A stretch of DNA of 64,000 bases, taken from contig JABFSN010000122.1 in NCBI GenBank assembly GCA_013140575.1, positions 1 to 64,000 on the forward strand, written 5' to 3'. Origin of the DNA: Phycisphaerales bacterium. GTDB taxonomy: Bacteria > Planctomycetota > Phycisphaerae > UBA1845. The notes under the pieces were generated by a model, which searched no databases, had not been told where the DNA came from, and saw nothing but the letters and a program-made list of their open reading frames with translations. Each line of letters starts with the position of its first letter. Position 1 is the first letter of the stretch. A program made the position numbers and the translations under genes. Below are positions 1-64,000 of this stretch, piece after piece.

Positions 1-297
1 CGCTTGCCCGTGTCTTCATGCGGTCCGCTTACACGTCGATTTCCACGACCGCACTCCGACACCACGGACAACGGAGTACCGTTGTCCGTGCCACCCGCCG
101 ATCACGATGCCGTAGGAACATCCGCCGCCGGGCTTGTCGGCGTCCGTCGGGTGGCACGGGCAAGCGTACTCGCTTGCCCGTGTCTTCATGCGGTCCGCTT
201 ACACGTCGATTTCCACGACCGCACTCCGACACCACGGACAACGGAGTACCGTTGTCCGTGCCACCCGCCGATCACGATGCCGTAGGAACATCCGCCG
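1..297. repeat. Tandem 170-bp duplication carrying a double-hairpin repeat
   Basis: Bases 1-127 recur identically at 171-297, a 170-bp period. The unit holds a double-hairpin element complete at 149-266: it opens with GGGTGGCACGGGC, forms a hairpin around CAAGCG-TACT-CGCTTG, has a spacer of about 50 bases, then a second hairpin around CAACGG-AGTA-CCGTTG, and closes with CGTGCCACCC. The first copy is cut by the window edge. The same core recurs at 34178-34529 and 46334-46511, but here no CTAG-type terminal inverted repeats are visible. The duplicated segment runs into the 3' end of the mechanosensitive channel gene, whose stop codon (272-274) lies inside the second copy. Confidence 0.9.
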
Positions 298-2566
298 TCG
301 GGTCGGCTTCGTCGTTGGTCCGCGGCGGGCGCCGCCCGGTCTCGACCACGTCGTCCCGCGACGACGTCGCCGGCGGGCCGTCGTACTTGTGTACGATGGT
401 CCGATGCGGATAGGGCATCTCGATCCCCAGCTCGTCGAACCGGTTCTTAATCCGCCGCAGTAATTCGCGTTTGATGATCCATTGCTTCAGCGGCCGGGTC
501 TTGATGACGAACTTGATGACCACCGACGATTCGCCCAACTGATCGACCCCCAGCATCTCCGCGTCTTCCAGAATCATCATCCCGTAGGCCTCGTGGCGGC
601 GCATCTCGCCGGCCAGTTCCATCAGCACGGCCATCACCCGGTTGACGTCCTCGCGATAACCCACGTCGATGGCGAACACGGCCCGCGACCAGCCGTGCGT
701 CAGATTGCTCACCGAGGTGATCTGCCCGTTGGGGATGAAATGCACCACGCCCTCCAGGTCGCGCAGAATGGTCAGACGCAGCGTCACCCGTTCCACCAGC
801 CCGCTCGTGGTTCCGATCTGGATCACGTCGTTGATGCCGTACTGATTCTCCATCAGCATCATGAACCCGCTGAAATAATCGCGCACCAAGTTCTGCGCGC
901 CGAACGCGATGGCCAATCCCGCGACGGCCGCTCCGCCCAACAGCGGGATGATGTTCACCCCCACCTCGGCCAGCAGCATCAGGATGCCGCCGCCGATGAC
1001 GGCGATGTTGGCCGCGTTGTGGAACACGCCGACCAGCGTCCGCGCCCGGTTCTCACGTTCGTCCATGGTGCCGCGCTCGACGTGCCCGGCGATGAAATGC
1101 ACGATGCGCTTGTCCAACACCCGGGCCAGCCACAACAGCCCCAGCATGCCCAGCAGGATTCCGCCCAGCCGCGGACCGTGATCGACCGCCCATTTCAACA
1201 GATTGCCGGGTGCGAATGGGTTCTCCAGATGCTCGACCCTGCGATGCGCCGCATCGGCCTGCACGCGCTCCGCCTCGGCGGCCTCCAGCGCCGCGATGCG
1301 ATCGGCCTGCAAGCGCTCCATCTCGGCTCGGAACGCGTCGATCCGATCGACGCGGTCGTTCACTTCCTGCCGCGCCTCCAGCAGCCGCTGGCGGGCTTCG
1401 TCGGTTTTGGTCCACAGCTCCTGCAACGCCGATTGCGGGGCGCCCTCGGCCCATTTGGTGCGGGCCTCCTCGCTCAGCGTGCGTTGCGTCTCCTGGGCGT
1501 TGTCGGCCTTGCCCCGGGCGGTTTCGAGCAGTTTGCGCTCCAACTCGATGCCCGTGCGCACCGAATTGATCCGCTCGACGATGGATTCGACCTCGCGTTG
1601 GGCATGCTCGGCCCGCGACTCCTTCGCCTCCGCGTCCTTCTGGGCCTTGACCAGTTCGGGACTCGGCGGCTTCGCGGCCGCGGGCGGCGATGGAACGGAC
1701 GATCCGGGGGCGCCCGCCGGCGGTGGTCCGGTAGTGCCTGATGGTGGCACTGTTGAAAAGCCGGGCACCGTGATCGACGGCACCCCGGTCGACGGCGATT
1801 CCGTTTTGACCGGCGCCGCTCCGTTGGTCGGCGGCGCCGACTGCGGGGTCGTGGCCGGCGCGCCCGTCGTTGACGCGGGCGCCGTTCCGGCCGGTGAACC
1901 GGCGGGCGGCGGCGCGGCGTCCGGCTTCGACGCGGTTGCGGGCGGGTTCAGCAATCCCTCCAGCACGACCCGGTCCTGTTGAAGCTTTTCCTCCTGCGTT
2001 TGAATCTGCTGCTGCAGGGTCTTGCGTTCGGCGATGGCCAGGTCGAAGCGGTCCTTGGCCAGTTTCCACCGCGGCTCCAGCGCCGTCAGTTCCTCTTCCA
2101 GACGGACGGCTTCCGGAAGCTGACCCGAACCGGCGTCCGCCAGCTTCTGCAACTCCTTTTTCTTGTCGGTCTTCTCGACGTCGAGTTGTTGAAACTCGGA
2201 CTCCGCTCGGGCGTACTCGTTGTTCGGGTCTTCCAGTTTGCCGCGAAGTTCGTCGAGGTGTTTCTCCGTCTCCTCGATCGTGCGCTTCAATCGCGAGATG
2301 CGTTCCGCATCGGTTTCCGGCTCCTGCCCGGCGCTCGGCGACGAGGCCGGCGAGGCTGGGTCGCCTCCCCGCGGCTTGGCGGATTCTTGTGCATCACCGC
2401 GGGCACTGCCGGTAAACGCAACCGACGCGGCGGCGGCCAGGGCGACAATCGCGGCGGAACAACCTGTCGGTCGCGCCACGCTAATGGGCGAAAACGAGAA
2501 GAAGCGCCGGGTGCGACGACTCGGCGATGGCGAAAAATTCGACTCTCGTTTCATTTTTCGATGCAT
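272..2566 (-). CDS. MscS-family mechanosensitive ion channel with long periplasmic coiled-coil N-terminus
   Basis: A 764-residue protein with an N-terminal hydrophobic export segment (about residues 35-58). Heptad-rich coiled coil follows (about 80-205), then a Pro/Ala/Thr-rich linker (about 210-300), a second coiled coil (about 305-445) and the membrane core. The core has hydrophobic segments near 465-485 and 515-545, then the family's pore helix with GAAVAGLAIAFGAQNLVRD. The beta domain after it contains GINDVIQIG and FIPNGQI. Such channels open under membrane tension to release solutes during hypo-osmotic shock. The length and coiled coils resemble the large MscK/MscM-type members. ATGs at codons 1 and 5 are both possible starts. 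The last ten codons and the stop lie in a duplicated repeat segment, so the C-terminal tail (PTADVPTAS) is probably not conserved. Confidence 0.9.
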   Translation of the reverse strand: MHRKMKRESNFSPSPSRRTRRFFSFSPISVARPTGCSAAIVALAAAASVAFTGSARGDAQESAKPRGGDPASPASSPSAGQEPETDAERISRLKRTIEETEKHLDELRGKLEDPNNEYARAESEFQQLDVEKTDKKKELQKLADAGSGQLPEAVRLEEELTALEPRWKLAKDRFDLAIAERKTLQQQIQTQEEKLQQDRVVLEGLLNPPATASKPDAAPPPAGSPAGTAPASTTGAPATTPQSAPPTNGAAPVKTESPSTGVPSITVPGFSTVPPSGTTGPPPAGAPGSSVPSPPAAAKPPSPELVKAQKDAEAKESRAEHAQREVESIVERINSVRTGIELERKLLETARGKADNAQETQRTLSEEARTKWAEGAPQSALQELWTKTDEARQRLLEARQEVNDRVDRIDAFRAEMERLQADRIAALEAAEAERVQADAAHRRVEHLENPFAPGNLLKWAVDHGPRLGGILLGMLGLLWLARVLDKRIVHFIAGHVERGTMDERENRARTLVGVFHNAANIAVIGGGILMLLAEVGVNIIPLLGGAAVAGLAIAFGAQNLVRDYFSGFMMLMENQYGINDVIQIGTTSGLVERVTLRLTILRDLEGVVHFIPNGQITSVSNLTHGWSRAVFAIDVGYREDVNRVMAVLMELAGEMRRHEAYGMMILEDAEMLGVDQLGESSVVIKFVIKTRPLKQWIIKRELLRRIKNRFDELGIEMPYPHRTIVHKYDGPPATSSRDDVVETGRRPPRTNDEADPTADVPTAS

Positions 2567-3585
2567 GCGCTGACCGTATCGCGCCGTGCTACTTCGTCAA
2601 GACGACCCAAAATTCGATGTCCGTCCGGGGGTTCGTGACACTTTAGGCGACGATTGTATCAGCCCCGGGAGGGGCGGCTGTCGCTAGCCCACGGCGGAAG
2701 CCGTGGGAATGAACGACCGCATTCCCGTCCCAAGCCCCGGCAGGGGCGGCCGAGTTCAGGCCCGAACGCCCCTGCCGGGGCTACGGATCGATGTGGATCT
2801 CCGGATTCCCACGGCTTCCGCCGTGGGCTGACCACGAACGCCCCTGCCGGGGCTGAAGAACTGCCGCCGCAGGTGTCACGGACCCGTCGTCCGCGAGTCG
2901 GATTCGCACTCGCCGCGCGGTCCGATCGCGCCGTGGAAGTCGATCAGGCTGGGGCACGGTGCGTGTCGCGTCGGATTTCAGGTCGCCGCTCGATTTGGTA
3001 GACGCATGACTGTGGGCAATGAAGACGCGGTGACGATGGCTGACCAAATGCGGGTCCGCCTCGTTCGCGGTGCCGCGCGTATCCTACAGACTATCGAGTT
3101 TCTGAGTTACACGCGCGCCCAAATCATGGACCTGCGCGCCTCAACACAGTACACCCGGGCGCATTGAGTTTGAACAAGTTCGCCATCCCGTGCTGATCGC
3201 CTACGGCATATCCCTGGATCCGACCACGGTCGGTCGATTCCATAAACATAATGCTAATAAGCACTTACAACTGCTCCCAGCCCGGTCCGGCCCAACGAAT
3301 CCAGCCGAGGCGGCACTCGGGTCGCATTGGCACGCCGTTTGATAGAGCAACCCACGGCAGCCGACGAGTGATTTGCTGGTTCGATGCGCCTGAAAGTTCA
3401 AAATTGGGTTGGGGTGGCCCGGTCGTTGCGCGGCCGGGCTGAAACTCACGCCGCGGGGCGCGGAATTCTCTGGAAACGTGATCAACGCACAAAATGTACA
3501 TCCGAACGAGTCGTCGGCCATGTGTCCGGCGACCGTTGCTGTTGTAGACATTGGGTAAGTTTTGAATCTTGAAGGAAGGTTGGCA
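2567..3585. other. Intergenic region, about 1 kb, partly hairpin repeats
   Basis: The left part (2634-2860) is made of hairpin repeats built on AGCCCCGGCAGGGGC and GCCCACGGCGGAAGCCGTGGG. The rest shows no ORF with credible protein features on either strand; the short ORFs found are compositionally like noncoding DNA. Somewhere here lie the promoters of the two divergent flanking genes, but no clear -35/-10 pair was identified. Confidence 0.6.
2634..2782 (+). repeat. 149-bp dispersed hairpin repeat, copy 1
   Basis: This segment begins CGTGACACTTTAGGCGACG and contains three stem-loops: two built on AGCCCCGG-AGGGGC and one on CCCACGG-CGGAAG-CCGTGGG. An inverted copy of the same length lies at 50110-50258 with only scattered substitutions. 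The order of motifs (the GTGACACTTTAGGCGACGATTG end, then hairpins) is conserved, so it is a discrete element and not independent GC-rich hairpins. Confidence 0.85.
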
Positions 3586-5178
3586 ATGTTGAAGACGAAT
3601 CATACCACCAAAGACTCATTGATGTTCGCCATTGCGATCGGGGCCGCGTGGTTTCTCGCTCCCACGGCCGACGCACAGTTGCGGAGCCTCGAAGGTACGC
3701 GCGTCGCGCCGCCGATCGACCATGTCGTCCCCGCGCCGGGCACGCTGCGCTCGGACGAGATGATCCGACCCCAGGCGGCGGGCGGTGTGTGCGTGAACAG
3801 CGGCGATTGCTCGGAGCCCACGCCGATCTGCAACACGGGAATCGGCATGTGCGTGGATTGCCTCACGAACGCGGATTGTTCGGAGCCGAACGGCGTCTGC
3901 GATGTCATTAACGGCCTTTGCGTCGACTGCCTCGACTCGCCGACTCCCCAGTCGTGCCAGACGAACGTACTGCACGACACGACGACACCGAACACGACGA
4001 TCTGCGCGTTCTCGGATACGACCGCGCCGGGCGGTTCCACGCGCATTACCGACAATTTCATCCTTACCAGCAACGGTGAAATCCGCAGTGTGACGTGGCG
4101 GGGCATCATGGTTCAGCAGGTCGGCGCCGTCTTCAACGATTGCACGCCCACGCTTTCGCTTCCCGCCCAGGATAGCTGGACGATCCGCCTCTGGGAGGAT
4201 TCGAACGGTATCCCGACGACCCTCGTCGCCGGATTCACCAATGTGAATCCCGGCTCGCCGGGCACCTACACGCGTACGAATACCGGCGAGGTTTTGCAGA
4301 CCGCGGTTGGGAATTTTCTGGACAACGAAATGACCTACGTCTTCCCGGCGCCGATCGGCGTGTTCGCGCTGCGCAATTACTGGTTCGAGGCGTTCAACAA
4401 CGATGCCAGCAATACGTGCTTCTTCTGCTGGGAGGCGGCGAGCCCGAATACCGACCTCCTGAGCCTGCAGACGGCCGCGGTGCCCGCCGATCCCTACGTC
4501 CGGCCGGATGATGAAAACGCGTTCGACATGATGATGTGCCACGAATTCTGCTCGTACGGGCCGCTGCCGAATCCGCCGTTGATCACGGCCGAGCTGGTCA
4601 GCGCCCCGGACTTGGACACCAACTGCTGCACGTTCCGCTACAAGGTTCAAAACACCAATTCCCCCGGTGCCGGAGCGTTGGAGAAGTTCTGGATAGGGGT
4701 GGACAAGGGCAGCGGTGACGCGGCGTGCGGTGAAGGCATCGGGGACGGGCATATCACGCCGCCGCCGGGCTACACGGTATCCTATTGCAACACATGGGGC
4801 GGCGACGGATTCGCAATCTACGAATTCGAAGGCGGCTCCATCCCCGAAGGCGGCGAAGCGGTCGGACACATCACCCTGCACGCCAACGGCGTGACCCCCG
4901 ATGTTCTCGACACCAACAACACGGTCGTCGCCCGGGGCATTCGCCTGTGGGGGTCGCAGCTCGACGAAGTGGGTGATCCGCAGTGCGCCATCGGCGGCGG
5001 CAATTTCGGCCCGCTGGCGACCCTGGGCCAGGTGGGAAACTGGAGCCCGGGGAATAACGCGCTGTGCAACCTGATTCCGATTCCCGCGACGACGTTGGCG
5101 ACCAAGGTCGCGTTGACCGCGATCATCGCCATGATCGGCGTCGCACTGGCCCGCCGCGGACGCCTTGCGACGGCGTGA
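3586..5178 (+). CDS. Exported Cys-rich surface protein with C-terminal membrane anchor
   Basis: A 530-residue protein. The ATG at 3586 is chosen because GAAGGAAGG lies 6 bases upstream; an in-frame TTG at 3562 is less likely. A signal peptide (about residues 10-31, ending ADAQ) is followed by a short Cys-rich tract with two repeats of the type C-x-x-x-x-D-C-S-E-P-x-x-x-C (about 65-115), then a long beta-rich region of unknown family. The C-terminus is a hydrophobic helix ending in ARRGR, preceded by IPIPAT, which resembles a divergent member of the tripartite sorting signals at 11.2-16 kb. A surface-anchored protein is likely; function unknown. A strong terminator follows 41 bases after the stop. 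Confidence 0.75.
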   Translation: MLKTNHTTKDSLMFAIAIGAAWFLAPTADAQLRSLEGTRVAPPIDHVVPAPGTLRSDEMIRPQAAGGVCVNSGDCSEPTPICNTGIGMCVDCLTNADCSEPNGVCDVINGLCVDCLDSPTPQSCQTNVLHDTTTPNTTICAFSDTTAPGGSTRITDNFILTSNGEIRSVTWRGIMVQQVGAVFNDCTPTLSLPAQDSWTIRLWEDSNGIPTTLVAGFTNVNPGSPGTYTRTNTGEVLQTAVGNFLDNEMTYVFPAPIGVFALRNYWFEAFNNDASNTCFFCWEAASPNTDLLSLQTAAVPADPYVRPDDENAFDMMMCHEFCSYGPLPNPPLITAELVSAPDLDTNCCTFRYKVQNTNSPGAGALEKFWIGVDKGSGDAACGEGIGDGHITPPPGYTVSYCNTWGGDGFAIYEFEGGSIPEGGEAVGHITLHANGVTPDVLDTNNTVVARGIRLWGSQLDEVGDPQCAIGGGNFGPLATLGQVGNWSPGNNALCNLIPIPATTLATKVALTAIIAMIGVALARRGRLATA

Positions 5179-5218
5179 TCGCGACCGCGTCGAGTCGCCT
5201 GTTGGTTAGTGAAACCAA

Positions 5219-5251
5219 GCCCCCGGCGGACTTCCGCCGGGGGCTTTTTTT
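5219..5251 (+). terminator. Rho-independent terminator after the 3586-5178 gene
   Basis: A 12-bp perfect stem GCCCCCGGCGGA / TCCGCCGGGGGC with a two-base loop is followed directly by seven T residues. It is the clearest intrinsic terminator in the window. Confidence 0.92.
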
Positions 5252-5299
5252 CACCGGGACGGCGATCGCGGGGTCGGATTTGCGGGTCATAACCACCCG

Positions 5300-5425
5300 T
5301 GGTTCGCCGACGGCCGGCTCGCGTTCGATGGCCACGACGCGTTTGCCCATCTTGGCGGCATTGATGGCCGCATCCTGCCCGGCCGGCCCGGTGCCGATGA
5401 CCGCGAGGTCGTAATGGGAGTGCAT
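5300..5425 (-). pseudogene. sthA: N-terminal stub of a soluble pyridine nucleotide transhydrogenase (SthA-like)
   Basis: From an ATG at 5425 the first ~42 codons read as the N-terminus of an SthA-type flavoprotein: HYDLAVIGTGPAGQDAAINA, with the GxGxxG FAD/NAD-binding fold, then AAKMGKRVVAIERE and VGE where intact enzymes have VGG followed by the redox helix. After about residue 42 similarity stops, and the frame runs through the neighbouring terminator sequence. An intact protein is about 460 residues, so over 90% is missing. Whether the frame is still translated is unknown. It may be one side of a deletion or recombination breakpoint. The family call rests on motif recognition only. Confidence 0.7.
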
Positions 5426-5953
5426 ATCGGGCCCTTTCGCATCCGCCCCCCGGGGCGCGAACCGCCCGGGCGCGGAATCCCCATACGTCATCGACCCGCA
5501 GACCGACGGGGACCTTCGTTCGCAATCGGAGTTGTTCGCATGATTCCATTGAGGCCGAAGGCCTCGTCGTCCGTAGCCGGGGGTCAAGCGCAGCGTGACC
5601 CCCGGTACGTCGATCGTCGCAATCCATTTCACCCCGAAGGGGTGGTCGTCATTACGACGACCCACGACATCGACGCCACGACGACCCCTTCGGGGTCGGA
5701 TTCCCCGCGGGCGACGTTCCGGGGGTGTCGGCCGCTCCCGCGACCTCCACCCCCGGCTACTCACGAACAGGCCCTCGGCCTGAATCGCGGCACCAACAGA
5801 AACGTGCATCGGCTCATCGACCCGACGCCTTCTCGGCACCACCCGTCGCGCTTGGCTGGTGCGAGAATCCCTTCTCGCACTCACCTTTGCGGGAATCCCT
5901 TCCCGCGCAAGCGCCCGACGCGCCGTGAGCCGCAGGCCTTAGCCCGCGGGCTT
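5426..5953. repeat. Intergenic block of assorted hairpin repeats
   Basis: No credible gene is seen. The block holds stem-loops built on CCGGGGGTCA / TGACCCCCGG (5578-5606) and on ACCCCGAAGGGGT (about 5631-5643, recurring inverted near 5687-5698 around a GACGACC...GACGACC segment), plus GGGGGTGTCGG with its complement near 5728-5755. The GTGCGAGAATCCC hairpin family is at 5859-5908. AGCCGCAGGCCTTAGCCCGCGGGCTTTT at the right edge (about 5930-5955), partly palindromic, could act as a weak terminator. Confidence 0.6.
5859..5908. repeat. Double hairpin repeat of the GCGAGAATCCCTTCTCGC family, copy 1
   Basis: Two adjacent small stem-loops: GCGAGAATCCCTTCTCGC within 5859-5880 and GCGGGAATCCCTTCCCGC within 5889-5908. 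Both have the loop core AATCCC flanked by inverted arms. Further copies of the pair or its first half lie at 8129-8150, 12250-12297 and 14721-14770. Confidence 0.8.
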
Positions 5954-7057
5954 TTACGAATTGGGCTTTGGATCGTCCTGTCTCCGCAAATCGCGCATCA
6001 ACGCGGCGAACGCCTTTTCAAATTCGTCTTCTGTTTTCCATTTCGAGAAATTCGTCGGAATGTGAAACTCGCGGATTTTTTGCGCCAGGTCTTCGCCGGT
6101 ATCATGGTCAAGGCATTCCCACGCCTGAATCTTGGCGTACGGAACCAACGCGATCGGAAAGAGCACGTCCTTCCCTGTTTCCTTTTCCTTTTTCCGTGCC
6201 TTCTTGATCTCCCGAATGACCCATTCGCTGTTCATGCTGTACTCGGACAGCACAAGCAAGAGCCGATCGTGCAAACGGATGGCCTCGTCAATCTGCCGCT
6301 CGCTCTTTCGTCCGCCGCGCATGTCCTCCGGAGCAAACCACACGCGCAGCTTTTCGGCCTGAAGGCGGGCGTGCAACCGCCGCGCGAAGGCGTCGTCCTT
6401 GCCGCTGTAGCTGATGAAACAGGAATAGAACTGGATCGGCTGCATCTGCCCGATGAGTGAGGGCAGGTACTCGATCAACACCTCCGGCACGCCGCAGCCC
6501 CGTAAGAAGGCCTCCGGTATCCTGCCCTTCGACTTGAAAAGAGTGTCCACACCAACGGTACTCGGCGCATGGTGGACGATGGTCTCAAGGTTTTTCGCAT
6601 CGGATAGATCGACGTCGTCAAAGGTAGTGAATATCGAGAGCGCCTTGTCAAAGTCGGCTCCGCGCAGATCGGCACCGGTCAGGTTGGCCTCCAACAGGGT
6701 GACCCCGTTCAGCTTGGCCCCGTTCAGGTTGGCCCTGCTTAGGTTGGCCCGGCGCAGGTCGGCCCCGCGCAGGTCGGCCCCGCGCAGGTCGGCCCCGCGC
6801 AGGTCGGCCCAGGGCAGGTTGGCCTCGCGCAGGTCGGCGCAGTGCAGGTTGGCGTGGTTCAGGTTGGCACGGTTCAGGTTGGCCTCGTTCAGCTTGGCCC
6901 TGTAGAGGCTGGCCCCGTTCAGGTTAGCCAGGCTTAGTTCGGCACCGCGCATGTCGGCCCAGCGCAGGTCGAGCCGTGCCATCTGATGGTGTTCTCGCCA
7001 CTTGGCGATGGCCACACTGCCTTTCTTGACGATTTCGACATGTTCCGGATTGGCCAT
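5954..7057 (-). CDS. Pentapeptide-repeat protein with C-terminal TIR domain
   Basis: A 367-residue protein; the ATG at 7057 starts the conserved part, although the frame is open further upstream. Residues 1-28 are a charged leader. Residues about 29-136 are some 20 pentapeptide repeats (A(D/N)LxxA), predicted to form a quadrilateral beta helix. A linker with IPEAFLRGCGVPEVLIEYL (about 180-200) precedes a TIR domain (about 210-330). The TIR has YSCFISYSGKD at its start and SEWVIREI, with E283 at the position of the catalytic glutamate of TIR NAD-cleaving enzymes. Bacterial TIR domains often act in NAD-depleting defence. The pentapeptide part may be a scaffold or sensor. No partner gene lies in the same operon; a decayed toxin-antitoxin pair lies upstream on the same strand. 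Confidence 0.9.
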   Translation of the reverse strand: MANPEHVEIVKKGSVAIAKWREHHQMARLDLRWADMRGAELSLANLNGASLYRAKLNEANLNRANLNHANLHCADLREANLPWADLRGADLRGADLRGADLRRANLSRANLNGAKLNGVTLLEANLTGADLRGADFDKALSIFTTFDDVDLSDAKNLETIVHHAPSTVGVDTLFKSKGRIPEAFLRGCGVPEVLIEYLPSLIGQMQPIQFYSCFISYSGKDDAFARRLHARLQAEKLRVWFAPEDMRGGRKSERQIDEAIRLHDRLLLVLSEYSMNSEWVIREIKKARKKEKETGKDVLFPIALVPYAKIQAWECLDHDTGEDLAQKIREFHIPTNFSKWKTEDEFEKAFAALMRDLRRQDDPKPNS

Positions 7058-7257
7058 GACCACCTTCCACGGAGTCACTCTTCTCCCACTACGCTGACCG
7101 CCGGGTACGGCGCGTTCTACCCGCCGATTCTTTCTACCCATCTGCGAAATCCGTGCAATCTGCGGATCATCCTCTCCCTTCGCGCCTTTGCGCCTTGGCG
7201 TGAGGCGATTCGTCCGCGCCGGGGACGTGCGGCGGGCGTGAATCGGCTTGGCGGCGT

Positions 7258-7512
7258 TCACACATCGTCCGTGGAGGTCCACGGGTGGTCCGCTGGCGTC
7301 CCCGGTCGGGTTGGGGAGGCCCCCGGATCGTCAGGGGAACCCCCCGGATTGGCCGGGGAGGCCCCCGGATCGTCGGGTGACGCCACCGGATGAGCAAGCT
7401 CGGTGAACGCTTCCGTGGGGATGAGGACTCGCCCGAACAGCCGGGAGAGGATGTCAACGTGTCCGATCGCAACGAGATAGCTCAGCGGCGAGCTGTCGGC
7501 GACCACGATCAT
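7258..7512 (-). pseudogene. Truncated PIN-domain (DUF3368-type) toxin with Pro-rich repeat tail
   Basis: The first ~45 residues (MIVVADSSPLSYLVAIGHVD, then LIPTEAFTELAHP) match the N-terminus of DUF3368-type PIN toxins, which use a UPF0175 antitoxin. The first acidic active-site residue is the D in VVADSS. Intact toxins are about 155-165 residues. Here, after residue 46, the frame passes into a low-complexity run of DPGASP / NPGGSP-like units to a stop at residue 85, and the rest of the PIN fold is absent. The ATG overlaps the antitoxin stop in an ATGA, the usual arrangement for such pairs. Probably inactive as a nuclease. Confidence 0.8.
7284..7395. repeat. Short degenerate tandem repeats in the truncated toxin tail
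   Basis: A GC-rich run of imperfect 18-24-base units of the type GGGGAGGCCCCCGGATCGTC alternates with GGGGAACCCCCCGGATTGGC. On the minus strand in the toxin frame it encodes the Pro/Gly/Ser/Ala-rich tail. Units keep the reading frame, but the toxin homology ends where the repeat begins. Confidence 0.6.
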
Positions 7513-7787
7513 GAGTGCCGGTCGCCGAATACGCGGTCCAGCGTTCGTCGGTCGGCCTCGAGGTCATCAAGGCCATAGTTCCAGTGCACGCCGCGTGAGC
7601 CCAGCCACTCTTCGGTCTCATACCGCGAGTCGAATCCCAAAAGACGGCGAACCGTGCCGATGCCGAGCTTGCCCGCGCGATACCCCTCCATGACCAACGC
7701 CTCCAGCGCGGCACGGTCGAGATTGTCACCCCAAGCCCGCCGAAGGGCGGCGGCCGCGTCGTCGGGGATTTGAAGGTGGATGGTCAT
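7509..7787 (-). CDS. UPF0175-family antitoxin
   Basis: A 92-residue protein starting MTIHLQIPDDAAAALRRAW. It has the helix-turn-helix-like segment ALEALVMEGYRAGKLGIGTV and the conserved core RLLGFDSRYETEEWL typical of UPF0175 antitoxins. It appears full length. GGAGAGAG lies 9 bases before the ATG. Its stop overlaps the start of the downstream PIN toxin by four bases. It would normally bind and inhibit the toxin and autoregulate the operon; as the toxin is truncated, it may be an orphan. It is divergent from the methyltransferase at 8112. Confidence 0.85.
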   Translation of the reverse strand: MTIHLQIPDDAAAALRRAWGDNLDRAALEALVMEGYRAGKLGIGTVRRLLGFDSRYETEEWLGSRGVHWNYGLDDLEADRRTLDRVFGDRHS

Positions 7788-8111
7788 GGGACGCTCTCTC
7801 CGTGGGACGCCCGACGCCGCGGCGGCGGTCCGTTGCCGCGACGCGGTCCATCCGGGGGCGGCGAACTCACGTTCGAATTTCCGCGGCCCGTTACCATGCC
7901 GTTTTGTCCTCTACGCCGACGGGCTACCGCCCATTGTCCCCCAATATGGTTATTGTACCATCAACTCCTCCACGGAAGCCAGCGGCTTGCGCGAGGGATC
8001 ACGATATTGGGCGTCGAAACCTCCAGCGACGAAACGGCCGTGGTCGGCGCGGACCTTAACCACGCGATCGTGGTGCCCCATCCCTCGCGCAGCGCGGGGT
8101 CGGGGAATCCT

Positions 8112-9029
8112 TTGACGATTGTCCGCTCGTGCGAGAATCCCATCTCGCACGGATGCCCGCCGGAATCCACTCCGGTCGCCTGTGCCGGCCATGCCCCATT
8201 CACGATCGTCCACCACGACGCCTCGGGCACGCTGGCCATCGGCGACAACCTGCCGTTCATGCAGTCGCTGCCCGACGGGTCGTGCGACCTGATCTACGCC
8301 GACCCGCCGTTCATGACCGAACGCCGCCGCACCACCGGCCGCGACGCCGCGGGGTTTGACGACCGCTTCGGTGCGTCCATCGCCGCGTATCTGGCGTTCC
8401 TGCGGCCGCGGTCCGAACAGATGCACCGGCTTTTGTCCGAACGCGGCAGCCTCTACCTGCACCTCGACTGGCGCACGGTACACGACGCGAAGGTCATGCT
8501 GGACGGCGTCTTCGGCCGGCGGAACTTTTTGAATGACATCATCTGGCACTACCGCACCGGCGGCGGTTCGCGGAAATGGTTCGCCCGCAAGCACGACACC
8601 ATTCTGCTGTATGCCCGGCACGCGGGCCGTCACACGTTCCATGTGCAACGCGCCGGGCATTACCGCACCGACGGGTTGCTAATCGACGCCGCCGGCCGGC
8701 CGTTCAAGAAAACCCGCAACGGCCCACTCTATTTCCACCCCGGCGGACCGGCGCTGACCGACGTGTGGGATCTGCCATTCCTGTCGACGGTTTCACGGGA
8801 GCGCACCGGCTACCCCACGCAAAAGCCGTTGGCGCTCCTCGAACGCGTCATCGAATCAAGTTCCAACCAGAACGACGTGGTGGCCGACTTCTTCTGCGGC
8901 AGCGGCACCACCCCCGTAGCCGCCCACCGCCTCCGCCGCCGCTGGATCGCCTGCGACGCCCAACCCGCCGCCGTCCGCATCACCGCCGGGCGGATGAATC
9001 TATCGCTGATATCCCGGTTGCCTTCGTAG
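8112..9029 (+). CDS. Site-specific DNA methyltransferase, beta class (N6-adenine or N4-cytosine)
   Basis: The methyltransferase domain begins near IGDNLPFM, followed by LIYADPPF (catalytic motif IV, D/NPPY/F), a target-recognition region with IIWHYRTGGGSRKWF, TGYPTQKPLALLERVI, and motif I ADFFCGSGTTPVAA near the C-terminus. Motif IV before motif I defines the beta class. The open frame extends upstream to 7770, but that part is not methyltransferase-like and contains a dispersed hairpin repeat (8129-8150). The TTG at 8112 is a working start; an ATG at 7896 is an alternative and the ATG at 8259 would remove the IGDN motif. No restriction endonuclease gene is adjacent, so it looks solitary. Confidence 0.85.
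   Translation: MTIVRSCENPISHGCPPESTPVACAGHAPFTIVHHDASGTLAIGDNLPFMQSLPDGSCDLIYADPPFMTERRRTTGRDAAGFDDRFGASIAAYLAFLRPRSEQMHRLLSERGSLYLHLDWRTVHDAKVMLDGVFGRRNFLNDIIWHYRTGGGSRKWFARKHDTILLYARHAGRHTFHVQRAGHYRTDGLLIDAAGRPFKKTRNGPLYFHPGGPALTDVWDLPFLSTVSRERTGYPTQKPLALLERVIESSSNQNDVVADFFCGSGTTPVAAHRLRRRWIACDAQPAAVRITAGRMNLSLISRLPS
8129..8150. repeat. GCGAGAATCCCATCTCGC hairpin repeat, copy 2
   Basis: One hairpin of the family also found at 5859, 12250 and 14721. It lies just after the proposed TTG start of the methyltransferase. A mobile noncoding repeat here argues that the upstream open frame is not native coding sequence. Confidence 0.7.
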
Positions 9030-9133
9030 GGCGGGTTTCACCCGCGCGACGTCCCGCGACGTCTGAACTCCGTCAAAGCCGTCGCCGGGATCACATCTCC
9101 ACCGCCACCGATGGCGGATGAAACCCGCCCTAC
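9026..9133. repeat. Long inverted repeat GTAGGGCGGGTTTCACCC ... GAAACCCGCCCTAC
   Basis: GTAGGGCGGGTTTCACCCG at 9026-9044 and its near-complement ending CCCGCCCTAC at 9133 enclose about 70 bases. The same arms occur at 34919-34989 as a pair and at 20739-20757 as a single arm. The left arm overlaps the 3' end of the methyltransferase gene. It may serve as a convergent terminator-like structure, but no T tract follows. Confidence 0.75.
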
Positions 9134-9282
9134 CGGCCTCGACATTCACGGGTTCGGCGGCGAGGCGTGGTTGATGGTGTTCGAGGAGGGCCGACAACGG
9201 AACGACCGTTTTGCCCATCCACGGGCCTGTTTGGTGGGGATGTTCCCCGGCGGGCGACATGGGGCACATTCAATCGTGACCG

Positions 9283-9311
9283 TTGACGGCGCCCGGGACA
9301 CCGGCTATGCT
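9283..9311 (+). promoter_or_regulatory. Sigma70-type promoter of purF
   Basis: TTGACG at 9283-9288 and TATGCT at 9306-9311 are separated by exactly 17 bases, 66 bases before the purF ATG. This is the closest match to the housekeeping consensus in the window. Confidence 0.65.
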
Positions 9312-9376
9312 GCCGTTCGTGGGGTAGGTCGCGTCCGAATGGGCCTTGCGGCCCCGTCCTCAACACCGCGGGAACC

Positions 9377-10813
9377 ATGACCGATCCCGTCGAATCGCCG
9401 GCCATCCGACACCATTGCGGGCTTTTCGGCGTCTACGGCCATCCCGACGCCGTCGCCCTGACCCATCTGGGGCTGTACGCGCTGCAACATCGCGGACAGG
9501 AATCGGCCGGCATCTGCTCGACGGACGGCCGTTTGATTAAGCGGACGGCCGGGCTGGGCCTAGTCAATCAGGTGTTCGACCGCCGCAAGCTGGACGAGTT
9601 GCGCAACTCCGCCGCGATCGGGCACGTTCGCTATTCAACCACCGGCTCCTGCAACGACGCCAATGCCCAACCGCTGCTGTTTGAATTCGCGGGCGGGCAG
9701 GTGGCCGTCGCCCACAATGGCAACCTGATCAACGCCGCGTTGCTTCGCAGCCTTTACGAGGAGCACGGGCACATCTTCCAGACCACCAGCGACACGGAAA
9801 TCATCATTCACCTGCTGGCGAAGCCGGCGCACCAAGCCAAGGCCAACCCGCTGTCGCACGTACTGAATCATTTGCAGGGCGCCTATTCGCTGTTGTTCCT
9901 GTTCGCCGATCGCATGATCGCGGTCCGCGATCCCCTGGGATTCCGACCGTTGTGTTTGGGGCGCTTGCCGAATGGGGCCGCGGTCGTGGCGTCGGAAACG
10001 TGCGCCCTGGACATCGTCGAGGCCGACTATGTCCGTGACATCGCGCCCGGCGAGATCCTGACCATCAGCGGGGACGGTGAAACGACGCGCTCGTTTGGTC
10101 ACGCGCCCGACAATCGCCGGGCGGCGTGCATTTTCGAGCACATTTATTTCGCCGATCCGTCGAGCAACATTTTCGGCGAAAACGTACACATGTTCCGGCA
10201 GCGGTCGGGCAGGCGGCTGGCCCAGGAAGCGCCGGTGGACGCCGATCTGGTCATACCCGTGCCTAACGCCGCCCGCTGTGCGGCCATCGGCTACGCCCAA
10301 ACCAGCGGAATTCCGCTGGGCCGCGGGTTCACCACCAGCCATTTCGCGGGGCGATCGTTCATCATGCCCGACCAGTCGGCCCGCGATCACGAAGTGAAGG
10401 TCAAGCTGCGGGTCATCCGCGAGGTGGTCAATGGCAAACGGCTGGTCGTGGTCGAGGATTCCGTCGTCCGGGGCACGACCACGCGTGGCAAGATGGGGGC
10501 GTTGCGAAAAGCCGGGGCCACGGAAATCCACCTTCGCGTGGCCAGCCCGCCGATCCGGCACGGGTGCTATTTCGGGATCGACTTTCCGGACCGGTCGAAA
10601 CTGGTGGCGACCGATCGTTCGGTCGACGAGGTCCGCGATTTCCTCGGCGTCGACTCGCTCCACTACCTGTCGATCGAGGGATTGTTGAGTTGTGCGGGCA
10701 TGGCCCCCGATCAATACTGCACGGCCTGTTTCAGCGGCGACTACCCCGTTGAGGTGGATCGGCCGGTGGACAAGTTCGCCCTCGAACAGCGTCAGTTGCG
10801 CATGTTCACCTGA
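9377..10813 (+). CDS. purF: Amidophosphoribosyltransferase
   Basis: A 478-residue protein that catalyses the first committed step of purine synthesis: PRPP plus glutamine gives phosphoribosylamine. The N-terminal glutaminase domain has the nucleophile in HHCGLFGVYG (C14), implying removal of a 13-residue propeptide as in B. subtilis-type enzymes. GHVRYSTTG and HNGNL follow. The C-terminal phosphoribosyltransferase domain has VVVEDSVVRGTTTRG, the PRPP-binding loop. Near the C-terminus there are Cys residues (LLSCAG, YCTACF) of the kind that ligate an iron-sulfur cluster in some family members. The length is normal. It is monocistronic with its own promoter. Confidence 0.97.
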   Translation: MTDPVESPAIRHHCGLFGVYGHPDAVALTHLGLYALQHRGQESAGICSTDGRLIKRTAGLGLVNQVFDRRKLDELRNSAAIGHVRYSTTGSCNDANAQPLLFEFAGGQVAVAHNGNLINAALLRSLYEEHGHIFQTTSDTEIIIHLLAKPAHQAKANPLSHVLNHLQGAYSLLFLFADRMIAVRDPLGFRPLCLGRLPNGAAVVASETCALDIVEADYVRDIAPGEILTISGDGETTRSFGHAPDNRRAACIFEHIYFADPSSNIFGENVHMFRQRSGRRLAQEAPVDADLVIPVPNAARCAAIGYAQTSGIPLGRGFTTSHFAGRSFIMPDQSARDHEVKVKLRVIREVVNGKRLVVVEDSVVRGTTTRGKMGALRKAGATEIHLRVASPPIRHGCYFGIDFPDRSKLVATDRSVDEVRDFLGVDSLHYLSIEGLLSCAGMAPDQYCTACFSGDYPVEVDRPVDKFALEQRQLRMFT

Positions 10814-10835
10814 CGGCGACCACGTCCCCGATTGA

Positions 10836-11030
10836 TTGGTGCCCCGTCCCTTGCCCGGCTGTCCGCACTGCGGCGGACCGGTCGGCGAGGTACAAACCTG
10901 CGAACAGTTCATCGAAGACCTGCCTCCCACGCGTCCACAGGTGACACGACTGGTCACTTATGTGGGCCGGTGTCGCCACTGCGGCGAAGTCCGCAGTACG
11001 CACCCGATGCAGGTCAGCATCGCCACCTGC
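10836..11030 (+). pseudogene. IS66-type transposase fragment (zinc-finger region)
   Basis: The frame beginning at 10836 encodes CPHCGGPVGEVQTCEQF, then DLPPTRPQVTRLVTYVGRC-x-x-C. This matches the zinc-binding domain of IS66-family transposases (two CxxC pairs around LPxxRPxVT). The segment ends soon after HPMQVS; the rest of the frame to 11198 has no transposase likeness. Both the N-terminus and the whole catalytic domain are missing, and no inverted repeats or TnpA/TnpB partners are visible. It is an old insertion-sequence relic. Confidence 0.65.
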
Positions 11031-11214
11031 CACCAACGCGGACAAGACCTCGTCACCGTCCTCCGCCCCGACCTCGTCCTGCCCACACCCTTGCCCGCAC
11101 GCCAATCACGTACGCGCAAGGGATGGGGCACCAGCCACGAGCCCCACGTACCCGCCGTGGGGCCGCGGTGTGCGAAGCTGCCGGACAGATCATCTTGACC
11201 GCCCTGTCGCCCAA

Positions 11215-11885
11215 TCAGGTTGGGACTGCCCGACGACGGCCGAAGAGTACCGTCCCCATCGACATGCCGCTCAGGAGCAGAATGAGCAGCCCCCACTGCG
11301 ACACGGTCGGAACGGGATCCGGCGGCTCGCAGGGAAGCCCGACGACGTTCAGATCGAAGTTGGTGCTGGAGCCGATAAGTTGCGAATCGCCTCCCGCGGG
11401 GGGGAAGTTGGAGCCGGCCACGTCCACCTTCACTCCGCTCTGCAAGAACGGCAGACCGACCATGAGCACGAAACACCCCGTAACGTTCGGATCGCCATTG
11501 GTGATGTTTGTGTCGATGACGATCTGATTCGTGCAGCCGGTCATCGGGCTTCCCAAGCTCCAAAACGACGGGCCGAACCCCACATCGTCGCAGAAAACTT
11601 CCCCACGTTGCCCGTGGCCGACGTGACCGTGCCATTGCGGAAACCGCCGCCCGCATCCGAGAGCGAGATCTGCACACTTATCGAATCAAGCGTTGTGATT
11701 TCCTGGCCGTCGACTATCGCGCTTCCGTTCGCGGCCACGATCGGGTAACCGCCCGCTGCCGGAACGGGCGGCGCGATGAAATGGATGATGCATCGGCAAC
11801 CCGCCGGTATCGCCGCCAGGGCCGTCTGACCCTGGGGCACCATGGTCAAGGTGACCAATACTCCGCACACGAAAAACCGCCGCAT
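11215..11885 (-). pseudogene. Surface protein with IPTVSxWG-type C-terminal sorting signal, frameshifted
   Basis: Two overlapping minus-strand frames together make one protein. The 5' part starts at the ATG at 11885 (GGAGGG lies 7 bases upstream) with signal peptide MRRFFVCGVLVTLTMV...ALA and runs to a stop at 11541. The 3' part continues with CDDVGFGPSFW and ends in VPTVSQWGLLILLLSG...GRRR. The switch lies near 11580-11605, where a GGGG and a TTTT run occur; a -1 shift or one-base change restores continuity. It could be a true mutation, a sequencing error or programmed slippage. About 220 residues if joined. The C-terminal signal (P-T-V-S-x-W-G, hydrophobic helix, Arg cluster) resembles IPTL-CTERM exosortase substrates. 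Function of the mature part is unknown. Confidence 0.75.
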
Positions 11886-12389
11886 GGCCATTCCCTCCAT
11901 TCCCCTCATTCGACAATCCCGATCGCCGATGGCGCCGTGCATCGGCACCGACTCTCTTGCACCGGAGAGGGCGCGAGCGACCGGGCAGAAAGCGCGGACC
12001 CGCCCTCGCGAGTATCCTCTCCCGCTCTTGCAAGAACCCGTTGCTCTGAAAACACACCCATTCGCCGATGTATTTCGTTCCGGCGCCCTCATTCTGCCCG
12101 GAGGGCACGCGATCTTAGCCAGGGACTTCAGTCCCTGGATCCCAGCCCCGTGACTCCCGCGCCCGGAGGGCGCACGCGCGCCGGTGGACAAGGCCCGTGC
12201 TCCTTTCCATTTTCATGCACTATGGCGACCGGCCCGGTCATGCCTTCTCGTGCGAGAATCCCTTCTCGCACGCACTCGCCGCGGGAATCCCTTCCCATTC
12301 TATCAATGCCCATCGCGCCGCCGCGCAACAGCGCAGCGGCGCGACCCCGGACATACCGGACACTCCACACGACGCATCCGCGGGGCCGG
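11886..12389. repeat. Intergenic repeats between two surface-protein genes
   Basis: No gene is seen. The region contains a hairpin CCAGGGACTTCAGTCCCTGG (within 12113-12142), whose near-copy CCAGGGGCTTCAGCCCCTGG occurs at 32128-32155, each preceded by a GCCCGGAGGGC-like palindrome. It also holds copy 3 of the GCGAGAATCCC double hairpin at 12250-12297. Confidence 0.65.
12250..12297. repeat. GCGAGAATCCCTTCTCGC double hairpin, copy 3
   Basis: Same two-hairpin layout as at 5859: GTGCGAGAATCCCTTCTCGC at the left and GCGGGAATCCCTTCCC at the right, separated by about 10 bases. Confidence 0.75.
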
Positions 12390-14498
12390 TCAGGCCGGTA
12401 CCGTCCGCCGACGACCGAAGAGAACCGTCCCCATCGACAACCCGCCCAACGTCAACACCACCAGCCCCCATTGGGAAACCGTCGGAATACTCGTCCCTCC
12501 TCCTGGCTCGGCAAGAACGGCCATTGTCGCCAACGGCTCGGAGCCAGGATCATCATCTCCATTCCCGTAGAAAACCAGATCATAAATACCGAATGGCTCG
12601 AAGGGGTCGAGCTCGACGTTCACGGAAATGACTGCTGACCCGCCAATGGGTAGGTCAATCTCGCCTTGCACCGATTCTCCGGGAGCTTGCCCATTCAATC
12701 GTACTGGATTGGCATCGTCCATGCCGGCGGGCGTTGCCGCTACCTCATAGGCCAGCACACCGCCCATGTCGTTGTTATTTGTGACAAGGAAAGACGCTGT
12801 TCCTGTTTCATTTCGCCTCAGCTCAACGACCGCCGGGATATCAGGTTCAGCTTGGGCGCACCAATTGCTCATTGACCGCAACGATCCCAGGCACGTGAGG
12901 GGCCGGGATTCCCCCGGCCCGGGAAGAGTTGCACTCATCTCGTAGCATGCAGTTTCCCCGGGAGTCATCCCAATCGGTCGCATGATTTGAACGACAAACG
13001 GGCGGCACCCTGGAGGCACGACGAAGTTTAGAAAAGAGGCAGGGTTGATCGGCACAAACGTAGACGGACCGATGTTCGTGCAAGTGGTGACGTTCGTGGG
13101 GAGGCCGGAGAACGAGAGGTCGTAGGCTACGGGGTTCGTCGAATAGTTGCAGATTTGCACGGGAACATTCACGGCGTTCTGGTTCAAGCACATTCCAGTG
13201 TTTTGAGGAACATGGCACGCCTTCTTGCACTTTCCAAAGGCCCCCGCCGCAAAGATCGCCTGAATTCGACTTTGCGAAAGCGGACGATTAAAGACTTCGA
13301 CTTCGTCGACGGCAGGAAATGGGGGATAACCACTCGAGCCATCGTAGTCGCCGATGATCAATGGCCCCGTTCCGTTTATGGATCCGAGGCTATTGATGGC
13401 GAATGAATCGACAACAGAACCATTAATGAACAATCGCCCTACGTTAGCCCCCGGATTAAGAGTGAAGGCCACATGAATCCAATCCCCATTGCTAATGGTG
13501 CTTGTTGGGAAAGCACGCGAGGTGGTAAAGCTGCCACCACTCCCGAAAAGATTAAGCGTCAAGAGTTGGAAGACTAAAGGAAAGGGAGCAAACTGGTCCA
13601 TCCGAAGCTCAAAGCCTCTTCCCCCCCCGGTCTTTGAAGCAATTGCCGCACCCGTTGTGTATGTGAACTTTACCCAAGCATCGAAGGAGTATCCTTGGGC
13701 ACCCGGGTTCAAGTCAGGTGAGTGGGGAATGCTCACCCGCGCGTTTTGAGATGGAAAGCTGAACGCTTCGTCGACCATTCCGGCGGTGTAGCCTCCATTG
13801 ATGAGAGTTCCGACGTGGAGGTCGGCAATGTCATTGGCGCTGTGATCGCCCGGCCACCACCCGACCATATTGCCAGGCGGAGCGATACAAGGGCAACTGC
13901 AGCTTACCAGTGGCGAGGAACAGTAGATATCGAATGTCCCTGGGGCACCACCCTGGCCGGATAACTGATTCCCAATTTGGATGAACAGAGGTTCGCAGCA
14001 CTGCGTCGGGCAGGTAATAGTACCGGCACCGCAAGCCAAAGGAGCTCCGACTGGGCATGTGCTGTTCCCGGAATAGCACGCGACCGTCCTATTCGGTACC
14101 ACAATCTGAACGGTCGGTCCCGCGCAGTTGACATTCTTCCAGAGAAACCAGATGTCACTTTCCATTTGAGCTGGCACGCCACCTGGTGGGGAACAATTCG
14201 TCGGAGCGGGAGTCGGGCCGGCACCCGTGCTATCGTAGGAGTTGAAAGATTGCAGCGTCTCGGGTCCGGAGATGATCGTCGGGTTGCTACAACTGTCGTT
14301 GTTCAGGTATACTTGTGCAGTCTGCGCGATAGTCGGATCGGGCGCAAGCGACACGAAGATCCCGCAGACGATTAGCAGCCTCGCAGGAGAGGGCAAGGCT
14401 GTGCGAACTTGGCCTTCAAAAAAGACCCTGCTCCGGCGCGCATACCCCGCTACTAAAGAAACGCCACGTTTGCACGGAACGATTCGACGGCTTTGCAT
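12390..14498 (-). CDS. LamG-domain surface protein with IPTVSQWG-type sorting signal
   Basis: A 702-residue protein; the ATG at 14498 has GGGAGG 7 bases upstream. An Arg-rich start is followed by an export signal (about residues 36-58, ending IAQ). Next come a Cys-rich region (about 60-205) and a concanavalin-like LamG domain (about 210-415, with MVGWWPGDHSANDIADLHVG, FDAWVKF and VDEVEVFNRPLS). A further beta-rich domain follows, then the C-terminal signal IPTVSQWGLVVLTLGG...FGRRR. LamG domains usually bind glycans or proteins. The gene is visibly less GC-rich than its neighbours (many A-rich stretches), unlike the housekeeping genes. It is the middle of three same-strand genes with nearly identical C-termini, probably processed by one sorting enzyme encoded elsewhere. 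Confidence 0.85.
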   Translation of the reverse strand: MQSRRIVPCKRGVSLVAGYARRSRVFFEGQVRTALPSPARLLIVCGIFVSLAPDPTIAQTAQVYLNNDSCSNPTIISGPETLQSFNSYDSTGAGPTPAPTNCSPPGGVPAQMESDIWFLWKNVNCAGPTVQIVVPNRTVACYSGNSTCPVGAPLACGAGTITCPTQCCEPLFIQIGNQLSGQGGAPGTFDIYCSSPLVSCSCPCIAPPGNMVGWWPGDHSANDIADLHVGTLINGGYTAGMVDEAFSFPSQNARVSIPHSPDLNPGAQGYSFDAWVKFTYTTGAAIASKTGGGRGFELRMDQFAPFPLVFQLLTLNLFGSGGSFTTSRAFPTSTISNGDWIHVAFTLNPGANVGRLFINGSVVDSFAINSLGSINGTGPLIIGDYDGSSGYPPFPAVDEVEVFNRPLSQSRIQAIFAAGAFGKCKKACHVPQNTGMCLNQNAVNVPVQICNYSTNPVAYDLSFSGLPTNVTTCTNIGPSTFVPINPASFLNFVVPPGCRPFVVQIMRPIGMTPGETACYEMSATLPGPGESRPLTCLGSLRSMSNWCAQAEPDIPAVVELRRNETGTASFLVTNNNDMGGVLAYEVAATPAGMDDANPVRLNGQAPGESVQGEIDLPIGGSAVISVNVELDPFEPFGIYDLVFYGNGDDDPGSEPLATMAVLAEPGGGTSIPTVSQWGLVVLTLGGLSMGTVLFGRRRTVPA

Positions 14499-14977
14499 TT
14501 TCAGACCTCCCTCAAAGAAAAGATTCGCATAACAATTCGCTCAAAGTTCCCATAGCGTGCGCATCGCCCACGATTTCCCTATGCTCCTACTGTCGCGGTG
14601 GCCGCCTCGCTCCACAGGCCCAAGCCGCTTCTCTGAAAATACCGCCGAACGTTGGGCACGGTCCCTACAATCTGCCCAGTTTTTCATCCCCAATGGCGAT
14701 CGGTACAATCGTGCATCTTGGTGCGAGAATCCCCTCTCGCACACACTCTTCGTGGGAATTCCCTCCCACGAAGCCAGAGCCCGCCGGCCACGCCTGCGGC
14801 GTAGGGCCGCGATACGCGAAGATGCCGGACATTCCAACATACGGCCCATTCCAGCAACCCCCTCACCCTACCCTTCACCCTCCCTCCTCGGTCGGGTTCA
14901 TCCCCACAAAAAGGGAGAGGGGAAAAAAGGAGAGCCGGTGTATTGGGGATGGTCTCTCACCCGGCCGTCGGGCGCAA
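14499..14977. repeat. Intergenic region with hairpin repeat, copy 4
   Basis: No gene is seen. The GCGAGAATCCCCTCTCGC hairpin and its partner CGTGGGAATTCCCTCCCACG lie at 14721-14770. A stretch with CTCACCCTACCCTTCACCCTCCC and AAAAAGGGAGAGGGGAAAA follows (about 14868-14932), low complexity in character. Confidence 0.6.
14721..14770. repeat. GCGAGAATCCC double hairpin, copy 4
   Basis: Two hairpins in the same order and spacing as the other copies: GTGCGAGAATCCCCTCTCGC at 14721 and CGTGGGAATTCCCTCCCACG at 14751. Confidence 0.75.
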
Positions 14978-16015
14978 TCAGCCCGGGACCATCCGCCGAC
15001 GACCGAAGAGCACCGTTCCCATCGATATTCCGCTGAGCAAGAGCACCAACAGCCCCCACTCCGAAACGGTGGGTATGCCCGCGCTCTGGCGGAGTGCGCT
15101 TAGTTGTATGCGGAAGATCAGATACTCCCGATGCCCGCCGCCCCCGGGAGGGTTCATGGTGAAGGCGTCAGAAATGTATTGGGGGTCGGCTGGGTCCGGA
15201 TGAGCGTTGTACCACATCCAGCGGGGCTGATCGGTCATATCGATGAGTTGAGGATTATTCTGGGACTCGTTCGGACATACTTGTGGAAAAACACCGCCGG
15301 TGGGGGCGTTGGGCTCGCCGACGACCAGGACTCCTTTTTCAAGCCCCGAACCGCTCGTTCCCCCCAGCGTGTCAACCCAGCCGACGCTACTGCCGGGGCC
15401 GCCACTGAGGGTGTTGGCGAGACCGACCTGAGTATTGATGTCCGCACGCGACGGCCCCCCTGCGGGTGGACAGTCATGGTCTATCCCGGTCGCAAATACC
15501 TCCCAGCCGGCCCCGCTGTAACCAATGGTTGCGCCCGGTTGATTGCCTTCAAACCTTGCGAGAACGCCTTGGAGCACGGAATCGTCGCTCCACGCCGCGA
15601 TGTAAATGTAGAAGTTCCCCGGTTTGGTATGGCTGTACGTTTCTGGTCCGCCTGCACAATTAAAAATCTCTGCTGCCAAAGTGCAGTTTTCGACACTGAC
15701 GCCGGAGCAGTCCCCGTAGAGGCCGTTGGGGCAGCCGGGATACGAAGCTCCCATTTTCGGACCCTTGACACACGTGCCTGCTTGGCAGGGACCGGGCATA
15801 AAATCACGAATGTCGGAGCCTATCCCGTTAACGGTGCCTAGGCCGTAGGCATAGCCGTTGTCCGCTGTGATCGTGGCGTTGAAGGGGAGCGCACCTTGGG
15901 AGGCCTGCGGTCCTGCAACGACGGTCACAAGCCCGGCCGCAAGTAGCCGACACATACGCCTGCAACTCGACGATTCGCCGGACATGAAGCTGATGTTTCC
16001 CATCCTCGTGTTCAC
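14978..16015 (-). CDS. Surface protein with IPTVSEWG-type sorting signal
   Basis: A 345-residue protein. A GTG at 16015 is preferred because GGAG lies 7 bases upstream; the in-frame ATG at 16003 has no room for one. Signal peptide region is about residues 17-40 (CRLLAAGLVTVVAG...QGA). The mature part is rich in Gly, Cys and aromatic residues (IRDFMPGPCQAGTC, FYIYIAAWSDD) with no family recognised. The C-terminus is IPTVSEWGLLVLLLSG...FGRRR. It ends 480 bases upstream of the LamG gene on the same strand. Likely exported and anchored or released after cleavage of the C-terminal signal. A good promoter lies about 270 bases upstream. Confidence 0.8.
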   Translation of the reverse strand: MNTRMGNISFMSGESSSCRRMCRLLAAGLVTVVAGPQASQGALPFNATITADNGYAYGLGTVNGIGSDIRDFMPGPCQAGTCVKGPKMGASYPGCPNGLYGDCSGVSVENCTLAAEIFNCAGGPETYSHTKPGNFYIYIAAWSDDSVLQGVLARFEGNQPGATIGYSGAGWEVFATGIDHDCPPAGGPSRADINTQVGLANTLSGGPGSSVGWVDTLGGTSGSGLEKGVLVVGEPNAPTGGVFPQVCPNESQNNPQLIDMTDQPRWMWYNAHPDPADPQYISDAFTMNPPGGGGHREYLIFRIQLSALRQSAGIPTVSEWGLLVLLLSGISMGTVLFGRRRMVPG

Positions 16016-16691
16016 GGTTTCTCTCCTTGTTTTGATCTGGTGATTGTGTGAGGTGTAACAAACTGAATTGGTGGACCGATCCAACTTGCCCGCAATCCCG
16101 CCCGCGGCGTGCCCGGCCACGCGGCTGAAGACACCCGGAAAGCCACCGTTGACCGGCAAGTGCCGGTTCGGGTGACATACGGTGCCAGTTCGCGAAGGAC
16201 CATCAAGGTCGCGACCCTCCTTTCGTTTTTCAAGCTCAATCGACGTGCTCCCATCCGGCCAAAGCGGATGGTGAAGGAACCCTTATAGTCCGGTAACACT
16301 GGGATTGCAAGATCAAAATTCCAATAAAAACACAATAAAATCAGCGTAAAACGGGAATTGTCCGCGTAGCTTGGCTTTCGGGGCGACAGAATCGACCGGT
16401 CGCGACCGGCGGGCGACGCAGCCTCGGGACTGGCGTCCGGGGTTCTGATGGCTGTGCGGCGACTCGAAAACTCAACCGGGTTGAGGCAGTGGTGGCGGCC
16501 GCGGAATCTCGCCGGATCGAGGTCCTTCGCTCCGCCCGCGATGACACATCCTGTTGGGTTTCCCTAATCTGTGGGCCTATACGGAGACTGGAAAACGTGG
16601 CACGGGGAGTTCCGCCGTTTGGAGGCGCTCGACGGAACAAGAAAGCGATCGGCCACGCGGCCGGCCCGGCCGATTAGCTTGGATGCCGACG
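16016..16691. other. Intergenic region of about 680 bases
   Basis: Apart from the promoter at 16282-16310, no feature is supported. Part of it (about 16510-16550) reads GATCGAGGTCCTTCGCTCCGC, followed by GATGACA, a phrase seen as an intergenic repeat in other bacterial genomes. Short ORFs on both strands look noncoding. Confidence 0.5.
16282..16310 (-). promoter_or_regulatory. Sigma70-type promoter upstream of the 16015 surface-protein gene
   Basis: Read on the minus strand, TTGCAA (16310-16305) and TATAAG (16287-16282) are separated by 17 bases. The leader to the GTG start would be about 260 bases, long for a simple 5' untranslated region. Confidence 0.5.
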
Positions 16692-17429
16692 TCAGCGCGT
16701 GTCGGGCGACCGGTGTCGGCGATCCCACACTTCCTCGGCCTCGGGACGGCGGACGTAGATGGGGATCAGTTGCGCCGGATCGTCGAAATCACCCGCGGCG
16801 GCGCGTTCACGCCCCAGTCGATAGACCACCTCGGCCCGGGCGCGAAATAGTGATTCGGGTAATACGAATAAACCCCCGGGGTCCGGCGATGGCGGGCCGC
16901 CCATCACACGCGTCAGTGCTTCGGCGATGAACGGGACGCCTTCGCCGGTTACGGCGGCCGGTTTTGGCAGGCAATCGAGGAATGTGACCGGATCGCATTC
17001 CGCGGCCGGGGCGGTTGAAAAATATCGATTGCCGATCAGGCGGTACGCGGCGGCGAAGACGGATTTGCGTTTGGCGTCGAGAACCACGCCGAGGTTCAAC
17101 GGTGGGGGGTTGGCGTCGAGCGCGTTTTGGGCGACGGCGTCGAGGGTGGCGACGCGGACTACGCGAACGCCCATGGACCACGCCAACGTCCGGGCGAGTG
17201 TGATCCCGATGCGCAGTCCGGTGAAACTACCCGGTCCGCCGGAGACGTATAGTTCGGACAGCGCAGACGGTTCACACCCGTGCGCCCGGCACAACCCATC
17301 GACGGTGGGCAGCAGTTCCACGGCGTGATTGAAGGCGGTGTTAAAGGCGGCCGCCGCGACGATGTCGTCGTCGCGGCCCAGGGCGATGCCGCCGACACGC
17401 CCGGTTGTTTCCACGGCGAGGTTGAACAT
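16692..17429 (-). CDS. tsaB: tRNA threonylcarbamoyladenosine biosynthesis protein TsaB
   Basis: A 245-residue ASKHA-fold protein; the ATG at 17429 begins MFNLAVETTGRVGGIALG, the nucleotide-binding phosphate-1 loop. The strongly conserved SGGPGSFTGLRIGITLARTLAW follows at about residues 60-82. TsaB pairs with TsaD and TsaE to transfer the threonylcarbamoyl group to A37 of tRNAs reading ANN codons; it lacks the metal ligands of TsaD. Length is normal. It is divergent from the phosphoesterase at 17612. The tsaD and tsaE genes are not in the window. Confidence 0.93.
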   Translation of the reverse strand: MFNLAVETTGRVGGIALGRDDDIVAAAAFNTAFNHAVELLPTVDGLCRAHGCEPSALSELYVSGGPGSFTGLRIGITLARTLAWSMGVRVVRVATLDAVAQNALDANPPPLNLGVVLDAKRKSVFAAAYRLIGNRYFSTAPAAECDPVTFLDCLPKPAAVTGEGVPFIAEALTRVMGGPPSPDPGGLFVLPESLFRARAEVVYRLGRERAAAGDFDDPAQLIPIYVRRPEAEEVWDRRHRSPDTR

Positions 17430-17611
17430 GACCGAAATTCTACCGCGAAAGGGGATTTTGCGGGCAAACCACGCCGAAAGGACAAGCCCCTGCGTGACCG
17501 GCGTTGACGCCATTTCGCGGTGTGTCTAGCATTGTCGATTCGGCGAAAACCGCCGGCACGGCGCCGTGGGCGAGACGGCGGCGCGGTGGAGCATGGGAAC
17601 CATCGAACGAC

Positions 17612-18418
17612 ATGCCGACAACGTTTGCCATCATTTCGGATATTCACGCGAATCTGGAAGCGTTGCAAGCGGTGTTGGCCGACATCGACGGCCGGGGGAT
17701 CACGGAGTGGTATTGCCTGGGGGACGTGATCGGTTACGGTGCCAGTCCGAAGGAATGCCTGGACCTGGTGATCGAGCGATCGAAGGCGACGCTGTGCGGG
17801 AATCACGACCAGGCCGTTTTTTTCGAGCCGTGCAGCTTCAACATCAGCGCGGAGCGGGCGGCGTACTGGACGCGGCGAACGTTCGAAGAGGAATCGAACC
17901 GGGCGCTGCGGAACCGCCGGTGGGAGGCGCTGGGTCGGCTGCCGTGCCGGTTCGAGACGCACGGGCTGCTGCTGGTGCACGCGTCGCCGCGGCGGCCGAT
18001 CAACGAGTATTTATTCGCGGAGGACGTGTACACGAATCCGACGAAAATCCTGGCGAATTTCGAACGGCTGGAGCCGCACCACATGACGTGCATGGTGGGG
18101 CACACGCACGTGCCGGGGGTGTTTTTGGACGACCCCTATTTCGACCCGCCGGGGGAGCTGCCGGAAACGAACCGGTATGTCATCACCGACGACGAGAAGG
18201 CCATCATCAACGTGGGCAGCGTGGGACAACCGCGGGACCGGGACGTGCGGGCGAGCTACGTGGTGGTGACGGTGGACGACGGGCAAGCGCAGAGCGGCTA
18301 CCGGGCTACGGTCGATTTCGTTCGCGTGGAGTACGACGTGGAGAAGGCGGTCAAGAAAATATTGGCCGTCCCGGACCTGGATGATTTTCTGGGGACGCGG
18401 TTGCTGGACGGTCGTTGA
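17612..18418 (+). CDS. Metallophosphoesterase, YfcE/MJ0936-like
   Basis: A 268-residue calcineurin-like phosphoesterase. The ATG at 17612 starts just before FAIISDIHANLEAL. Metal-binding motifs are seen in order: SDIHAN (D-x-H), CLGDVIGYG (GDxxGYG), CGNHD, LVHASP and VGHTHVPG (GHTH). A PRDRD segment after NVGSVGQP completes the active site. Relatives are di-metal phosphodiesterases or phosphatases of uncertain substrate. It lies 108 bases upstream of yidC in the same direction and may be co-transcribed. Confidence 0.9.
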   Translation: MPTTFAIISDIHANLEALQAVLADIDGRGITEWYCLGDVIGYGASPKECLDLVIERSKATLCGNHDQAVFFEPCSFNISAERAAYWTRRTFEEESNRALRNRRWEALGRLPCRFETHGLLLVHASPRRPINEYLFAEDVYTNPTKILANFERLEPHHMTCMVGHTHVPGVFLDDPYFDPPGELPETNRYVITDDEKAIINVGSVGQPRDRDVRASYVVVTVDDGQAQSGYRATVDFVRVEYDVEKAVKKILAVPDLDDFLGTRLLDGR

Positions 18419-18526
18419 GCGCGGCGGCGGCGCGGATCGGGCCTGGCGTGGTCGCCCGGAACGCCGTCGGTGACCGTCAACGGGTCGAACGACGACCACC
18501 GGGCGAGGCCCGGCGGATCAGAATCG

Positions 18527-20596
18527 ATGCAGAATAAAGACATGTTGCGCGCCCTGTTCTGGGCGGCGCTGGTTTTCCTCGCCTGGCAGTTGATCGCGCT
18601 GCGCATCTGGCCGCCGGCCACGCCGGGCGCACCACCGGCAGCGTCGGACGTGGCGCCGGCGGCGCAAAACGAGCCAGATGGCGTGGATTTCGCGTTACCT
18701 CCAGGGCCGAGAGTCGGCGCGGGGGCGGTCACGCCGGCGGAGAGCATCGCTGCCCAATTGGTGACCGGCGAACCGGCGACGCATCATTTGGGCGACACGG
18801 GCGGAGTCGGAGACAGGACGTACGGGCTGTCGTTGGAGTTAAGCAGCGTGGGGGCGTCGTTGGAGTCGGCGGCGCTCAGCGATCATTCCGTGTCGGTCAA
18901 CGACGATCCACCCGTTCCGTATCCGATTCTCGCAACGGTGGTCGTGCCCGACGGTCCGACGCATCGGTCGTTTTCGACGGAAAAAATCCATTTGTTAAAT
19001 GCGGCGATGGACGTTCGACTGGCGGACGTTCCGTGGGTGGTCGAATCGTCGAACGCAACGTCGGTCAGCTATTCCACGACCATTAAGGACAAGGACGGCA
19101 CGGCGCTGCTGCGCTGCGTCAAGTCGTTTCTGCTGCCGGACACGGGGCGGGAGCCTGACCGGCATGATCTGTCCCTATCGCTGACGTTCGAAAACCCCGC
19201 TGGCCGGGACGAGTCGGTGATCGTGACGCAGTGGGGAGCGGTCGGCCTGCCGAAGGCAGACCCGCGGATGGACGACCGGGCGCTGTTCTTCGGCGCGGCG
19301 GCGGAAGGGGAGATTCGCAGCTCGCCGGGGGCGTTGACCGCGGGGCTGAAGAGCGAGTTGCCGCTCGTGGAAAGCTCCGCCGACAAACCGCCGGTCGCGT
19401 GGGTGGCGATGGCGAACAAGTTTTTCGTGGCGTTTGAGACATTCGTGCGGTCGGACGGGAAGGGTTTCGGCGGCGACTGGATCGAACGCGTGCAGCAGGT
19501 GCCGCTGGTGATGGGGACGGCGAACGGGACCGAGGCCGCATTGCTGATGACGACCAAGCCGATCAACGTGCCGGCGGGACAGTCGCGGACGCTGACGATG
19601 GAGGTCTACCTGGGACCGAAATCGCGGCAGGCGTTTCAGCAGGTCGAGTCCTATCGCGAACGCGGTTACGACGACATGGTGGTGGCCAGCTACGGCGTGG
19701 GCTCGTGCTGCAGTTTCATGGCCTTCCGTTCGCTGACGGTGATCATGGTGTCGATGCTGGACTGGCTGTATGGGCTGGTTCGAAACTACGGCGTGGCCAT
19801 CATCATTCTGGTGTTGATCGTGCGCACCATCCTGCACCCGGTGACCAAGAAGGGTCAGGTCAACATGATGCGCATGCAGCAGAACATGAGCACGCTGCAG
19901 CCCAAGATGGACGAGTTGAAGGCCAAATACGGCAACAACAAGACCAAGCTGAACGAAGAAGTGATGAAGATGTACCGGGAGACGGGGGCGAACCCGGCCA
20001 CGGGCATGATTTCGTCGTGCGCCCCGATGTTCCTGCAGATGCCGATCTGGATCGCGCTGTATACCTCGTTGAATTTCAACATCGAGATGCGGCACCAGCC
20101 GTTTGTGTTCTGGATCCGCGATTTGACGGCGCCGGACGCGCTGATCCGGTTTGACGAGGCCGTGCAACTGCCGCTGATGGGCCCGGTATCGGGGTTCAAT
20201 TTGCTGCCGATCCTGGTGGGCGTGTTCATGTTCGTGCAGCAGAAGATGATGCCGAAAACCAAGCCGCCCCCGGGACCGCCGAACGCGCAGGCCGAGCAGG
20301 CGGCGCAGATGCAGAAGATCATGCCGTACATGTCGCTGGTCATGTCGTTGATTTTCTACAACATGCCGTCGGGGCTGAATCTGTACATCGGGGCCAGCAG
20401 CTTGTTCGGGACGATTGAGCAGTGGCGCATCCGCAAGCACATCGAACGCCTCAAGAAATTGCCGCCGCCCGCGGAGAACCTCGTGGCCAAGAAGAAGCCC
20501 GACGGGCCGCACAAGCCATCGTTCTTCGAGAAGCTGAAGAAAGCGGCGGCGGATGCCCAGAAGCGGCAGCCGGAGAAGAAGCAGGGGAAGCGGTAG
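18527..20596 (+). CDS. yidC: Membrane protein insertase YidC
   Basis: A 689-residue protein inserting and folding inner-membrane proteins, alone or with SecYEG. The N-terminal transmembrane helix (about residues 8-26, ALFWAALVFLAWQLIAL) is followed by a large periplasmic beta-sandwich domain (about 80-385). The conserved five-helix insertase core (about 405-640) includes YGVAIIILVLIVRTILHPV, QNMSTLQPKMDELKAKYGNN and FYNMPSGLNLYI. The tail is Lys-rich (KKKPDGPHK, EKKQGKR), as in ribosome-contacting YidC. The ATG at 18527 (MQNKDM) fits the family start; the frame is open 19 codons upstream. Confidence 0.97.
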   Translation: MQNKDMLRALFWAALVFLAWQLIALRIWPPATPGAPPAASDVAPAAQNEPDGVDFALPPGPRVGAGAVTPAESIAAQLVTGEPATHHLGDTGGVGDRTYGLSLELSSVGASLESAALSDHSVSVNDDPPVPYPILATVVVPDGPTHRSFSTEKIHLLNAAMDVRLADVPWVVESSNATSVSYSTTIKDKDGTALLRCVKSFLLPDTGREPDRHDLSLSLTFENPAGRDESVIVTQWGAVGLPKADPRMDDRALFFGAAAEGEIRSSPGALTAGLKSELPLVESSADKPPVAWVAMANKFFVAFETFVRSDGKGFGGDWIERVQQVPLVMGTANGTEAALLMTTKPINVPAGQSRTLTMEVYLGPKSRQAFQQVESYRERGYDDMVVASYGVGSCCSFMAFRSLTVIMVSMLDWLYGLVRNYGVAIIILVLIVRTILHPVTKKGQVNMMRMQQNMSTLQPKMDELKAKYGNNKTKLNEEVMKMYRETGANPATGMISSCAPMFLQMPIWIALYTSLNFNIEMRHQPFVFWIRDLTAPDALIRFDEAVQLPLMGPVSGFNLLPILVGVFMFVQQKMMPKTKPPPGPPNAQAEQAAQMQKIMPYMSLVMSLIFYNMPSGLNLYIGASSLFGTIEQWRIRKHIERLKKLPPPAENLVAKKKPDGPHKPSFFEKLKKAAADAQKRQPEKKQGKR

Positions 20597-20738
20597 TGCG
20601 GTGACGAAGAGGGCGGCCGGACGTAAAGCGCACGGAGCGTGCCGGGGCACGGCCCATCCGGCGGAACCGATCGGCGCTCGTCGGCAGCCCCCGACGCACG
20701 CGGGGATCAATTACCCCGGGCGAGCTTCCTGCGACCAG

Positions 20739-20757
20739 CGGGTGAAACCCGCCCTAC
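20739..20757. repeat. Single arm of the GTAGGGCGGGTTTCACCC repeat
   Basis: CGGGTGAAACCCGCCCTAC matches the right arm of the paired inverted repeats at 9026-9133 and 34919-34989. No left arm is present nearby. Confidence 0.6.
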
Positions 20758-20795
20758 ACGCGTCTGACGAATGAACCATCCAGAAATGAACACCG

Positions 20796-23099
20796 GTGCG
20801 CCGAGGTAGCGAAGACGTGGTTGTATTATTCGCCATCACGTTGTTCGTCAGCGCCGGGCTGCTGTTCGCCGTGCAGCCCATGGTCGGCAAGATGATCCTG
20901 CCGTCGTTCGGCGGCACGCCGGCGGTCTGGAACACCTGCATGGTGTTTTTTCAGGCCGTCCTGCTGGCCGGGTATCTGTATGCCCACGGCGCGGTCTCGT
21001 GGCTGGGGGTTCGGCGGCAGACCGTCCTGCATTTGCTGGTCATGCTGGGACCGCTGGCGTTGCTGCCCATCGTTCTGGCCGCCGGCGGGCCGCCGGCGGC
21101 GGATGCATCACCCGTCGGATGGTTGCTGTGGCGGCTGACGGCGGTGGCGGGGCTTCCCATTTTCGTGGTGTCGGCGACGGCCCCGCTGTTGCAGAAGTGG
21201 TTCGCGCAGACGGGTCATCCGTCGGCACACGATCCGTATTTTCTGTACGGGGCCAGCAATCTGGGCAGTCTGGCGGCGTTGTTGGGTTACCCGTTGCTGA
21301 TCGAGCCCGGACTGGCGCTGCCGGCCCAAACCGGTTCGTGGGCGTGGGGATATTACGGTCTGGTGGCGTTGGTGGCCATGTGCGCGTTCGTGGTCCGGCG
21401 TTCGCCCAGTGGTCCTGCCCGCGACAGGGATTCATCGGTGCCGATCGAATCGGCGCCATCGGCGTCACGCCGCGTCCGATGGATTCTGTGCGCGGCCGTG
21501 CCGTCCAGTTTGTTGTTGGGAGTGACGACGCACATTACGACGAACATCGCGGCCGTTCCGTTGCTGTGGGTTTTGCCGCTGGCGTTGTACCTCGTGACGT
21601 TTATTCTGGCATTCGAGCGTCGGCCGATCCTGCCGCATCGCGTGATGATCCGGCTGTTTCCGTTTGTGCTTCCGGTGTTGGCGCCGTTGATTTTTTTTGA
21701 AAGCCCGCACCTGACGTGGCTGTCGATCCCGTTGCACCTGTTGATTTTTTTCGCGGTGGCGATGGTCTGTCACGGCGAATTGATGCGCACCCGTCCGGCG
21801 ACGCAGCATTTGACAGCGTTCTATCTGTGGATGTCGTTCGGGGGGGTGCTGGGCGGGATGTTCAATGCCGTGGCGGCGCCGTTCCTGTTCGATTCGATCG
21901 TCGAATACCCGCTGATTCTGGCCGCGGCGTGTTTCCTGCTTCCGGCGGTCGTGTCGAATGGGAAGGTCCGCGCGGACGTTCGATGGACCGATGTCGGCGG
22001 CGAATACCGGCGCCGAACGGCGTCATCCACGACGTCGGCGAATCGGTTGGACGTGGCACTGCCGGCGATTCTTGCCGGATTGTGCGCGGTAATCATCTGG
22101 GCGTTTCGGCGCACCTCGTGGAACTCGACGTGGTTGTCCGTAGGCATCCTGATCGTGATCGGCGCGATGACCTGTTTCGCGTTCAAGGACCGACCGTTGC
22201 GTTTCGCGCTGGGTTTTTCCGTCTATCTGGCGGCGATCGGCGTCTACAGCCACATTCCGACGGGCGCGTTGCTGCACGAGGAACGGAATTTTTTCGGCGT
22301 CAAGCGCGTGTTCGTCACCCGCGAGGGCGACCTGCGGAAATTCGTCCACGGCACCACCAACCACGGCATGCAATGGAACGACCCGGCGCGGCGATCGGAA
22401 CCGACCGCGTACTATCACCGCGCGGGACCGGTCGGCGACGTGTTCCGGGCGCTTCGGCCGGTGACCGGTTTGAATCGCGTGGGAATCGTGGGGCTGGGCG
22501 CGGGGGCGATGGCGACGTACGTGGAGCCGGAGCAGCATTTCACGTTTTACGAAATCGACCCGTCGGTGGCGCGGATCGCCCGGGATCCGAAACTGTTTAC
22601 GTTCCTGTCCGACTGCCGGGGCAAGGTGGACGTGGTGTTGGGCGACGGGCGATTGACGCTGGGGGACTCGCCGAACGGCGCGTTTGATTTGATCATGCTG
22701 GACGCGTTCAGTTCTGATTCCGTGCCGACGCACTTGTTGTCGCGCGAAGCACTGGCGATGTACGTGGACAAGCTGACGCGCGACGGGGCGATCGTTTTTC
22801 ACATTTCCAACGGCTATCTGGACCTGGAACCGGTGATGGCCCGCCTGGCGGGCGATGCCGGACTGGTCGCCCTGCATCGGCAGGATCATGTTGTCGGCGG
22901 CGTCGAGCACGACGACGCCCGCATGTCGTCCCATTTTGTGATCATGGCCCGGAAGGAAGCCGATCTGGGGGAACTGACGGGTCTGGCGACGTGGCCACAT
23001 CTGGCCGATGAGCCGGGCGCGCCGCTGTGGACCGATCAATACTGCAACATCGTCGATCTGTTCCTGTCGCCGCGGCGCCCGACGCATCGCGATGGGTGA
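20796..23099 (+). CDS. Polytopic membrane protein with spermidine-synthase-like domain
   Basis: A 767-residue protein from a GTG start (an in-frame GTG at 20817 is an alternative). About 12 hydrophobic helices occupy residues 8-510, with GLLFAVQPMVGKMILPSFGG at the start as in fused 'spermidine synthase-like' membrane proteins. The C-terminal domain (about 530-760) has the SAM-type fold: VGIVGLGAGAMATY, FYEIDPSVARIA and LIMLDAFSSDSVPTHLLSREAL. The polyamine-specific residues were not verified; such fusions are common in planctomycetes and their substrate is unknown. Convergent with the protease gene at 23157. Confidence 0.85.
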   Translation: MRRGSEDVVVLFAITLFVSAGLLFAVQPMVGKMILPSFGGTPAVWNTCMVFFQAVLLAGYLYAHGAVSWLGVRRQTVLHLLVMLGPLALLPIVLAAGGPPAADASPVGWLLWRLTAVAGLPIFVVSATAPLLQKWFAQTGHPSAHDPYFLYGASNLGSLAALLGYPLLIEPGLALPAQTGSWAWGYYGLVALVAMCAFVVRRSPSGPARDRDSSVPIESAPSASRRVRWILCAAVPSSLLLGVTTHITTNIAAVPLLWVLPLALYLVTFILAFERRPILPHRVMIRLFPFVLPVLAPLIFFESPHLTWLSIPLHLLIFFAVAMVCHGELMRTRPATQHLTAFYLWMSFGGVLGGMFNAVAAPFLFDSIVEYPLILAAACFLLPAVVSNGKVRADVRWTDVGGEYRRRTASSTTSANRLDVALPAILAGLCAVIIWAFRRTSWNSTWLSVGILIVIGAMTCFAFKDRPLRFALGFSVYLAAIGVYSHIPTGALLHEERNFFGVKRVFVTREGDLRKFVHGTTNHGMQWNDPARRSEPTAYYHRAGPVGDVFRALRPVTGLNRVGIVGLGAGAMATYVEPEQHFTFYEIDPSVARIARDPKLFTFLSDCRGKVDVVLGDGRLTLGDSPNGAFDLIMLDAFSSDSVPTHLLSREALAMYVDKLTRDGAIVFHISNGYLDLEPVMARLAGDAGLVALHRQDHVVGGVEHDDARMSSHFVIMARKEADLGELTGLATWPHLADEPGAPLWTDQYCNIVDLFLSPRRPTHRDG

Positions 23100-23156
23100 C
23101 GGGTCGCGCCCCACGCGGGAGGGGATTTCCGCACCGGCACGAAATCGCGCCGGCAT

Positions 23157-24866
23157 TTACGATCCGATTGAAATCGAGCCCGTGAAATGGGTTTGCATCA
23201 GAACGGCGTCGGCGGCGTCCACGTCGCCGTCGGCGTCGATATCGGCATCGTTGCACGTGGGCGGCGCCGACTGGTCCGGGCCGGCCAGGCATCCCTGGAA
23301 CGCCGCGTAGTCAATCAAGTCGATCTTCCCATCTCGATCGATGTCGCCCGCGAACGAGGTCTGAATGGCGGCCATCACGTCCACGATGCCGTAACCGCGG
23401 ACGTACTCCGCATCAAACGTGCCGTTGGCGACATAACCGTCGGCCGTGCGGATGAGCGCCGAACGGACCTGGGCGACGGACCAGTCGGGATGCGCCTGAA
23501 CCACCAACGCGGCCGCGCATGCCATCAGCGGCGTGGACAGGGACGTGCCTGACGCGGATTGATAGGCCAGATCGTCATCGGGGTTCACGGTCGCCGTCCC
23601 CAAACCGCGGGCCAGCACTTCCGGTTTGACGCGTCCGTCGGCCGTCGGACCGTCGGAACTGAAACTCGCGATCACCCCGTCGCCGCCCGCGGCGCCCACG
23701 GTCAGGACGTCAAGCGCGTCGGCGGGAGCGATCAAATCGGCTGTTGCCGGATCGCTGTCGTGTCCCTCGTTGCCGGCGGCCGTGCAACAGACCAGACCGT
23801 TGGCGGTCGCGATGTTGACGGCCACGGTGGTCACCGCGGTTTCGCCGTCCAGATCGGACTGCGTGTACCAGTCGATGTAGCCGAGTGAGCTGGTGGCCAC
23901 GTCCGCGCCGTGGGATTCGATCCATTCGAGACCGGCGACGTAGTAGTCTTCCTCGACCGGGGTTTCGTCGCTGACGTCTTCCGTTTTGGCCAATACGAAA
24001 GACGCATTGTAGGCGCCGCCGACCAGGACGTCAGGTTTGTAGGCGCCGATGGTCCCCAGAATCAGCGTGCCGTGGTCGTGCTGGCTGAATGGATCGCCCG
24101 GTTCGGGCCCCGCATTGCCGTCGTCGTTGATGAAATCGTATTCCGCGATGAAATCGAGTGGGTGGCCCGGCTCGTTAAACGCCTCGTGCGTACGGGCGAA
24201 ACCGGTGTCAAGAATTCCGATGATGATGCCTGCGCCGGTATAGCCGGCATTGTGCACCGCGGGGATGTTGATCTGATTCAATTGCGCGGACGCGTTGCCG
24301 TAGAAATCAGGTCCACTCGACGGACCGGGCGGCTGATTCGATGGCGGCATCTGCGGCCGATTCGGCAGCGCGGTACGCGGCGGATCGACGAACGTGGATT
24401 TGGCGATGGGTCGGATCTGGCGAACGAACGTCAATTCAGACAGTTGGCGGATCTGTTCGGCCGACGCGTTGACGCTGACGGCGTTTAGCCACCGGCTACG
24501 CGTTCGAAGATGGGCCCCCGTTTCGACGATCCGCTTTTCGTAATCGCGCGAGATCGGCAGGTCATCGAACTGGACGGATTCCGGGCGCTTTCCGCGAGCC
24601 GCGCGTCGGGCGAGGGTTCTGGTGTTCGACGTCCGGCGAACGTCATCGACGGTGCGTCGGAATCCGGTGTCGTCGGACACCCCCTTGTCCGTCAGAAAAA
24701 CCCAAACCGCCAGATCGCCGCCCGGGTTTTGGGTGATCGCGGCGTCGACGCCGCGATGAACGATCGGTTCCATCCGCGGAGCGACCCACCGCTGCGCGGG
24801 TTCCGCGGTCACCCCACCGGCGATCACCAGACAAACCAACCCCCCGCAACAGAACCGCATGGGCAT
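23157..24866 (-). CDS. Secreted subtilisin-like serine protease (S8) with C-terminal dockerin
   Basis: A 569-residue protein; the ATG at 24866 follows GGGAG. Signal peptide MPMRFCCGGLVCLVIAGGVTA is followed by a propeptide region with KGVSDDTGF. The catalytic domain has the triad in IGILDTGFARTHEAF (Asp, about residue 221), QHDHGTLILGTIG (His, about 266) and SASGTSLSTPLMACAAA (Ser, about 421). The C-terminal 60 residues form a type I dockerin: two calcium-loop repeats DIDRDGKIDLIDYAAF and DIDADGDVDAADAVLM. Dockerins bind cohesins or, in planctomycetes, unknown partners. A cohesin-like protein is encoded at 50391. Confidence 0.92.
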   Translation of the reverse strand: MPMRFCCGGLVCLVIAGGVTAEPAQRWVAPRMEPIVHRGVDAAITQNPGGDLAVWVFLTDKGVSDDTGFRRTVDDVRRTSNTRTLARRAARGKRPESVQFDDLPISRDYEKRIVETGAHLRTRSRWLNAVSVNASAEQIRQLSELTFVRQIRPIAKSTFVDPPRTALPNRPQMPPSNQPPGPSSGPDFYGNASAQLNQINIPAVHNAGYTGAGIIIGILDTGFARTHEAFNEPGHPLDFIAEYDFINDDGNAGPEPGDPFSQHDHGTLILGTIGAYKPDVLVGGAYNASFVLAKTEDVSDETPVEEDYYVAGLEWIESHGADVATSSLGYIDWYTQSDLDGETAVTTVAVNIATANGLVCCTAAGNEGHDSDPATADLIAPADALDVLTVGAAGGDGVIASFSSDGPTADGRVKPEVLARGLGTATVNPDDDLAYQSASGTSLSTPLMACAAALVVQAHPDWSVAQVRSALIRTADGYVANGTFDAEYVRGYGIVDVMAAIQTSFAGDIDRDGKIDLIDYAAFQGCLAGPDQSAPPTCNDADIDADGDVDAADAVLMQTHFTGSISIGS

Positions 24867-24902
24867 GGAACTCCCGATAACCGGACGACCCGTTCGATTG
24901 CC

Positions 24903-24931
24903 ATCATACATTCACTGTCCGCCGAATGGAA
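24903..24931 (-). promoter_or_regulatory. Possible promoter of the dockerin protease
   Basis: On the minus strand TTCCAT (24931-24926) and TATGAT (24908-24903) are 17 bases apart, about 40 bases before the ATG. The -10 is good and the -35 weak. Confidence 0.35.
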
Positions 24932-25161
24932 CGGTCCCGCCCATCTTCGGCCCGGCAACCGGTGCCCAGACCAACGCCCGATAAGCATGGAATGCCGGAT
25001 CGGAGCGCGGTTCTCTCAATTGAGCCATGGATGCGGGTCCGCGGTCGTTCAGTTTGATGCCAACCGATGAAACGGGGCCCAATGGGTGAAACGCGGGGTT
25101 TGGGTGACCGGGGGATCGCAGGCGTGACGCGGGGGTCGATAACTCGTGGATTGACACGAGG

Positions 25162-25190
25162 TTGGAACTGCAAAGTCAACCGGCTATACT
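25162..25190 (+). promoter_or_regulatory. Possible promoter of the Cys-repeat lipoprotein
   Basis: TTGGAA at 25162-25167 and TATACT at 25185-25190 are spaced by 17 bases. A perfect TTGACA at 25151 is 28 bases from the same -10 and so unlikely to be used with it. Confidence 0.4.
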
Positions 25191-25472
25191 CCATTGAATG
25201 AAGCTCGAACGATTGCCCCGGCCGGCAAGTCGGGCTATCATTGCATCGACAGGTCGCGGGGGGACGGGAAACGAGTCAGGACCGTCGATGGTGGCGCTGA
25301 TCCGGGGGAGGAAATCCCGTTCATCGAACGGGGTAACTGTTTGACAGATATGATGATCCGGTCGATCCGCGTTACCGCGACAACACCGATTCTCGATTCG
25401 GTCGTGGGTGGATCGTGCAGGTAGTGAACGGAAGCCGCGGTGCCGACCGCGGTGAAAGGAAGATCAGGCGAT

Positions 25473-28028
25473 ATGAAACGCAAACGTAGTTGGCTCAACC
25501 GATCGAGTGCCGTGGTGATGGCGGCCTGCATGGCGCTGACCGTCGGGTGTCCGCTGTTCAGCCCACCACCGGCCGGTGACACGAACGACAACACCGAGAA
25601 CGACAACACCGTGGGCGACCCGATCCCCGACGACAACGGGAACGACAACGCGCCGCCGGTGGACATCGAACCGGCTGAAATATCCGACGTGCTGGCGGGA
25701 TTCGTCACATCCGCCACGGGAGGACAGGTGGACCTCGATGACTTGCGCGTCGGGGACGAGATCGTGCTGTCGCTGCCCGACAACGCATCATCGCTGTCGC
25801 GGCAGGTCGCGGGTGTGTGTACGTGCGCGTGGTCGGTGGATCCGGCGTCGGCGGGCGTGTTCACTCCGGCCGACGAGTGTACGACGACGTATCGGGTGGC
25901 CAATCCCGGGCCGGCGACCCTTCGCGTCGAGCAGACGTGCAACGGCAATACATTCGCGTTCCTGGCGGGGTTGACTGCCCAGGACGTCGAACCGGCGGGA
26001 ATCCCCGTGGCCGACGCGGGCGACAATCAGACCGTGGACGAGCGTTCGGCCGTGATGCTGGACGGCACGGAAAGCGGTAGTTCGAGCGGGTTGCCGGTGA
26101 CGTTCTTGTGGGCGCAGACGGGCGGCCCCACCGTCGTCCTTGCCGATGCCGCGGATTCGACCGCGTCGTTCACCGCGCCCCTTGTAGATTGTCCGCAGAC
26201 CAATACGGTCGCGCTGACGTTTGAACTGACGGTGACCGAGGGCGATAACAGCGACACGGCCTCCACGATCGTGACCGTGCGTAATATCGACAACTGTTCG
26301 CCGCCCGGCGGGGGCGGCGGCGGCGGAACGCCCGCCCCACCTGCGCCCCAGGTCTGCACCGTGGAAAACCAGTTGGTGAACTGCAACGACAATAATGCCT
26401 GCACCGACGACCGGTGCGAGAACTTCGCGTGCGTGCATCCTCCGGTGGCCGACACGGTCACGTGCAACGACAACAACATCTGCACGGACGACGACGAATG
26501 CGCCGCCGGAGTGTGCGTCGGCACGCCCCGTTCGTGTGCCGAGTTTAACAATCTGAATAACTGCATCGTCGGCGTGTGCGACACCGAGACCGGCGAATGC
26601 GAAACGGGGATGGCGCCGGCCGGTACGACGTGCAACGATTCAAGCATCTGCACCACGAACGATCAATGCAACGCGGCGGGCATGTGCGGCGGCGCCGATG
26701 TGGACTGTTCGGCGTTCACCGACGCGTGCAACGTGGGCATGTGCAACGACGGCGGGAAGCCGCAGTCGGGCGGTGAAGTTGGCGGGTGTTTTGCCCAGCC
26801 GGCCAATCAAGGCGCCACGTGCAGCGACGGCGATGTATGCACGACGAATGATCAGTGCAATGCCGGCACTTGCGGCGGGACGCCCGTCGCGGAGTGTTGC
26901 ACCACGGTCGAAGACTGCGGCGACGACAACATGTGCACCGACGACGTGTGCATGAATAACATGTGTCAGTATCCCGACAACAATACCCCCTGCAACGACG
27001 GCGATTCGTGCACGAATGACGACGCATGCGCCACCGGCGAATGCGGCGGCACGCCGGTCGACTGTTCCCAATTGACCAACGCGTGCAACGTCGGCGTCTG
27101 CAGCGGCGGCGAGTGTTCCGCGGAGTCGACCAACGATGGCGGCGCCTGCAACGACGGCAATGCGTGCACCACCGGCGACGTCTGCAACGCGGGAGCGTGC
27201 GCAGGCACGGCCGTTGACTGTTCGAATCTAAACGACGCGTGCAGCGTGGGCGTCTGCAACGGCGGCGTCTGCGGCGAAATGCCGATTAATCAGGACGGCG
27301 CATGCGACGACGCCATGGTCTGCACCAATAACGATCACTGCAACGCCGGCAACTGCGTCGGCGACCTGATCGGCGGCTGCCAGGCATGCGACGGAAATGA
27401 AGACTGTCAGGACGGCAGCGACTGCACGACGAACACCTGCGTCGGCGGAATGTGCCGGGCCATGCTGCTGTGCGCCGAGGCGTCGCACAACAGCGTCGGC
27501 GGCGGACCGATCTGTAACGGCACGGTCGTCGAACTGCACGTCTCGCCGACGTCCCCCGGTTCCGGTTGGACGTACAGTTGGAATTGCAACCCGGCCATCA
27601 TTCCCATCGACTCGCTACTGACGGCCAATCCGAAAGTTCTGGTCACGGAGACGACGAATTGCACGATCACGATTACAGTCAATAACGGCATGGGCACCAT
27701 GGTCTCGGACACCACCAACATTCCAGTTTCCGCCAACGCCGCGCCGTTCCCGGTGGTGACGAATTCGACGTTCCCGGACGCACCGGTCTGTCCCGACGAG
27801 CCCGTGCAACTGACCGGCCCGGGCGGTTTCGTCAGTTACGGGTGGAAGTGCTTCCGGGGCAGTCCGGACAACCCGTTCGTGTCGACCGAGCAGAATCCGG
27901 TCTATAACGCGCCGACCGACAGTGACTGCTGGCTTTCGGTGTTCAATGGCACGTGCGAAGGCACCAACGTCACGATCGTGCAGGTACTCGATCCGGGCGA
28001 TGAAGGCGCCAACGCGTGCGTGCCGTAG
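25473..28028 (+). CDS. Large lipoprotein with Cys-rich Dictyostelium-type (CTDC) repeats
   Basis: An 851-residue protein; the ATG at 25473 follows AAAGGAAGATC. The signal peptide ends with lipobox LTVGC (Cys about residue 28). An Asn/Asp-rich linker follows, then a beta-sandwich region (about 50-170), a PKD/REJ-like domain with ADAGDNQTVDERSAVMLDG and SGLPVTFLWAQTGGP (about 175-275), and a Gly hinge. At least eight Cys repeats (about 290-660) follow, of the type CNDGNACTxxDxCxxGxC, resembling the slime-mould CTDC repeat family. The C-terminal ~190 residues are Ig-like (WTYSWNCNP, YGWKCFRGS). Surface role likely; function unknown. Confidence 0.8.
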   Translation: MKRKRSWLNRSSAVVMAACMALTVGCPLFSPPPAGDTNDNTENDNTVGDPIPDDNGNDNAPPVDIEPAEISDVLAGFVTSATGGQVDLDDLRVGDEIVLSLPDNASSLSRQVAGVCTCAWSVDPASAGVFTPADECTTTYRVANPGPATLRVEQTCNGNTFAFLAGLTAQDVEPAGIPVADAGDNQTVDERSAVMLDGTESGSSSGLPVTFLWAQTGGPTVVLADAADSTASFTAPLVDCPQTNTVALTFELTVTEGDNSDTASTIVTVRNIDNCSPPGGGGGGGTPAPPAPQVCTVENQLVNCNDNNACTDDRCENFACVHPPVADTVTCNDNNICTDDDECAAGVCVGTPRSCAEFNNLNNCIVGVCDTETGECETGMAPAGTTCNDSSICTTNDQCNAAGMCGGADVDCSAFTDACNVGMCNDGGKPQSGGEVGGCFAQPANQGATCSDGDVCTTNDQCNAGTCGGTPVAECCTTVEDCGDDNMCTDDVCMNNMCQYPDNNTPCNDGDSCTNDDACATGECGGTPVDCSQLTNACNVGVCSGGECSAESTNDGGACNDGNACTTGDVCNAGACAGTAVDCSNLNDACSVGVCNGGVCGEMPINQDGACDDAMVCTNNDHCNAGNCVGDLIGGCQACDGNEDCQDGSDCTTNTCVGGMCRAMLLCAEASHNSVGGGPICNGTVVELHVSPTSPGSGWTYSWNCNPAIIPIDSLLTANPKVLVTETTNCTITITVNNGMGTMVSDTTNIPVSANAAPFPVVTNSTFPDAPVCPDEPVQLTGPGGFVSYGWKCFRGSPDNPFVSTEQNPVYNAPTDSDCWLSVFNGTCEGTNVTIVQVLDPGDEGANACVP

Positions 28029-28084
28029 CGTAGTCTGAATACGAATCGATCCCGCCGGCGACCACAGCGCCGGCGCGGCTGCCG

Positions 28085-28134
28085 AAATGTGCCCCGCGCG
28101 ATCGACCCCGGCGTCCGCGGGGCATTTCTATTTC
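28085..28134 (+). terminator. Terminator-like hairpin after the Cys-repeat lipoprotein
   Basis: AAATGTGCCCCGCG at 28085-28098 pairs with CGCGGGGCATTT at 28116-28127 (12 pairs with one bulge), followed by CTATTT. It lies 57 bases after the stop, between convergent genes. Confidence 0.7.
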
Positions 28135-28160
28135 CCTCCGTCGCCGGATGGCGACGGCGT

Positions 28161-29951
28161 TTAGTCGTGGCGGAGTGGCTTCCGCGCGCGATACAATTCG
28201 CGCCGGCTCTGCAATTCGTTCAAATACCCGCGCTGCGCCGAATCCTGCTCCACAATCACGATGGCCTGTTCCGCGTACGACATCGCCTTGTCGAACCGGC
28301 CGGTCTCGGCATACGCGGCCGCGAGGGTGTCCAGAAACCGCGGCGACTGATACATCGTCTTTTCGCACAGCCGCTGTGCCAGCCGCACCGCCGTTTCGCC
28401 GTCGCGGCATTCAGGACGTTGCGACGTGGCCAACAACCACGCCAGATTATTAGTCAAGTCGACGTCTTCCGCCTGCTTTTCCAGACCGTCGCGAAACGCA
28501 GTCGCCGCTTCCGTGCAGCGGCGGGCCGCGGCATACCCCATTCCCAAATAATTGAAAGCCGCGGCGTCCGTCGGATGGAATCGCACGGCCTGTTGAAACG
28601 TCGCAATGGCCTCCGTCGCATTGCCCGCCCGCAGTTGAATCAACCCCCGATGAGTTAATGCCCCTATGTGCGTCGGGGCGAGCTCCAACGTCCGTTCGAT
28701 TTCGAGCTCGGCCGCGGCGGCATTTCCAGCGCCGGCATGGGCGGACGCTAGTTGATAGTGCGTCTCGGCATCGGCCGGTTTCAACTGCACCGCCCGTTCC
28801 AGATAACCGACCGCATTGGTGAATCGCCCGCGGCGCACCAGAAACGTACCCAGTCCGACGAGGGCCTCGACGTTACCGGGTTCGTCCGCGAGCACCAGCT
28901 CCCATTGCGTGTATGCGTCCTGCGCTCGACCGATTTTGGCGAATAACAGTGCCAGGTGATGGCGGGCCTGGGAATAGGCCGTACGCAACTCGACGGCGCG
29001 CTGCAGGTGTTTGATGGCCTCGTCGTCGCGCCCGAGGACGGCCAACTCCGTGCCCACCAGAAATTGATGTATCGCGGAGTCGGGCTTGACGGCAAGCGCC
29101 TGTCGATATTCCAACAGGGCTTTCTCGTGGTCGGCCGCGGCCGCGTACGCACCTCCGCGGCGCAGTTGCCACTCGCTGCCCACGCCTTCCTTCGTCAGCT
29201 CGTCACGGACCGGATCGTGAATCGATCCACCGGGCGGCAGTGCGGCCGCCCGGGCTTCGGCGATCGCCGCCGCGCTTTCCTCGCCCCGTTGCCGGTGCAC
29301 CGCCGCCAACAGTGTGTGGACCTCGCGGTCGTTCGGGTCCAGCCGTTCAGCTTCGCGTAAATGCGCCAGACATGCCGCTATGTCGCGGTTGATCAGTGCC
29401 GACCGGGACAATCCCAGATGGACGTGGGCGTTATTCGGGTCCAGCCGCAGGCTCTCGCGGTAGTGCCGATCCGCGTCGATAACTTGACCGGCGGACAACA
29501 ACGCGTCTGCAAGGCGAATGCGCGCGGGCAGGTACGTCGGATTCAACCGGACCGCGCGCTGCAGCAGGTCGGTGGCTCGGCCCGGATCGGACTGCAAGAG
29601 CGCACAGCCCGCAAAATAGGGCCAGCGGAAATCATCCGGCGCCAATTCCGCGGCACGATCGTAGCAGATGATCGCCTCCGCAACGAATTCGTGCACCTCC
29701 AACGCAGCCCCCAGTCGGCCCCACGCCGCGGCCGATCGCAATTCGTTCACCACCGCGTTCCGCCGATCGATGATGCGATCGACGACGGCCGATTCCAGAC
29801 CCGACACGTCGGGGAACGGGGGCGGATTTCCGGCCGGCAAGTCTTGCCGGTTGCAGCGCGCCAAGACGATCAGCAGCGGCACGCCGATGACGATCCGTCG
29901 CAGCGGCACCCGGAACGAACGACTGCTTCGGGCGGCTATTCGGGTCGCCAT
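28161..29951 (-). CDS. TPR-repeat lipoprotein or membrane-anchored protein
   Basis: A 596-residue protein; the ATG at 29951 is followed by an Arg-rich start and a hydrophobic segment RIVIGVPLLIVLARC, which may be a lipobox (Cys about 33) or an anchor. From about residue 60 to the end it is tetratricopeptide repeats, roughly 14 units, with typical A-x-x-x-Y/L-x-x-A-x-x-L-x-P spacing (FRWPYFAGCALLQSDPGRA, AAFNYLGMGYAAARRCTEAA). It overlaps the upstream CRTAC1-type gene by 16 bases, so the two are almost certainly co-transcribed and translationally coupled. Such pairs recur in planctomycetes and related bacteria; TPRs mediate protein-protein contacts. Confidence 0.88.
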   Translation of the reverse strand: MATRIAARSSRSFRVPLRRIVIGVPLLIVLARCNRQDLPAGNPPPFPDVSGLESAVVDRIIDRRNAVVNELRSAAAWGRLGAALEVHEFVAEAIICYDRAAELAPDDFRWPYFAGCALLQSDPGRATDLLQRAVRLNPTYLPARIRLADALLSAGQVIDADRHYRESLRLDPNNAHVHLGLSRSALINRDIAACLAHLREAERLDPNDREVHTLLAAVHRQRGEESAAAIAEARAAALPPGGSIHDPVRDELTKEGVGSEWQLRRGGAYAAAADHEKALLEYRQALAVKPDSAIHQFLVGTELAVLGRDDEAIKHLQRAVELRTAYSQARHHLALLFAKIGRAQDAYTQWELVLADEPGNVEALVGLGTFLVRRGRFTNAVGYLERAVQLKPADAETHYQLASAHAGAGNAAAAELEIERTLELAPTHIGALTHRGLIQLRAGNATEAIATFQQAVRFHPTDAAAFNYLGMGYAAARRCTEAATAFRDGLEKQAEDVDLTNNLAWLLATSQRPECRDGETAVRLAQRLCEKTMYQSPRFLDTLAAAYAETGRFDKAMSYAEQAIVIVEQDSAQRGYLNELQSRRELYRARKPLRHD

Positions 29952-31666
29952 TGACCGGAACCCTTCGCAACGCTGATCCGCTGATTGGCGGGTACATCCG
30001 AAATGGAGTCCGTCGTGCCGTCGGGCCATCGAATGGCGAGGCGATCGACCCTAATCGCGGATCCGAGACCGAAATGCACACGCGGATCATTGCTGCACAG
30101 ATAACTGTAGGCGACACGCACCTCCCGCCGCAGCCGGCGGTCTCCAATCCAGACATCGAGAACCGCGCCAATCGCCGTTCTTCGCAGTCGTGAATCCATC
30201 GCCCGCACGGTCAACCAGTTGCCCCGTTCGTATTCATTCAAGAAAAGTCGCGCCGGCCCGCCGCCATTCGTAATCAAGACGTCCTGATCACCATCATTAT
30301 CGACATCGCCGACGGCCAATCCGCGGCCGACTTCCGCCCGTCCGCAGATCGGACCGGCGCCGCTGCTGGCGTCGGTGAATCGTCCGCCGCCGTCGTTTTC
30401 AAACAACTGATTCGGTTCCGCGTATCCCTGCCAGTGCGCCGGCACGGCGGCGCCCGGATGAACCAGTCCGCGGCGCACACGCCCATTGACGGCCAGCAGA
30501 TCCAAATCGCCGTCGTCATCGTAATCGATAAAGGCAGTGCCAAACCCGGTGAACGGAATGCTGGGGGCCGCCAGACCGGCAACGACGCTGCGGTCCTCGA
30601 ACAGACCGCCGCCAAGGTTCACGTATAATGTGTTCTGCTCGCCGGTTAGATGGGTGATGAACAGGTCCATATCCAGATCGCCGTCGACGTCGCCGACGGC
30701 TATGCCCATGTTCGCCTCGGCCTGGCCGAATAGATTGACGGCCACGCCCATCGCCATTCCGCGATCTTCAAACGTGCCATCGTGGCGGTTGATCCACATC
30801 TGATTGGGTTGCCCGTCGTTCGCCACAAAAACGTCCGGCCAACCATCTTCGTCGAAGTCGCCGCAGACCACGCCCAGGCCCCGCAGCGCGGCCGACGCAA
30901 TGCCGGCACCCTGACTGACGTCGGCAAACGTGCCGTCGCCGTTATTGCGGTACAGCGCGCTGGTCGTCCCATGAAACAAATGGGGACCGGGATATTCCCT
31001 GCGCCCCGCGTTATCAAACGCCTTGACCGACGGATCCAACGCGACGTAATGGGTGACGAACAGATCAAGATAATCGTCGCGGTCGTAGTCAAAAAACGCC
31101 GCAGATGCTCCCCATTGATCTTCCTGAATCCCGGCGGCGGCGGTGATATTGGTAAACGTCGCGTCCCCGTTATTCCGGTACAGCGCGTCATTGCCCACGT
31201 TGGTCACATAGACATCCTCGTCCCCGTCGTTGTCTATATCGCCGATGGCCACGCCCATGCCGTACCCGGCATCGCCCAGTCCCGACGAATCGGTCGCATC
31301 GACGAACCGCGGACCCGCGTCCTGCCGATACAAACGATTGCGCAACGGCGGCAGCCCCTCGTCATCAGAATGCGTCCGTGCCCCGTTGATCAGGTAGATG
31401 TCCAAATCGCCGTCCTGATCCATGTCGAACAACGCCCCGCCCGCGGCCATGCTCTCGGGCATGTAATAGTCGGAACCCTGCGGACCCGATCCCACGTCAT
31501 GGACGAATGCAAGACCGACCGATTCCGTCACCTCGCGGAATCCGTGCGCGACGTCCTTGACTAAACCGGCGTCCCGCAAACTGTCGGGTGCGTCTTCGCC
31601 CTTGGGTGTCGAGGATCTCGAACACGCATTCCAGCCAATCAGGATGCTCGCAAAACAGGCCGGCAT
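29936..31666 (-). CDS. CRTAC1-family protein: FG-GAP/VCBS repeats with ASPIC/UnbV domain
   Basis: About 576 residues from an ATG at 31666; the start is uncertain because the frame is open to 31900. A short hydrophobic leader with a Cys (ILIGWNAC) could be an export signal. At least seven integrin-like FG-GAP/VCBS repeats follow, with calcium loops such as DMDQDGDLDIYLIN, DIDNDGDEDVYVTN, DFDEDGWPDVFVAN and DVDNDGDQDVLITNGG, forming a beta propeller. The C-terminal ~90 residues are the ASPIC/UnbV domain (NWLTVRAMDSRLRRTAIGAV ... IRWPDGT). Extracellular or periplasmic; exact role unknown. Overlaps the TPR gene. Confidence 0.88.
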   Translation of the reverse strand: MPACFASILIGWNACSRSSTPKGEDAPDSLRDAGLVKDVAHGFREVTESVGLAFVHDVGSGPQGSDYYMPESMAAGGALFDMDQDGDLDIYLINGARTHSDDEGLPPLRNRLYRQDAGPRFVDATDSSGLGDAGYGMGVAIGDIDNDGDEDVYVTNVGNDALYRNNGDATFTNITAAAGIQEDQWGASAAFFDYDRDDYLDLFVTHYVALDPSVKAFDNAGRREYPGPHLFHGTTSALYRNNGDGTFADVSQGAGIASAALRGLGVVCGDFDEDGWPDVFVANDGQPNQMWINRHDGTFEDRGMAMGVAVNLFGQAEANMGIAVGDVDGDLDMDLFITHLTGEQNTLYVNLGGGLFEDRSVVAGLAAPSIPFTGFGTAFIDYDDDGDLDLLAVNGRVRRGLVHPGAAVPAHWQGYAEPNQLFENDGGGRFTDASSGAGPICGRAEVGRGLAVGDVDNDGDQDVLITNGGGPARLFLNEYERGNWLTVRAMDSRLRRTAIGAVLDVWIGDRRLRREVRVAYSYLCSNDPRVHFGLGSAIRVDRLAIRWPDGTTDSISDVPANQRISVAKGSGQWRPE

Positions 31667-32260
31667 CCACGCGCGCGACGCCACGGCACCGCGGCCACGG
31701 CTTGAACCGCCCGTCGTGGCGCAACCTATCGGGACCGTGACTCGTTTAATGCTCCCCACGACCACGTCCGTATGGTACGTTCCGACGAACAACCCGGATA
31801 CGCCCGGCGCCGACCTAAGGACGCTACGTCGTCGCGTAGGGTGACGGCCGATACTCGCTTCACGCGACCGCGCGCGCCGAGCTCGGCGGCCCGGCCGCAT
31901 TCCGCGTCATCGGCGACGACCGCCAAACCAATCCTACAACGCTATGACAATTCCAGGCACGATCGACGAAATCTGCACCGTGCGGCACAGAAATCTTCCC
32001 AGCCCCAGCGGGGCGAAAGATGGGACGGCAGGAGGCGTGCTCATAGCGTTGTGTACTAAATAGTACCACGGAATGAGGAAACCGATTCCATCGGGACGCG
32101 TTTTTCTTCGCCCGTAGGGCGCGCGGTCTTAGCCAGGGGCTTCAGCCCCTGGATCGGATTCCCTGTTCCTTTCCGCCCGGAGGGCGGACGAAACTCGGTT
32201 TCCCTTTTGGGTGTTCTTATTTAGGGGATGGAACTCGGCGGACAAACGGCTGCGGATGAC
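31667..32260. repeat. Intergenic region with dispersed repeats
   Basis: About 600 bases without a supported gene. A 44-base segment at 31947-31990, containing CGATCGACGAAATCTGCACC, recurs at 34637-34680 with three changes. In both places an AGCCCCAGCGGGGC hairpin lies downstream (31997 here, 34860 there). A CCAGGGGCTTCAGCCCCTGG hairpin lies within 32128-32155. Confidence 0.65.
31947..31990 (+). repeat. 44-bp direct repeat, copy 1
   Basis: Begins ACAATTCCAGGCACGATCGA and ends GGCACAG. The second copy at 34637-34680 is identical at 41 of 44 positions by eye. Confidence 0.8.
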
Positions 32261-32332
32261 AGCCGACGATGGGAATCGAACCCACAACCCCGGCTTTACG
32301 AAAGCCGTGCTCTACCGTTGAGCTACGTCGGC
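32261..32332 (-). tRNA. tRNA-Thr (CGT)
   Basis: Read on the minus strand: a 7-bp acceptor stem GCCGACG / CGTCGGC, D arm AGCTCAACGGTAGAGC, anticodon stem CGGCT / AGCCG enclosing loop TTCGTAA (anticodon CGT, threonine codon ACG), and T arm with GGTTCGATTCC. The discriminator base is U. The 3' CCA is not encoded. Stems are fully paired. It is 72 bases long and stands alone. Confidence 0.95.
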
Positions 32333-33132
32333 GACCGCCGCCCGATCGATAGGATCGGGCGCGCCATATTCTACGCCATCGCCCGTAAAATCAACATCGG
32401 CCGGCGGTGGTCAGGGTGCATCCCAAATAGTGTGGCAAAAACCTGGTTGCCCACGGCGGTCTCAATGTGGCACGGGCGTCTCCCCCGTGATGTTACTGTG
32501 GCACGGGCGTCTCGCCCGTGATGTTTTCGAATCAACTCTCCACTCCACCTCGTTTGCAGCTCCCAATAGGATGAACACGCCGCGACCACCCTGCTTCGCG
32601 AAGATGCGTATCCGGCATGCGCTTCCGCCCCGGCGGGGCGGCGGACTGTAGCCACGGGTGGAGCGAGGCGCAGCATCGCGCAACCCGTGGATTCGGTTCC
32701 GCATGAAATCCCGCCCCGGCAGGGGCGGAGGAGCCGCCGGAATCGCTCAGCACCTACCCCCGCCCGGGCGACTTCGTGTGCAGCGCGGCGCGAATTATCC
32801 AATGGCCCCACCCTGAATGGGATGCACCCATCGGTTGCAGTCCCCGAACCAGCCGCGCTCCATCGCTTGCCGCACCACGGCGCGGACCCTACCATCCAAC
32901 CGACCAACCATGGCGCTGGTGATTTGGTCGTGGGTAGCGTTGCGAACCCTGAATCACAGCCGCGGGCGCAAGCCCGCGGACGCTGAAAACGCGGGCCACC
33001 TTGCGCATTCCAATCGCCGGGCGTGCGCTCGGGGCGCTGAAACGGCTGGAATACGCTGGACACATACGCCGATTTGGACCGGTGCATCAACTTAATCTGC
33101 CAATCGGTCCTACCGTCATCGATCCTCCCCGG
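32333..33132. other. Intergenic region of about 800 bases before the D12 methylase
   Basis: Contains two copies of GTGGCACGGGCGTCTC(C/G)CCCGTGATGTT (32469 and 32501), a GCCCCGGCGGGGCGG / CCGCCCCGGCAGGGGCGG set (32630-32730), an ACGGGTGGAGCGAGG ... CAACCCGTGG hairpin and GCCGCGGGCGCAAGCCCGCGG (32959-32979). On the minus strand about 50 codons near 32800-32970 read RVRNATHDQITSAMVGRLDG without a clear start; this may be a gene remnant but no family was recognised. Confidence 0.5.
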
Positions 33133-34152
33133 ATGCCGCCCACCCGTTTTCAGGGCAGCAAACGCAAACTGGCCGGCTGGATCGTCGGGCAAATCGCCGG
33201 GCTGCATTTCGACACCGTTCTCGATGCGTTCGGCGGCACGGGGGCGGTCGCGTTTGAATTCAAGCGCCTCGGAAAATGCGTCGCCTACAACGACCTGCTG
33301 CGGTTCAACCATTGGATCGGCACGGCCATCATTGAAAACGGGACCGACCGCCTGACCCGCGCCGACATCGACGCCGTCCGCACCATCGACCCGTCGCGGA
33401 CCTACGACGATCTGATCGCCCGGACCTTCGCCGACATCTACTTCACCGACGACGAAAACCGGTGGCTGGACGTCGCGGTCCAGAACATTTCCGCCATGTC
33501 AAACCGCCGCCGCCAGGCATTGGCCTGCTACGCATTGTTCCAGTCCGCGCTGGCCAAGCGCCCCTACAACCTGTTTCACCGCCGCAATCTGTACATGCGC
33601 AGCGCGAACGTGACCCGCACGTTCGGAAACAAGGTCACCTGGGATCGGCCCTTCGACCTGCATTTCCGGCGCTTCGCCGAACAGGCCAACGCCTGCGTCT
33701 TCGACAACGGCCGGCCGTGCCGCGCGCTGAATAGGGATGCGTGCGACGTGCCCGGTTCGTTCGACCTGGTCTACATCGACCCGCCCTATGTCAACGCCCG
33801 CGGTACCGGCGTCGACTATCACCACTTCTACCATTTTCTCGAGGGGCTGGTGGACTATCCCCGATGGGCCGAACGGATTGATTACGCATCGCGGCACCGC
33901 CGGCTGTTGCCCATGGAATCACCCTGGACGTCGCCCTCGACAATTCACGCCGCCTTCCGCCGCGTGTTCGAGCGCTTCGCCGATTCCATCCTCGTGGTGT
34001 CCTATCGCAGCGACGGCGTTCCGACCATCGACGAATTGCAGGCGATGCTGAAACGGTGCAAGCGCGATGTTCGGGTCATCGAGCACGCCCGCTACCAATA
34101 CGTGCTCTCCACCAATCGCCGTTCGCACGAGGTGCTCCTGATCGGATGTTAG
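33133..34152 (+). CDS. DNA adenine methylase, D12 class (N6)
   Basis: A 339-residue SAM-dependent methyltransferase. The ATG at 33133 starts MPPTRFQGSKRKLAGWI, where FQGSK is the family's N-terminal SAM motif. Then come DAFGGTGAVAFEFK (motif I), DIYFTDDENRWLD, FDLVYIDPPYVNARG (catalytic DPPY, motif IV) and a C-terminal VVSYRSDGVPT. The alpha-class order (motif I before IV) matches Dam/M.DpnII-like enzymes. No endonuclease gene lies next to it, so it may be solitary or part of a split system. Preceded by 800 bases of repeats and followed by the tandem inverted-repeat elements. Confidence 0.93.
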   Translation: MPPTRFQGSKRKLAGWIVGQIAGLHFDTVLDAFGGTGAVAFEFKRLGKCVAYNDLLRFNHWIGTAIIENGTDRLTRADIDAVRTIDPSRTYDDLIARTFADIYFTDDENRWLDVAVQNISAMSNRRRQALACYALFQSALAKRPYNLFHRRNLYMRSANVTRTFGNKVTWDRPFDLHFRRFAEQANACVFDNGRPCRALNRDACDVPGSFDLVYIDPPYVNARGTGVDYHHFYHFLEGLVDYPRWAERIDYASRHRRLLPMESPWTSPSTIHAAFRRVFERFADSILVVSYRSDGVPTIDELQAMLKRCKRDVRVIEHARYQYVLSTNRRSHEVLLIGC

Positions 34153-34177
34153 GCTATGTTTCGAAACTGTATTCCCG

Positions 34178-34355
34178 CTAGTGTTCCGTCGCAGCTAATG
34201 AATCGGGTCGGGTGGCACGGACAACGGTACTCCGTTGTCCGTGTGAAACTCGCCAGCGCGTCGAAATCGCAGTCGAGGCCGAAAGTCGGAGACCACGGGC
34301 AAGCGAGTACGCTTGCCCGTGCCACCCCGAAAAATTAGGTGTGACGGAACACTAG
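34178..34355 (+). mobile_element. 178-bp MITE-like element, copy A
   Basis: Bounded by CTAGTGTTCCGTCGCAG at the left and GTGACGGAACACTAG at the right, near-perfect terminal inverted repeats ending in CTAG. Inside are two hairpins (CACGGACAACGG-TACT-CCGTTGTCCGTG near 34215 and CACGGGCAAGCG-AGTA-CGCTTGCCCGTG near 34293) separated by a spacer with GAAATCGCAGTCGA. It has no coding capacity of its own. It shares its right CTAG with copy B. Any transposase acting on it is not in the window. Confidence 0.85.
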
Positions 34356-34529
34356 TGTTGTGACGCAGATTAAGTTTCGGGTCGGGTGGCACGAACAACG
34401 GTACTCCGTTGTCCGTGTGAAACCCGCCAGCGCGTTGAAATCGCAGTCGAAGCCTAAAGTCGGAGATCACGGGCAATCGAGTACGCTTGCCCGTGCCACC
34501 CCGAAAAATTAGGTGTGACGGAACACTAG
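34352..34529 (+). mobile_element. 178-bp MITE-like element, copy B (tandem with A)
   Basis: Begins at the CTAG that ends copy A (period 174 bases) and ends GACGGAACACTAG at 34529. Internal hairpins and spacer match copy A with about 15-20 substitutions by eye; the left end reads CTAGTGTTGTGACGCAG. The two copies have diverged, so the tandem state is not very recent. Confidence 0.85.
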
Positions 34530-34636
34530 GACGCGAGAAGCGGCGCCGACAATCTCCGGGCGTTCTAACCCTCACCCTGCCCTCTCCCTGGAAGGGAGAG
34601 GGGTTTTGAGACGTAGCCTGGTACTAAAACGCTTCC

Positions 34637-34680
34637 ACAATTCCAGGTACGATCGACGAAATCTGCACCGTACGACACAG
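34637..34680 (+). repeat. 44-bp direct repeat, copy 2
   Basis: Second copy of the segment at 31947-31990, here running directly into a 28-bp tandem repeat. Confidence 0.8.
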
Positions 34681-34682
34681 GG

Positions 34683-34788
34683 CCCTTCCCAGCTCCGGAG
34701 CCCCGGAGAACCCTTCCCAGCCCCGGAGCCCCGGAGGGCCCTTCCCAGCCCCGGAGCCCCGGAGGGCCCTTCCCAGCCCCGAAGGGGC
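34683..34788 (+). repeat. 28-bp tandem repeat, about 3.8 units
   Basis: Units start CCCTTCCCAGCCCCGGAGCC at 34683, 34711, 34739 and 34767; the last is incomplete and turns into CCCCGAAGGGGCGG. Units 2 and 3 are identical. It sits inside the segment that separates the two parts of the dispersed repeat at 31947-32050, as if inserted or expanded there. Confidence 0.85.
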
Positions 34789-35353
34789 GGCAGTCAATAG
34801 CCGGGGGTGTCGTCCGCGACAGCGGACGACACCCCCGGAATCATCCCCTACGCAAATACCAGCCCCAGCGGGGCGAAAGCAGGGATGGCAGGACTCGTGT
34901 TCACGGCATTGCATTACCGTAGGGCGGGTTTCACCCGCCGTCGCATGGTGCCGTTCCGCCGGGCAAACGGCGGGTGAAATCCGCCCTACCACTGAAGCCA
35001 CCGCTTGCGTGATTGGGTGATCACGACATTGCAATCGGCTGATCTGTTACGGGACTTTTTCCGACATGAACCCGCAGAAACGCAGCCGATGCCGGTGCCA
35101 CGCCCGAATGCGACAGCAACCCACGCCTCATCAATTGATCATTTCCCGCGCCCCCGTTCGATCTACGCCCATCTGCAGCACCTGCGACCATCCTCCGCGG
35201 CGGCCTTCGCCGGCACGCTTGTATTCGACCCCCCCCCCGGCTTGTCGGACACCTGGTTTTCGCCGAAACTAACCCGTGTCGCGGCAGCGGGAACGTGCGT
35301 TCGGCCGGTTCGTTCGGGCCCGCCGGGTTTTGCCCGGGAGGTGACCGCCTGCC
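34789..35353. other. Intergenic repeats and unassigned sequence
   Basis: Holds a hairpin CCGGGGGTGTCGTCCGC / GCGGACGACACCCCCGG (34803-34842), a second AGCCCCAGCGGGGC, and the paired arms GTAGGGCGGGTTTCACCC ... GAAATCCGCCCTAC at 34919-34989. From 35000 to 35353 no gene is supported; a run of nine C occurs near 35230. Confidence 0.55.
34919..34989. repeat. Inverted repeat GTAGGGCGGGTTTCACCCG ... CGGGTGAAATCCGCCCTAC
   Basis: A long perfect-looking stem with one mismatch encloses about 33 bases. The arms match those at 9026-9133 and the single arm at 20739. Confidence 0.8.
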
Positions 35354-35382
35354 TTGCGACCCGTCGGCCGATGATCTACACT
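35354..35382 (+). promoter_or_regulatory. Sigma70-type promoter of the small-lipoprotein cluster
   Basis: TTGCGA at 35354-35359 and TACACT at 35377-35382 with a 17-base spacer, about 80 bases before the first ATG. No other promoter is evident within the four-gene run. Confidence 0.45.
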
Positions 35383-35464
35383 CCGGCGAGTGACCGCGAC
35401 GCCGCGTTCGCCCCCGTGCGGTTCGGGGGCGGCCCGGAATCGTCAACCAGCGCGAGACACGACC

Positions 35465-35740
35465 ATGAAACGATCCTTGTGGCGGCGGCTGAAGGTCAAA
35501 TTGGCCATCGTCGGCGGCGCCGGCGTCCTGCTGGTCAGCCCCGACCTGGGGTGCATCTCGCTCGGATTCAGCGGGCTGGCCAGTTCCACCAACTTCTGCT
35601 TCCTGTTCAACTGCAACGAAGGGGCCATCGGCGGACTCATTGATTTCTGCGGCCCGACGCGGTTCCTCAGTTTTGTCGGCGGACCGCAAGCAGCGGCCGA
35701 CAGCCCGCTTCTCGCGGATTGCCCGGATGAACAACCGTGA
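35465..35740 (+). CDS. Small exported Cys-containing protein, gene 1 of a four-gene cluster
   Basis: A 91-residue protein; the ATG at 35465 begins MKRSLWRRLKVKLAIVGGAG. A basic start and hydrophobic segment (about residues 12-27) end at SPDLGC, a lipobox-like motif with Cys at about residue 30. The mature part (FCFLFNCNEG, LIDFCGPTRFLSF) is short, hydrophobic and has three further Cys. No family was recognised. It is the first of four closely spaced small genes with the same layout: basic start, hydrophobic helix, (L)GC or SC, short hydrophobic tail. Confidence 0.65.
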   Translation: MKRSLWRRLKVKLAIVGGAGVLLVSPDLGCISLGFSGLASSTNFCFLFNCNEGAIGGLIDFCGPTRFLSFVGGPQAAADSPLLADCPDEQP

Positions 35741-35780
35741 GCGCGGCGACAATCGTTTATCGAACGCGGAGAAATGAACC

Positions 35781-36071
35781 ATGAAGACGGAAACGCGGTC
35801 GCGAACGAAAACCATCGGGCGGGCCATTCGCATGGTGGCGGCCGGCACCATTGTTTTTCAACTGGGCCTGCTGCCCTCCTGCCGCGGACTTCTGACCGTG
35901 TTCAACCCCTGCGGCACGATCTTCGGGTTCTGCCAGCAGGAAGATCTCGACATCCTCCTTTCGGAGAACCTTCCGAATTTCGATCTCGATCCGACCTGCA
36001 CCATCCCCTTCGCCACCGGACCGGATTGTGCCGGCGGGCCCATTTGGCCGACCCCCGGACCCCGACCGTAG
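35781..36071 (+). CDS. Small exported Cys-containing protein, gene 2 of the cluster
   Basis: A 96-residue protein with a GGAG 13 bases upstream of the ATG at 35781. A basic start (MKTETRSRTKTIGRAIR) and hydrophobic segment MVAAGTIVFQLGLLPSC end in a possible lipobox (LLPSC, Cys about 34). The mature part contains FNPCGTIFGFCQQEDLDILL and a Pro-rich tail PIWPTPGPRP. It lies 40 bases after gene 1. Unknown function. Confidence 0.65.
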   Translation: MKTETRSRTKTIGRAIRMVAAGTIVFQLGLLPSCRGLLTVFNPCGTIFGFCQQEDLDILLSENLPNFDLDPTCTIPFATGPDCAGGPIWPTPGPRP

Positions 36072-36116
36072 CGGTGTCGCGGTCGGCGCGTGCGACCGTC
36101 GTTCGGATCCAGGTAA

Positions 36117-36281
36117 ATGCACGTGAATCGGCGACGACGATTTCGCTTGATCCTGACCATCCTCTGCGGTAGTACATTACCCCAGTTGGGCGGCTGCGTC
36201 GCCGCGGTCGTTCCCGCGGCGCTGGCCATCGGCGAACAGGTGTTCTTCCAGCGGCTGCTCGCGCAGCTCGGTTTGTTTTAG
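36117..36281 (+). CDS. Micro-protein with lipobox, gene 3 of the cluster
   Basis: A 54-residue frame from ATG 36117 to TAG 36281: a basic start MHVNRRRRFRLILTILCG, then LPQLGGC (lipobox, Cys about residue 27) and a hydrophobic tail with VAAVVPAALAIGEQVFF and LLAQLGLF at the end. It lies 45 bases after gene 2 and 15 bases before gene 4. Similarity in layout to gene 4 (QLGGC followed by a hydrophobic tail) supports it as real despite its size. Confidence 0.6.
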   Translation: MHVNRRRRFRLILTILCGSTLPQLGGCVAAVVPAALAIGEQVFFQRLLAQLGLF

Positions 36282-36296
36282 AATTCGGAATCAAGC

Positions 36297-36494
36297 ATGA
36301 AACACCACGTCCGTTTCCTCCGGCAGGTCACGCGGATCGGATTCGTCGCCGTCGCGGCCATGCCGTTGATGCAACTCGGCGGCTGTTCTCTGTTCCAGCC
36401 CGGGCGGATCGCGTTCATCACCGTAAACGCACTGCTGACGCCCATCTCGGAAATCATCTTCGACGTGCTCACCTCGGTGGCCGGCGCCGCCTGA
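36297..36494 (+). CDS. Micro-protein with lipobox, gene 4 of the cluster
   Basis: A 65-residue protein: MKHHVRFLRQVTRIGFVAVA, then PLMQLGGCSLFQPGRIAF with the lipobox Cys at about residue 30, and a hydrophobic tail (TVNALLTPISEIIFDVLTSV). Spacing from gene 3 is 15 bases. Genes 3 and 4 share QLGGC and appear paralogous. The hydrophobic tail after the lipid-modified Cys is unusual for a soluble lipoprotein and suggests a second membrane contact. Confidence 0.62.
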   Translation: MKHHVRFLRQVTRIGFVAVAAMPLMQLGGCSLFQPGRIAFITVNALLTPISEIIFDVLTSVAGAA

Positions 36495-36953
36495 TTCCGG
36501 AGTTGATCCCCGCCGACAATGCGTCGCCGATCAACACCGGACTGCGGCCCGATCGCTCGCCAGCCCAAAAAGAAAACACCGAACCGCCCTTTCGGGATCG
36601 GTCCGGTGCTTTCCGGAGGGGAAAAGCTCTCAGCTCATCCGATGCGTCGTGACCGGTGCGAGTCGGTTCGCGGCACAAGTGTTTTGTCCACCAATTCCGT
36701 TTTAGGTCGCGCAATGGGGCAAGACAAATCGCTTCCAACCCCGGTCGCAACTTCCGAGCGAAAACGACCGGCGGCGGCGGCGCTGCGAACTCCTTAACTA
36801 TCGGTTGATAATAAGGTTGCGATTACAAAAAAAACGGGCGAGGGAACTTGTCGAACCTTCTCAATTGCGACAAACCGCCGCCCGGTTGGCGGTTCCCGCC
36901 ACCGTTTCGGCCTGAATCGACATCTCCGAATATCCGAATATCCGGATAGATCG
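36495..36953. other. Intergenic region between the lipoprotein cluster and the EF-G-like gene
   Basis: About 460 bases. It contains a minus-strand terminator (36567-36608), an eight-A run near 36827, a hairpin AACCGCC / GGCGGTT at 36878-36899 and a short direct repeat ATATCCGAATATCC near 36931. No ORF is supported. Confidence 0.5.
36567..36608 (-). terminator. Rho-independent terminator on the minus strand
   Basis: On the minus strand CACCGGACCGATCCCGAAAG pairs with GGGCGGTTCGGTG (near-continuous stem, one bulge and one mismatch), followed by TTTTCTTTTT. It would stop transcripts from the EF-G-like gene, whose stop is about 345 bases away, or antisense into the lipoprotein cluster. Confidence 0.7.
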
Positions 36954-38978
36954 CTAATGCCCCGATTCCGCCGCCTTGGCCTTCTGGTGTTCGTCGATGA
37001 TCCGCTGTTGCACGTTGGACGGCACCTGCTCGTAATGTGACAATTCCATCACAAAACTGCCCTGGCCGCCGGAAACGCTGGACAGGCGCGAATGGTAGTC
37101 GGACATTTCCGACAATGGCACTTTGCCGTGCAGCATGGCCATCTGCCCGGGCAACATCTCCTGCCCCTCGACGCGGCCGCGGCGGGAGGCCATGTCGCCC
37201 TGCAGGTCGCCCAAGTTGGCCATGGGGGCCGTCACTTCGACGTTGACGATGGGCTCCAGGAACACGGGCTTGGCCTTCATGAACGCCTCCCTGAAGGCGC
37301 CTCGGCCGGCGATTTGAAACGCGATGTCCTTGCTGTCGACGGCGTGGGTCTTGCCGTCGGTCAACTCGACCTGCACGTCCACAATCGGATAACCGGCCAA
37401 TACGCCGTCATGGAGCTGGGCCTGAATGCCCTTGTCGACGCTGACGCGGAACGGTCCGTCGATGGCCCCGCCGAAAATCTTGTCGACGAACTCATAACCC
37501 TCGCCGCGCGGTTTGGGGTGCAGGTTGATGACCACCTTGCCGTATTGGCCGGAGCCGCCAGTTTGTTTCTTGTGGGTGTACTCCACATCGCGGGCGCTGC
37601 CGGTGATGGTCTCGCGATAGGGGATGCGCGGCGGCCGGGTTTCGACCTCGACTTTGTAGTGGGACACGAGGCGTTGCAACATGGTCCGCAGGTGCAGATC
37701 GCCGATGCCGCGGATGACCGATTCGTGCGTCGCGGCGTGGTACTCCAGGATGAAACAGGGGTCTTCCTCCATGTAGCGCTTGAACGCGGAGCCGATCTTG
37801 TCCTCATCGCCGCGGGCCTTGGGGTTGATGGCCAGCGAGAACATGGGCGTGGGCATGGGCACGGTCGCGATCCGTCCGCCGGTCTTGGTGAACACCACAT
37901 CGCCCACGTGCACATCGAGCTTGGCCAGGGCGACGATGTCGCCCGCGACGGCCTCCTGCATATCCTTCTGCTCGGCCCCGCTCATGCGGTGCAACTGACC
38001 GGGGCGCATTCCCTTGCGCTCCTTCAGCGTGCAGATGGTCACGTCGGACTTGAGCGTGCCGTGGAAGATGCGGACCAGCGCGTATTTGATGTGCGTGCGG
38101 TCGTCGCTGCCGACCTTGAAGACCAATCCGACCAGCGCCCCGGCCGGGTCGGGCTGAATCTCTTCATTCGCGCCATCCTCCGTGACCAGCACGCGCTGCT
38201 TGCCCGCGACGGGACTGGGACACAGAGATGTGACCGTGTTCAGGAATTCGCCGATCCCCACGGCGGTGCGCGATGCGGTGAACACGATGGGCATCAGTTC
38301 GCCGCGGGCGACGGCTTTGGGTGCGAACTTGGCGGCCTCGGCCTCGGCGACGTCGCCGCCCAGATAGCGCTCCATCAACGCGTCGTCGGCGCCGACGATG
38401 GCTTCGATCGCGGCCGTGCGGGCCGCGCCGACATCGCCGAAATCCGGCTCGCCCGAGCCGGTCATCACGTCGATCACGCCCTTGCCGTTGTTGGTCGGCA
38501 GATTCACCGGCAGGCACATCGCGCCGAACGACGATTGAATGCTCTCCACCACCTCCGGCAGGTTCACGTTCTCGCCGTCGATCTTGTTGACGACGAACAT
38601 GACGGCCAAGCCGTAGCCCTTGGCCCGCTCGAACATTTTGCGGGTGTTGACCTCGACGCCGGCCGTGGCGGACACGACCAGGACGGCCGTCTCCACGGCG
38701 CCCAGGGCCGGGATGGCCTGCCCGCAGAAATCGGGCGAGCCGGGGGTGTCGATGAGGTTGATTTGCGTGTCGCCGCGGTTGAAGGTGCAGATGGCCGCCT
38801 GCAGCGAACACTGCTTTTCCTTTTCCTCGGCCGTGAAGTCCAGGGCGCAGGTTCCATCGGTGATGGCGCCAAGGCGTTTGAGGAGGCCGGCTTCGAGCAG
38901 ACAGGCCTCGGCCAATGACGTTTTCCCGGCGCCGGTATGCCCGACGAACGCGATGTTACGGATGTTTTCCGGTTTCAA
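36954..38978 (-). CDS. Elongation factor G-like GTPase (EF-G paralogue)
   Basis: A 674-residue five-domain translational GTPase starting at a TTG (38978) with GGAG about 12 bases upstream. G1 is GHTGAGKT, G3 is DTPGSPDF (canonical EF-G has DTPGH, so the catalytic His is replaced by Ser), and G4 is VVNKID. Domain IV is near residues 450-580 (YTHKKQTGGSGQYGKVVI), where the family has its decoding-site loop. The C-terminus has the EF-G V domain (MASRRGRVEGQEM) and ends in AAESGH. The missing His and divergent sequence mark it as an EF-G-like protein (EF-G II class), probably not the main elongation factor. Role uncertain. Confidence 0.9.
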   Translation of the reverse strand: MKPENIRNIAFVGHTGAGKTSLAEACLLEAGLLKRLGAITDGTCALDFTAEEKEKQCSLQAAICTFNRGDTQINLIDTPGSPDFCGQAIPALGAVETAVLVVSATAGVEVNTRKMFERAKGYGLAVMFVVNKIDGENVNLPEVVESIQSSFGAMCLPVNLPTNNGKGVIDVMTGSGEPDFGDVGAARTAAIEAIVGADDALMERYLGGDVAEAEAAKFAPKAVARGELMPIVFTASRTAVGIGEFLNTVTSLCPSPVAGKQRVLVTEDGANEEIQPDPAGALVGLVFKVGSDDRTHIKYALVRIFHGTLKSDVTICTLKERKGMRPGQLHRMSGAEQKDMQEAVAGDIVALAKLDVHVGDVVFTKTGGRIATVPMPTPMFSLAINPKARGDEDKIGSAFKRYMEEDPCFILEYHAATHESVIRGIGDLHLRTMLQRLVSHYKVEVETRPPRIPYRETITGSARDVEYTHKKQTGGSGQYGKVVINLHPKPRGEGYEFVDKIFGGAIDGPFRVSVDKGIQAQLHDGVLAGYPIVDVQVELTDGKTHAVDSKDIAFQIAGRGAFREAFMKAKPVFLEPIVNVEVTAPMANLGDLQGDMASRRGRVEGQEMLPGQMAMLHGKVPLSEMSDYHSRLSSVSGGQGSFVMELSHYEQVPSNVQQRIIDEHQKAKAAESGH

Positions 38979-39533
38979 TGGGGCGATCTCCAGATACCCA
39001 CGAGACGCGCTCTACACACGCCCCATCATGGTGGGGCACTCGACCATTCACGTCGCGACGGCGTGGCCACTCGAGCGTGGACCATGCCACGCGGCGGCGC
39101 CAATTGCGATGGGATGACCGCGGGTGTTCGGCATGGCCACGCGAGCGTGGGCCATGCCACCCGACACGGAAATCGTGAAACATCCCGCACGCCGAATCGA
39201 CGCCCCCATCGCTGAAGCGATGGGGCACCCGACCGATGCCCATCGCGAGTACGATGGGCCACGCAATGACCGTCTCCCATCCCCGACAAGGGTGGGGCGC
39301 CCGGCCAATCGAACGCTACCGGGACAGAATAACGGAACGATGGGCAACGTCCAAGGGGCGAGTCGACGGTGGGGATCGTCCGTGGCGTGGTGTGTGGGTA
39401 CTCGACTCGGGATTGGCCCCGGATTCGGGTCCGGCGTTCTGATGCCCGTGCGTGATGCACGACTGGCGGGGGCCGCCTTGTGGGGGTACGCTGGCGGTGA
39501 TTCAATCATTTTACGCAATGAGGCCCGCGAATC
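38979..39533. repeat. Intergenic region with GGCATGGCCACGCGAGCGTGG hairpins
   Basis: Contains two units of the palindromic family GGCATGGCCACGCGAGCGTG (39061-39162), joined by the same linker ATTGCGATGGGATGACCGCG used in the array at 43000. A hairpin CCATCGCTGAAGCGATGG is at about 39207-39224. Long ORFs across this region on both strands are repeat artefacts. Confidence 0.65.
39061..39162. repeat. Two units of the GGCATGGCCACGCGAGCGTG palindrome family
   Basis: Both hairpins and the intervening linker match the seven-unit array at 43000-43471. The first unit is degenerate (GCGTGGCCACTCGAGCGTGG). Confidence 0.8.
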
Positions 39534-39740
39534 ATGACGCCCGACGAGCCGCGAATGGACCGCACGCACCTTTCCGTCGGGTCGCTCGACGACAACGACG
39601 CTCGCACGTATTGGCGGTCGCGGACGCCGCTGGAGCGGCTCGAGGCGTTGGAATTCCTGCGGCAGGTGATGTATGGCTACGATCCGGTTGCCGACCGACT
39701 TCAAAGAGTTCTTGAAGTTGTTGAACTCGGCGCACGCTGA
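39534..39740 (+). CDS. Small antitoxin-like protein paired with a nucleotidyltransferase
   Basis: A 68-residue protein: HLSVGSLDDNDARTYWRSRT, then PLERLEALEFLRQVMYGYDP and DRLQRVLEVVEL. This layout (YW, TPxERLEALExLRQ, YGYDP, RLQRV) is typical of the short gene preceding AbiEii-like nucleotidyltransferase genes in planctomycetes and cyanobacteria. Its end overlaps the start of the nucleotidyltransferase frame by 68 bases. The role as antitoxin is inferred from position; it looks complete. Confidence 0.7.
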   Translation: MTPDEPRMDRTHLSVGSLDDNDARTYWRSRTPLERLEALEFLRQVMYGYDPVADRLQRVLEVVELGAR

Positions 39741-39900
39741 ATACCTCGTCGTGGGGGGCTACGCCGTGGCGATTCACGGGCATCCCCGAGCCACGGGCGA
39801 TTTGGACGTCTGGGTTGCGACGACCGCCGAGAATCTGGAACGGATCGTGACGGTTTTGGAGGGATTCGGATGGTGCGCATGCCCGAGCCGGTTGCATGCT
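39673..39900 (+). pseudogene. Truncated nucleotidyltransferase (AbiEii/MNT type), N-terminal part
   Basis: The first ~65 residues read LPTDFKEFLKLLNSAHAEYL, then VVGGYAVAIHGHPRATGDLDVWV (the nucleotidyltransferase GG...DLD active-site motif) and LERIVTVLEGFGW. After that, homology is lost: the frame continues into unrelated sequence and the upstream edge of the MmeI-like gene. Intact family members are about 150-200 residues and end with an IDLL motif that is absent. The loss may have come with insertion of the MmeI-like gene. Confidence 0.72.
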
Positions 39901-39959
39901 CCAGTTGATTATCCGCGAGCGTACGGCATGATTGCAACGAATAGAGGAACACGCTGGCC

Positions 39960-42770
39960 GTGCGGGCGCAGTGCAGAGGGCCAGGCGGAGCCGAATCCTT
40001 GCAACTTTCCTGGAATGAAATCCGTCAGCGATCCGTCACGTTTGCCCGAGAATGGTCCGGCGCGACGCGGGAGCGAGCGGAGGCCCAGACCTTTTGGAAC
40101 GAATTCTTCAGCGTCTTCGGTATTCGCCGCCGAACAGTTGCCGCCTTCGAGGAGCCGGTCCGCGGCCTGACCGGGACGTTCGAATTCATCGACCTATTCT
40201 GGAAGGGTAAGCTCCTCGCCGAACACAAGTCCCGCGGCGGAAGCCTGTTGAGGGCCCATTGCCAGGCCGTCGACTACATTCAACGCCTGCACGACGACGC
40301 CCGTAGCGACGAAGTTCCGCGCTACGTCATCGTTTCGGATTTCGCGCGGATCGCCCTCCACGATCTGGAGGCAGAAGACGCGGAGCACCGTAGCATCGAA
40401 TTCGCACTTGCGGATTTTCCGAACCAAGTCCGCCATTTTGCCTTCATCGCCGGTTACGAAACCCTTCGCCTTGATGAGGAGGATCCCGCAAATTTCCGGG
40501 CGACGGAGTTGCTGGCCAACCTCCACGATCGGCTCGAGGACGGCGGCTACACCGGTCACGATCTTCAGCGATTCATGGTTCGCATCCTCTTCTGCCTCTT
40601 CGCGGAGGACACGGGTATATTCGAACCCGATATGTTCCGGCACTTCATCCTCAACCGCACGCGGGAAGACGGTTCGGACACGGGCGCACAACTGAATCGC
40701 CTCTTCGAAGTGCTCAATCAGTTGCCCGAAGTGCGCCAGGCAAATCTCGATGAGGACCTCGTCTCGCTTCCGTTCGTCAACGGTGAGCTGTTCGCCGAAC
40801 GCCTGAGCTTCGCGGACTTCAATCGCGGGATGCGAACCGCTCTTCTGGAGTGCTGCCGCTTCCGTTGGGAGAAAATCAGCCCCGCGGTCTTCGGTTCGCT
40901 CTTTCAGAACATCATGCAGCCGCGCCAGCGGCGGCAGATCGGCGCCCACTACACGTCCGAGCGCGACATCATGAAGCTCATTCGCTCGTTATTCCTCGAC
41001 GATCTGCGAACGGAGTTTGAGTCCATTCGCCGGGATCGCCGGGCGCTGGCGATGTTTCATCGACGCCTCGGCGAAATCCGCATGATCGATCCGGCCTGCG
41101 GCTGCGGCAATTTCCTCGTCATTGCGTACCGCGAGCTGCGCCGGCTGGAACTCGACGTGATCCAAGCCCGATTCGGAGACAACCCATCGGAGGGCGACAT
41201 CCGCGGCGAGGCGCGGCTCAACGTAAGCCAGTTTCACGGAATCGAGATTGAAGAATGGGCGGTGCGCATCGCGGAGGTGGCCATGTGGCTCATGGACCAC
41301 CAGATGAACGCGGAGTTGTTCGCGCGATTCGCCCAGGTAAAGGCCACGACCCCGCTTGTCCGCTCGCCCCGTACGGTGCATACCAACGCCCTTCGCATCG
41401 ACTGGAACGAAGTGCTGCCCGCGGAGCAATGCACGTACATTCTCGGCAATCCGCCGTTTGTGGGTAAGAAGGCGCGCAACCCGTCGCAGATTGCGGACAT
41501 GCAGCATGTGTTCGGCGGGAACTCCGGTTCGGGCACTTTGGATTACGTCTGCTGTTGGTATGCCATCGCCTTGAAATACATGCGCCGGAACCCGGCCGTC
41601 CGCGCCAGCTTCGTTTCGACAAACTCGATTACTCAAGGCGAACAGGCAGGCATTTTGTGGCCATTGCTCTTTGGAGGCGGTCTCTCGATTGGCTTCGCAC
41701 ATCGAACATTCGCGTGGGTGAGCGAAGCGAGAGGAGGAGCGCATGTACACGTTGTGATCATCGGGTTTTCCATCGAGGATACCGGCCCGAAATTCATCTG
41801 GGAGTACGATGCGGACCCGGAGCGCCCGGTGCGATCTCCGGTTCCTTTCATCGGACCGTACCTGGTGTCGGCCAGATCCGTTCTTCCCAATCGAACTCGC
41901 CCGATAAGCCGCGTCCCGGCAATGAAATTCGGCAACATGCCGAATGACGATGGCAATCTTCTTCTCGAGACACGGGATGCGTGCGACGAGATAGTCGAGT
42001 CCTGCCCGGAAGCCGCACCGTTCATTCGCGAGATTATCTGTGCGCGAGAATTTCTAAATGGCAAACGGCGCTGGTGTCTCTGGTTGGTCGATGCTCCACC
42101 GGCGATGATTCGCCGGTGTCTGCCGATACGGCGTCGAGTCGAGGCGGTTCGTCGTTATCGATCCGTGAGTAATAGAATGACGACGCGATCGCTCGCCGAA
42201 TCACCGGCGCTATTTGGCGAACTGCGACAGCCGACGTCGCGATACGTCCTCATCCCTCGACATAGTTCGGAGAAACGCGCATACGTTCCCATGAGTTATT
42301 TCGACGCGGATGTAATCGCTCATGACAGCTGCTTGACGCTGCCCAATGCCAGCCTGTACCACTTCGGCGTTCTTTCTTCCGCCATGCACATGGCCTGGGT
42401 TCGGCAAGTTTGTGGCCGCTTGGAATCGCGATACCGCTACTCCGCCAAACTCGTCTACAACAACTACCCTTGGCCGACGGACGTGACCGACGCACAACGG
42501 CGGCGGGTTGCGGAGCTTGGACAGGCCGTGCTCGATGCCAGATCGCAGCACCCCGACGCCACGCTGGCTGACCTGTACGATCCCGATGCCATGCCCCCGG
42601 CCCTGCGTCGAGCCCACGATCGCCTGGATCGGGCCGTGGATGCGTGCTACCGCCGCCAGCCCTTTGATTCGGAGCGACAGCGCCTTGAACACCTGTTTGA
42701 ACTCTACGAGCAGTTGGTCTCGCCGCTGGTTCCGGTAACTCGCCGTGCTCGCCCGAAGCGGCGAGCCTGA
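39960..42770 (+). CDS. MmeI-like (type IIL) fused restriction endonuclease-methyltransferase
   Basis: A 936-residue single-chain enzyme from a GTG; a TTG at 39999 (LQLSWNEIRQRSVTFAREW) matches the usual family start better. The N-terminal nuclease domain has FWNEFFSVFGI and FIDLFWKGKLLAEHKSRGG, with D78-x9-E88-x-K90, exactly the MmeI catalytic spacing. A helical connector follows. GAHYTSERDIMKLIRSLFLD precedes the methyltransferase: MIDPACGCGNFLVIAYREL (motif I) and YILGNPPFVGKKARN (motif IV, NPPF, N6-adenine). The C-terminal ~350 residues form the target-recognition region and a helical tail. All catalytic residues look intact. Such enzymes cut at a fixed distance from an asymmetric site and methylate one strand. 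It needs no partner. Confidence 0.9.
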   Translation: MRAQCRGPGGAESLQLSWNEIRQRSVTFAREWSGATRERAEAQTFWNEFFSVFGIRRRTVAAFEEPVRGLTGTFEFIDLFWKGKLLAEHKSRGGSLLRAHCQAVDYIQRLHDDARSDEVPRYVIVSDFARIALHDLEAEDAEHRSIEFALADFPNQVRHFAFIAGYETLRLDEEDPANFRATELLANLHDRLEDGGYTGHDLQRFMVRILFCLFAEDTGIFEPDMFRHFILNRTREDGSDTGAQLNRLFEVLNQLPEVRQANLDEDLVSLPFVNGELFAERLSFADFNRGMRTALLECCRFRWEKISPAVFGSLFQNIMQPRQRRQIGAHYTSERDIMKLIRSLFLDDLRTEFESIRRDRRALAMFHRRLGEIRMIDPACGCGNFLVIAYRELRRLELDVIQARFGDNPSEGDIRGEARLNVSQFHGIEIEEWAVRIAEVAMWLMDHQMNAELFARFAQVKATTPLVRSPRTVHTNALRIDWNEVLPAEQCTYILGNPPFVGKKARNPSQIADMQHVFGGNSGSGTLDYVCCWYAIALKYMRRNPAVRASFVSTNSITQGEQAGILWPLLFGGGLSIGFAHRTFAWVSEARGGAHVHVVIIGFSIEDTGPKFIWEYDADPERPVRSPVPFIGPYLVSARSVLPNRTRPISRVPAMKFGNMPNDDGNLLLETRDACDEIVESCPEAAPFIREIICAREFLNGKRRWCLWLVDAPPAMIRRCLPIRRRVEAVRRYRSVSNRMTTRSLAESPALFGELRQPTSRYVLIPRHSSEKRAYVPMSYFDADVIAHDSCLTLPNASLYHFGVLSSAMHMAWVRQVCGRLESRYRYSAKLVYNNYPWPTDVTDAQRRRVAELGQAVLDARSQHPDATLADLYDPDAMPPALRRAHDRLDRAVDACYRRQPFDSERQRLEHLFELYEQLVSPLVPVTRRARPKRRA

Positions 42771-42772
42771 AC

Positions 42773-42925
42773 ATGAGGAGAGCCGATTCGGAATTGACCG
42801 TTAGCGACAGGCGGGACACGCCGCAGGTGCCAGCGGCGGCTGCGTGGGGCGTCGCGGCGGGCGCCGTGCTGCTGGCGACGATCGGGACGCTGGGGGTTGG
42901 GCGGCGTCGGGCGCGGATGGCGTGA
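42773..42925 (+). pseudogene. Orphan C-terminal sorting-signal stub (50 codons)
   Basis: An ATG at 42773, three bases after the MmeI-like stop, opens a 50-codon frame ending in QVPAAAAWGVAAGAVLLATI followed by GVGRRRA. This is the same tripartite layout (P-x-x-x-x-W-G, hydrophobic helix, Arg cluster) as the sorting signals at 11.2-16 kb. The preceding 20 residues are charged and contain no signal peptide. It is probably the 3' remnant of a surface-protein gene, though a functional micro-protein cannot be excluded. Confidence 0.5.
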
Positions 42926-42999
42926 TCGGGCCGGCGCATGCGGCTGCGAGCGGCGTCGGTTGTCGGGCGTTTCGGAGAATCGATGGATCTCAACGACGT

Positions 43000-43471
43000 C
43001 CGCGGGCGTTCGGCATGGCCACGCAAGCGTGGGCCATGCCACCCGAGGCGCGGATTGCGACGCGATGACCGCGGGTGTACGGCATGGCCACGCAAGCGTG
43101 GGCCATGCCACCCGAGGCGCGGATTGCGACGCGATGACCGCGGGTGTACGGCATGGCCACGCAAGCGTGGACCATGCCACCCGGGGGCGCGGATTGCGAT
43201 GGGATGACCGCGGGTGTACGGCATGGCCACGCGAGCGTGGACCATGCCACCCGGGGGCGCGGATTGCGATGGGATGACCGCGGGTGTTCGGCATGGCTAC
43301 GCAAGCGTGGGCCATGCCACCCGAGGCGCGGATTGCGATGGGATGACCGCGGGTGTACGGCATGGCCACGCAAGCGTGGACCATGCCACCCGAGGCGCGG
43401 ATTGCGACGCGATGACCGCGGGTGTACGGCATGGCCACGCGAGCGTGGGCCATGCCACCCGGGGGCGCGAG
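43000..43471 (+). repeat. Seven-unit 69/70-bp palindromic array before purD
   Basis: Seven direct units start with CCGCGGGTGTACGGCATGGC, continue with the palindrome GGCCACGC(A/G)AGCGTGG(G/A)CC, ATGCCACCC and the linker GCGGATTGCGA(C/T)G(C/G)GATGA. Units differ at a few positions (AC/GG in the linker, GG or AG in the spacer), giving lengths of 69 or 70. The array ends 21 bases before the purD ATG. There are no unique spacers, so it is not CRISPR. Each unit can form a stable hairpin, so a transcript through it would be highly structured. Confidence 0.92.
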
Positions 43472-43491
43472 TCGAAACACGGAATCGGATC

Positions 43492-44796
43492 ATGAGAGTT
43501 CTGATCGTCGGTGGAGGGGGGCGGGAGCACGCGATGGCGGTGAGCGTGGCGAAGTCCGCGCGGCGGCCGGAGATAGTTTGCGCGCCGGGGAACGCGGGGA
43601 CGGCGACGGTGGCGGAAAACGTCGACGTGGCGGCCGAGGACATCGACGGGTTATTGGCGTTGGTGGAGGAGCGGGGCGTCGATCTGACGTTGGTGGGGCC
43701 GGAAGCGCCGTTGTGCGCGGGAATCGTCGACCGGTTTGAGGCGGCCGGTCGGCGGGTTTTCGGTCCGAATGCAAAAGCGGCGCGATTGGAAGGGGACAAG
43801 ACGTTTTGCAAGAAGCTGCTGATGGAATCGGGCGTGCCGACGGCGTCGGGCCGGTGTTTCGATCGCTACGACCACGCCCGGCAGTATCTGGCCACGCGGG
43901 ACACGCCGCAGGTGGTCAAGGCGGCGGGATTGGCCGCGGGCAAGGGGGTGGTGGTGTGCGACGATCCGGCGGACGCGATTCTGGAGGCGGAGGCGATGAT
44001 GGTGGAGGGCCGGTTCGGCGACGCGGGCCGGCGGATCGTGGTGGAGGAGAAGTTGGAGGGGGAGGAGCTGTCGGTACACGCGATCGTCGACGGGCACAGC
44101 GTGTACGTTTTGGAGTCGTCGCAGGATCACAAGCGGGTTGGCGACGGCGACACGGGTCCGAACACGGGAGGGATGGGTGCGTACAGTCCGGCGCCGATCG
44201 CGACGGACGAGGTGCTGCGGGAGATTGAATCGGAGATTCTCGTGCCGGTGTTGGATGCGTTGGTCCGCCGGGACATTCATTATCGGGGCGTTTTGTACGC
44301 CGGGTTGATGTTGACGGCCGGCGGACCGAAGGTGCTGGAATTCAATTGCCGGTTCGGCGATCCGGAGACGCAGGCGATGTTGCCGCGGATGAAGACGAGC
44401 CTGCTGGACGTGGCCGAGGCGTGTCTTGACGGGCGGTTGGATGGACTGTCGTTGGAATGGGATCCGCGTCCGGCGGTGTGCGTGGTGATGGCGTCGGGGG
44501 GTTATCCGGGGTCGTATCAACGGGGGATTACCATTGGCGGATTGGACGCCGCGGCGGCGATCGCGGACGCGTTCGTCTATCACGCGGGAACCACGACGCT
44601 TGACGGTCGAGTCGTGACCAACGGCGGGCGGGTGCTGGGGGTGACGGCGCTAGGCGATACGATCCAGGCGGCGCAGGATCGAGCGTATCAGGCGATCGAT
44701 TGCATTCGGTTTGACGGCGGGTTCTGCCGGCGGGACATCGGGGCGCGGGCGTTGGGGGTGCGACCCGCGAAGACGGTCGGTCCGCGGGTTTTATGA
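43492..44796 (+). CDS. purD: Phosphoribosylamine-glycine ligase
   Basis: A 434-residue ATP-grasp enzyme making GAR from phosphoribosylamine, glycine and ATP, the step after PurF. The ATG at 43492 begins [20 protein letters not shown], the standard N-terminus; the frame stays open upstream only because the repeat array has no stops in it. [45 protein letters not shown] and the ATP-grasp segment [18 protein letters not shown] are all present. Normal length. The palindromic array occupies the whole region where the promoter and 5' leader would be. Followed by glyA in the same direction, 206 bases on. Confidence 0.97.
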
Positions 44797-44910
44797 GACG
44801 TTTGCATCGCGCCGGGCAACGGCGTAGTCTGATGGCACCGGCCAGCGCGCGAAGGCGGGCGTCCGGTGGGCTCGCGCGAACGCGACGATGGGACGGGTGT
44901 CGTCGTGCGT

Positions 44911-44966
44911 TCGGCATGGCCACGCGAGCGTGGGCCATGGCACCCTGGGCGTGGGCCATGCCACCC
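44911..44966. repeat. Palindrome unit of the GGCATGGCCACGCGAGCGTG family before glyA
   Basis: GGCATGGCCACGCGAGCGTG is followed by GGCCATGGCACC and a second half-copy GGCGTGGGCCATGCCACCC. It lies 37 bases before the glyA ATG. The linker of the main array is absent here. Confidence 0.75.
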
Positions 44967-45002
44967 GGTGTCTGGGTCCTGTCACACGGTCGTCACGGAA
45001 CA

Positions 45003-46274
45003 ATGCCAATGTCCACGATTGAACATTCGTTGCAATCATCGGCGATTGCGGAAGCGGATCCGCGCGTGTGGGAGATCGTGCGGGCGGAGGAGCGTCGGCA
45101 GCAGCAGACCATTGAGCTGATCGCGTCGGAAAACCATGTGTCGCGCGCCGTTCTGGAGGCGGTGGGATCGGTTTTCACCAACAAGTACGCGGAAGGATAT
45201 CCGGGCAAGCGCTACTATGGCGGCTGCGCGAACATGGACGCGGTCGAGGAGTTGGCGCGGCAACGGGCCAAACAGTTGTTCGGCTGCGACCATGTCAACG
45301 TGCAGCCGCATTCGGGGAGTCAGGCGAACGCGGCCGTTTTGCTGGCGGCGTTGCAACCGGGTGACACGGTCTTGTCACTTGATTTGGCGCACGGGGGGCA
45401 CCTGTCGCACGGTTTGAAGGTCAACATCAGCGGACTGCTGTACCACATCGTGTCGTACGGCGTCGATCGCAAGACCGAGCAATTGGACATGTCCGAAATC
45501 CGCCGATTGGCGCGGGAACACCGGCCGAAACTGATCATTTCCGGGGCCAGCGCCTACCCGCGGACGATCGATTTCGACGCGTTCAGCGAGATCGCGGCCG
45601 AGGTGGGCGCGGAGCACATGGCCGACATCGCCCACATCGCCGGACTGGTGGCGACGGGGTTGCACCCCAGCCCGGTTCCGACGGCGTCGTTCGTGACCAC
45701 GACCACGCACAAGACGCTGCGCGGGCCGCGCGGTGGAATGATTCTGTGCAAGGAGGCGTGGGCGAAGAAGATCGATTCGCGGATTTTTCCGGGCACGCAG
45801 GGCGGGCCGCTGATGCACGTGATCGTCGGCAAGGCTGTTGCGTTTGGCGAGGCGCTGGACGCGGGGTTCAAGCGCTATCAGCAGCGAATTCTGGATAACG
45901 CCCGGGCGCTGGCCGAGGCGTTACGGCGTGCGGGCAACCGGATCGTGTCGGGCGGAACGGACACGCATCTGATGCTGGTGGACCTGCGGCCGTCGTATCC
46001 GAATGTGTCCGGCCGCGACGCGGAGGGGTGGCTGGAACAGGCGTGCATCATCACCAACAAGAACATGATCCCGTTTGACGAGCGCAAGCCGACGGAGACC
46101 AGCGGGTTGCGGATCGGCACGCCGGCGGCGACGACGCGCGGGTTGGGCGTCGCGGAAATGAAGACGACGGCCGGGTGGATCGATGACGTGTTGCGATCGG
46201 GCGGCGATGCGGCGGTCATTGAACGCGTCCGCGGCGACGTGCATTCCCTGTGCGAACAATTCCCCATTCCGTGA
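45003..46274 (+). CDS. glyA: Serine hydroxymethyltransferase
   Basis: A 423-residue PLP enzyme interconverting serine and glycine with tetrahydrofolate. [64 protein letters not shown] and the PLP-lysine motif [16 protein letters not shown] are all intact. The ATG at 45003 (MPMSTIEH) suits the family length; a second ATG lies two codons later. The Shine-Dalgarno match is weak (ACGGA). Glycine from this enzyme is the substrate of the upstream purD product, so the two genes fit together functionally. Confidence 0.97.
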
Positions 46275-46333
46275 TTGATCGGCCGACGGGATTGGACGCC
46301 CGGTTCGCCAATCGCCCTGCGAAAAGGTTGCGA

Positions 46334-46511
46334 CTAGTGCTCGATCGCAGCCAGTTCTTCAGGGTGGCACGGGCAAGCGTACTCGCTTGCCCGTGGTCTC
46401 CGACTTTCGGGTTCGACTGCGATTTCAACGCGCCGGCCGGTCGCACCCGGACAACGGAGTACCGTTGTCCGTGCCACCCAACCCCAAATATGAGCTGCGT
46501 CAGAACACTGG
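46334..46511 (-). mobile_element. 178-bp MITE-like element, copy C
   Basis: An inverted copy of the elements at 34178 and 34352: CTAGTGCTCGATCGCAG at the left, AGCTGCGTCAGAACACTGG at the right, both hairpins conserved, and the same spacer (GCGATTTCAACGCG on this strand). Length is exactly 178 bases as in copy A. The right terminal inverted repeat overlaps the first seven codons of the lipoprotein gene starting at 46490. Confidence 0.82.
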
Positions 46512-47155
46512 TCGCGTGCGCGGCCGGATTGTTGGTTTGTCTTGCGGCGTGCGGATGCACGGGTTCGGGCTGGATCAAGGCGGTTCCGGTCAGGTTCAAC
46601 AAGCTGTCGCCGACGGAATCGTTGGACGCGCGGTACGACGCCGATGCCTGCTGTCACTGGATTGACGCGCGCGGAAACCTGTGCGTGGCCATGAGCGCGG
46701 GCGGATCGCCGCCGCCGGACGGCGACGCCCGGCGGTCGACGTCGGTGTCGATGGTGCTGGGGCCGCCGCCGGCGTCGACGGGCCAGACCTATCGTGTGAT
46801 GCGTGACACCATGCGGATGACGGCGCGCGATGGATCGAGCCACGTGCGGTGCGCGTCGCTGTCGGGCATCGTGACGGCGTGGTACGACGGGAGCGGGTGT
46901 CTGCACGGCCGATTTCGGTTGTTCGCCAAGCAGCAGCAGTTTCACATCATGATGGGCTGGTACGGCGATCTGCGGCAGTTGATGTACGGGGAATTCGTGG
47001 CGGTTCCCGATGCGGTCCGCGGGGCGCGCGTTTTGGGGCGGACGGAACTGAACGGTATGGAGCGGACGGCGGGCAACGATCGCACGCCGGTCACGGTTGG
47101 CGGGCCGGGTCAGGGCGAAACCGAAGCGGGCGACCGCGGGAGGGGCAGGTCGTAG
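46490..47155 (+). CDS. Lipoprotein of unknown function with start supplied by a repeat element
   Basis: A 221-residue protein from ATG 46490. The signal peptide MSCVRTLVACAAGLLVCLAA ends with Cys-Gly-Cys-Thr-Gly (lipobox LAAC). The mature part (NKLSPTESLDARYDADACCH, MGWYGDLRQLMYGEFVAVPD) matches no family I recognise. Codons 1-7 lie in the right end of the MITE-like element, and no Shine-Dalgarno sequence is seen. So the present start was either created by insertion or the element landed at the 5' edge of an existing gene. The next plausible start downstream would break the signal peptide. Coding from about codon 10 looks sound. Confidence 0.65.
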   Translation: MSCVRTLVACAAGLLVCLAACGCTGSGWIKAVPVRFNKLSPTESLDARYDADACCHWIDARGNLCVAMSAGGSPPPDGDARRSTSVSMVLGPPPASTGQTYRVMRDTMRMTARDGSSHVRCASLSGIVTAWYDGSGCLHGRFRLFAKQQQFHIMMGWYGDLRQLMYGEFVAVPDAVRGARVLGRTELNGMERTAGNDRTPVTVGGPGQGETEAGDRGRGRS

Positions 47156-47181
47156 TGTGGTAGCGTGGTTTTGAGCGGCGA

Positions 47182-48474
47182 CTACGGCGTATTCGGGGAT
47201 GTCGAGCTGATTGAGTCGCGGACGGCCGAGAGCGCGGCGTCGAGTTGGGGGTCGATCCGGGGCTCGGCGGCGTCGCTCCCGATGGTCCGGTCGCTACGCG
47301 AACGCGAGTTGCGGGCGCGTTGATCCCCGGTAATCGGGACCAACCGGTCGGGAATAATTCCCCACGAATCCGAATCGTCCGCGCCGGGTTGTTTGTGGAT
47401 CATCCGGCCGCCGGGCAACTGATAATGGGCCACGGTTAGCCGGACGCCCGCCCGTCCATCCTGAACGTGAATGAAATCCTGCACGGTGCCCTTGCCGAAG
47501 GTGCGTTCGCCGACAATGACGGCCCGGTGGTGATCCTGCAGCGCGCCGGCCACGATTTCCGACGAGCTGGCCGACCCGGCGTTGACCAGAATTACGAGGG
47601 GCAGATCGCGGACGGTGCCTGCGTCGCCAGCCAGGTAGGTGTGCGAGCCTTCCGAACGGTTGACGGTGGTCAGGATGACGCCGGACGTGACGAATCGATC
47701 GACCATGGCGACGGCCTGGGTCATTAAGCCGCCTGCGTTGAAACGAAGGTCGATGATCAGACCGCGAACGTCGGACCGCAGCAGGTCGTTCAGTACGCGA
47801 TCGAAATCGTCCATCATGCCGCGGCCGAATTGCGACACGCGGACGTAGCCGATACGGGCTGCGGTGTCGGCCCAATAGACCCAGCGCCCGTTTTCTTCGC
47901 GCGCGAAGCCCTCGACGGCGGGCCGTTGAACGCGTTCGCGCGGGATGGTCAGTTCGATGGGTTTCCCCGAACGACGCACGGTCAGGTTGACTTGCGTTCC
48001 GGGCGGACCGTCGAGCAGTCCCTCGACGTCGAACAGGGACAGGTCATCCACCGGGCGGGCGTCAACGGCGACGATCTCGTCACCGGACTCGATTCCGGCG
48101 AGCATGGCGGGTCCGTGTTCAAACGGGGCGATCACCGTGATGCTCGCGCCGACCAGGCCCAGTTCGACGCCGATTCCGGTGAATTCGCCGGTGTTGCGGC
48201 GGCGGAAGGACTCCATTTCATGGGAGGCGACGTAACCGCTGTACGGGTCGAGCTCCGACAACATGCCGCGGATGGCGCCGTCCACGAGGGTTCCATCGCG
48301 GAGGGGGCGGACGTAGTGCCGATGGACGAGGGTGTCCACCTCGATTAGGGGGGCATAGGTTCGATAGACGGAATCCTGCTCGGCGGCCATGGGCGTCAGC
48401 CCGTAGAACATGGCCGCGATAATCAGGACGAGGCAAATCCACACGGACGGTCGTCGGGACATGATGGGTTCCAT
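47182..48474 (-). CDS. S41-family C-terminal processing protease (CtpA/Prc type)
   Basis: A 430-residue protein with an uncleaved-type signal anchor (residues about 11-29, ICLVLIIAAMFYGLTPMA). A PDZ domain follows (about 95-180; GIGVELGLVGASITVIAPF, GDEIVAVDARPV), then the peptidase domain (about 195-385; VRGLIIDLRFNAGGLMTQAV). The catalytic dyad is Ser in NAGSASSSEIVAGAL and Lys in GERTFGKGTVQ, both present. ATG 48474 and 48462 are both usable. Such enzymes trim C-termini of periplasmic proteins. Adjacent genes give no clue to the substrate. Confidence 0.93.
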   Translation of the reverse strand: MEPIMSRRPSVWICLVLIIAAMFYGLTPMAAEQDSVYRTYAPLIEVDTLVHRHYVRPLRDGTLVDGAIRGMLSELDPYSGYVASHEMESFRRRNTGEFTGIGVELGLVGASITVIAPFEHGPAMLAGIESGDEIVAVDARPVDDLSLFDVEGLLDGPPGTQVNLTVRRSGKPIELTIPRERVQRPAVEGFAREENGRWVYWADTAARIGYVRVSQFGRGMMDDFDRVLNDLLRSDVRGLIIDLRFNAGGLMTQAVAMVDRFVTSGVILTTVNRSEGSHTYLAGDAGTVRDLPLVILVNAGSASSSEIVAGALQDHHRAVIVGERTFGKGTVQDFIHVQDGRAGVRLTVAHYQLPGGRMIHKQPGADDSDSWGIIPDRLVPITGDQRARNSRSRSDRTIGSDAAEPRIDPQLDAALSAVRDSISSTSPNTP

Positions 48475-48699
48475 GAAAGGCCCCGAGACGCCGCCGCAGT
48501 CGAATCAGAACCCCGGACGCGAGTAGGGGCCCGAACGGAGACACGCGTCGCTCGTTAGGCGAGCGCCCGTCGCATATGCGGCGTTGACGCCGCGGCGGCC
48601 CGCCACTCGCGTGGCGGGTTCTGATGGGGGCGCCGTACCCCCCGCATTCATCGTCATGACGTTCCGGCGACCCAAGCCAGCGATGGTGGGATTGGGTGT

Positions 48700-48728
48700 T
48701 TGTCGTTTTCGGGCGGACCGACTATGCT
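48700..48728 (+). promoter_or_regulatory. Sigma70-type promoter of the YkgJ-type gene
   Basis: TTGTCG at 48700-48705 and TATGCT at 48723-48728 with 17-base spacing, 23 bases before the ATG. The -10 matches that of purF. Confidence 0.5.
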
Positions 48729-48751
48729 GGTTTTGGTCCGGAAAGGTGGGC

Positions 48752-49210
48752 ATGGAACGGCCGAAAGCGGAAAACGTCGTCGTCGTCGCGAGGTCCGCAA
48801 AATGGTACGCGGACGGTCTGTCGTTTTCGTGTACGCAATGCGGGAATTGTTGCAGCGGCCCGCCGGGGTACGTGTGGGTGACGCGGGAGGAGATCGCCCG
48901 AATCGCGAAGTTCCTGGGACGCGCGAACGGGCGTTTGGACAAGGCGCAGGTGCGCCGCGTCGGCTTGCGTCACAGCCTGACCGAAAAACCGGACGGCGAT
49001 TGCGTTTTTTTGAAACGTCGTGACGGCAAGGCGTATTGCGGCGTCTACGAAGCCCGGCCGGTGCAGTGCCGGACGTGGCCGTTCTGGAACGAGAACCTGC
49101 GGACGCAGGCGGATTGGGATGCCGCGGCCGGGAACTGCCCGGGGATGAACGGCGGGACGCACTTCGGATTCGTCGCCATCGAGGAATTGCGGCGCCAGCG
49201 GAAAACGTGA
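48752..49210 (+). CDS. YkgJ-family cysteine-cluster protein (putative zinc/iron chelating)
   Basis: A 152-residue protein with GGAAAGGTGG just before the ATG at 48752. The family's conserved cysteines are FSCTQCGNCCSGPPGYV (four Cys), DCVFLKRRDGKAYCGVYEARPVQCRTWPF (Cys pattern C-x(13)-C-x(9)-C) and NCPGMNGG. These are thought to bind Zn or an Fe-S cluster. Function is unknown in the family. It stands in a run of small plus-strand genes (YkgJ, lipoprotein, Rieske), which may form one transcript. Confidence 0.9.
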   Translation: MERPKAENVVVVARSAKWYADGLSFSCTQCGNCCSGPPGYVWVTREEIARIAKFLGRANGRLDKAQVRRVGLRHSLTEKPDGDCVFLKRRDGKAYCGVYEARPVQCRTWPFWNENLRTQADWDAAAGNCPGMNGGTHFGFVAIEELRRQRKT

Positions 49211-49362
49211 CGATTGTCGGGATCCAGTTTTCGAGGTCGTTCAATTGAACGGGGCGCCCGACAGCGGTTTTGACGGGAGCCGACGGCGAACATAGGATCG
49301 CCGCCGCGGTGTCGTGCATTCGGGGACGAACGAATCAACCGGAACATTTGGGTGTCGGAATC

Positions 49363-49638
49363 ATGAAAAGCGCGATCCTGGTCATCCTGGCGATCATGTT
49401 AACGGCGGCGCCCCTGTCGGGCTGCAACGTGGGTCGGACGTCGGCCGATGTCGGTTACGCCGGCAAACTGTTCATGCAGTCGCAGAACCTGGGGCCGACG
49501 CTGACGCATTCGACGGCCGATCACATGCACACGATCAGCGCGGTCATCGACCGGGACACGCGGGCGCTGTTCGACGATCTGGACATACTGTACATGACCG
49601 ACCGCCCGTCACGGCTGACCCGCTGGCACGATCGCTGA
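49363..49638 (+). CDS. Small lipoprotein
   Basis: A 91-residue protein: MKSAILVILAIMLTAAPLSG then Cys (lipobox LSGC, Cys21). The mature part has THSTADHMHTISAVIDRDTRAL and ends in RLTRWHDR. No family is recognised. Located 150 bases after the YkgJ gene and 45 bases before the Rieske gene, so probably in the same operon. A lipoprotein call is confident from the lipobox; the function is unknown. Confidence 0.75.
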   Translation: MKSAILVILAIMLTAAPLSGCNVGRTSADVGYAGKLFMQSQNLGPTLTHSTADHMHTISAVIDRDTRALFDDLDILYMTDRPSRLTRWHDR

Positions 49639-49683
49639 TCGTCATCGCCGCGGCCTATCCACCACCAACCGACAGCGCACGTC

Positions 49684-50010
49684 ATGGGCATGACGAGACT
49701 GATCGAATTGAAACGCTGCGCCGATGAAGGCGGGACGTTTGTGTCGGTCGGCGGCCGCGAGTTGGCCGTTTTTCGATCGGGCGACGACGTGACCGTAATA
49801 GACAACTCGTGCCCGCACGCGGGCGGGAACTTATCGGGTGGGGATATGACCGACGGCGTCGTGGAATGCCCGTGGCACAATTGGCGGTTCGATTTGCGGA
49901 CCGGTGTGTGCGAGCACGCCGCGAATGTGCGTGTGGCGCGCTACACCGCCGCGGTTCGCGACGGTTGGGTATTCGCGGAACTGCCGGATGGCAGATCATC
50001 ACCGGGCTGA
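49684..50010 (+). CDS. Rieske [2Fe-2S] ferredoxin-like protein
   Basis: A 108-residue single-domain Rieske protein. The cluster ligands are in CPHAGG (C-x-H) and CPWHNWRF (C-x-x-H), 17 residues apart, with typical NSCPHAGGNLSGG and CEHAANVRVARYTA around them. It resembles the small subunit-like NirD or dioxygenase ferredoxins. No oxygenase or nitrite reductase gene is adjacent, so the electron acceptor is unknown. ATG at 49684 (MGMTRLI); a second ATG at codon 3 is possible. Confidence 0.9.
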   Translation: MGMTRLIELKRCADEGGTFVSVGGRELAVFRSGDDVTVIDNSCPHAGGNLSGGDMTDGVVECPWHNWRFDLRTGVCEHAANVRVARYTAAVRDGWVFAELPDGRSSPG

Positions 50011-50109
50011 CGAATGGGTGCGTGACACATGCGGCGGCGTCCTTCCGTGTCCGCGGAGAGACGCGGGTCGGCCCACGACGTGGGTACGTTGAAAACGAGA
50101 TCGATCTAA

Positions 50110-50258
50110 AGCCCCGGCAGGGGCATTCGGGCCAAAACTCGACCGCCCCTACCGGGGCTTGAGACGGGAACGCGGTCATTCCTTCCCACGGCTTCCGCCG
50201 TGGGCTAGCGACGGGCGCCCCTACCGGGGCTGATGCAATCGTCGCCTAAAGTGTCACG
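50110..50258 (-). repeat. 149-bp dispersed hairpin repeat, copy 2
   Basis: Inverted copy of 2634-2782, of equal length. Read on the minus strand it starts CGTGACACTTTAGGCGACG and carries the three hairpins in the same order. Confidence 0.85.
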
Positions 50259-50313
50259 GACCGCTGACGAATCCGCTTGACGTGGAGGCGGCGCTGTTGG
50301 GGCGGCGGCAGTC

Positions 50314-50351
50314 GAAAAAAGAAGCCCCCGGACGTCCATTCGTTCGGGGGC
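50314..50351 (-). terminator. Rho-independent terminator of the SecD-P1-like gene
   Basis: On the minus strand GCCCCCGAACG / CGTCCGGGGGC form a stem with one internal mismatch around GAATGGA, followed by TTCTTTTTTC. It begins 40 bases after the stop of the 50391-51305 gene. Confidence 0.8.
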
Positions 50352-50390
50352 GCGATGATGCGGACCGGGCGCTGAGTGCGGCGGCCCGTT

Positions 50391-51305
50391 CTACTTGATC
50401 GAGATCGTCGTCTGGGCGGACACGTTCATGTCCAAGGCCTCGCTGTTGGGGCCCAGCAGCACGGTTTCATTTCCGCGATTGACGGTCACGATGCGAAACG
50501 TTCCCTTCGCGTCGGCGGTCGGCTTAAACGTATAGGTTCCGAGGTACACCCGGCCGACGCCATCGACGCCGCCCGACGGCAGGGCGTTGGCGATGCGTTT
50601 GAGCGTGGGATTGATGGCGCGGTAGCTTTCCGTGCCGCCGAAGATGTAATCGCCGCGGCCGGTATCAACCTCGGCCTGTTCGAATTTCAGCGAACCGGCA
50701 TCACCCCCGACAGCGTCCAGCGTGATCTGGTACCCGCGAAGTTTCTTGACATTGTTGGCGAATATCTCGACGTGGAACGTGTCGGCCGCGGTTCCGGCGG
50801 CCGCCGACGGAACCAGCACGAGGTTGTCGCGCCGCGCGACGTCGCGCGACGACAACGAGTTCATCACCCGATCGGCATCGGCGGTGGTCAGGCCGGAAAT
50901 CTGCATCCGGCCGCGGGTCAGGGCCGAGGCGACGACCGGCGCGACGACCAGCTTTCCATCGATCAGCACGGCGATGCGGTCCGCCTGGGCATCGGCGGTA
51001 AGGCCGGCGATGCGCCCGGCGGCGGCTTCGGTCAGATCGATCTGGATGGCATCGCGCCCGGCCGCGGTCACCGATTCCGTGTGGGCCACGTCGCCGTCAT
51101 TCAAGATCGGTTTACGGGAGACGTAAATCGTCTGTCCGTCGGGAAGGGCCATGGCGTCATGCCCGCCCCGTTCGGAATCGGCGGCGAGGCGAAATTCAAT
51201 GAGCGATCGTTGAATCTCGCGGTCGGTCCGCTGGGCGGCGCGGTCCTGCGCGCTCGCGGCCGAGGCGACCACGGCCACGGAAAGCAAACTGATGATCGTA
51301 CGCAT
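50391..51305 (-). CDS. Secreted protein with SecD-P1-like and cohesin-like domains
   Basis: A 304-residue protein; the ATG at 51305 follows GAAAGGATG. Signal peptide MRTIISLLSVAVVASAASAQ. Residues about 20-150 resemble the periplasmic P1 head of SecD (SERGGHDAMALPDGQTIYVS, SVTAAGRDAIQIDLTEAA, GKLVVAPVVASALTRGRMQI), without any SecD membrane part. Residues about 165-300 are beta-rich and cohesin-like (DTFHVEIFANNVKKLRGYQI, LDAVGGDAGSLKF, GRVYLGTYTFK). Cohesins bind dockerins, and a dockerin-tagged protease is at 23157. The pairing of these domains in one exported protein is unusual. Function is unknown. A terminator follows. Confidence 0.75.
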   Translation of the reverse strand: MRTIISLLSVAVVASAASAQDRAAQRTDREIQRSLIEFRLAADSERGGHDAMALPDGQTIYVSRKPILNDGDVAHTESVTAAGRDAIQIDLTEAAAGRIAGLTADAQADRIAVLIDGKLVVAPVVASALTRGRMQISGLTTADADRVMNSLSSRDVARRDNLVLVPSAAAGTAADTFHVEIFANNVKKLRGYQITLDAVGGDAGSLKFEQAEVDTGRGDYIFGGTESYRAINPTLKRIANALPSGGVDGVGRVYLGTYTFKPTADAKGTFRIVTVNRGNETVLLGPNSEALDMNVSAQTTISIK

Positions 51306-51640
51306 CGTGCATCCTTTCGTTGAAAAACATTCAGGCCGTCCGGCCTCGGAAATCAAAACAGGGGTGGACGCCGACCATGCCGAGAATGTCCTGGCGAACA
51401 GATCGCGCGCCCCATAACAAAGTTACGGACAGTCTACAGGGTTTCTGTCGGCCGAAAAAGGGGGTGGCGATAAGCGCCGCAGCGGAGGGAGTGCGTCGCC
51501 CCCGAAGGCGGGCGATTTGTTGTGTTTTTTGAGCAGGAAATGGCGATTCGTGTCGGACATGCGGCCGTTTTTGCATTGACAATGGAATCACTGCAATGGG
51601 CGTATTCCGGCGACACATTTAGAGTTACGATGCGGGGGAC
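51306..51640. other. Intergenic region between the SecD-P1-like gene and the sigma factor gene
   Basis: About 335 bases with no supported ORF. A perfect TTGACA is at 51577-51582 but no good -10 follows at 16-18 bases. ECF genes are often autoregulated by a non-consensus promoter, which could lie here. Confidence 0.4.
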
Positions 51641-52222
51641 ATGCCTGACAACACCGATCAAGGCAAACCCGCAGGGTATAGGGCCGGCCCGACGATGGAC
51701 AGGGACCAGTTCGCCGAGCAGGTCCGATCGTCATTCCGCGTCTTCTGGGGCATCGCGGTGGGGATCGTGGGTGAGCCGTCGCTGGCGGAGGACGTGGTCC
51801 AGGAAGCGACCGTCGTCGCCATGGGAAAGCTCGGTCAGTTCCGCGAGGGGACCAGTTTCACGGCCTGGATGGGCAAGGTGGTTCGCTATGTGGCGTTGAA
51901 TCACGCACGGAAAGAACGGAAGCGGCGCCCTTCGCCGGTGGATCCGGAGACGTTGGATGGGCTGGGCGCGATGGCCAGGGAAATGGAACCAGCGGGCGGC
52001 GCGCCGTTCGACGCGCGGGTGACGGCGGCGCTGAAAGAGGTCAACGAGGTGGCGCGGACGTGTTTGCTGCTCCGCACCATCGAGCGCATGGGTTATGCGG
52101 AGATTGCGGAGTTGTTGGGAATCCCGCCGGGCACGGCCATGAGCCACGTGCACCGCACGCGGAAGTTTCTACGAGACCGATTGGCGAGCATGGCGCCGGA
52201 AGGACGGCAGGGCATTGAGTAG
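51641..52222 (+). CDS. ECF-type RNA polymerase sigma factor
   Basis: A 193-residue sigma-70 family protein with region 2 (RSSFRVFWGIAVGIVG, AEDVVQEATVVAM, FTAWMGKVVRYVALN) and region 4 (ARTCLLLRTIERMGYAEIAELLGIPPGTAMSHVHRTRKFL, a helix-turn-helix). Region 3 is absent, as in ECF factors. The ATG at 51641 follows GGGGG. Its stop overlaps the TTG start of the next gene by eight bases, so the pair is translationally coupled. It directs RNA polymerase to stress- or envelope-type promoters of unknown identity. Confidence 0.93.
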   Translation: MPDNTDQGKPAGYRAGPTMDRDQFAEQVRSSFRVFWGIAVGIVGEPSLAEDVVQEATVVAMGKLGQFREGTSFTAWMGKVVRYVALNHARKERKRRPSPVDPETLDGLGAMAREMEPAGGAPFDARVTAALKEVNEVARTCLLLRTIERMGYAEIAELLGIPPGTAMSHVHRTRKFLRDRLASMAPEGRQGIE

Positions 52223-53024
52223 CACGGGTGACAATCGGGCAGGCATCCCGAACGACGGCCGGGTCGACGCCTACTGCGACGGCCAACTTTTGGAGGCCGA
52301 TCGTGTGGCGTTTGAGCGGTTGATGGCCGCCGATGCGACGTTGCGCGCCGAGGTCGAGACACAACGGGACATAGATGAATCCCTGTTGCGACTGTATGCC
52401 GCGCCCGATGCGGACGCGGTGCTGCGAACGGTCTTGGCCGAGGGCGGTCACCGGAGCGCTGCGCGGAAGCGCGGGTTCGCCGGGATGACGGGCACGCGCC
52501 GATGGGCGATCGCGGCGGTCGTGGCGCTGGGAATGGTCGGCGGCTGGCTGGGGGTTGATTACTGGCGGTTGCACTCGTTCGATCCGTACAAGCCAGCGAC
52601 GGTGGAACAGGTCTACGCGTACGAGGCGGCCACCGGTCTGAAAGCGGCATGGAAGTGCGAGAACGATCAGCAATTCGCCACGACGTTCTGGAAGCGGTTC
52701 AACCAGGCCATGGTGCTGGCTCAATTGCCGGCGGACGTCGAATGGACGGGGATTGATTACGCGTGGTGCGTCGAGGCGGGTTCGTTGCACGTGATGGCCT
52801 GGGTCGGCGGAGAGCCGGTGATTGTGTTCGCGTCGCGCAAAGAGTACGCGATAGAGCCGACGCTTTCGCCGGGGAGCAAGCTGCACCTGTTCCGGCGTGA
52901 AGACGGCCTACTGGTATTGCACGAACTGACGCCGCTGGACCGGCCGCGTCTGCTCGATTTGTTCCGCACGATCGCCATACCCGACGAATGGAAAACCATG
53001 CCGCTGCCCGGCGCGGGCGGCTGA
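52215..53024 (+). CDS. Anti-sigma factor, single-pass membrane protein
   Basis: A 269-residue protein beginning at TTG 52215. N-terminal residues 15-60 (DAYCDGQLLEADRVAFERLM) resemble the anti-sigma 'zinc-finger' helix bundle, with a Cys but without the full His-x-x-x-Cys-x-x-Cys motif. One transmembrane helix is near residues 98-114 (WAIAAVVALGMVGGWLGV). The periplasmic part (about 115-265) has DQQFATTFWKRFNQAMVLAQ and no known enzyme motif. Overlap with the sigma gene and the layout fit a cognate anti-sigma that releases the sigma factor on an envelope signal. Confidence 0.85.
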   Translation: MSSTGDNRAGIPNDGRVDAYCDGQLLEADRVAFERLMAADATLRAEVETQRDIDESLLRLYAAPDADAVLRTVLAEGGHRSAARKRGFAGMTGTRRWAIAAVVALGMVGGWLGVDYWRLHSFDPYKPATVEQVYAYEAATGLKAAWKCENDQQFATTFWKRFNQAMVLAQLPADVEWTGIDYAWCVEAGSLHVMAWVGGEPVIVFASRKEYAIEPTLSPGSKLHLFRREDGLLVLHELTPLDRPRLLDLFRTIAIPDEWKTMPLPGAGG

Positions 53025-53271
53025 GCGCGGATCAAGTGCCGGTCATTCGATCTTGATGGTGGCAATGCGTGGGCGGCACGCGCGATGGCGACCCGTGCCG
53101 CGAAGACTCGTACAGCATGTCCGACGGGTCGGGGTGGTTCCTCGGCGAATCGGCGCACTCGGGCTACTCGATCGGCGACTACAATCTCAATCCTGACGCA
53201 GGGGGAATGACGCGCTGGTCCCCGTTCCCCAACGGCGACAATTTCGGCGCCAGGCGGTCGCCTCCGTCGGC

Positions 53272-53583
53272 TCAGTCGTTGAATTCGCCCTGCCCGCGTC
53301 CGATGTCGGGTGGTCGGCCGGACTGCAATTCCGCGTAACGGTCGGCAGCGCCCTCCGGGACGGGTGCACACGAGAATTCCCGGAACAACGCTGAAGCCTT
53401 CGCTGCCAACCGTTGGCGCCTGCGCCCATCGGGAAGACGATGCAGTCCGTAAAGGACTTCTCCCCGCACGATCGAGCAAATCAGAACCCGGTCATTCGGC
53501 GAACGCGCGGCGAGGCGACGATCCATCGCCGGATGCTCGCGCATAAGATCGCTGAACGCACACATATCGAGCATGAAAATCAT
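53272..53583 (-). pseudogene. Truncated VapC-type PIN toxin
   Basis: A 103-residue frame: MIFMLDMCAFSDLMREHPAM, with the conserved D at position 6 but Asn-to-Cys at the adjacent N of the usual LDTN. Then VLICSIVRGEVLYGLHRLPDG (the E of the second acidic site) and LFREFSCAPVPEGAADRYAE. An intact VapC has a further ~30 residues with ND(L/I)WIAA and LVTRD; here the frame ends in GRPPDIGRGQGEFND. The third and fourth acidic sites are missing, so activity is unlikely. Its ATG overlaps the stop of an antitoxin remnant. Confidence 0.8.
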
Positions 53584-53708
53584 CCGCGGTCTTCGCCGTC
53601 GAACACGCCGCTGTCACCCACGACGAGTCGACCCTCGGCTATGCTTCGCTCAAGTTCGTCGACGTCGGCTTCGTCCAAATGCCGCAACTGGTGCATTGCC
53701 CGCCGCAC
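53580..53708 (-). pseudogene. C-terminal remnant of a VapB-like antitoxin
   Basis: A minus-strand frame reads GFDTAVRRAMHQLRHLDEAD, then VDELERSIAEGRLVVGDSGV and FDGEDRG before the stop. It opens at a GTG at 53708 or an ATG at 53696. The tail is characteristic of short antitoxins upstream of PIN toxins and its TGA overlaps the toxin ATG. The N-terminal DNA-binding part is missing unless the product is unusually short. A closely similar segment lies at 55891-56010. Confidence 0.55.
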
Positions 53709-53736
53709 CGCCGTATCGAAACCGATTGAGGAGCCG

Positions 53737-54060
53737 TTAACGATCTTGAAACAACTTCACAATGGCGTCCACCGCCTCCGTCAACTTCGCGGCGCTCAGA
53801 CGGCCTATGCGGTAAAGAATCAATCGCCGATCCGCGGTGAAGAGTCGATTGGGGCGAATGTTGCTGCTCTGCCGGAGACCGCCCTCCCGAAAATCGTCGT
53901 CCTCCAACGAAACGGCCAGCGAGTCCCGAATCGGTCGGCTGGTGATCTGGCAGAGTATCCGATCATCGCCCGGCAACGACGCGACGACTAGCGCCGGTCG
54001 CCTCTTGGCGTCGGTCAGCTCCGAAAAGGGAAAGGGGACGACCACGACGTCGCCCTTCAT
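53737..54060 (-). CDS. MazF/PemK-type endoribonuclease toxin
   Basis: A 107-residue toxin: MKGDVVVVPFPFSELTDAKR, RPALVVASLPGDDRILCQIT (CcdB/PemK fold) and FTADRRLILYRIGRLSAAKL. The ATG at 54060 overlaps the antitoxin stop (ATGA). Length and motifs are intact, including the conserved R-x-A-L-V-V and the beta strand ending QIT. Predicted to cleave RNA when freed from its antitoxin. It is upstream of the decayed VapBC-like pair on the same strand. Confidence 0.88.
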   Translation of the reverse strand: MKGDVVVVPFPFSELTDAKRRPALVVASLPGDDRILCQITSRPIRDSLAVSLEDDDFREGGLRQSSNIRPNRLFTADRRLILYRIGRLSAAKLTEAVDAIVKLFQDR

Positions 54061-54254
54061 AGGTTCTTCCACGCCGCGTCCTCCTCGGGCTTGAGCCAGT
54101 CGCGGGCCAACAACGGCTCGCTGGCGATCGCGGGTTCCATCCGATCTCGCGCTCCGCGAGTCTTCAAAAAACGCGCGAAATCAAGCAGTTCGCGGAGCAT
54201 AAAATCAGGAAGGTGTTCCGCCTCCCGAACCAGTTGCTCGCGTTCGCTCAGCAT
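54057..54254 (-). CDS. Antitoxin (DUF2281/MazE-like) of the MazF module
   Basis: A 65-residue protein: MLSEREQLVREAEHLPDFML, RELLDFARFLKTRGARDRME, then a C-terminal tail with WLKPEEDAAWKNL. The tail is the typical toxin-binding segment of this small antitoxin family. It overlaps the toxin start by four bases, and GGAG lies about 13 bases upstream of the ATG. Confidence 0.82.
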   Translation of the reverse strand: MLSEREQLVREAEHLPDFMLRELLDFARFLKTRGARDRMEPAIASEPLLARDWLKPEEDAAWKNL

Positions 54255-54328
54255 CTTCGTTTGATCTCCGTTCTCAGTCGACTCGCGGTTCGCTTCACGA
54301 AACCGCGCTACCCCTTGCCGGTGACCCG

Positions 54329-55405
54329 CTACTCATGTTGTTCCCAACCATTGATCGGCGTGTAGCTTATATAAAGGTCGGGAAACGCCTCGACCAGCCG
54401 GGTCATTTTTTCGTGCCAGTCGTCGCTGCCCCATTGATTCGAGAATGCGTAGGTCCGTCCGCCGAAAAAAAGCAACTCGTCATCGTCGCAGAACCATCGC
54501 TTGGGGCGGAAGGCTTTTCCGTCCGCTGCCGTAGACGCTCGCCGAATGAACTCATCGCGAGTGGCGGCCCGGCCCTCGACGAAGCGCCACAGACGATTGG
54601 CCGAACGCTCGACGGCCGCCGCGATTCGTCCCGGATCGACGCCGGCTTCGACCAGCTTACGAGCGACCAATAGAATGGTCCGTCCTTTGCCGAGTCCCTT
54701 GGACGATTCGCCGCCCGCCGACACGTCAAACTGAGTACGGTCATTCCTCGATTCGCGAGCACGACGCTCGCGCTGGTCTTTTTCCCGGAGCTGGATTTGA
54801 TACTCTTTGGCCTCCGGCAACGGAATAATATGCTGAACGTCCAGAATCAATCGACGATCGAGATCATAGGGACGTAGCCGCACACAACGCACGTCCAGTC
54901 CGTACGAATTGAGCCACATGACCGACGAGGTCAGTTCCCGCGAGAAATCGCCCGACACCAGCACGATGCGAACGGCCTGCCCGAATCCGTCCTCGTTCGG
55001 CTCCTCCCAATCAAGGTGCTCCAGAATGGCCTGTTGCGCATCCTCGTTCATTCCGTGCCGCCGCTGGAAACCCGCCCGGGCGGCCACGGCCTTCTCGAAC
55101 GTCATGGTGGATACCATCGCGGCGTAGCGGATGGCCTGCAATTCCATGTGCCCGCCGTCGTCGTCACGTTTCAGCTCGATAACTACGAGATTGGCGTCCT
55201 TGTCGACGCCGAGGAGGTCGATCCGCCGCTTGCTGTCTTCCCAATCGCCAAACTCTTCGGCGAGGATCAAGGTATCGGGCGATACCATTTCGATTTGCGA
55301 CCGCAGCAGACGTTGCAGATCGTCGCGCTCACGCACGCCTTGTGTTCCGAAGGTGGTCTGCGGAATCGGAACGATCCGGTCGGATTGTAGTTCGTAGATC
55401 GCCAC
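54329..55405 (-). CDS. NucS-like (DUF91) PD-(D/E)XK nuclease family protein
   Basis: A 358-residue protein from a GTG at 55405 (VAIYELQSDRIVPIPQTTFG). The first ~120 residues hold the nuclease fold: SPDTLILAEEFGDWEDSKRR, IDLLGVDKDANLVVIELKRD (D-x(12)-E-L-K, a PD-(D/E)XK active site) and GGHMELQAIRYAAMVSTM. A middle region resembles other DUF91 proteins, and the C-terminus (WFCDDDELLFFGGRTYAFSN) has no assignment. Archaeal and actinobacterial NucS cut mismatched DNA, but this protein lacks a visible beta-clamp-binding tail. It sits among toxin-antitoxin genes, so a defence role is possible. Confidence 0.8.
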   Translation of the reverse strand: MAIYELQSDRIVPIPQTTFGTQGVRERDDLQRLLRSQIEMVSPDTLILAEEFGDWEDSKRRIDLLGVDKDANLVVIELKRDDDGGHMELQAIRYAAMVSTMTFEKAVAARAGFQRRHGMNEDAQQAILEHLDWEEPNEDGFGQAVRIVLVSGDFSRELTSSVMWLNSYGLDVRCVRLRPYDLDRRLILDVQHIIPLPEAKEYQIQLREKDQRERRARESRNDRTQFDVSAGGESSKGLGKGRTILLVARKLVEAGVDPGRIAAAVERSANRLWRFVEGRAATRDEFIRRASTAADGKAFRPKRWFCDDDELLFFGGRTYAFSNQWGSDDWHEKMTRLVEAFPDLYISYTPINGWEQHE

Positions 55406-55478
55406 GATGGTTCTCGGTCGCGGCCTCCCATGGAGACGACCACGCCGGCCAGTGCTTGCGAAAACCGCAAACACGACC

Positions 55479-55841
55479 CTACTTTAGCGGAATGGCCGGC
55501 AGGCGCTTCAGCGTTTTGTTGGCCGGATCGACCATGATCCCCACGGACTCCAGCGCCGTCACCCCAAGGATCGGTTCAGTTCCCGGATTGGCGAAGATCA
55601 CCCGTCCCGCCGTCGTCTCCCCCATGAACTCGATCTTGGCCAGACCGTAGGCGAACTCGCGCACCGACCCATCCGCGAGTTCATAGGCCATCTTCCCCAC
55701 CCTGCGGATTCCGATCGTCTCCAGTTCGTCCGACGGCGCCATCGAGTCCGTCGCACCCGTGTCGACAAGAAAGACTTCCTCGTAGGCGCGTGCGTCGCCC
55801 TCCATGTTGGTGATCTTGGTCGTCACCTTCGTCAGCCCCAC
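55479..55841 (-). CDS. Clan AA (retropepsin-like) aspartic protease
   Basis: A 120-residue protein starting at GTG 55841. The active site is VDTGATDSMAPSDEL, in the order expected of a single-domain retropepsin fold that dimerises. GLAKIEFMGETTAGRVIF and ILGVTALESVGIMVDPANK (the ILG...LE motif) follow. No signal peptide, so cytoplasmic. Common as small orphan genes in planctomycetes and cyanobacteria; substrate unknown. Confidence 0.9.
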   Translation of the reverse strand: MGLTKVTTKITNMEGDARAYEEVFLVDTGATDSMAPSDELETIGIRRVGKMAYELADGSVREFAYGLAKIEFMGETTAGRVIFANPGTEPILGVTALESVGIMVDPANKTLKRLPAIPLK

Positions 55842-55890
55842 CTCGTCATCCTCTCCACGCTACCAATCGTGAACGGCCGACCGGCCGATT

Positions 55891-56010
55891 TCACGTGATC
55901 CAATGGTCAACTGCGACGCTCTCCATGTTCCGAAGGCCGCCATCTCCCACCGGAAGCCGACCCTCGGCGATGCTCCGCTCGGTTTGGTCGACATCGGCCG
56001 CATCGCGATT
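55891..56010 (-). pseudogene. Second antitoxin-tail remnant
   Basis: The minus-strand frame reads RDAADVDQTERSIAEGRLPV and GDGGLRNMESVAVDHWIT before a TGA at 55891. The ADVDxxERSIAEGRLxVGD core matches the VapB-like tail at 53580-53708, at about two residues in three. There is no toxin next to it and no obvious start, so it looks like a decayed duplicate. Confidence 0.5.
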
Positions 56011-56032
56011 GCCAATCGAACGGCGACTCGCC

Positions 56033-57508
56033 CTACCCCAAATTCATGGTCATCAAGAACTCCGCATTCGTCCGCACCTTGGCCAATCGGTTGCGCAGCA
56101 GCTCGATCGATTCGACCACGTTCATGTCCGCCAGCACACGGCGCAGCTTGTAGACCAGCTCCAGTTCCTTGGCGTCCAGCAGCAATTCCTCTTTGCGCGT
56201 GCCGCTCGCGGCGATGTCGATCGCCGGCCACGTGCGGCGGTCCACCAGACGGCGGTCCAGGTGCAGTTCCGAATTGCCCGTGCCCTTGAATTCCTCGAAA
56301 ATGACCTCGTCCATCCGGCTGCCCGTATCCACCAGCGCCGTGCCGATGATGGTCAGCGACCCGCCCTCTTCAATATTCCGGGCCGCCCCGAAGAACCGCT
56401 TGGGCTTCTGCAACGCGTTGGCATCGACGCCGCCCGACAGAATCTTGCCCGAATGCGGCACCTCGGTGTTGTACGCCCGCGCCAGACGCGTAATCGAGTC
56501 CAGCAAAATCACCACGTCCCGCCGGTATTCCACCATCCGCTTGGCCTTCTCGATGACCATCTCCGCCACCTGCACGTGCCGCGACGCCGGCTCGTCAAAC
56601 GTCGAGCTGATCACCTCGGCCGTCGTGGTCCGCTGCATTTCGGTCACTTCCTCGGGCCGCTCGTCGATCAACAGAATGATGATGAACGTGTCCGGCTGAT
56701 TGGCCGCGATGGCGTTGGCCATCTTCCGCAGCAGCACCGTCTTGCCCGTCCGCGGCGGAGCCACGATCAACATGCGCTGCCCCTTGCCGATGGGCGTCAC
56801 GATGTCCACGATGCGCATGTTCAATTCGTCGACCGCCGTTTCGAGAATGAACCGCTTGTCCGGATGCAGCGGCGTCAAATCCTCGAAATTGGTCTTCTCC
56901 GTGACCGCCTCGGGGTCCTCGAAGTTGATGGCTTCGACCCGTAGCAGCGCGAAATAGCGTTCCGACTCCTTGGGCGGGCGGATCTGCCCCACCACCACAT
57001 GCCCGGTTTTCAAACCGAACCGCCGGATTTGCGACGGGCTGATGTAAATGTCGTCCGGGCAGGGCATGTAGTTGTATTCCGGCGAACGCAGGAAGCCGAA
57101 CCCGTCCGGCAGAATCTCCAGAACCCCCTCGCCGTACATCAGACCGTTGCGGCGGATGCGTTCCTTCAAAATCTTGAAGATCAGTTCCTGCTTGGCCAGA
57201 CCGGTGTATTCGATCAGCCCTTCCGCCTTGGCGATCTCGTGCAGGTCCGAGACGTTCTTCTTCTGAAGCTCCTTCAGGTGCGTCTCGCCGCGCTTGATCT
57301 CCTCGTAACGGGCGTGCGTCTCCGCGTCGACCGCCGCCAGCGTCCCGCGCTCCTCGCGGATCGGCGGCCGGCCGACCACCCCGTCGCCGAAATCGTCATC
57401 CGTCCCCGGATCGTCCATCACAACGTCCTGCCGATTGGGCTTGTCAAGGTTGGGAATCGGTTTTCTCGGTGTCCGCGGACGTCCGGTGCCGGTGTTGGCT
57501 TTCGCCAT
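56033..57508 (-). CDS. rho: Transcription termination factor Rho
   Basis: A 491-residue hexameric RNA helicase/ATPase. The ATG at 57508 follows AGGAGG at 8 bases. An acidic/Pro-rich N-terminal extension (residues about 1-75) precedes the Rho N domain and RNA-binding domain ([20 protein letters not shown]), Walker [12 protein letters not shown], and the Walker B-type [36 protein letters not shown] and [16 protein letters not shown] complete the catalytic core. Rho ends untranslated transcripts. coaE lies immediately upstream on the same strand. Confidence 0.97.
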
Positions 57509-57633
57509 GAGTGCTCCTCCTGCTGTGTTGAATGGTTTTCGTTTCGCGACACTCGCCGGATACGGCGAGTCGGTAGGGTTTCGCATTTCCATTGAACGGC
57601 GGGCCATACCGGGCGCCGCCTGTTATTCACATG

Positions 57634-58278
57634 TCAGCCTGTTCGCCTTGAAACCAGTTGCGCAAACAGGGTTTGAATCTGGGATCGTAACGCATCAACC
57701 GTGGAATTGTTGACCACTGTATGATCGGCCGCCGCGGCCTTGGCGTCCAGTGGTTTTTGGGCTTTTTCGCGCCGATCGTATTCTGCTTCCGTCCACCCCC
57801 GGGTGTTTCCCGCACGGGCCACCCGCTTCGCCCGATCGCACTCGACAAAAATCACCACGTCGCACGCCGCGTCCAAGCCCACCTCGTACAACAACGGGGC
57901 GTTGATCACCACCGCCCGGACGTTCGCGTCGCCGTCGCACGCCGCCATCATCTCCCGGCGCCGGGCCTCAATCCGCGGGTGCAGATACGACTCCAGCCGA
58001 ACCCGCTCCGCCACATCATTGAAGACGATCTCGCCGATCTTGCGACGGTCTACACGCCCATCCGAACCGCAGGCCGCCTCCCCCCACCAGCCGCGCAGCG
58101 CCTCAACGACTTCACGTTTGGCCAGTTCCTGATGAATCAACTCGTCCGAGTCGATCACCAGCGCCCCGAGCCTCCGCAACTCGTCCGCGACCAGCGATTT
58201 GCCGGCCGCTATTCCGCCGGCCAGCCCGATCACCGGCGCGCGATTCGATTGGTTCACCCCGTCCGCCAAACCGGTCAC
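57634..58278 (-). CDS. coaE: Dephospho-CoA kinase
   Basis: A 214-residue P-loop kinase for the last step of coenzyme A synthesis. The start is a GTG at 58278. IGLAGGIAAGKSLVADELRR (Walker A), IDSDELIHQEL, HPRIEARRREMM and NAPLLYEVGLDAACDVVIFV match the family, and DHTVVNNSTVDALRSQIQ is the C-terminal motif. Normal length. It is separated from rho (start 57508) by 125 bases. Confidence 0.95.
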   Translation of the reverse strand: MTGLADGVNQSNRAPVIGLAGGIAAGKSLVADELRRLGALVIDSDELIHQELAKREVVEALRGWWGEAACGSDGRVDRRKIGEIVFNDVAERVRLESYLHPRIEARRREMMAACDGDANVRAVVINAPLLYEVGLDAACDVVIFVECDRAKRVARAGNTRGWTEAEYDRREKAQKPLDAKAAAADHTVVNNSTVDALRSQIQTLFAQLVSRRTG

Positions 58279-59001
58279 CGCACGCCGGAACCCACCACTC
58301 CGTCACCCGTCCCGTGGTTCGTCCACCCGTCCCGTGGTTCGTCCACCCGTCCCGTGGTTCGTCCACCCGTCCCGTGGTTCGTCCACCCGTCCCGTGCTTC
58401 GTCGAACCTCATTTTTCGGGCGGCACGGGCCAGCGAACTCGCCTGCCCGTGTTTTCAATCCCCGTAGGTCGGGTCATCGACCCGACACCGTCGCGTCGAC
58501 ATCCCCCGGCAGCGCCGCAGGTTACGCCGCGTTCCGATCGCCCCAGAACACAAACCCGACAGCACACCACCATTCCAACTCACCTTTCGGCGAAGAGGAC
58601 AGCGTTGTTCGGTGTGTGGGATAGACCGCTGAACGCCGAGAGGCGTCCGACGCATTCAATCCTGAATCCGTGGAAGCTCCGCTGGCCGCGTAGCTCCGCG
58701 AGAGTGTCCTGTCCGTAGGTCTGCGGGAGAAACCGGAATACTTCCGCGCCGGCGCGCCGGGTCGAGTCACACGCGGCATCGCCGCGTCGCACCACCCTCG
58801 CCTACCCTCGTGTGCGGATTAGCCCCCGATCGGCGCCGATTCTCGACCCCGACCGCATAAGACGGCACTGCCCGAAGGCAGCCGCGGACATGGACTATTA
58901 GGACGATAGCGGCACGCCGACCGCTTGTCAAGCGCCATTTCTTGCGATGTTCCTGACCACGCCGGGTGCCGACCGGCCGAGCGCCACCGGCGCTCAAACG
59001 C
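58279..59001. other. Intergenic region with a 20-bp tandem repeat
   Basis: About 720 bases. The left end (58304-58403) is the 20-bp tandem repeat listed separately. Then a degenerate copy of the GGCACGGGC hairpin (58420-58452) and GTAGGTCGGGTCATCGACCCGAC (58466-58488), also palindromic. No gene is supported in the rest; the ORFs found have no protein-like pattern. Confidence 0.55.
58304..58403. repeat. 20-bp tandem repeat, five units
   Basis: Unit CACCCGTCCCGTGGTTCGTC is repeated exactly at 58304, 58324, 58344 and 58364, with a fifth unit at 58384 differing by one base (GCTTCG). It lies 26 bases upstream of the coaE start codon and probably overlaps its promoter region. Such exact repeats are prone to copy-number change between strains. 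Confidence 0.95.
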
Positions 59002-59859
59002 CTACGGCTCCCCGCCGTCCACCGGCAATTCCAGGTACCTCGGGCGATGCTCCCGCTTCGTGTCAAATGGCGCCTGACCGAATCGGGCCGTCCACCACGC
59101 CGGGAACTCGGTCATCGCAGCGTCCCGCTGTTGCAGCAATTCGGGACCGGCCTGCCCCTGGTTGTACGCTTCCCGCGGACGAGCCCCCAGGCGAACCTCC
59201 ATGTGCATCGGCGTGTCCGCCCGGTAAACATCCAGCGCCACCACCGCCCCCGGACGCTTCACCCGTATGCGTTCCGCGAACTCGGGCGCCGTCGCCCCTT
59301 CGTTCAGCATCTCGCCGTCGATCGCGATGATGATATCCTGCGCGAGCAACCCCGCCCGGGCGGCCGCGGTACCCTCGATGACGGCCTCAACCCTAAAGGC
59401 CGCCTTCCCCTGCGGAACGCGCGGATCACGGCCCGCCGTGGGATCATACGCCGAGTGGGAAATGCCCAAAAACGCATTCTTCCCGTACACCCGATCCCAG
59501 AAGAATATCTCCTCGACGATCCGCTGGATGCGGATTCTGGCCTCGAAATCGTCGGTCTGCTGAAACGCAGGGGCCAACGCGTCCACCGCCCGCAAACCCA
59601 CGGCCTTCAGCAGCGTGTCCGCCGCCTGACGTTCCGTATAGTCCGGAGATTCCAACCGCCCGACCAGCGCCGCCACTTCCGCATCGCTGACCGTCTGCGC
59701 GTCAGGCGGATTCTCCTGCCGGGCGACGAGCCGGTCCTTCTCCACCGGCTGGGCATGACCTGCTGCCGCGACGATGCCCACCCATGCGGTCGTCAGCGAC
59801 CGTTTTGACCCGATTCGCACCATACGCCTGATTCTACGAAAACGCCTCCCCCGCGTCAT
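59002..59859 (-). CDS. Secreted or periplasmic PDZ-domain protein
   Basis: A 285-residue protein; ATG 59859 is followed by an Arg-rich start and a signal segment (TTAWVGIVAAAGHAQ). Residues about 45-110 are HEAT-like helical (EVAALVGRLESPDYTERQAA, a pattern common in planctomycete proteins). A PDZ domain (about 120-225) has FLGISHSAYDPTAG, AFRVEAVIEGTAAARAGLLA and DIIIAIDGEML. The tail contains ELLQQRDAAMTEFPAWWTAR. No protease domain is present, so it is likely a regulatory or binding protein. An ATG at 59823 is an alternative start. It follows the DegT gene by 11 bases on the same strand, so the two are probably co-transcribed. Confidence 0.75.
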   Translation of the reverse strand: MTRGRRFRRIRRMVRIGSKRSLTTAWVGIVAAAGHAQPVEKDRLVARQENPPDAQTVSDAEVAALVGRLESPDYTERQAADTLLKAVGLRAVDALAPAFQQTDDFEARIRIQRIVEEIFFWDRVYGKNAFLGISHSAYDPTAGRDPRVPQGKAAFRVEAVIEGTAAARAGLLAQDIIIAIDGEMLNEGATAPEFAERIRVKRPGAVVALDVYRADTPMHMEVRLGARPREAYNQGQAGPELLQQRDAAMTEFPAWWTARFGQAPFDTKREHRPRYLELPVDGGEP

Positions 59860-59870
59860 CCGCAGCCCGT

Positions 59871-60980
59871 CTACAGAAGTTGTCGGAACTCGTGGCAGAT
59901 GGTCGCTACGTCGTCCCGCGACAGGTTTTTTTGAAACGGCAACGCCACCGTCCGGTCCGCGACAGCCTCGCAAACCGGGAAATCGCCCCGTTTCAGCCCG
60001 AACGCATCCATCATGTACGGTTGCAGGTGGATGGCCGCGAAGTAATTGCTGCACCCGATGCCTCGGTCACGCAACCGTTTCAGAATGCGATCGCGATCGT
60101 CCATGCTGTATTCGTCGGCCAGGCACACGACCAAAACGAACCACGACATGTCCACGCCGTCGCGAATCTTCTGGAACCGAACCCGCCGGTCATCACCCAA
60201 TTCCTCCCGATACCAGCCGGCCACGCGCCGGCGAACCGCCAACAGTTGTTCGATCCGGTCCAATTGGGCGATGCCCAGCGCGCAATTGATATCGCTGAGG
60301 CGATAGTTGTACCCCATTCGGGGATGGGCCAGCCACCCGCCGTCGGTGTCCCGGCCTTGGTTGCGCATGGATTTGCACAACCGCGCCAGTTCGTCGTCGT
60401 CGGTGACGATCATGCCTCCCTCGCCGGTGGTCAGTTGCTTGTTGGGGTAAAACCCGAACACACCCACGTCGGCCAGCCCACCGGCCATGCGCCCGCCGCA
60501 GCGCGACCCCAGCGCTTCGCACGAATCCTCGATGACCCGCAACCCGCCCCGCGCCGCGTCCTTCCGAATGCGATCATAATCGGCCGGCATTCCGAACACG
60601 TCGACCGCCAGCACCGCCTTCGTCCGCGAAGTAATCGCCGACGCAATGCGCGATTCGTCGATGTTCCACGTGTCGCGGTCGATGTCCACGAACACCGGCC
60701 GACCCCGTTCGTACAAGATCGCGTTGGTCGAGGCCACGAACGAAAACGGAGTGGTAATTACCTCGTCGCCGGGGCCGATACCCAGTCCACGGACGATTAA
60801 ATGCAAGGCGGTGGTTCCGCTGGAAACGGCCACCGCGTACCGTGTTCCGCAGTAGGCCGCGAATTTTTGTTCGAATTCAGGCAGTTTGGGTCCCAACGCC
60901 AGGTGCGGGGTTTTCAAAACGTCGACCACCGCGTCGATTTCGTGTTGGGTGATGTCCGGGCACGCGAGGGGGTAACGCAT
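59871..60980 (-). CDS. DegT/DnrJ/EryC1/StrS-family aminotransferase
   Basis: A 369-residue PLP enzyme for sugar-nucleotide modification. SSGTTALHLIVRGLGIGPGD, the cofactor-binding region VIEDSCEALGSRC, and the Schiff-base lysine in FGFYPNKQLTTGEGG are clear. MRNQGRD and GYNYRLSDINCALGIAQL complete the fold. Members transfer an amino group to keto sugars for lipopolysaccharide or exopolysaccharide synthesis. It is divergent from the nucleotide-sugar dehydrogenase at 61132, so both may belong to surface-polysaccharide synthesis. Confidence 0.93.
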   Translation of the reverse strand: MRYPLACPDITQHEIDAVVDVLKTPHLALGPKLPEFEQKFAAYCGTRYAVAVSSGTTALHLIVRGLGIGPGDEVITTPFSFVASTNAILYERGRPVFVDIDRDTWNIDESRIASAITSRTKAVLAVDVFGMPADYDRIRKDAARGGLRVIEDSCEALGSRCGGRMAGGLADVGVFGFYPNKQLTTGEGGMIVTDDDELARLCKSMRNQGRDTDGGWLAHPRMGYNYRLSDINCALGIAQLDRIEQLLAVRRRVAGWYREELGDDRRVRFQKIRDGVDMSWFVLVVCLADEYSMDDRDRILKRLRDRGIGCSNYFAAIHLQPYMMDAFGLKRGDFPVCEAVADRTVALPFQKNLSRDDVATICHEFRQLL

Positions 60981-61131
60981 CGACTGATCCGTATTGGCAG
61001 AATTCGGTACGCCTTCGCGCCGGATGAACCTGCTCGATTGTCGGTCAAACCCGCGGGGCGGTTCATCCGATTATAGGGCGAGGCCGACGGCCGAATAGTC
61101 GCGCCCGTTTTACCTGGTTAAGGAATCGGAA

Positions 61132-62652
61132 ATGAGCAATCGGGCGTCGCAACAGATTGATCGTCATTCGAATCGAACCACGGATACGCGCTGCTCCGCG
61201 GGGCCCACGGGTCGGCATCGGCCGGCGAATGGGCGGGTCCACGCGGGGAATGGCAACGGCGCCGGCTTGCAAAAGGCCGCGGTGGCGCGGAACATCGCGT
61301 CCAACGGCGACGGCGCGCGAGGAGGTCAGGTTTTGTCGGTCAACAAGTTCATCGAGTCGATCAAGACGCGTAAAGCCCTGGTGGGAATCGTGGGGATGGG
61401 GTACGTCGGGTTGCCGCTGGCGCGGACGTTCTGCCGGGCGGGTTTTCGTGTATTGGGGTTGGATGTCGATCCGCAGAAGGTCGCGAAACTGAACGCCGGA
61501 CGCAGCTACATCAAGCACATTCCGGGCGCGTTGATCAAGCAACTGGTGGACGACAAGGTTTTTACGGCGACGACCAACGAAAAGGACCTGCGGGAATGTG
61601 ACGCCATCCTGATTTGCGTGCCCACGCCGCTGACCAAGATGCGCGAGCCGGACATGAGTTACGTCGAGAAGACCGCGGAGATGTTGAGCCGCAACGTGCG
61701 CAAAGGCCAATTGATCGTGTTGGAAAGCACCACCTATCCGGGCACGACGCGCGATCTGGTCAAGCCCATCCTGGAACGCAGTGGACTGAAGGCGGATCGC
61801 GATTTCATGCTGGCCTATTCGCCGGAACGCGAGGATCCCGGCCGCACGGATTATACCACCGAGACCATTCCCAAGGTGGTCGGCGGGTTGGGTCCGAAGA
61901 GCCTGAAGGCGGCCGTGGCGCTGTACGGAGCGGCGATCACGCGCACCGTTCCGGTGTCCACGTGCGAAGCGGCGGAGTGCGCCAAGATCCTCGAAAACGT
62001 CTACCGCTGCGTGAACATCGCGATGATCAACGAGATGAAAATGCTGCTCGACAAGATGAACATCGACGTGTGGGAGGTGGTGAAGGCCGCGTCGACCAAG
62101 CCGTTCGGATTCCAGCCGTTTTACCCGGGTCCCGGGCTGGGCGGGCACTGCATTCCCATCGATCCGTTCTACCTGACGTGGCGGGCGCGGGAATTCGACA
62201 TGGCCACGCGGTTTATCGAGCTGGCCGGCGAGATCAACACCAAGATGCCGGAATACGTGGTGGGGCGGTTGATGGAGGCGTTGAACGAGCGGGGCAAGCC
62301 GTTGAAGGGATCGAAGATACTGGTGATGGGGCTGGCGTACAAGAAGGACGTGGACGACATCCGCGAATCGCCGTCGATCGAGCTGATCGAGATGCTGCAC
62401 GCCCGGGGGGCAAAGGTGGATTACAACGACCCGTTCGTGCCCACGACGCACCGGCAGCGGGATCACGACCTGCGAATGAAGAGCAAGCCGTTGTCAACAG
62501 GCATGATCCGCGGATACGATGTGGTGTTGATCGCGACCGATCACAGCAGTTACGACTACCCATGGATCGTGCAGCACGCAAAACTCGTGGTCGACACCCG
62601 AAACGCGACGGCCGCGTGCAAGGGGAATCGGCGGAACATTGTGAAGGCGTGA
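61132..62652 (+). CDS. Nucleotide-sugar dehydrogenase (UDP-GlcNAc/ManNAc 6-dehydrogenase type)
   Basis: A 506-residue enzyme with AAGGAATCGG upstream of the ATG. The first ~75 residues are a low-complexity extension (Gly/Asn/Arg) not found in the family. The NAD-binding motif is VGIVGMGYVGLPLA. LESTTYPGTTRDLVKPIL, the catalytic region ENVYRCVNIAMINEMKML, PGPGLGGHCIPIDPFYLTW (active-site Cys in GHCIP) and VMGLAYKKDVDDIRESPSIE follow. It oxidises a nucleotide sugar at C6 to a uronate. Substrate preference between UDP-GlcNAc, UDP-ManNAc and UDP-Glc is not determined by eye. A start near codon 68 is possible. Confidence 0.92.
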   Translation: MSNRASQQIDRHSNRTTDTRCSAGPTGRHRPANGRVHAGNGNGAGLQKAAVARNIASNGDGARGGQVLSVNKFIESIKTRKALVGIVGMGYVGLPLARTFCRAGFRVLGLDVDPQKVAKLNAGRSYIKHIPGALIKQLVDDKVFTATTNEKDLRECDAILICVPTPLTKMREPDMSYVEKTAEMLSRNVRKGQLIVLESTTYPGTTRDLVKPILERSGLKADRDFMLAYSPEREDPGRTDYTTETIPKVVGGLGPKSLKAAVALYGAAITRTVPVSTCEAAECAKILENVYRCVNIAMINEMKMLLDKMNIDVWEVVKAASTKPFGFQPFYPGPGLGGHCIPIDPFYLTWRAREFDMATRFIELAGEINTKMPEYVVGRLMEALNERGKPLKGSKILVMGLAYKKDVDDIRESPSIELIEMLHARGAKVDYNDPFVPTTHRQRDHDLRMKSKPLSTGMIRGYDVVLIATDHSSYDYPWIVQHAKLVVDTRNATAACKGNRRNIVKA

Positions 62653-62777
62653 GGGGGAAGGGACGCAGGGACGGAGGGACGAAGGGACGAAGGGGGAACG
62701 TCGAAACGGCGAAACGGCGAAAGGCGAAAGGCGAAACGGCGAAAGAGGACAATCCGACGCCGACGGCGTGTCGGCGA
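62653..62777. repeat. Short simple repeats after the dehydrogenase gene
   Basis: GGGACGCAGGGACGGAGGGACGAAGGGAC (62661-62690 region) is a run of about 8-9-base units, followed by GGCGAAACGGCGAAAGGCGAAAG-type units of 7-8 bases (about 62703-62750). It encodes nothing recognised. Confidence 0.75.
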
Positions 62778-64000
62778 ATGGTCCGTGGTGCGGGATCGAC
62801 GAACCGCGCGCACCGACGATGGCCGGTCGCGATCATCGGATTCGTGATGGCGGCGGTCGCGGCCTCCAACCCGCAAGCCACGAACGCGCATTCGGCGGAT
62901 GCACCGGCTTCGAGTACACAGGCGGCGAATCCGCGGCCGGCAGATCCAACGCCGGGCAGCTCACAACCGGCAAATCCACAACAACCAGCGAATCCACAAG
63001 CGGCGAATCCGCAACCCGCAAATCCGCAGGATGGTGCGAAGGCTCCGCCGGAGCTCATCGGACCGCCCGTTCAGGAACCACCGCAGCAATCCCCGCTACC
63101 CCAGCCGCAACCCGTGCAGTTGATGCCGCAGGCGCCGCCCCCGGCGCAGCCTACGGCGGAGGAGCGCAAACGGGATAACGACCTGCTCCAGAAATGGAGC
63201 GAGATCCTCATGCGGGTCATGGAGGGCGATCCGTGGGACGTGCTGGTCGCGGCGGCCGCGGCGGCGGTGAACGAGGCGGGCGAGACGACCAATTCCGCGG
63301 TTGTCGCCGATTATCTTGAATCCATGAAGCTGGCCGCGGACCAGGAGGCCGACCTGCCCGGCAATGGGGCGGACGTGTCGCCGGAAGACCTCGTCAAGCT
63401 GCTTGCCACCTCGCAGTTGTTAAGCCCGTCGCAACTTGACGCCCAACTCCTGCTGCGGCCGCTGCATTTTCATCGCGGGCGATCCGTCGCCGGCGGCGGC
63501 GATCAAACGATTCACTGGGATTTGTTGGGCGCGGCACCCGATCACCCGACCACCGATCCGGCGATCCGGCTGTTCAAGCGCGGGCGCGAGGCGATACCGG
63601 CGTTGCTGGCCGCGATCGACGATCGAACCGCGACGCGGGCGGGGTTCCAGCAGTCGCAATCGACGAGGGCGTCGGTGTTGTGCCGGCGGTGCGATCTGGC
63701 GATGGCCATTCTGGAAGCGATCACGCGTTGCGACTTTTACGAGTCGCGCCACCCGAACGGCATGTGGGAGTGGTACGCGAATCTTGAGCCGGGGGAGCGC
63801 GGCGCGGCCGTCGAACTCGCACGGCAGTGGTGGGCCGAGACGCGGGAGATGGATGAAATGGACGCCCGCTCGTGGCTGATCGAACGGATTCCCTATGAAC
63901 AGGCGAACTCGATGCTCGACGTGCTGATCAACGACGGGCAGAACGATCGGGCGATGCGTCATTTGCGGTCCTTCCTGATACGCAAGGACGGGACGATGGA
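62778..64000 (+). CDS. Secreted Pro/Asn/Gln-rich protein, 3' end beyond the window
   Basis: The frame from ATG 62778 stays open to the window end, giving at least 407 residues. Signal peptide MVRGAGSTNRAHRRWPVAII...AASNPQATNA is followed by a low-complexity stretch of repeats like ANPQPANPQ (about residues 35-75) and PPQQSPLPQPQPVQLMPQ. A helical region follows (LLQKWSEILMRVMEGDPWDV, LVAAAAAAVNEAGETT). The later part has HEAT-like helices and EAITRCDFYESRHPNGMWEW. No family is recognised. Because it lacks a stop in the window its length is unknown. Confidence 0.7.
   Translation, partial: MVRGAGSTNRAHRRWPVAIIGFVMAAVAASNPQATNAHSADAPASSTQAANPRPADPTPGSSQPANPQQPANPQAANPQPANPQDGAKAPPELIGPPVQEPPQQSPLPQPQPVQLMPQAPPPAQPTAEERKRDNDLLQKWSEILMRVMEGDPWDVLVAAAAAAVNEAGETTNSAVVADYLESMKLAADQEADLPGNGADVSPEDLVKLLATSQLLSPSQLDAQLLLRPLHFHRGRSVAGGGDQTIHWDLLGAAPDHPTTDPAIRLFKRGREAIPALLAAIDDRTATRAGFQQSQSTRASVLCRRCDLAMAILEAITRCDFYESRHPNGMWEWYANLEPGERGAAVELARQWWAETREMDEMDARSWLIERIPYEQANSMLDVLINDGQNDRAMRHLRSFLIRKDGTM

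Follow-up and report, generated by a model that had tools for sequence, protein, structure and literature searches.

A 178-bp CTAG-bounded repeat of a Phycisphaerales bacterium as a probable IS630-family MITE with REPIN-like cargo

What are the short CTAG-bounded repeats on contig JABFSN010000122.1 of a Phycisphaerales bacterium, what moves them, and where do the hairpins in their interior come from? The window analyzed here is the stretch of 64,000 nucleotides at positions 1 to 64,000 of this contig, which belongs to a draft assembly of 5.05 Mb in 268 contigs (GCA_013140575.1). It contains three copies of the repeat (Table 1). As described in the initial annotation, copies A and B each measure 178 bp, with CTAG-bounded inverted ends, two hairpins and a spacer, and share one CTAG; copy C is of equal length. 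The end repeats of copy A (~30 bp) are 83% complementary, and both A and B comprise two 12-bp stems (with a single mismatch in one stem of B) and a spacer of ~50 nt. Copy C is oriented opposite to A and B and has one decayed edge, with CTGG instead of CTAG. The end motif is matched six times in the window versus 0.55 times expected, a number reached in none of 100 shuffles, while ten hairpin matches are present versus 0.03 expected. Folded as single-stranded DNA, copy B has a z-score of -4.8. That the element has no ORF of its own can be maintained in a qualified form: mechanical ORFs do cross A and B (e.g., 34195-34575 on the minus strand), but they run through repeat units and look spurious. 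The element corresponds to no described RNA family, as an Rfam search of the window returned a tRNA as the sole match. A DNA methyltransferase gene (33001-34152; PADLOC MTase_II, 2.7e-52) ends 26 bp before copy A, and a tRNA-Thr (CGT) gene on the minus strand (32261-32332), near the methyltransferase gene and copies A and B, may mark an island boundary. Just downstream of copy B, at 34690-34790, lies a short direct tandem repeat with a unit of ~33 bp (ccttcccagccccggagccccggag...).

Table 1. Copies of the 178-bp element and associated features in the window.
Feature	Position	Strand	Remarks
MITE copy A	34178..34355	+	178 bp; mosaic: left end family-2-like, spacer family-1-like
MITE copy B	34352..34529	+	178 bp; family 1
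MITE copy C	46334..46511	-	178 bp; older copy with 85% identity to B; CCAG at its decayed left edge
CTAG common to A and B	34352..34355	.	putative TA target (C-TA-G) of the tandem-forming insertion
Copy A left terminal repeat	34178..34207	+	about 30 bp; IS630-type end
Copy A right terminal repeat	34326..34355	-	
Copy A REP-like hairpin type a	34211..34243	+	GGTGG + CACGGACAACGG-TACT-CCGTTGTCCGTG
Copy A REP-like hairpin type g	34294..34326	-	inverted versus type a; GGTGG + CACGGGCAAGCG-TACT-CGCTTGCCCGTG
Copy B REP-like hairpin type a	34385..34417	+	1 mismatch
Copy B REP-like hairpin type g	34468..34500	-	1 mismatch
Copy C REP-like hairpin type g	46363..46395	+	
Copy C REP-like hairpin type a	46446..46478	-	
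Hairpins outside CTAG ends	63..265	.	type a 63-95 (-); doublet g 150-182 (+) / a 233-265 (-)

Across the genome, at least 42 copies carry a recognizable family spacer, in addition to two fragments at contig ends. This number is a minimum, as 40 out of 152 candidates were scored and the tallies stem from searches and individual loci. The equal length of the copies in the window extends genome-wide (177-179 bp in ~42 copies): 32 of 40 family copies measure 178 bp and the other eight 177 bp, and two further copies reach 179 bp. The flanks of dispersed copies are unrelated and the ends constant. With ends and length consistent throughout the genome, the proposal of a discrete, mobilized, non-autonomous element holds. 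Three spacer families can be discerned, families 2 and 3 being more diverged than family 1. In ten family-1 copies, just one to four of 178 positions depart from the subfamily consensus, which points to a recent expansion. Mosaics in which the left end of one family is joined to the body of another are represented by copy A and by copies on C192 and C9 (73522). Several contigs end inside or near copies, as is expected for a repeat in a draft assembly. Half-elements were also observed (C8:4028, C264:56375 and C224), which retain the right end but lack the left one, the break lying just outside hairpin a. The whole element was sought first in 59 relatives and subsequently in 397 genomes of its class, this genome included; the other genomes yielded only hairpins or single ends.

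The CTAG boundaries are informative, because CTAG is scarce. In 116 kb of sequence that was not chosen for MITEs (window included), 24 sites occur, versus 387 expected from base composition (~16-fold rarer) and 71 from a Markov model; within the window, about one in three CTAG sites marks an edge of the 178-bp MITE. The initial annotation had suggested a search for target duplications at CTAG. Among the 24 copies in which both edges have TA, 20 show C-TA...TA-G on both sides; the remaining four show a one-sided change only, always in the outer base with TA intact. This edge pattern agrees with TA as the target of IS630-family elements, CTAG being best read as C-TA-G, and we infer a duplication of TA as opposed to a CTAG that belongs to the element. 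The IS630-family element ISY100 inserts at TA, which is duplicated (PMC2170065), and IS630 prefers TA in CTAG (Tenzen and Ohtsubo 1991, as cited in PMC2170065). Joining the flanks of copies revealed long frames and no convincing gene disruption; consequently, relatives provided no unoccupied site.

Tandems with one common CTAG are not limited to A/B. On C134, a family-1 copy lies beside a family-2 copy in this way, and on C58 the 178-bp MITE shares its CTAG with a different MITE family; on C171, an apparent tandem consists of a decayed copy with a new one at its end. Insertion of one element at the end of another and unequal exchange had both been put forward for A/B. Since the partners on C58 are unlike, which makes unequal exchange between like elements impossible, insertion into the bounding CTAG is the better reading, and unequal exchange was set aside as the origin of A/B. 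With some 1,000 CTAG sites in a genome and about 100 MITE edges, chance alone is estimated to produce a few tandems, so that no special attraction has to be invoked.

The initial annotation established no relation to a known insertion sequence (IS); this can now be replaced by an assignment to IS630. A profile search of the genome for DDE_3 (PF13358) gave one place only, C42:56820-57275. The gene is enclosed by an inverted pair, CTAGTGTTGCGTC...GACGGGACACTAG, in an IS of 1,267 bp (C42:56674-57940), of which the 30-bp CTAGTG... ends match those of the MITE; how many copies of this IS exist is uncertain in a draft assembly in 268 pieces. Beyond CTAG, 20 out of 26 positions are equal between the IS and MITE ends, whereas CTAG sites of the window that do not belong to the copies reach 10 out of 26 at best. 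Terminal repeats of the same type thus enclose a transposase gene in this genome. The IS has two ORFs: ORF A (165 amino acids) contains a helix-turn-helix and matches the N-terminal part of the IS630 transposase profile NF033545 with a score below the cut-off, and ORF B (234 amino acids) contains the DDE domain and reaches 135.7 bits against the same profile (cut-off 100). In ORF B, CMDET, VMDNLNTH and HGSWLNMAEIE comprise what we take, on the basis of the sequence and of what is generally known about the family, to be the DDE residues. The two ORFs overlap at CTCAAAAAAACGAG, and a -1 slip at this point would make them continuous; -1 frameshifting at this A7 may yield a fused transposase. Homologous ISs occur in many phyla, with ends that mostly read C followed by a TAGTGNTCCGTCA-like sequence. 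In a genome from another genus of the same family (G030), the ends of an IS630 element likewise match those of a MITE, which has a different interior. In the genome studied here, the resemblance to the IS is confined to the ends of the MITE and its interior is unlike the IS, so the MITE is no simple deletion derivative. The matching ends around a transposase gene, along with the unrelated flanks, exact ends, dispersed near-identical copies and heterologous C58 tandem, make it hardly credible that the repeats are hairpins under host selection (e.g., terminators) whose number grew through recombination or unequal exchange instead of transposition, even though their strong stems with compensatory changes, and the lack of a clearly interrupted gene among the loci, would suit such an origin.

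The initial annotation missed that the hairpins are REP-like repeats that are also present outside the element. The pattern GGTGGCACGGRCAASSGTACTCSSTTGYCCGTG has 211 matches in the genome, versus none for the reversed control, and many of these hairpins, which carry the tag GTGG, lack CTAG ends. Among the loci examined, 65 inverted doublets were found, each comprising one a and one g hairpin and spanning 113-118 nt. Over 12 variants from this and related genomes, both sides of the stem change in seven out of 12 base pairs, with all cells paired. Positions 1-300 of the window consist of a ~170-bp tandem repeat made of the REP doublet with a different spacer, and the doublet at 150-265 recurs with its flanks beside a REP-associated tyrosine transposase (RAYT) gene on C164 (9077-9712, minus strand; NF047646, 84.6 bits, cut-off 80). 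As this near-identical repeat ends C164 just after the RAYT gene, C164 and the contig of the window may be neighbors. The C164 gene has GTGG hairpins on both sides, the sole such case among eight Y1 transposase matches, and in relatives several RAYT homologs lie between hairpins of their own, tagged GGGTGG or GGGTGC. The hairpin pair of the MITE is therefore a REPIN-like doublet inside an IS630-type MITE.

The direction of this association deserves attention, as the hairpins may have arisen within the MITE, in which case doublets devoid of terminal repeats would be old copies with decayed ends. Remnants of end symmetry at the appropriate distance are indeed visible around diverged doublets on C83, C193, C140 and C199 (10-11 out of 17 positions), and intermediate families with altered ends exist (copies on C194). 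Nonetheless, end symmetry is absent in many doublets, and relatives in which the MITE was not found have the same hairpin class, in some cases beside RAYTs. Neutral decay would moreover hit the hairpins equally, yet across 23 diverged doublets that lack the family spacer, pairwise identity amounts to 97% for the hairpins, 40% for the spacer and ~35% for the flanks, a contrast that is partly due to ascertainment since the doublets were located by their hairpins. We consider an origin within the MITE improbable and favor the capture of a doublet by the MITE.

The same type of ends also encloses other hairpins. A second MITE family of 174 bp in this genome (C69:1105-1278, C154, C71:35665, C9:57607, C58:42369 and others) has CTAG-bounded ends of the same type and different, GC-rich hairpins (CCGGGGGCTGACGCCCCCGGCTA), which also occur on both sides of an IS200/IS605-type transposase gene on C128. 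In a genome of another genus (G016), a 142-bp MITE bounded by CTAG is present in more than 40 copies, several of them in close tandem. Its ends are identical to the family-2 right end at 28 out of 30 positions (manual count), and its different interior is REP-like (GGGTGGCATG...). A hairpin similar to this interior occurs in G030 without the G016-type ends, and one further junction of an end and a hairpin was observed in G095. IS630-type ends around REP-type hairpins thus recur with at least three cargoes, which may reflect either repeated capture or one old composite with exchanged cargo. This recurrence bears on the view that the element is merely a large REPIN/BIME moved by the RAYT, its CTAG ends being hitch-hiking flanks without a role. 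The hairpins do far outnumber the CTAG element and flank the RAYT gene. However, mere flanks would not be expected to keep a constant spacing in about 40 copies, to match the ends of an IS630 IS, or to recur in another genus with different hairpins and in this genome with a second cargo; in addition, no core of family 1, 2 or 3 was seen that had left both ends behind. We therefore regard a role for the RAYT alone as very improbable.

We conclude, with a probability of roughly 87%, that the element is an IS630-family MITE mobilized by the C42 transposase and carrying captured REPIN-like cargo linked to the C164 RAYT. The DDE transposase of C42 would bind and cut the ~30-bp MITE ends (CTAGTGTTCCGTCRCA..TAA...TTCGGG) and thereby mobilize the MITE in trans, by cut-and-paste insertion at the TA of CTAG with a presumed TA duplication. 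The A/B tandem would have formed by insertion of one copy into a CTAG at the edge of the other. The interior, which is not derived from this IS, would be an inverted doublet of REP-like palindromes (GGTGG and a 12-bp stem with a TACT loop) drawn from the ~211 genomic hairpins that appear to belong with the C164 RAYT. A pre-existing REPIN was likely captured in this way and would ride along as the IS630 ends spread it. A more elaborate possibility is that two engines act on the element: the IS630 DDE transposase would move it as double-stranded DNA via its ends, and the RAYT would cleave or copy the REP doublet as single-stranded DNA. Such dual action would account for the recurrence of hairpins of different Y1 transposases inside IS630-type ends; we deem it unlikely and offer it tentatively.

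Compared to known systems, the element resembles MITEs of the IS630/Tc1-mariner family (IS630, ISY100) in that its terminal inverted repeats are shared with a DDE_3/IS630 element of the same genome, and in its probable insertion at TA (here almost always CTAG), size below 300 bp, non-coding nature and multiple copies. It differs in its interior, which is a REP-type hairpin doublet and not the remnant of an internally deleted IS. With REPINs/BIMEs and their RAYT (TnpA-REP), it shares the inverted doublet of palindromes with a short conserved tag before each, high copy number, compensatory changes and a RAYT gene flanked by the same palindromes. Here, however, the tag is GTGG (usually GTAG), the stems measure 12 bp, and many copies lie within IS630-type ends and apparently move as part thereof. 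A GTAG-tagged REP super-family has been reported in Planctomycetes and Verrucomicrobia, with GTGG in the majority of the GTAG-20 elements of O. terrae (PMC3733652). These are likewise tagged palindromes; IS630 does not appear in the text of that paper, and the sections consulted describe no enclosure in such ends. MITEPsy1 of Pseudomonas syringae (100 bp) is another small bacterial MITE that inserts at CTAG (or YTAA), with a 4-nt duplication; it is thought to derive from ISPsy2 (tabulated as IS5?), and no REP cargo is described for it in the sections consulted (PMC3189936). A literature search for composites of an IS630 MITE and a REP, with most subscription journals outside its scope, found no description.

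How REPs and REPINs spread is an open question, and their spread is usually credited to RAYTs alone. In the genome studied here, two different Y1-transposase genes are flanked by hairpins that are also present inside IS630-type ends of high-copy elements, and in another genus a further hairpin type is enclosed in this way. If our inference holds, an unrelated DDE transposon would constitute a second vehicle for REPIN spread, and REP copy numbers could not be read as RAYT activity alone. The composite system is small and can be tested in a laboratory host.
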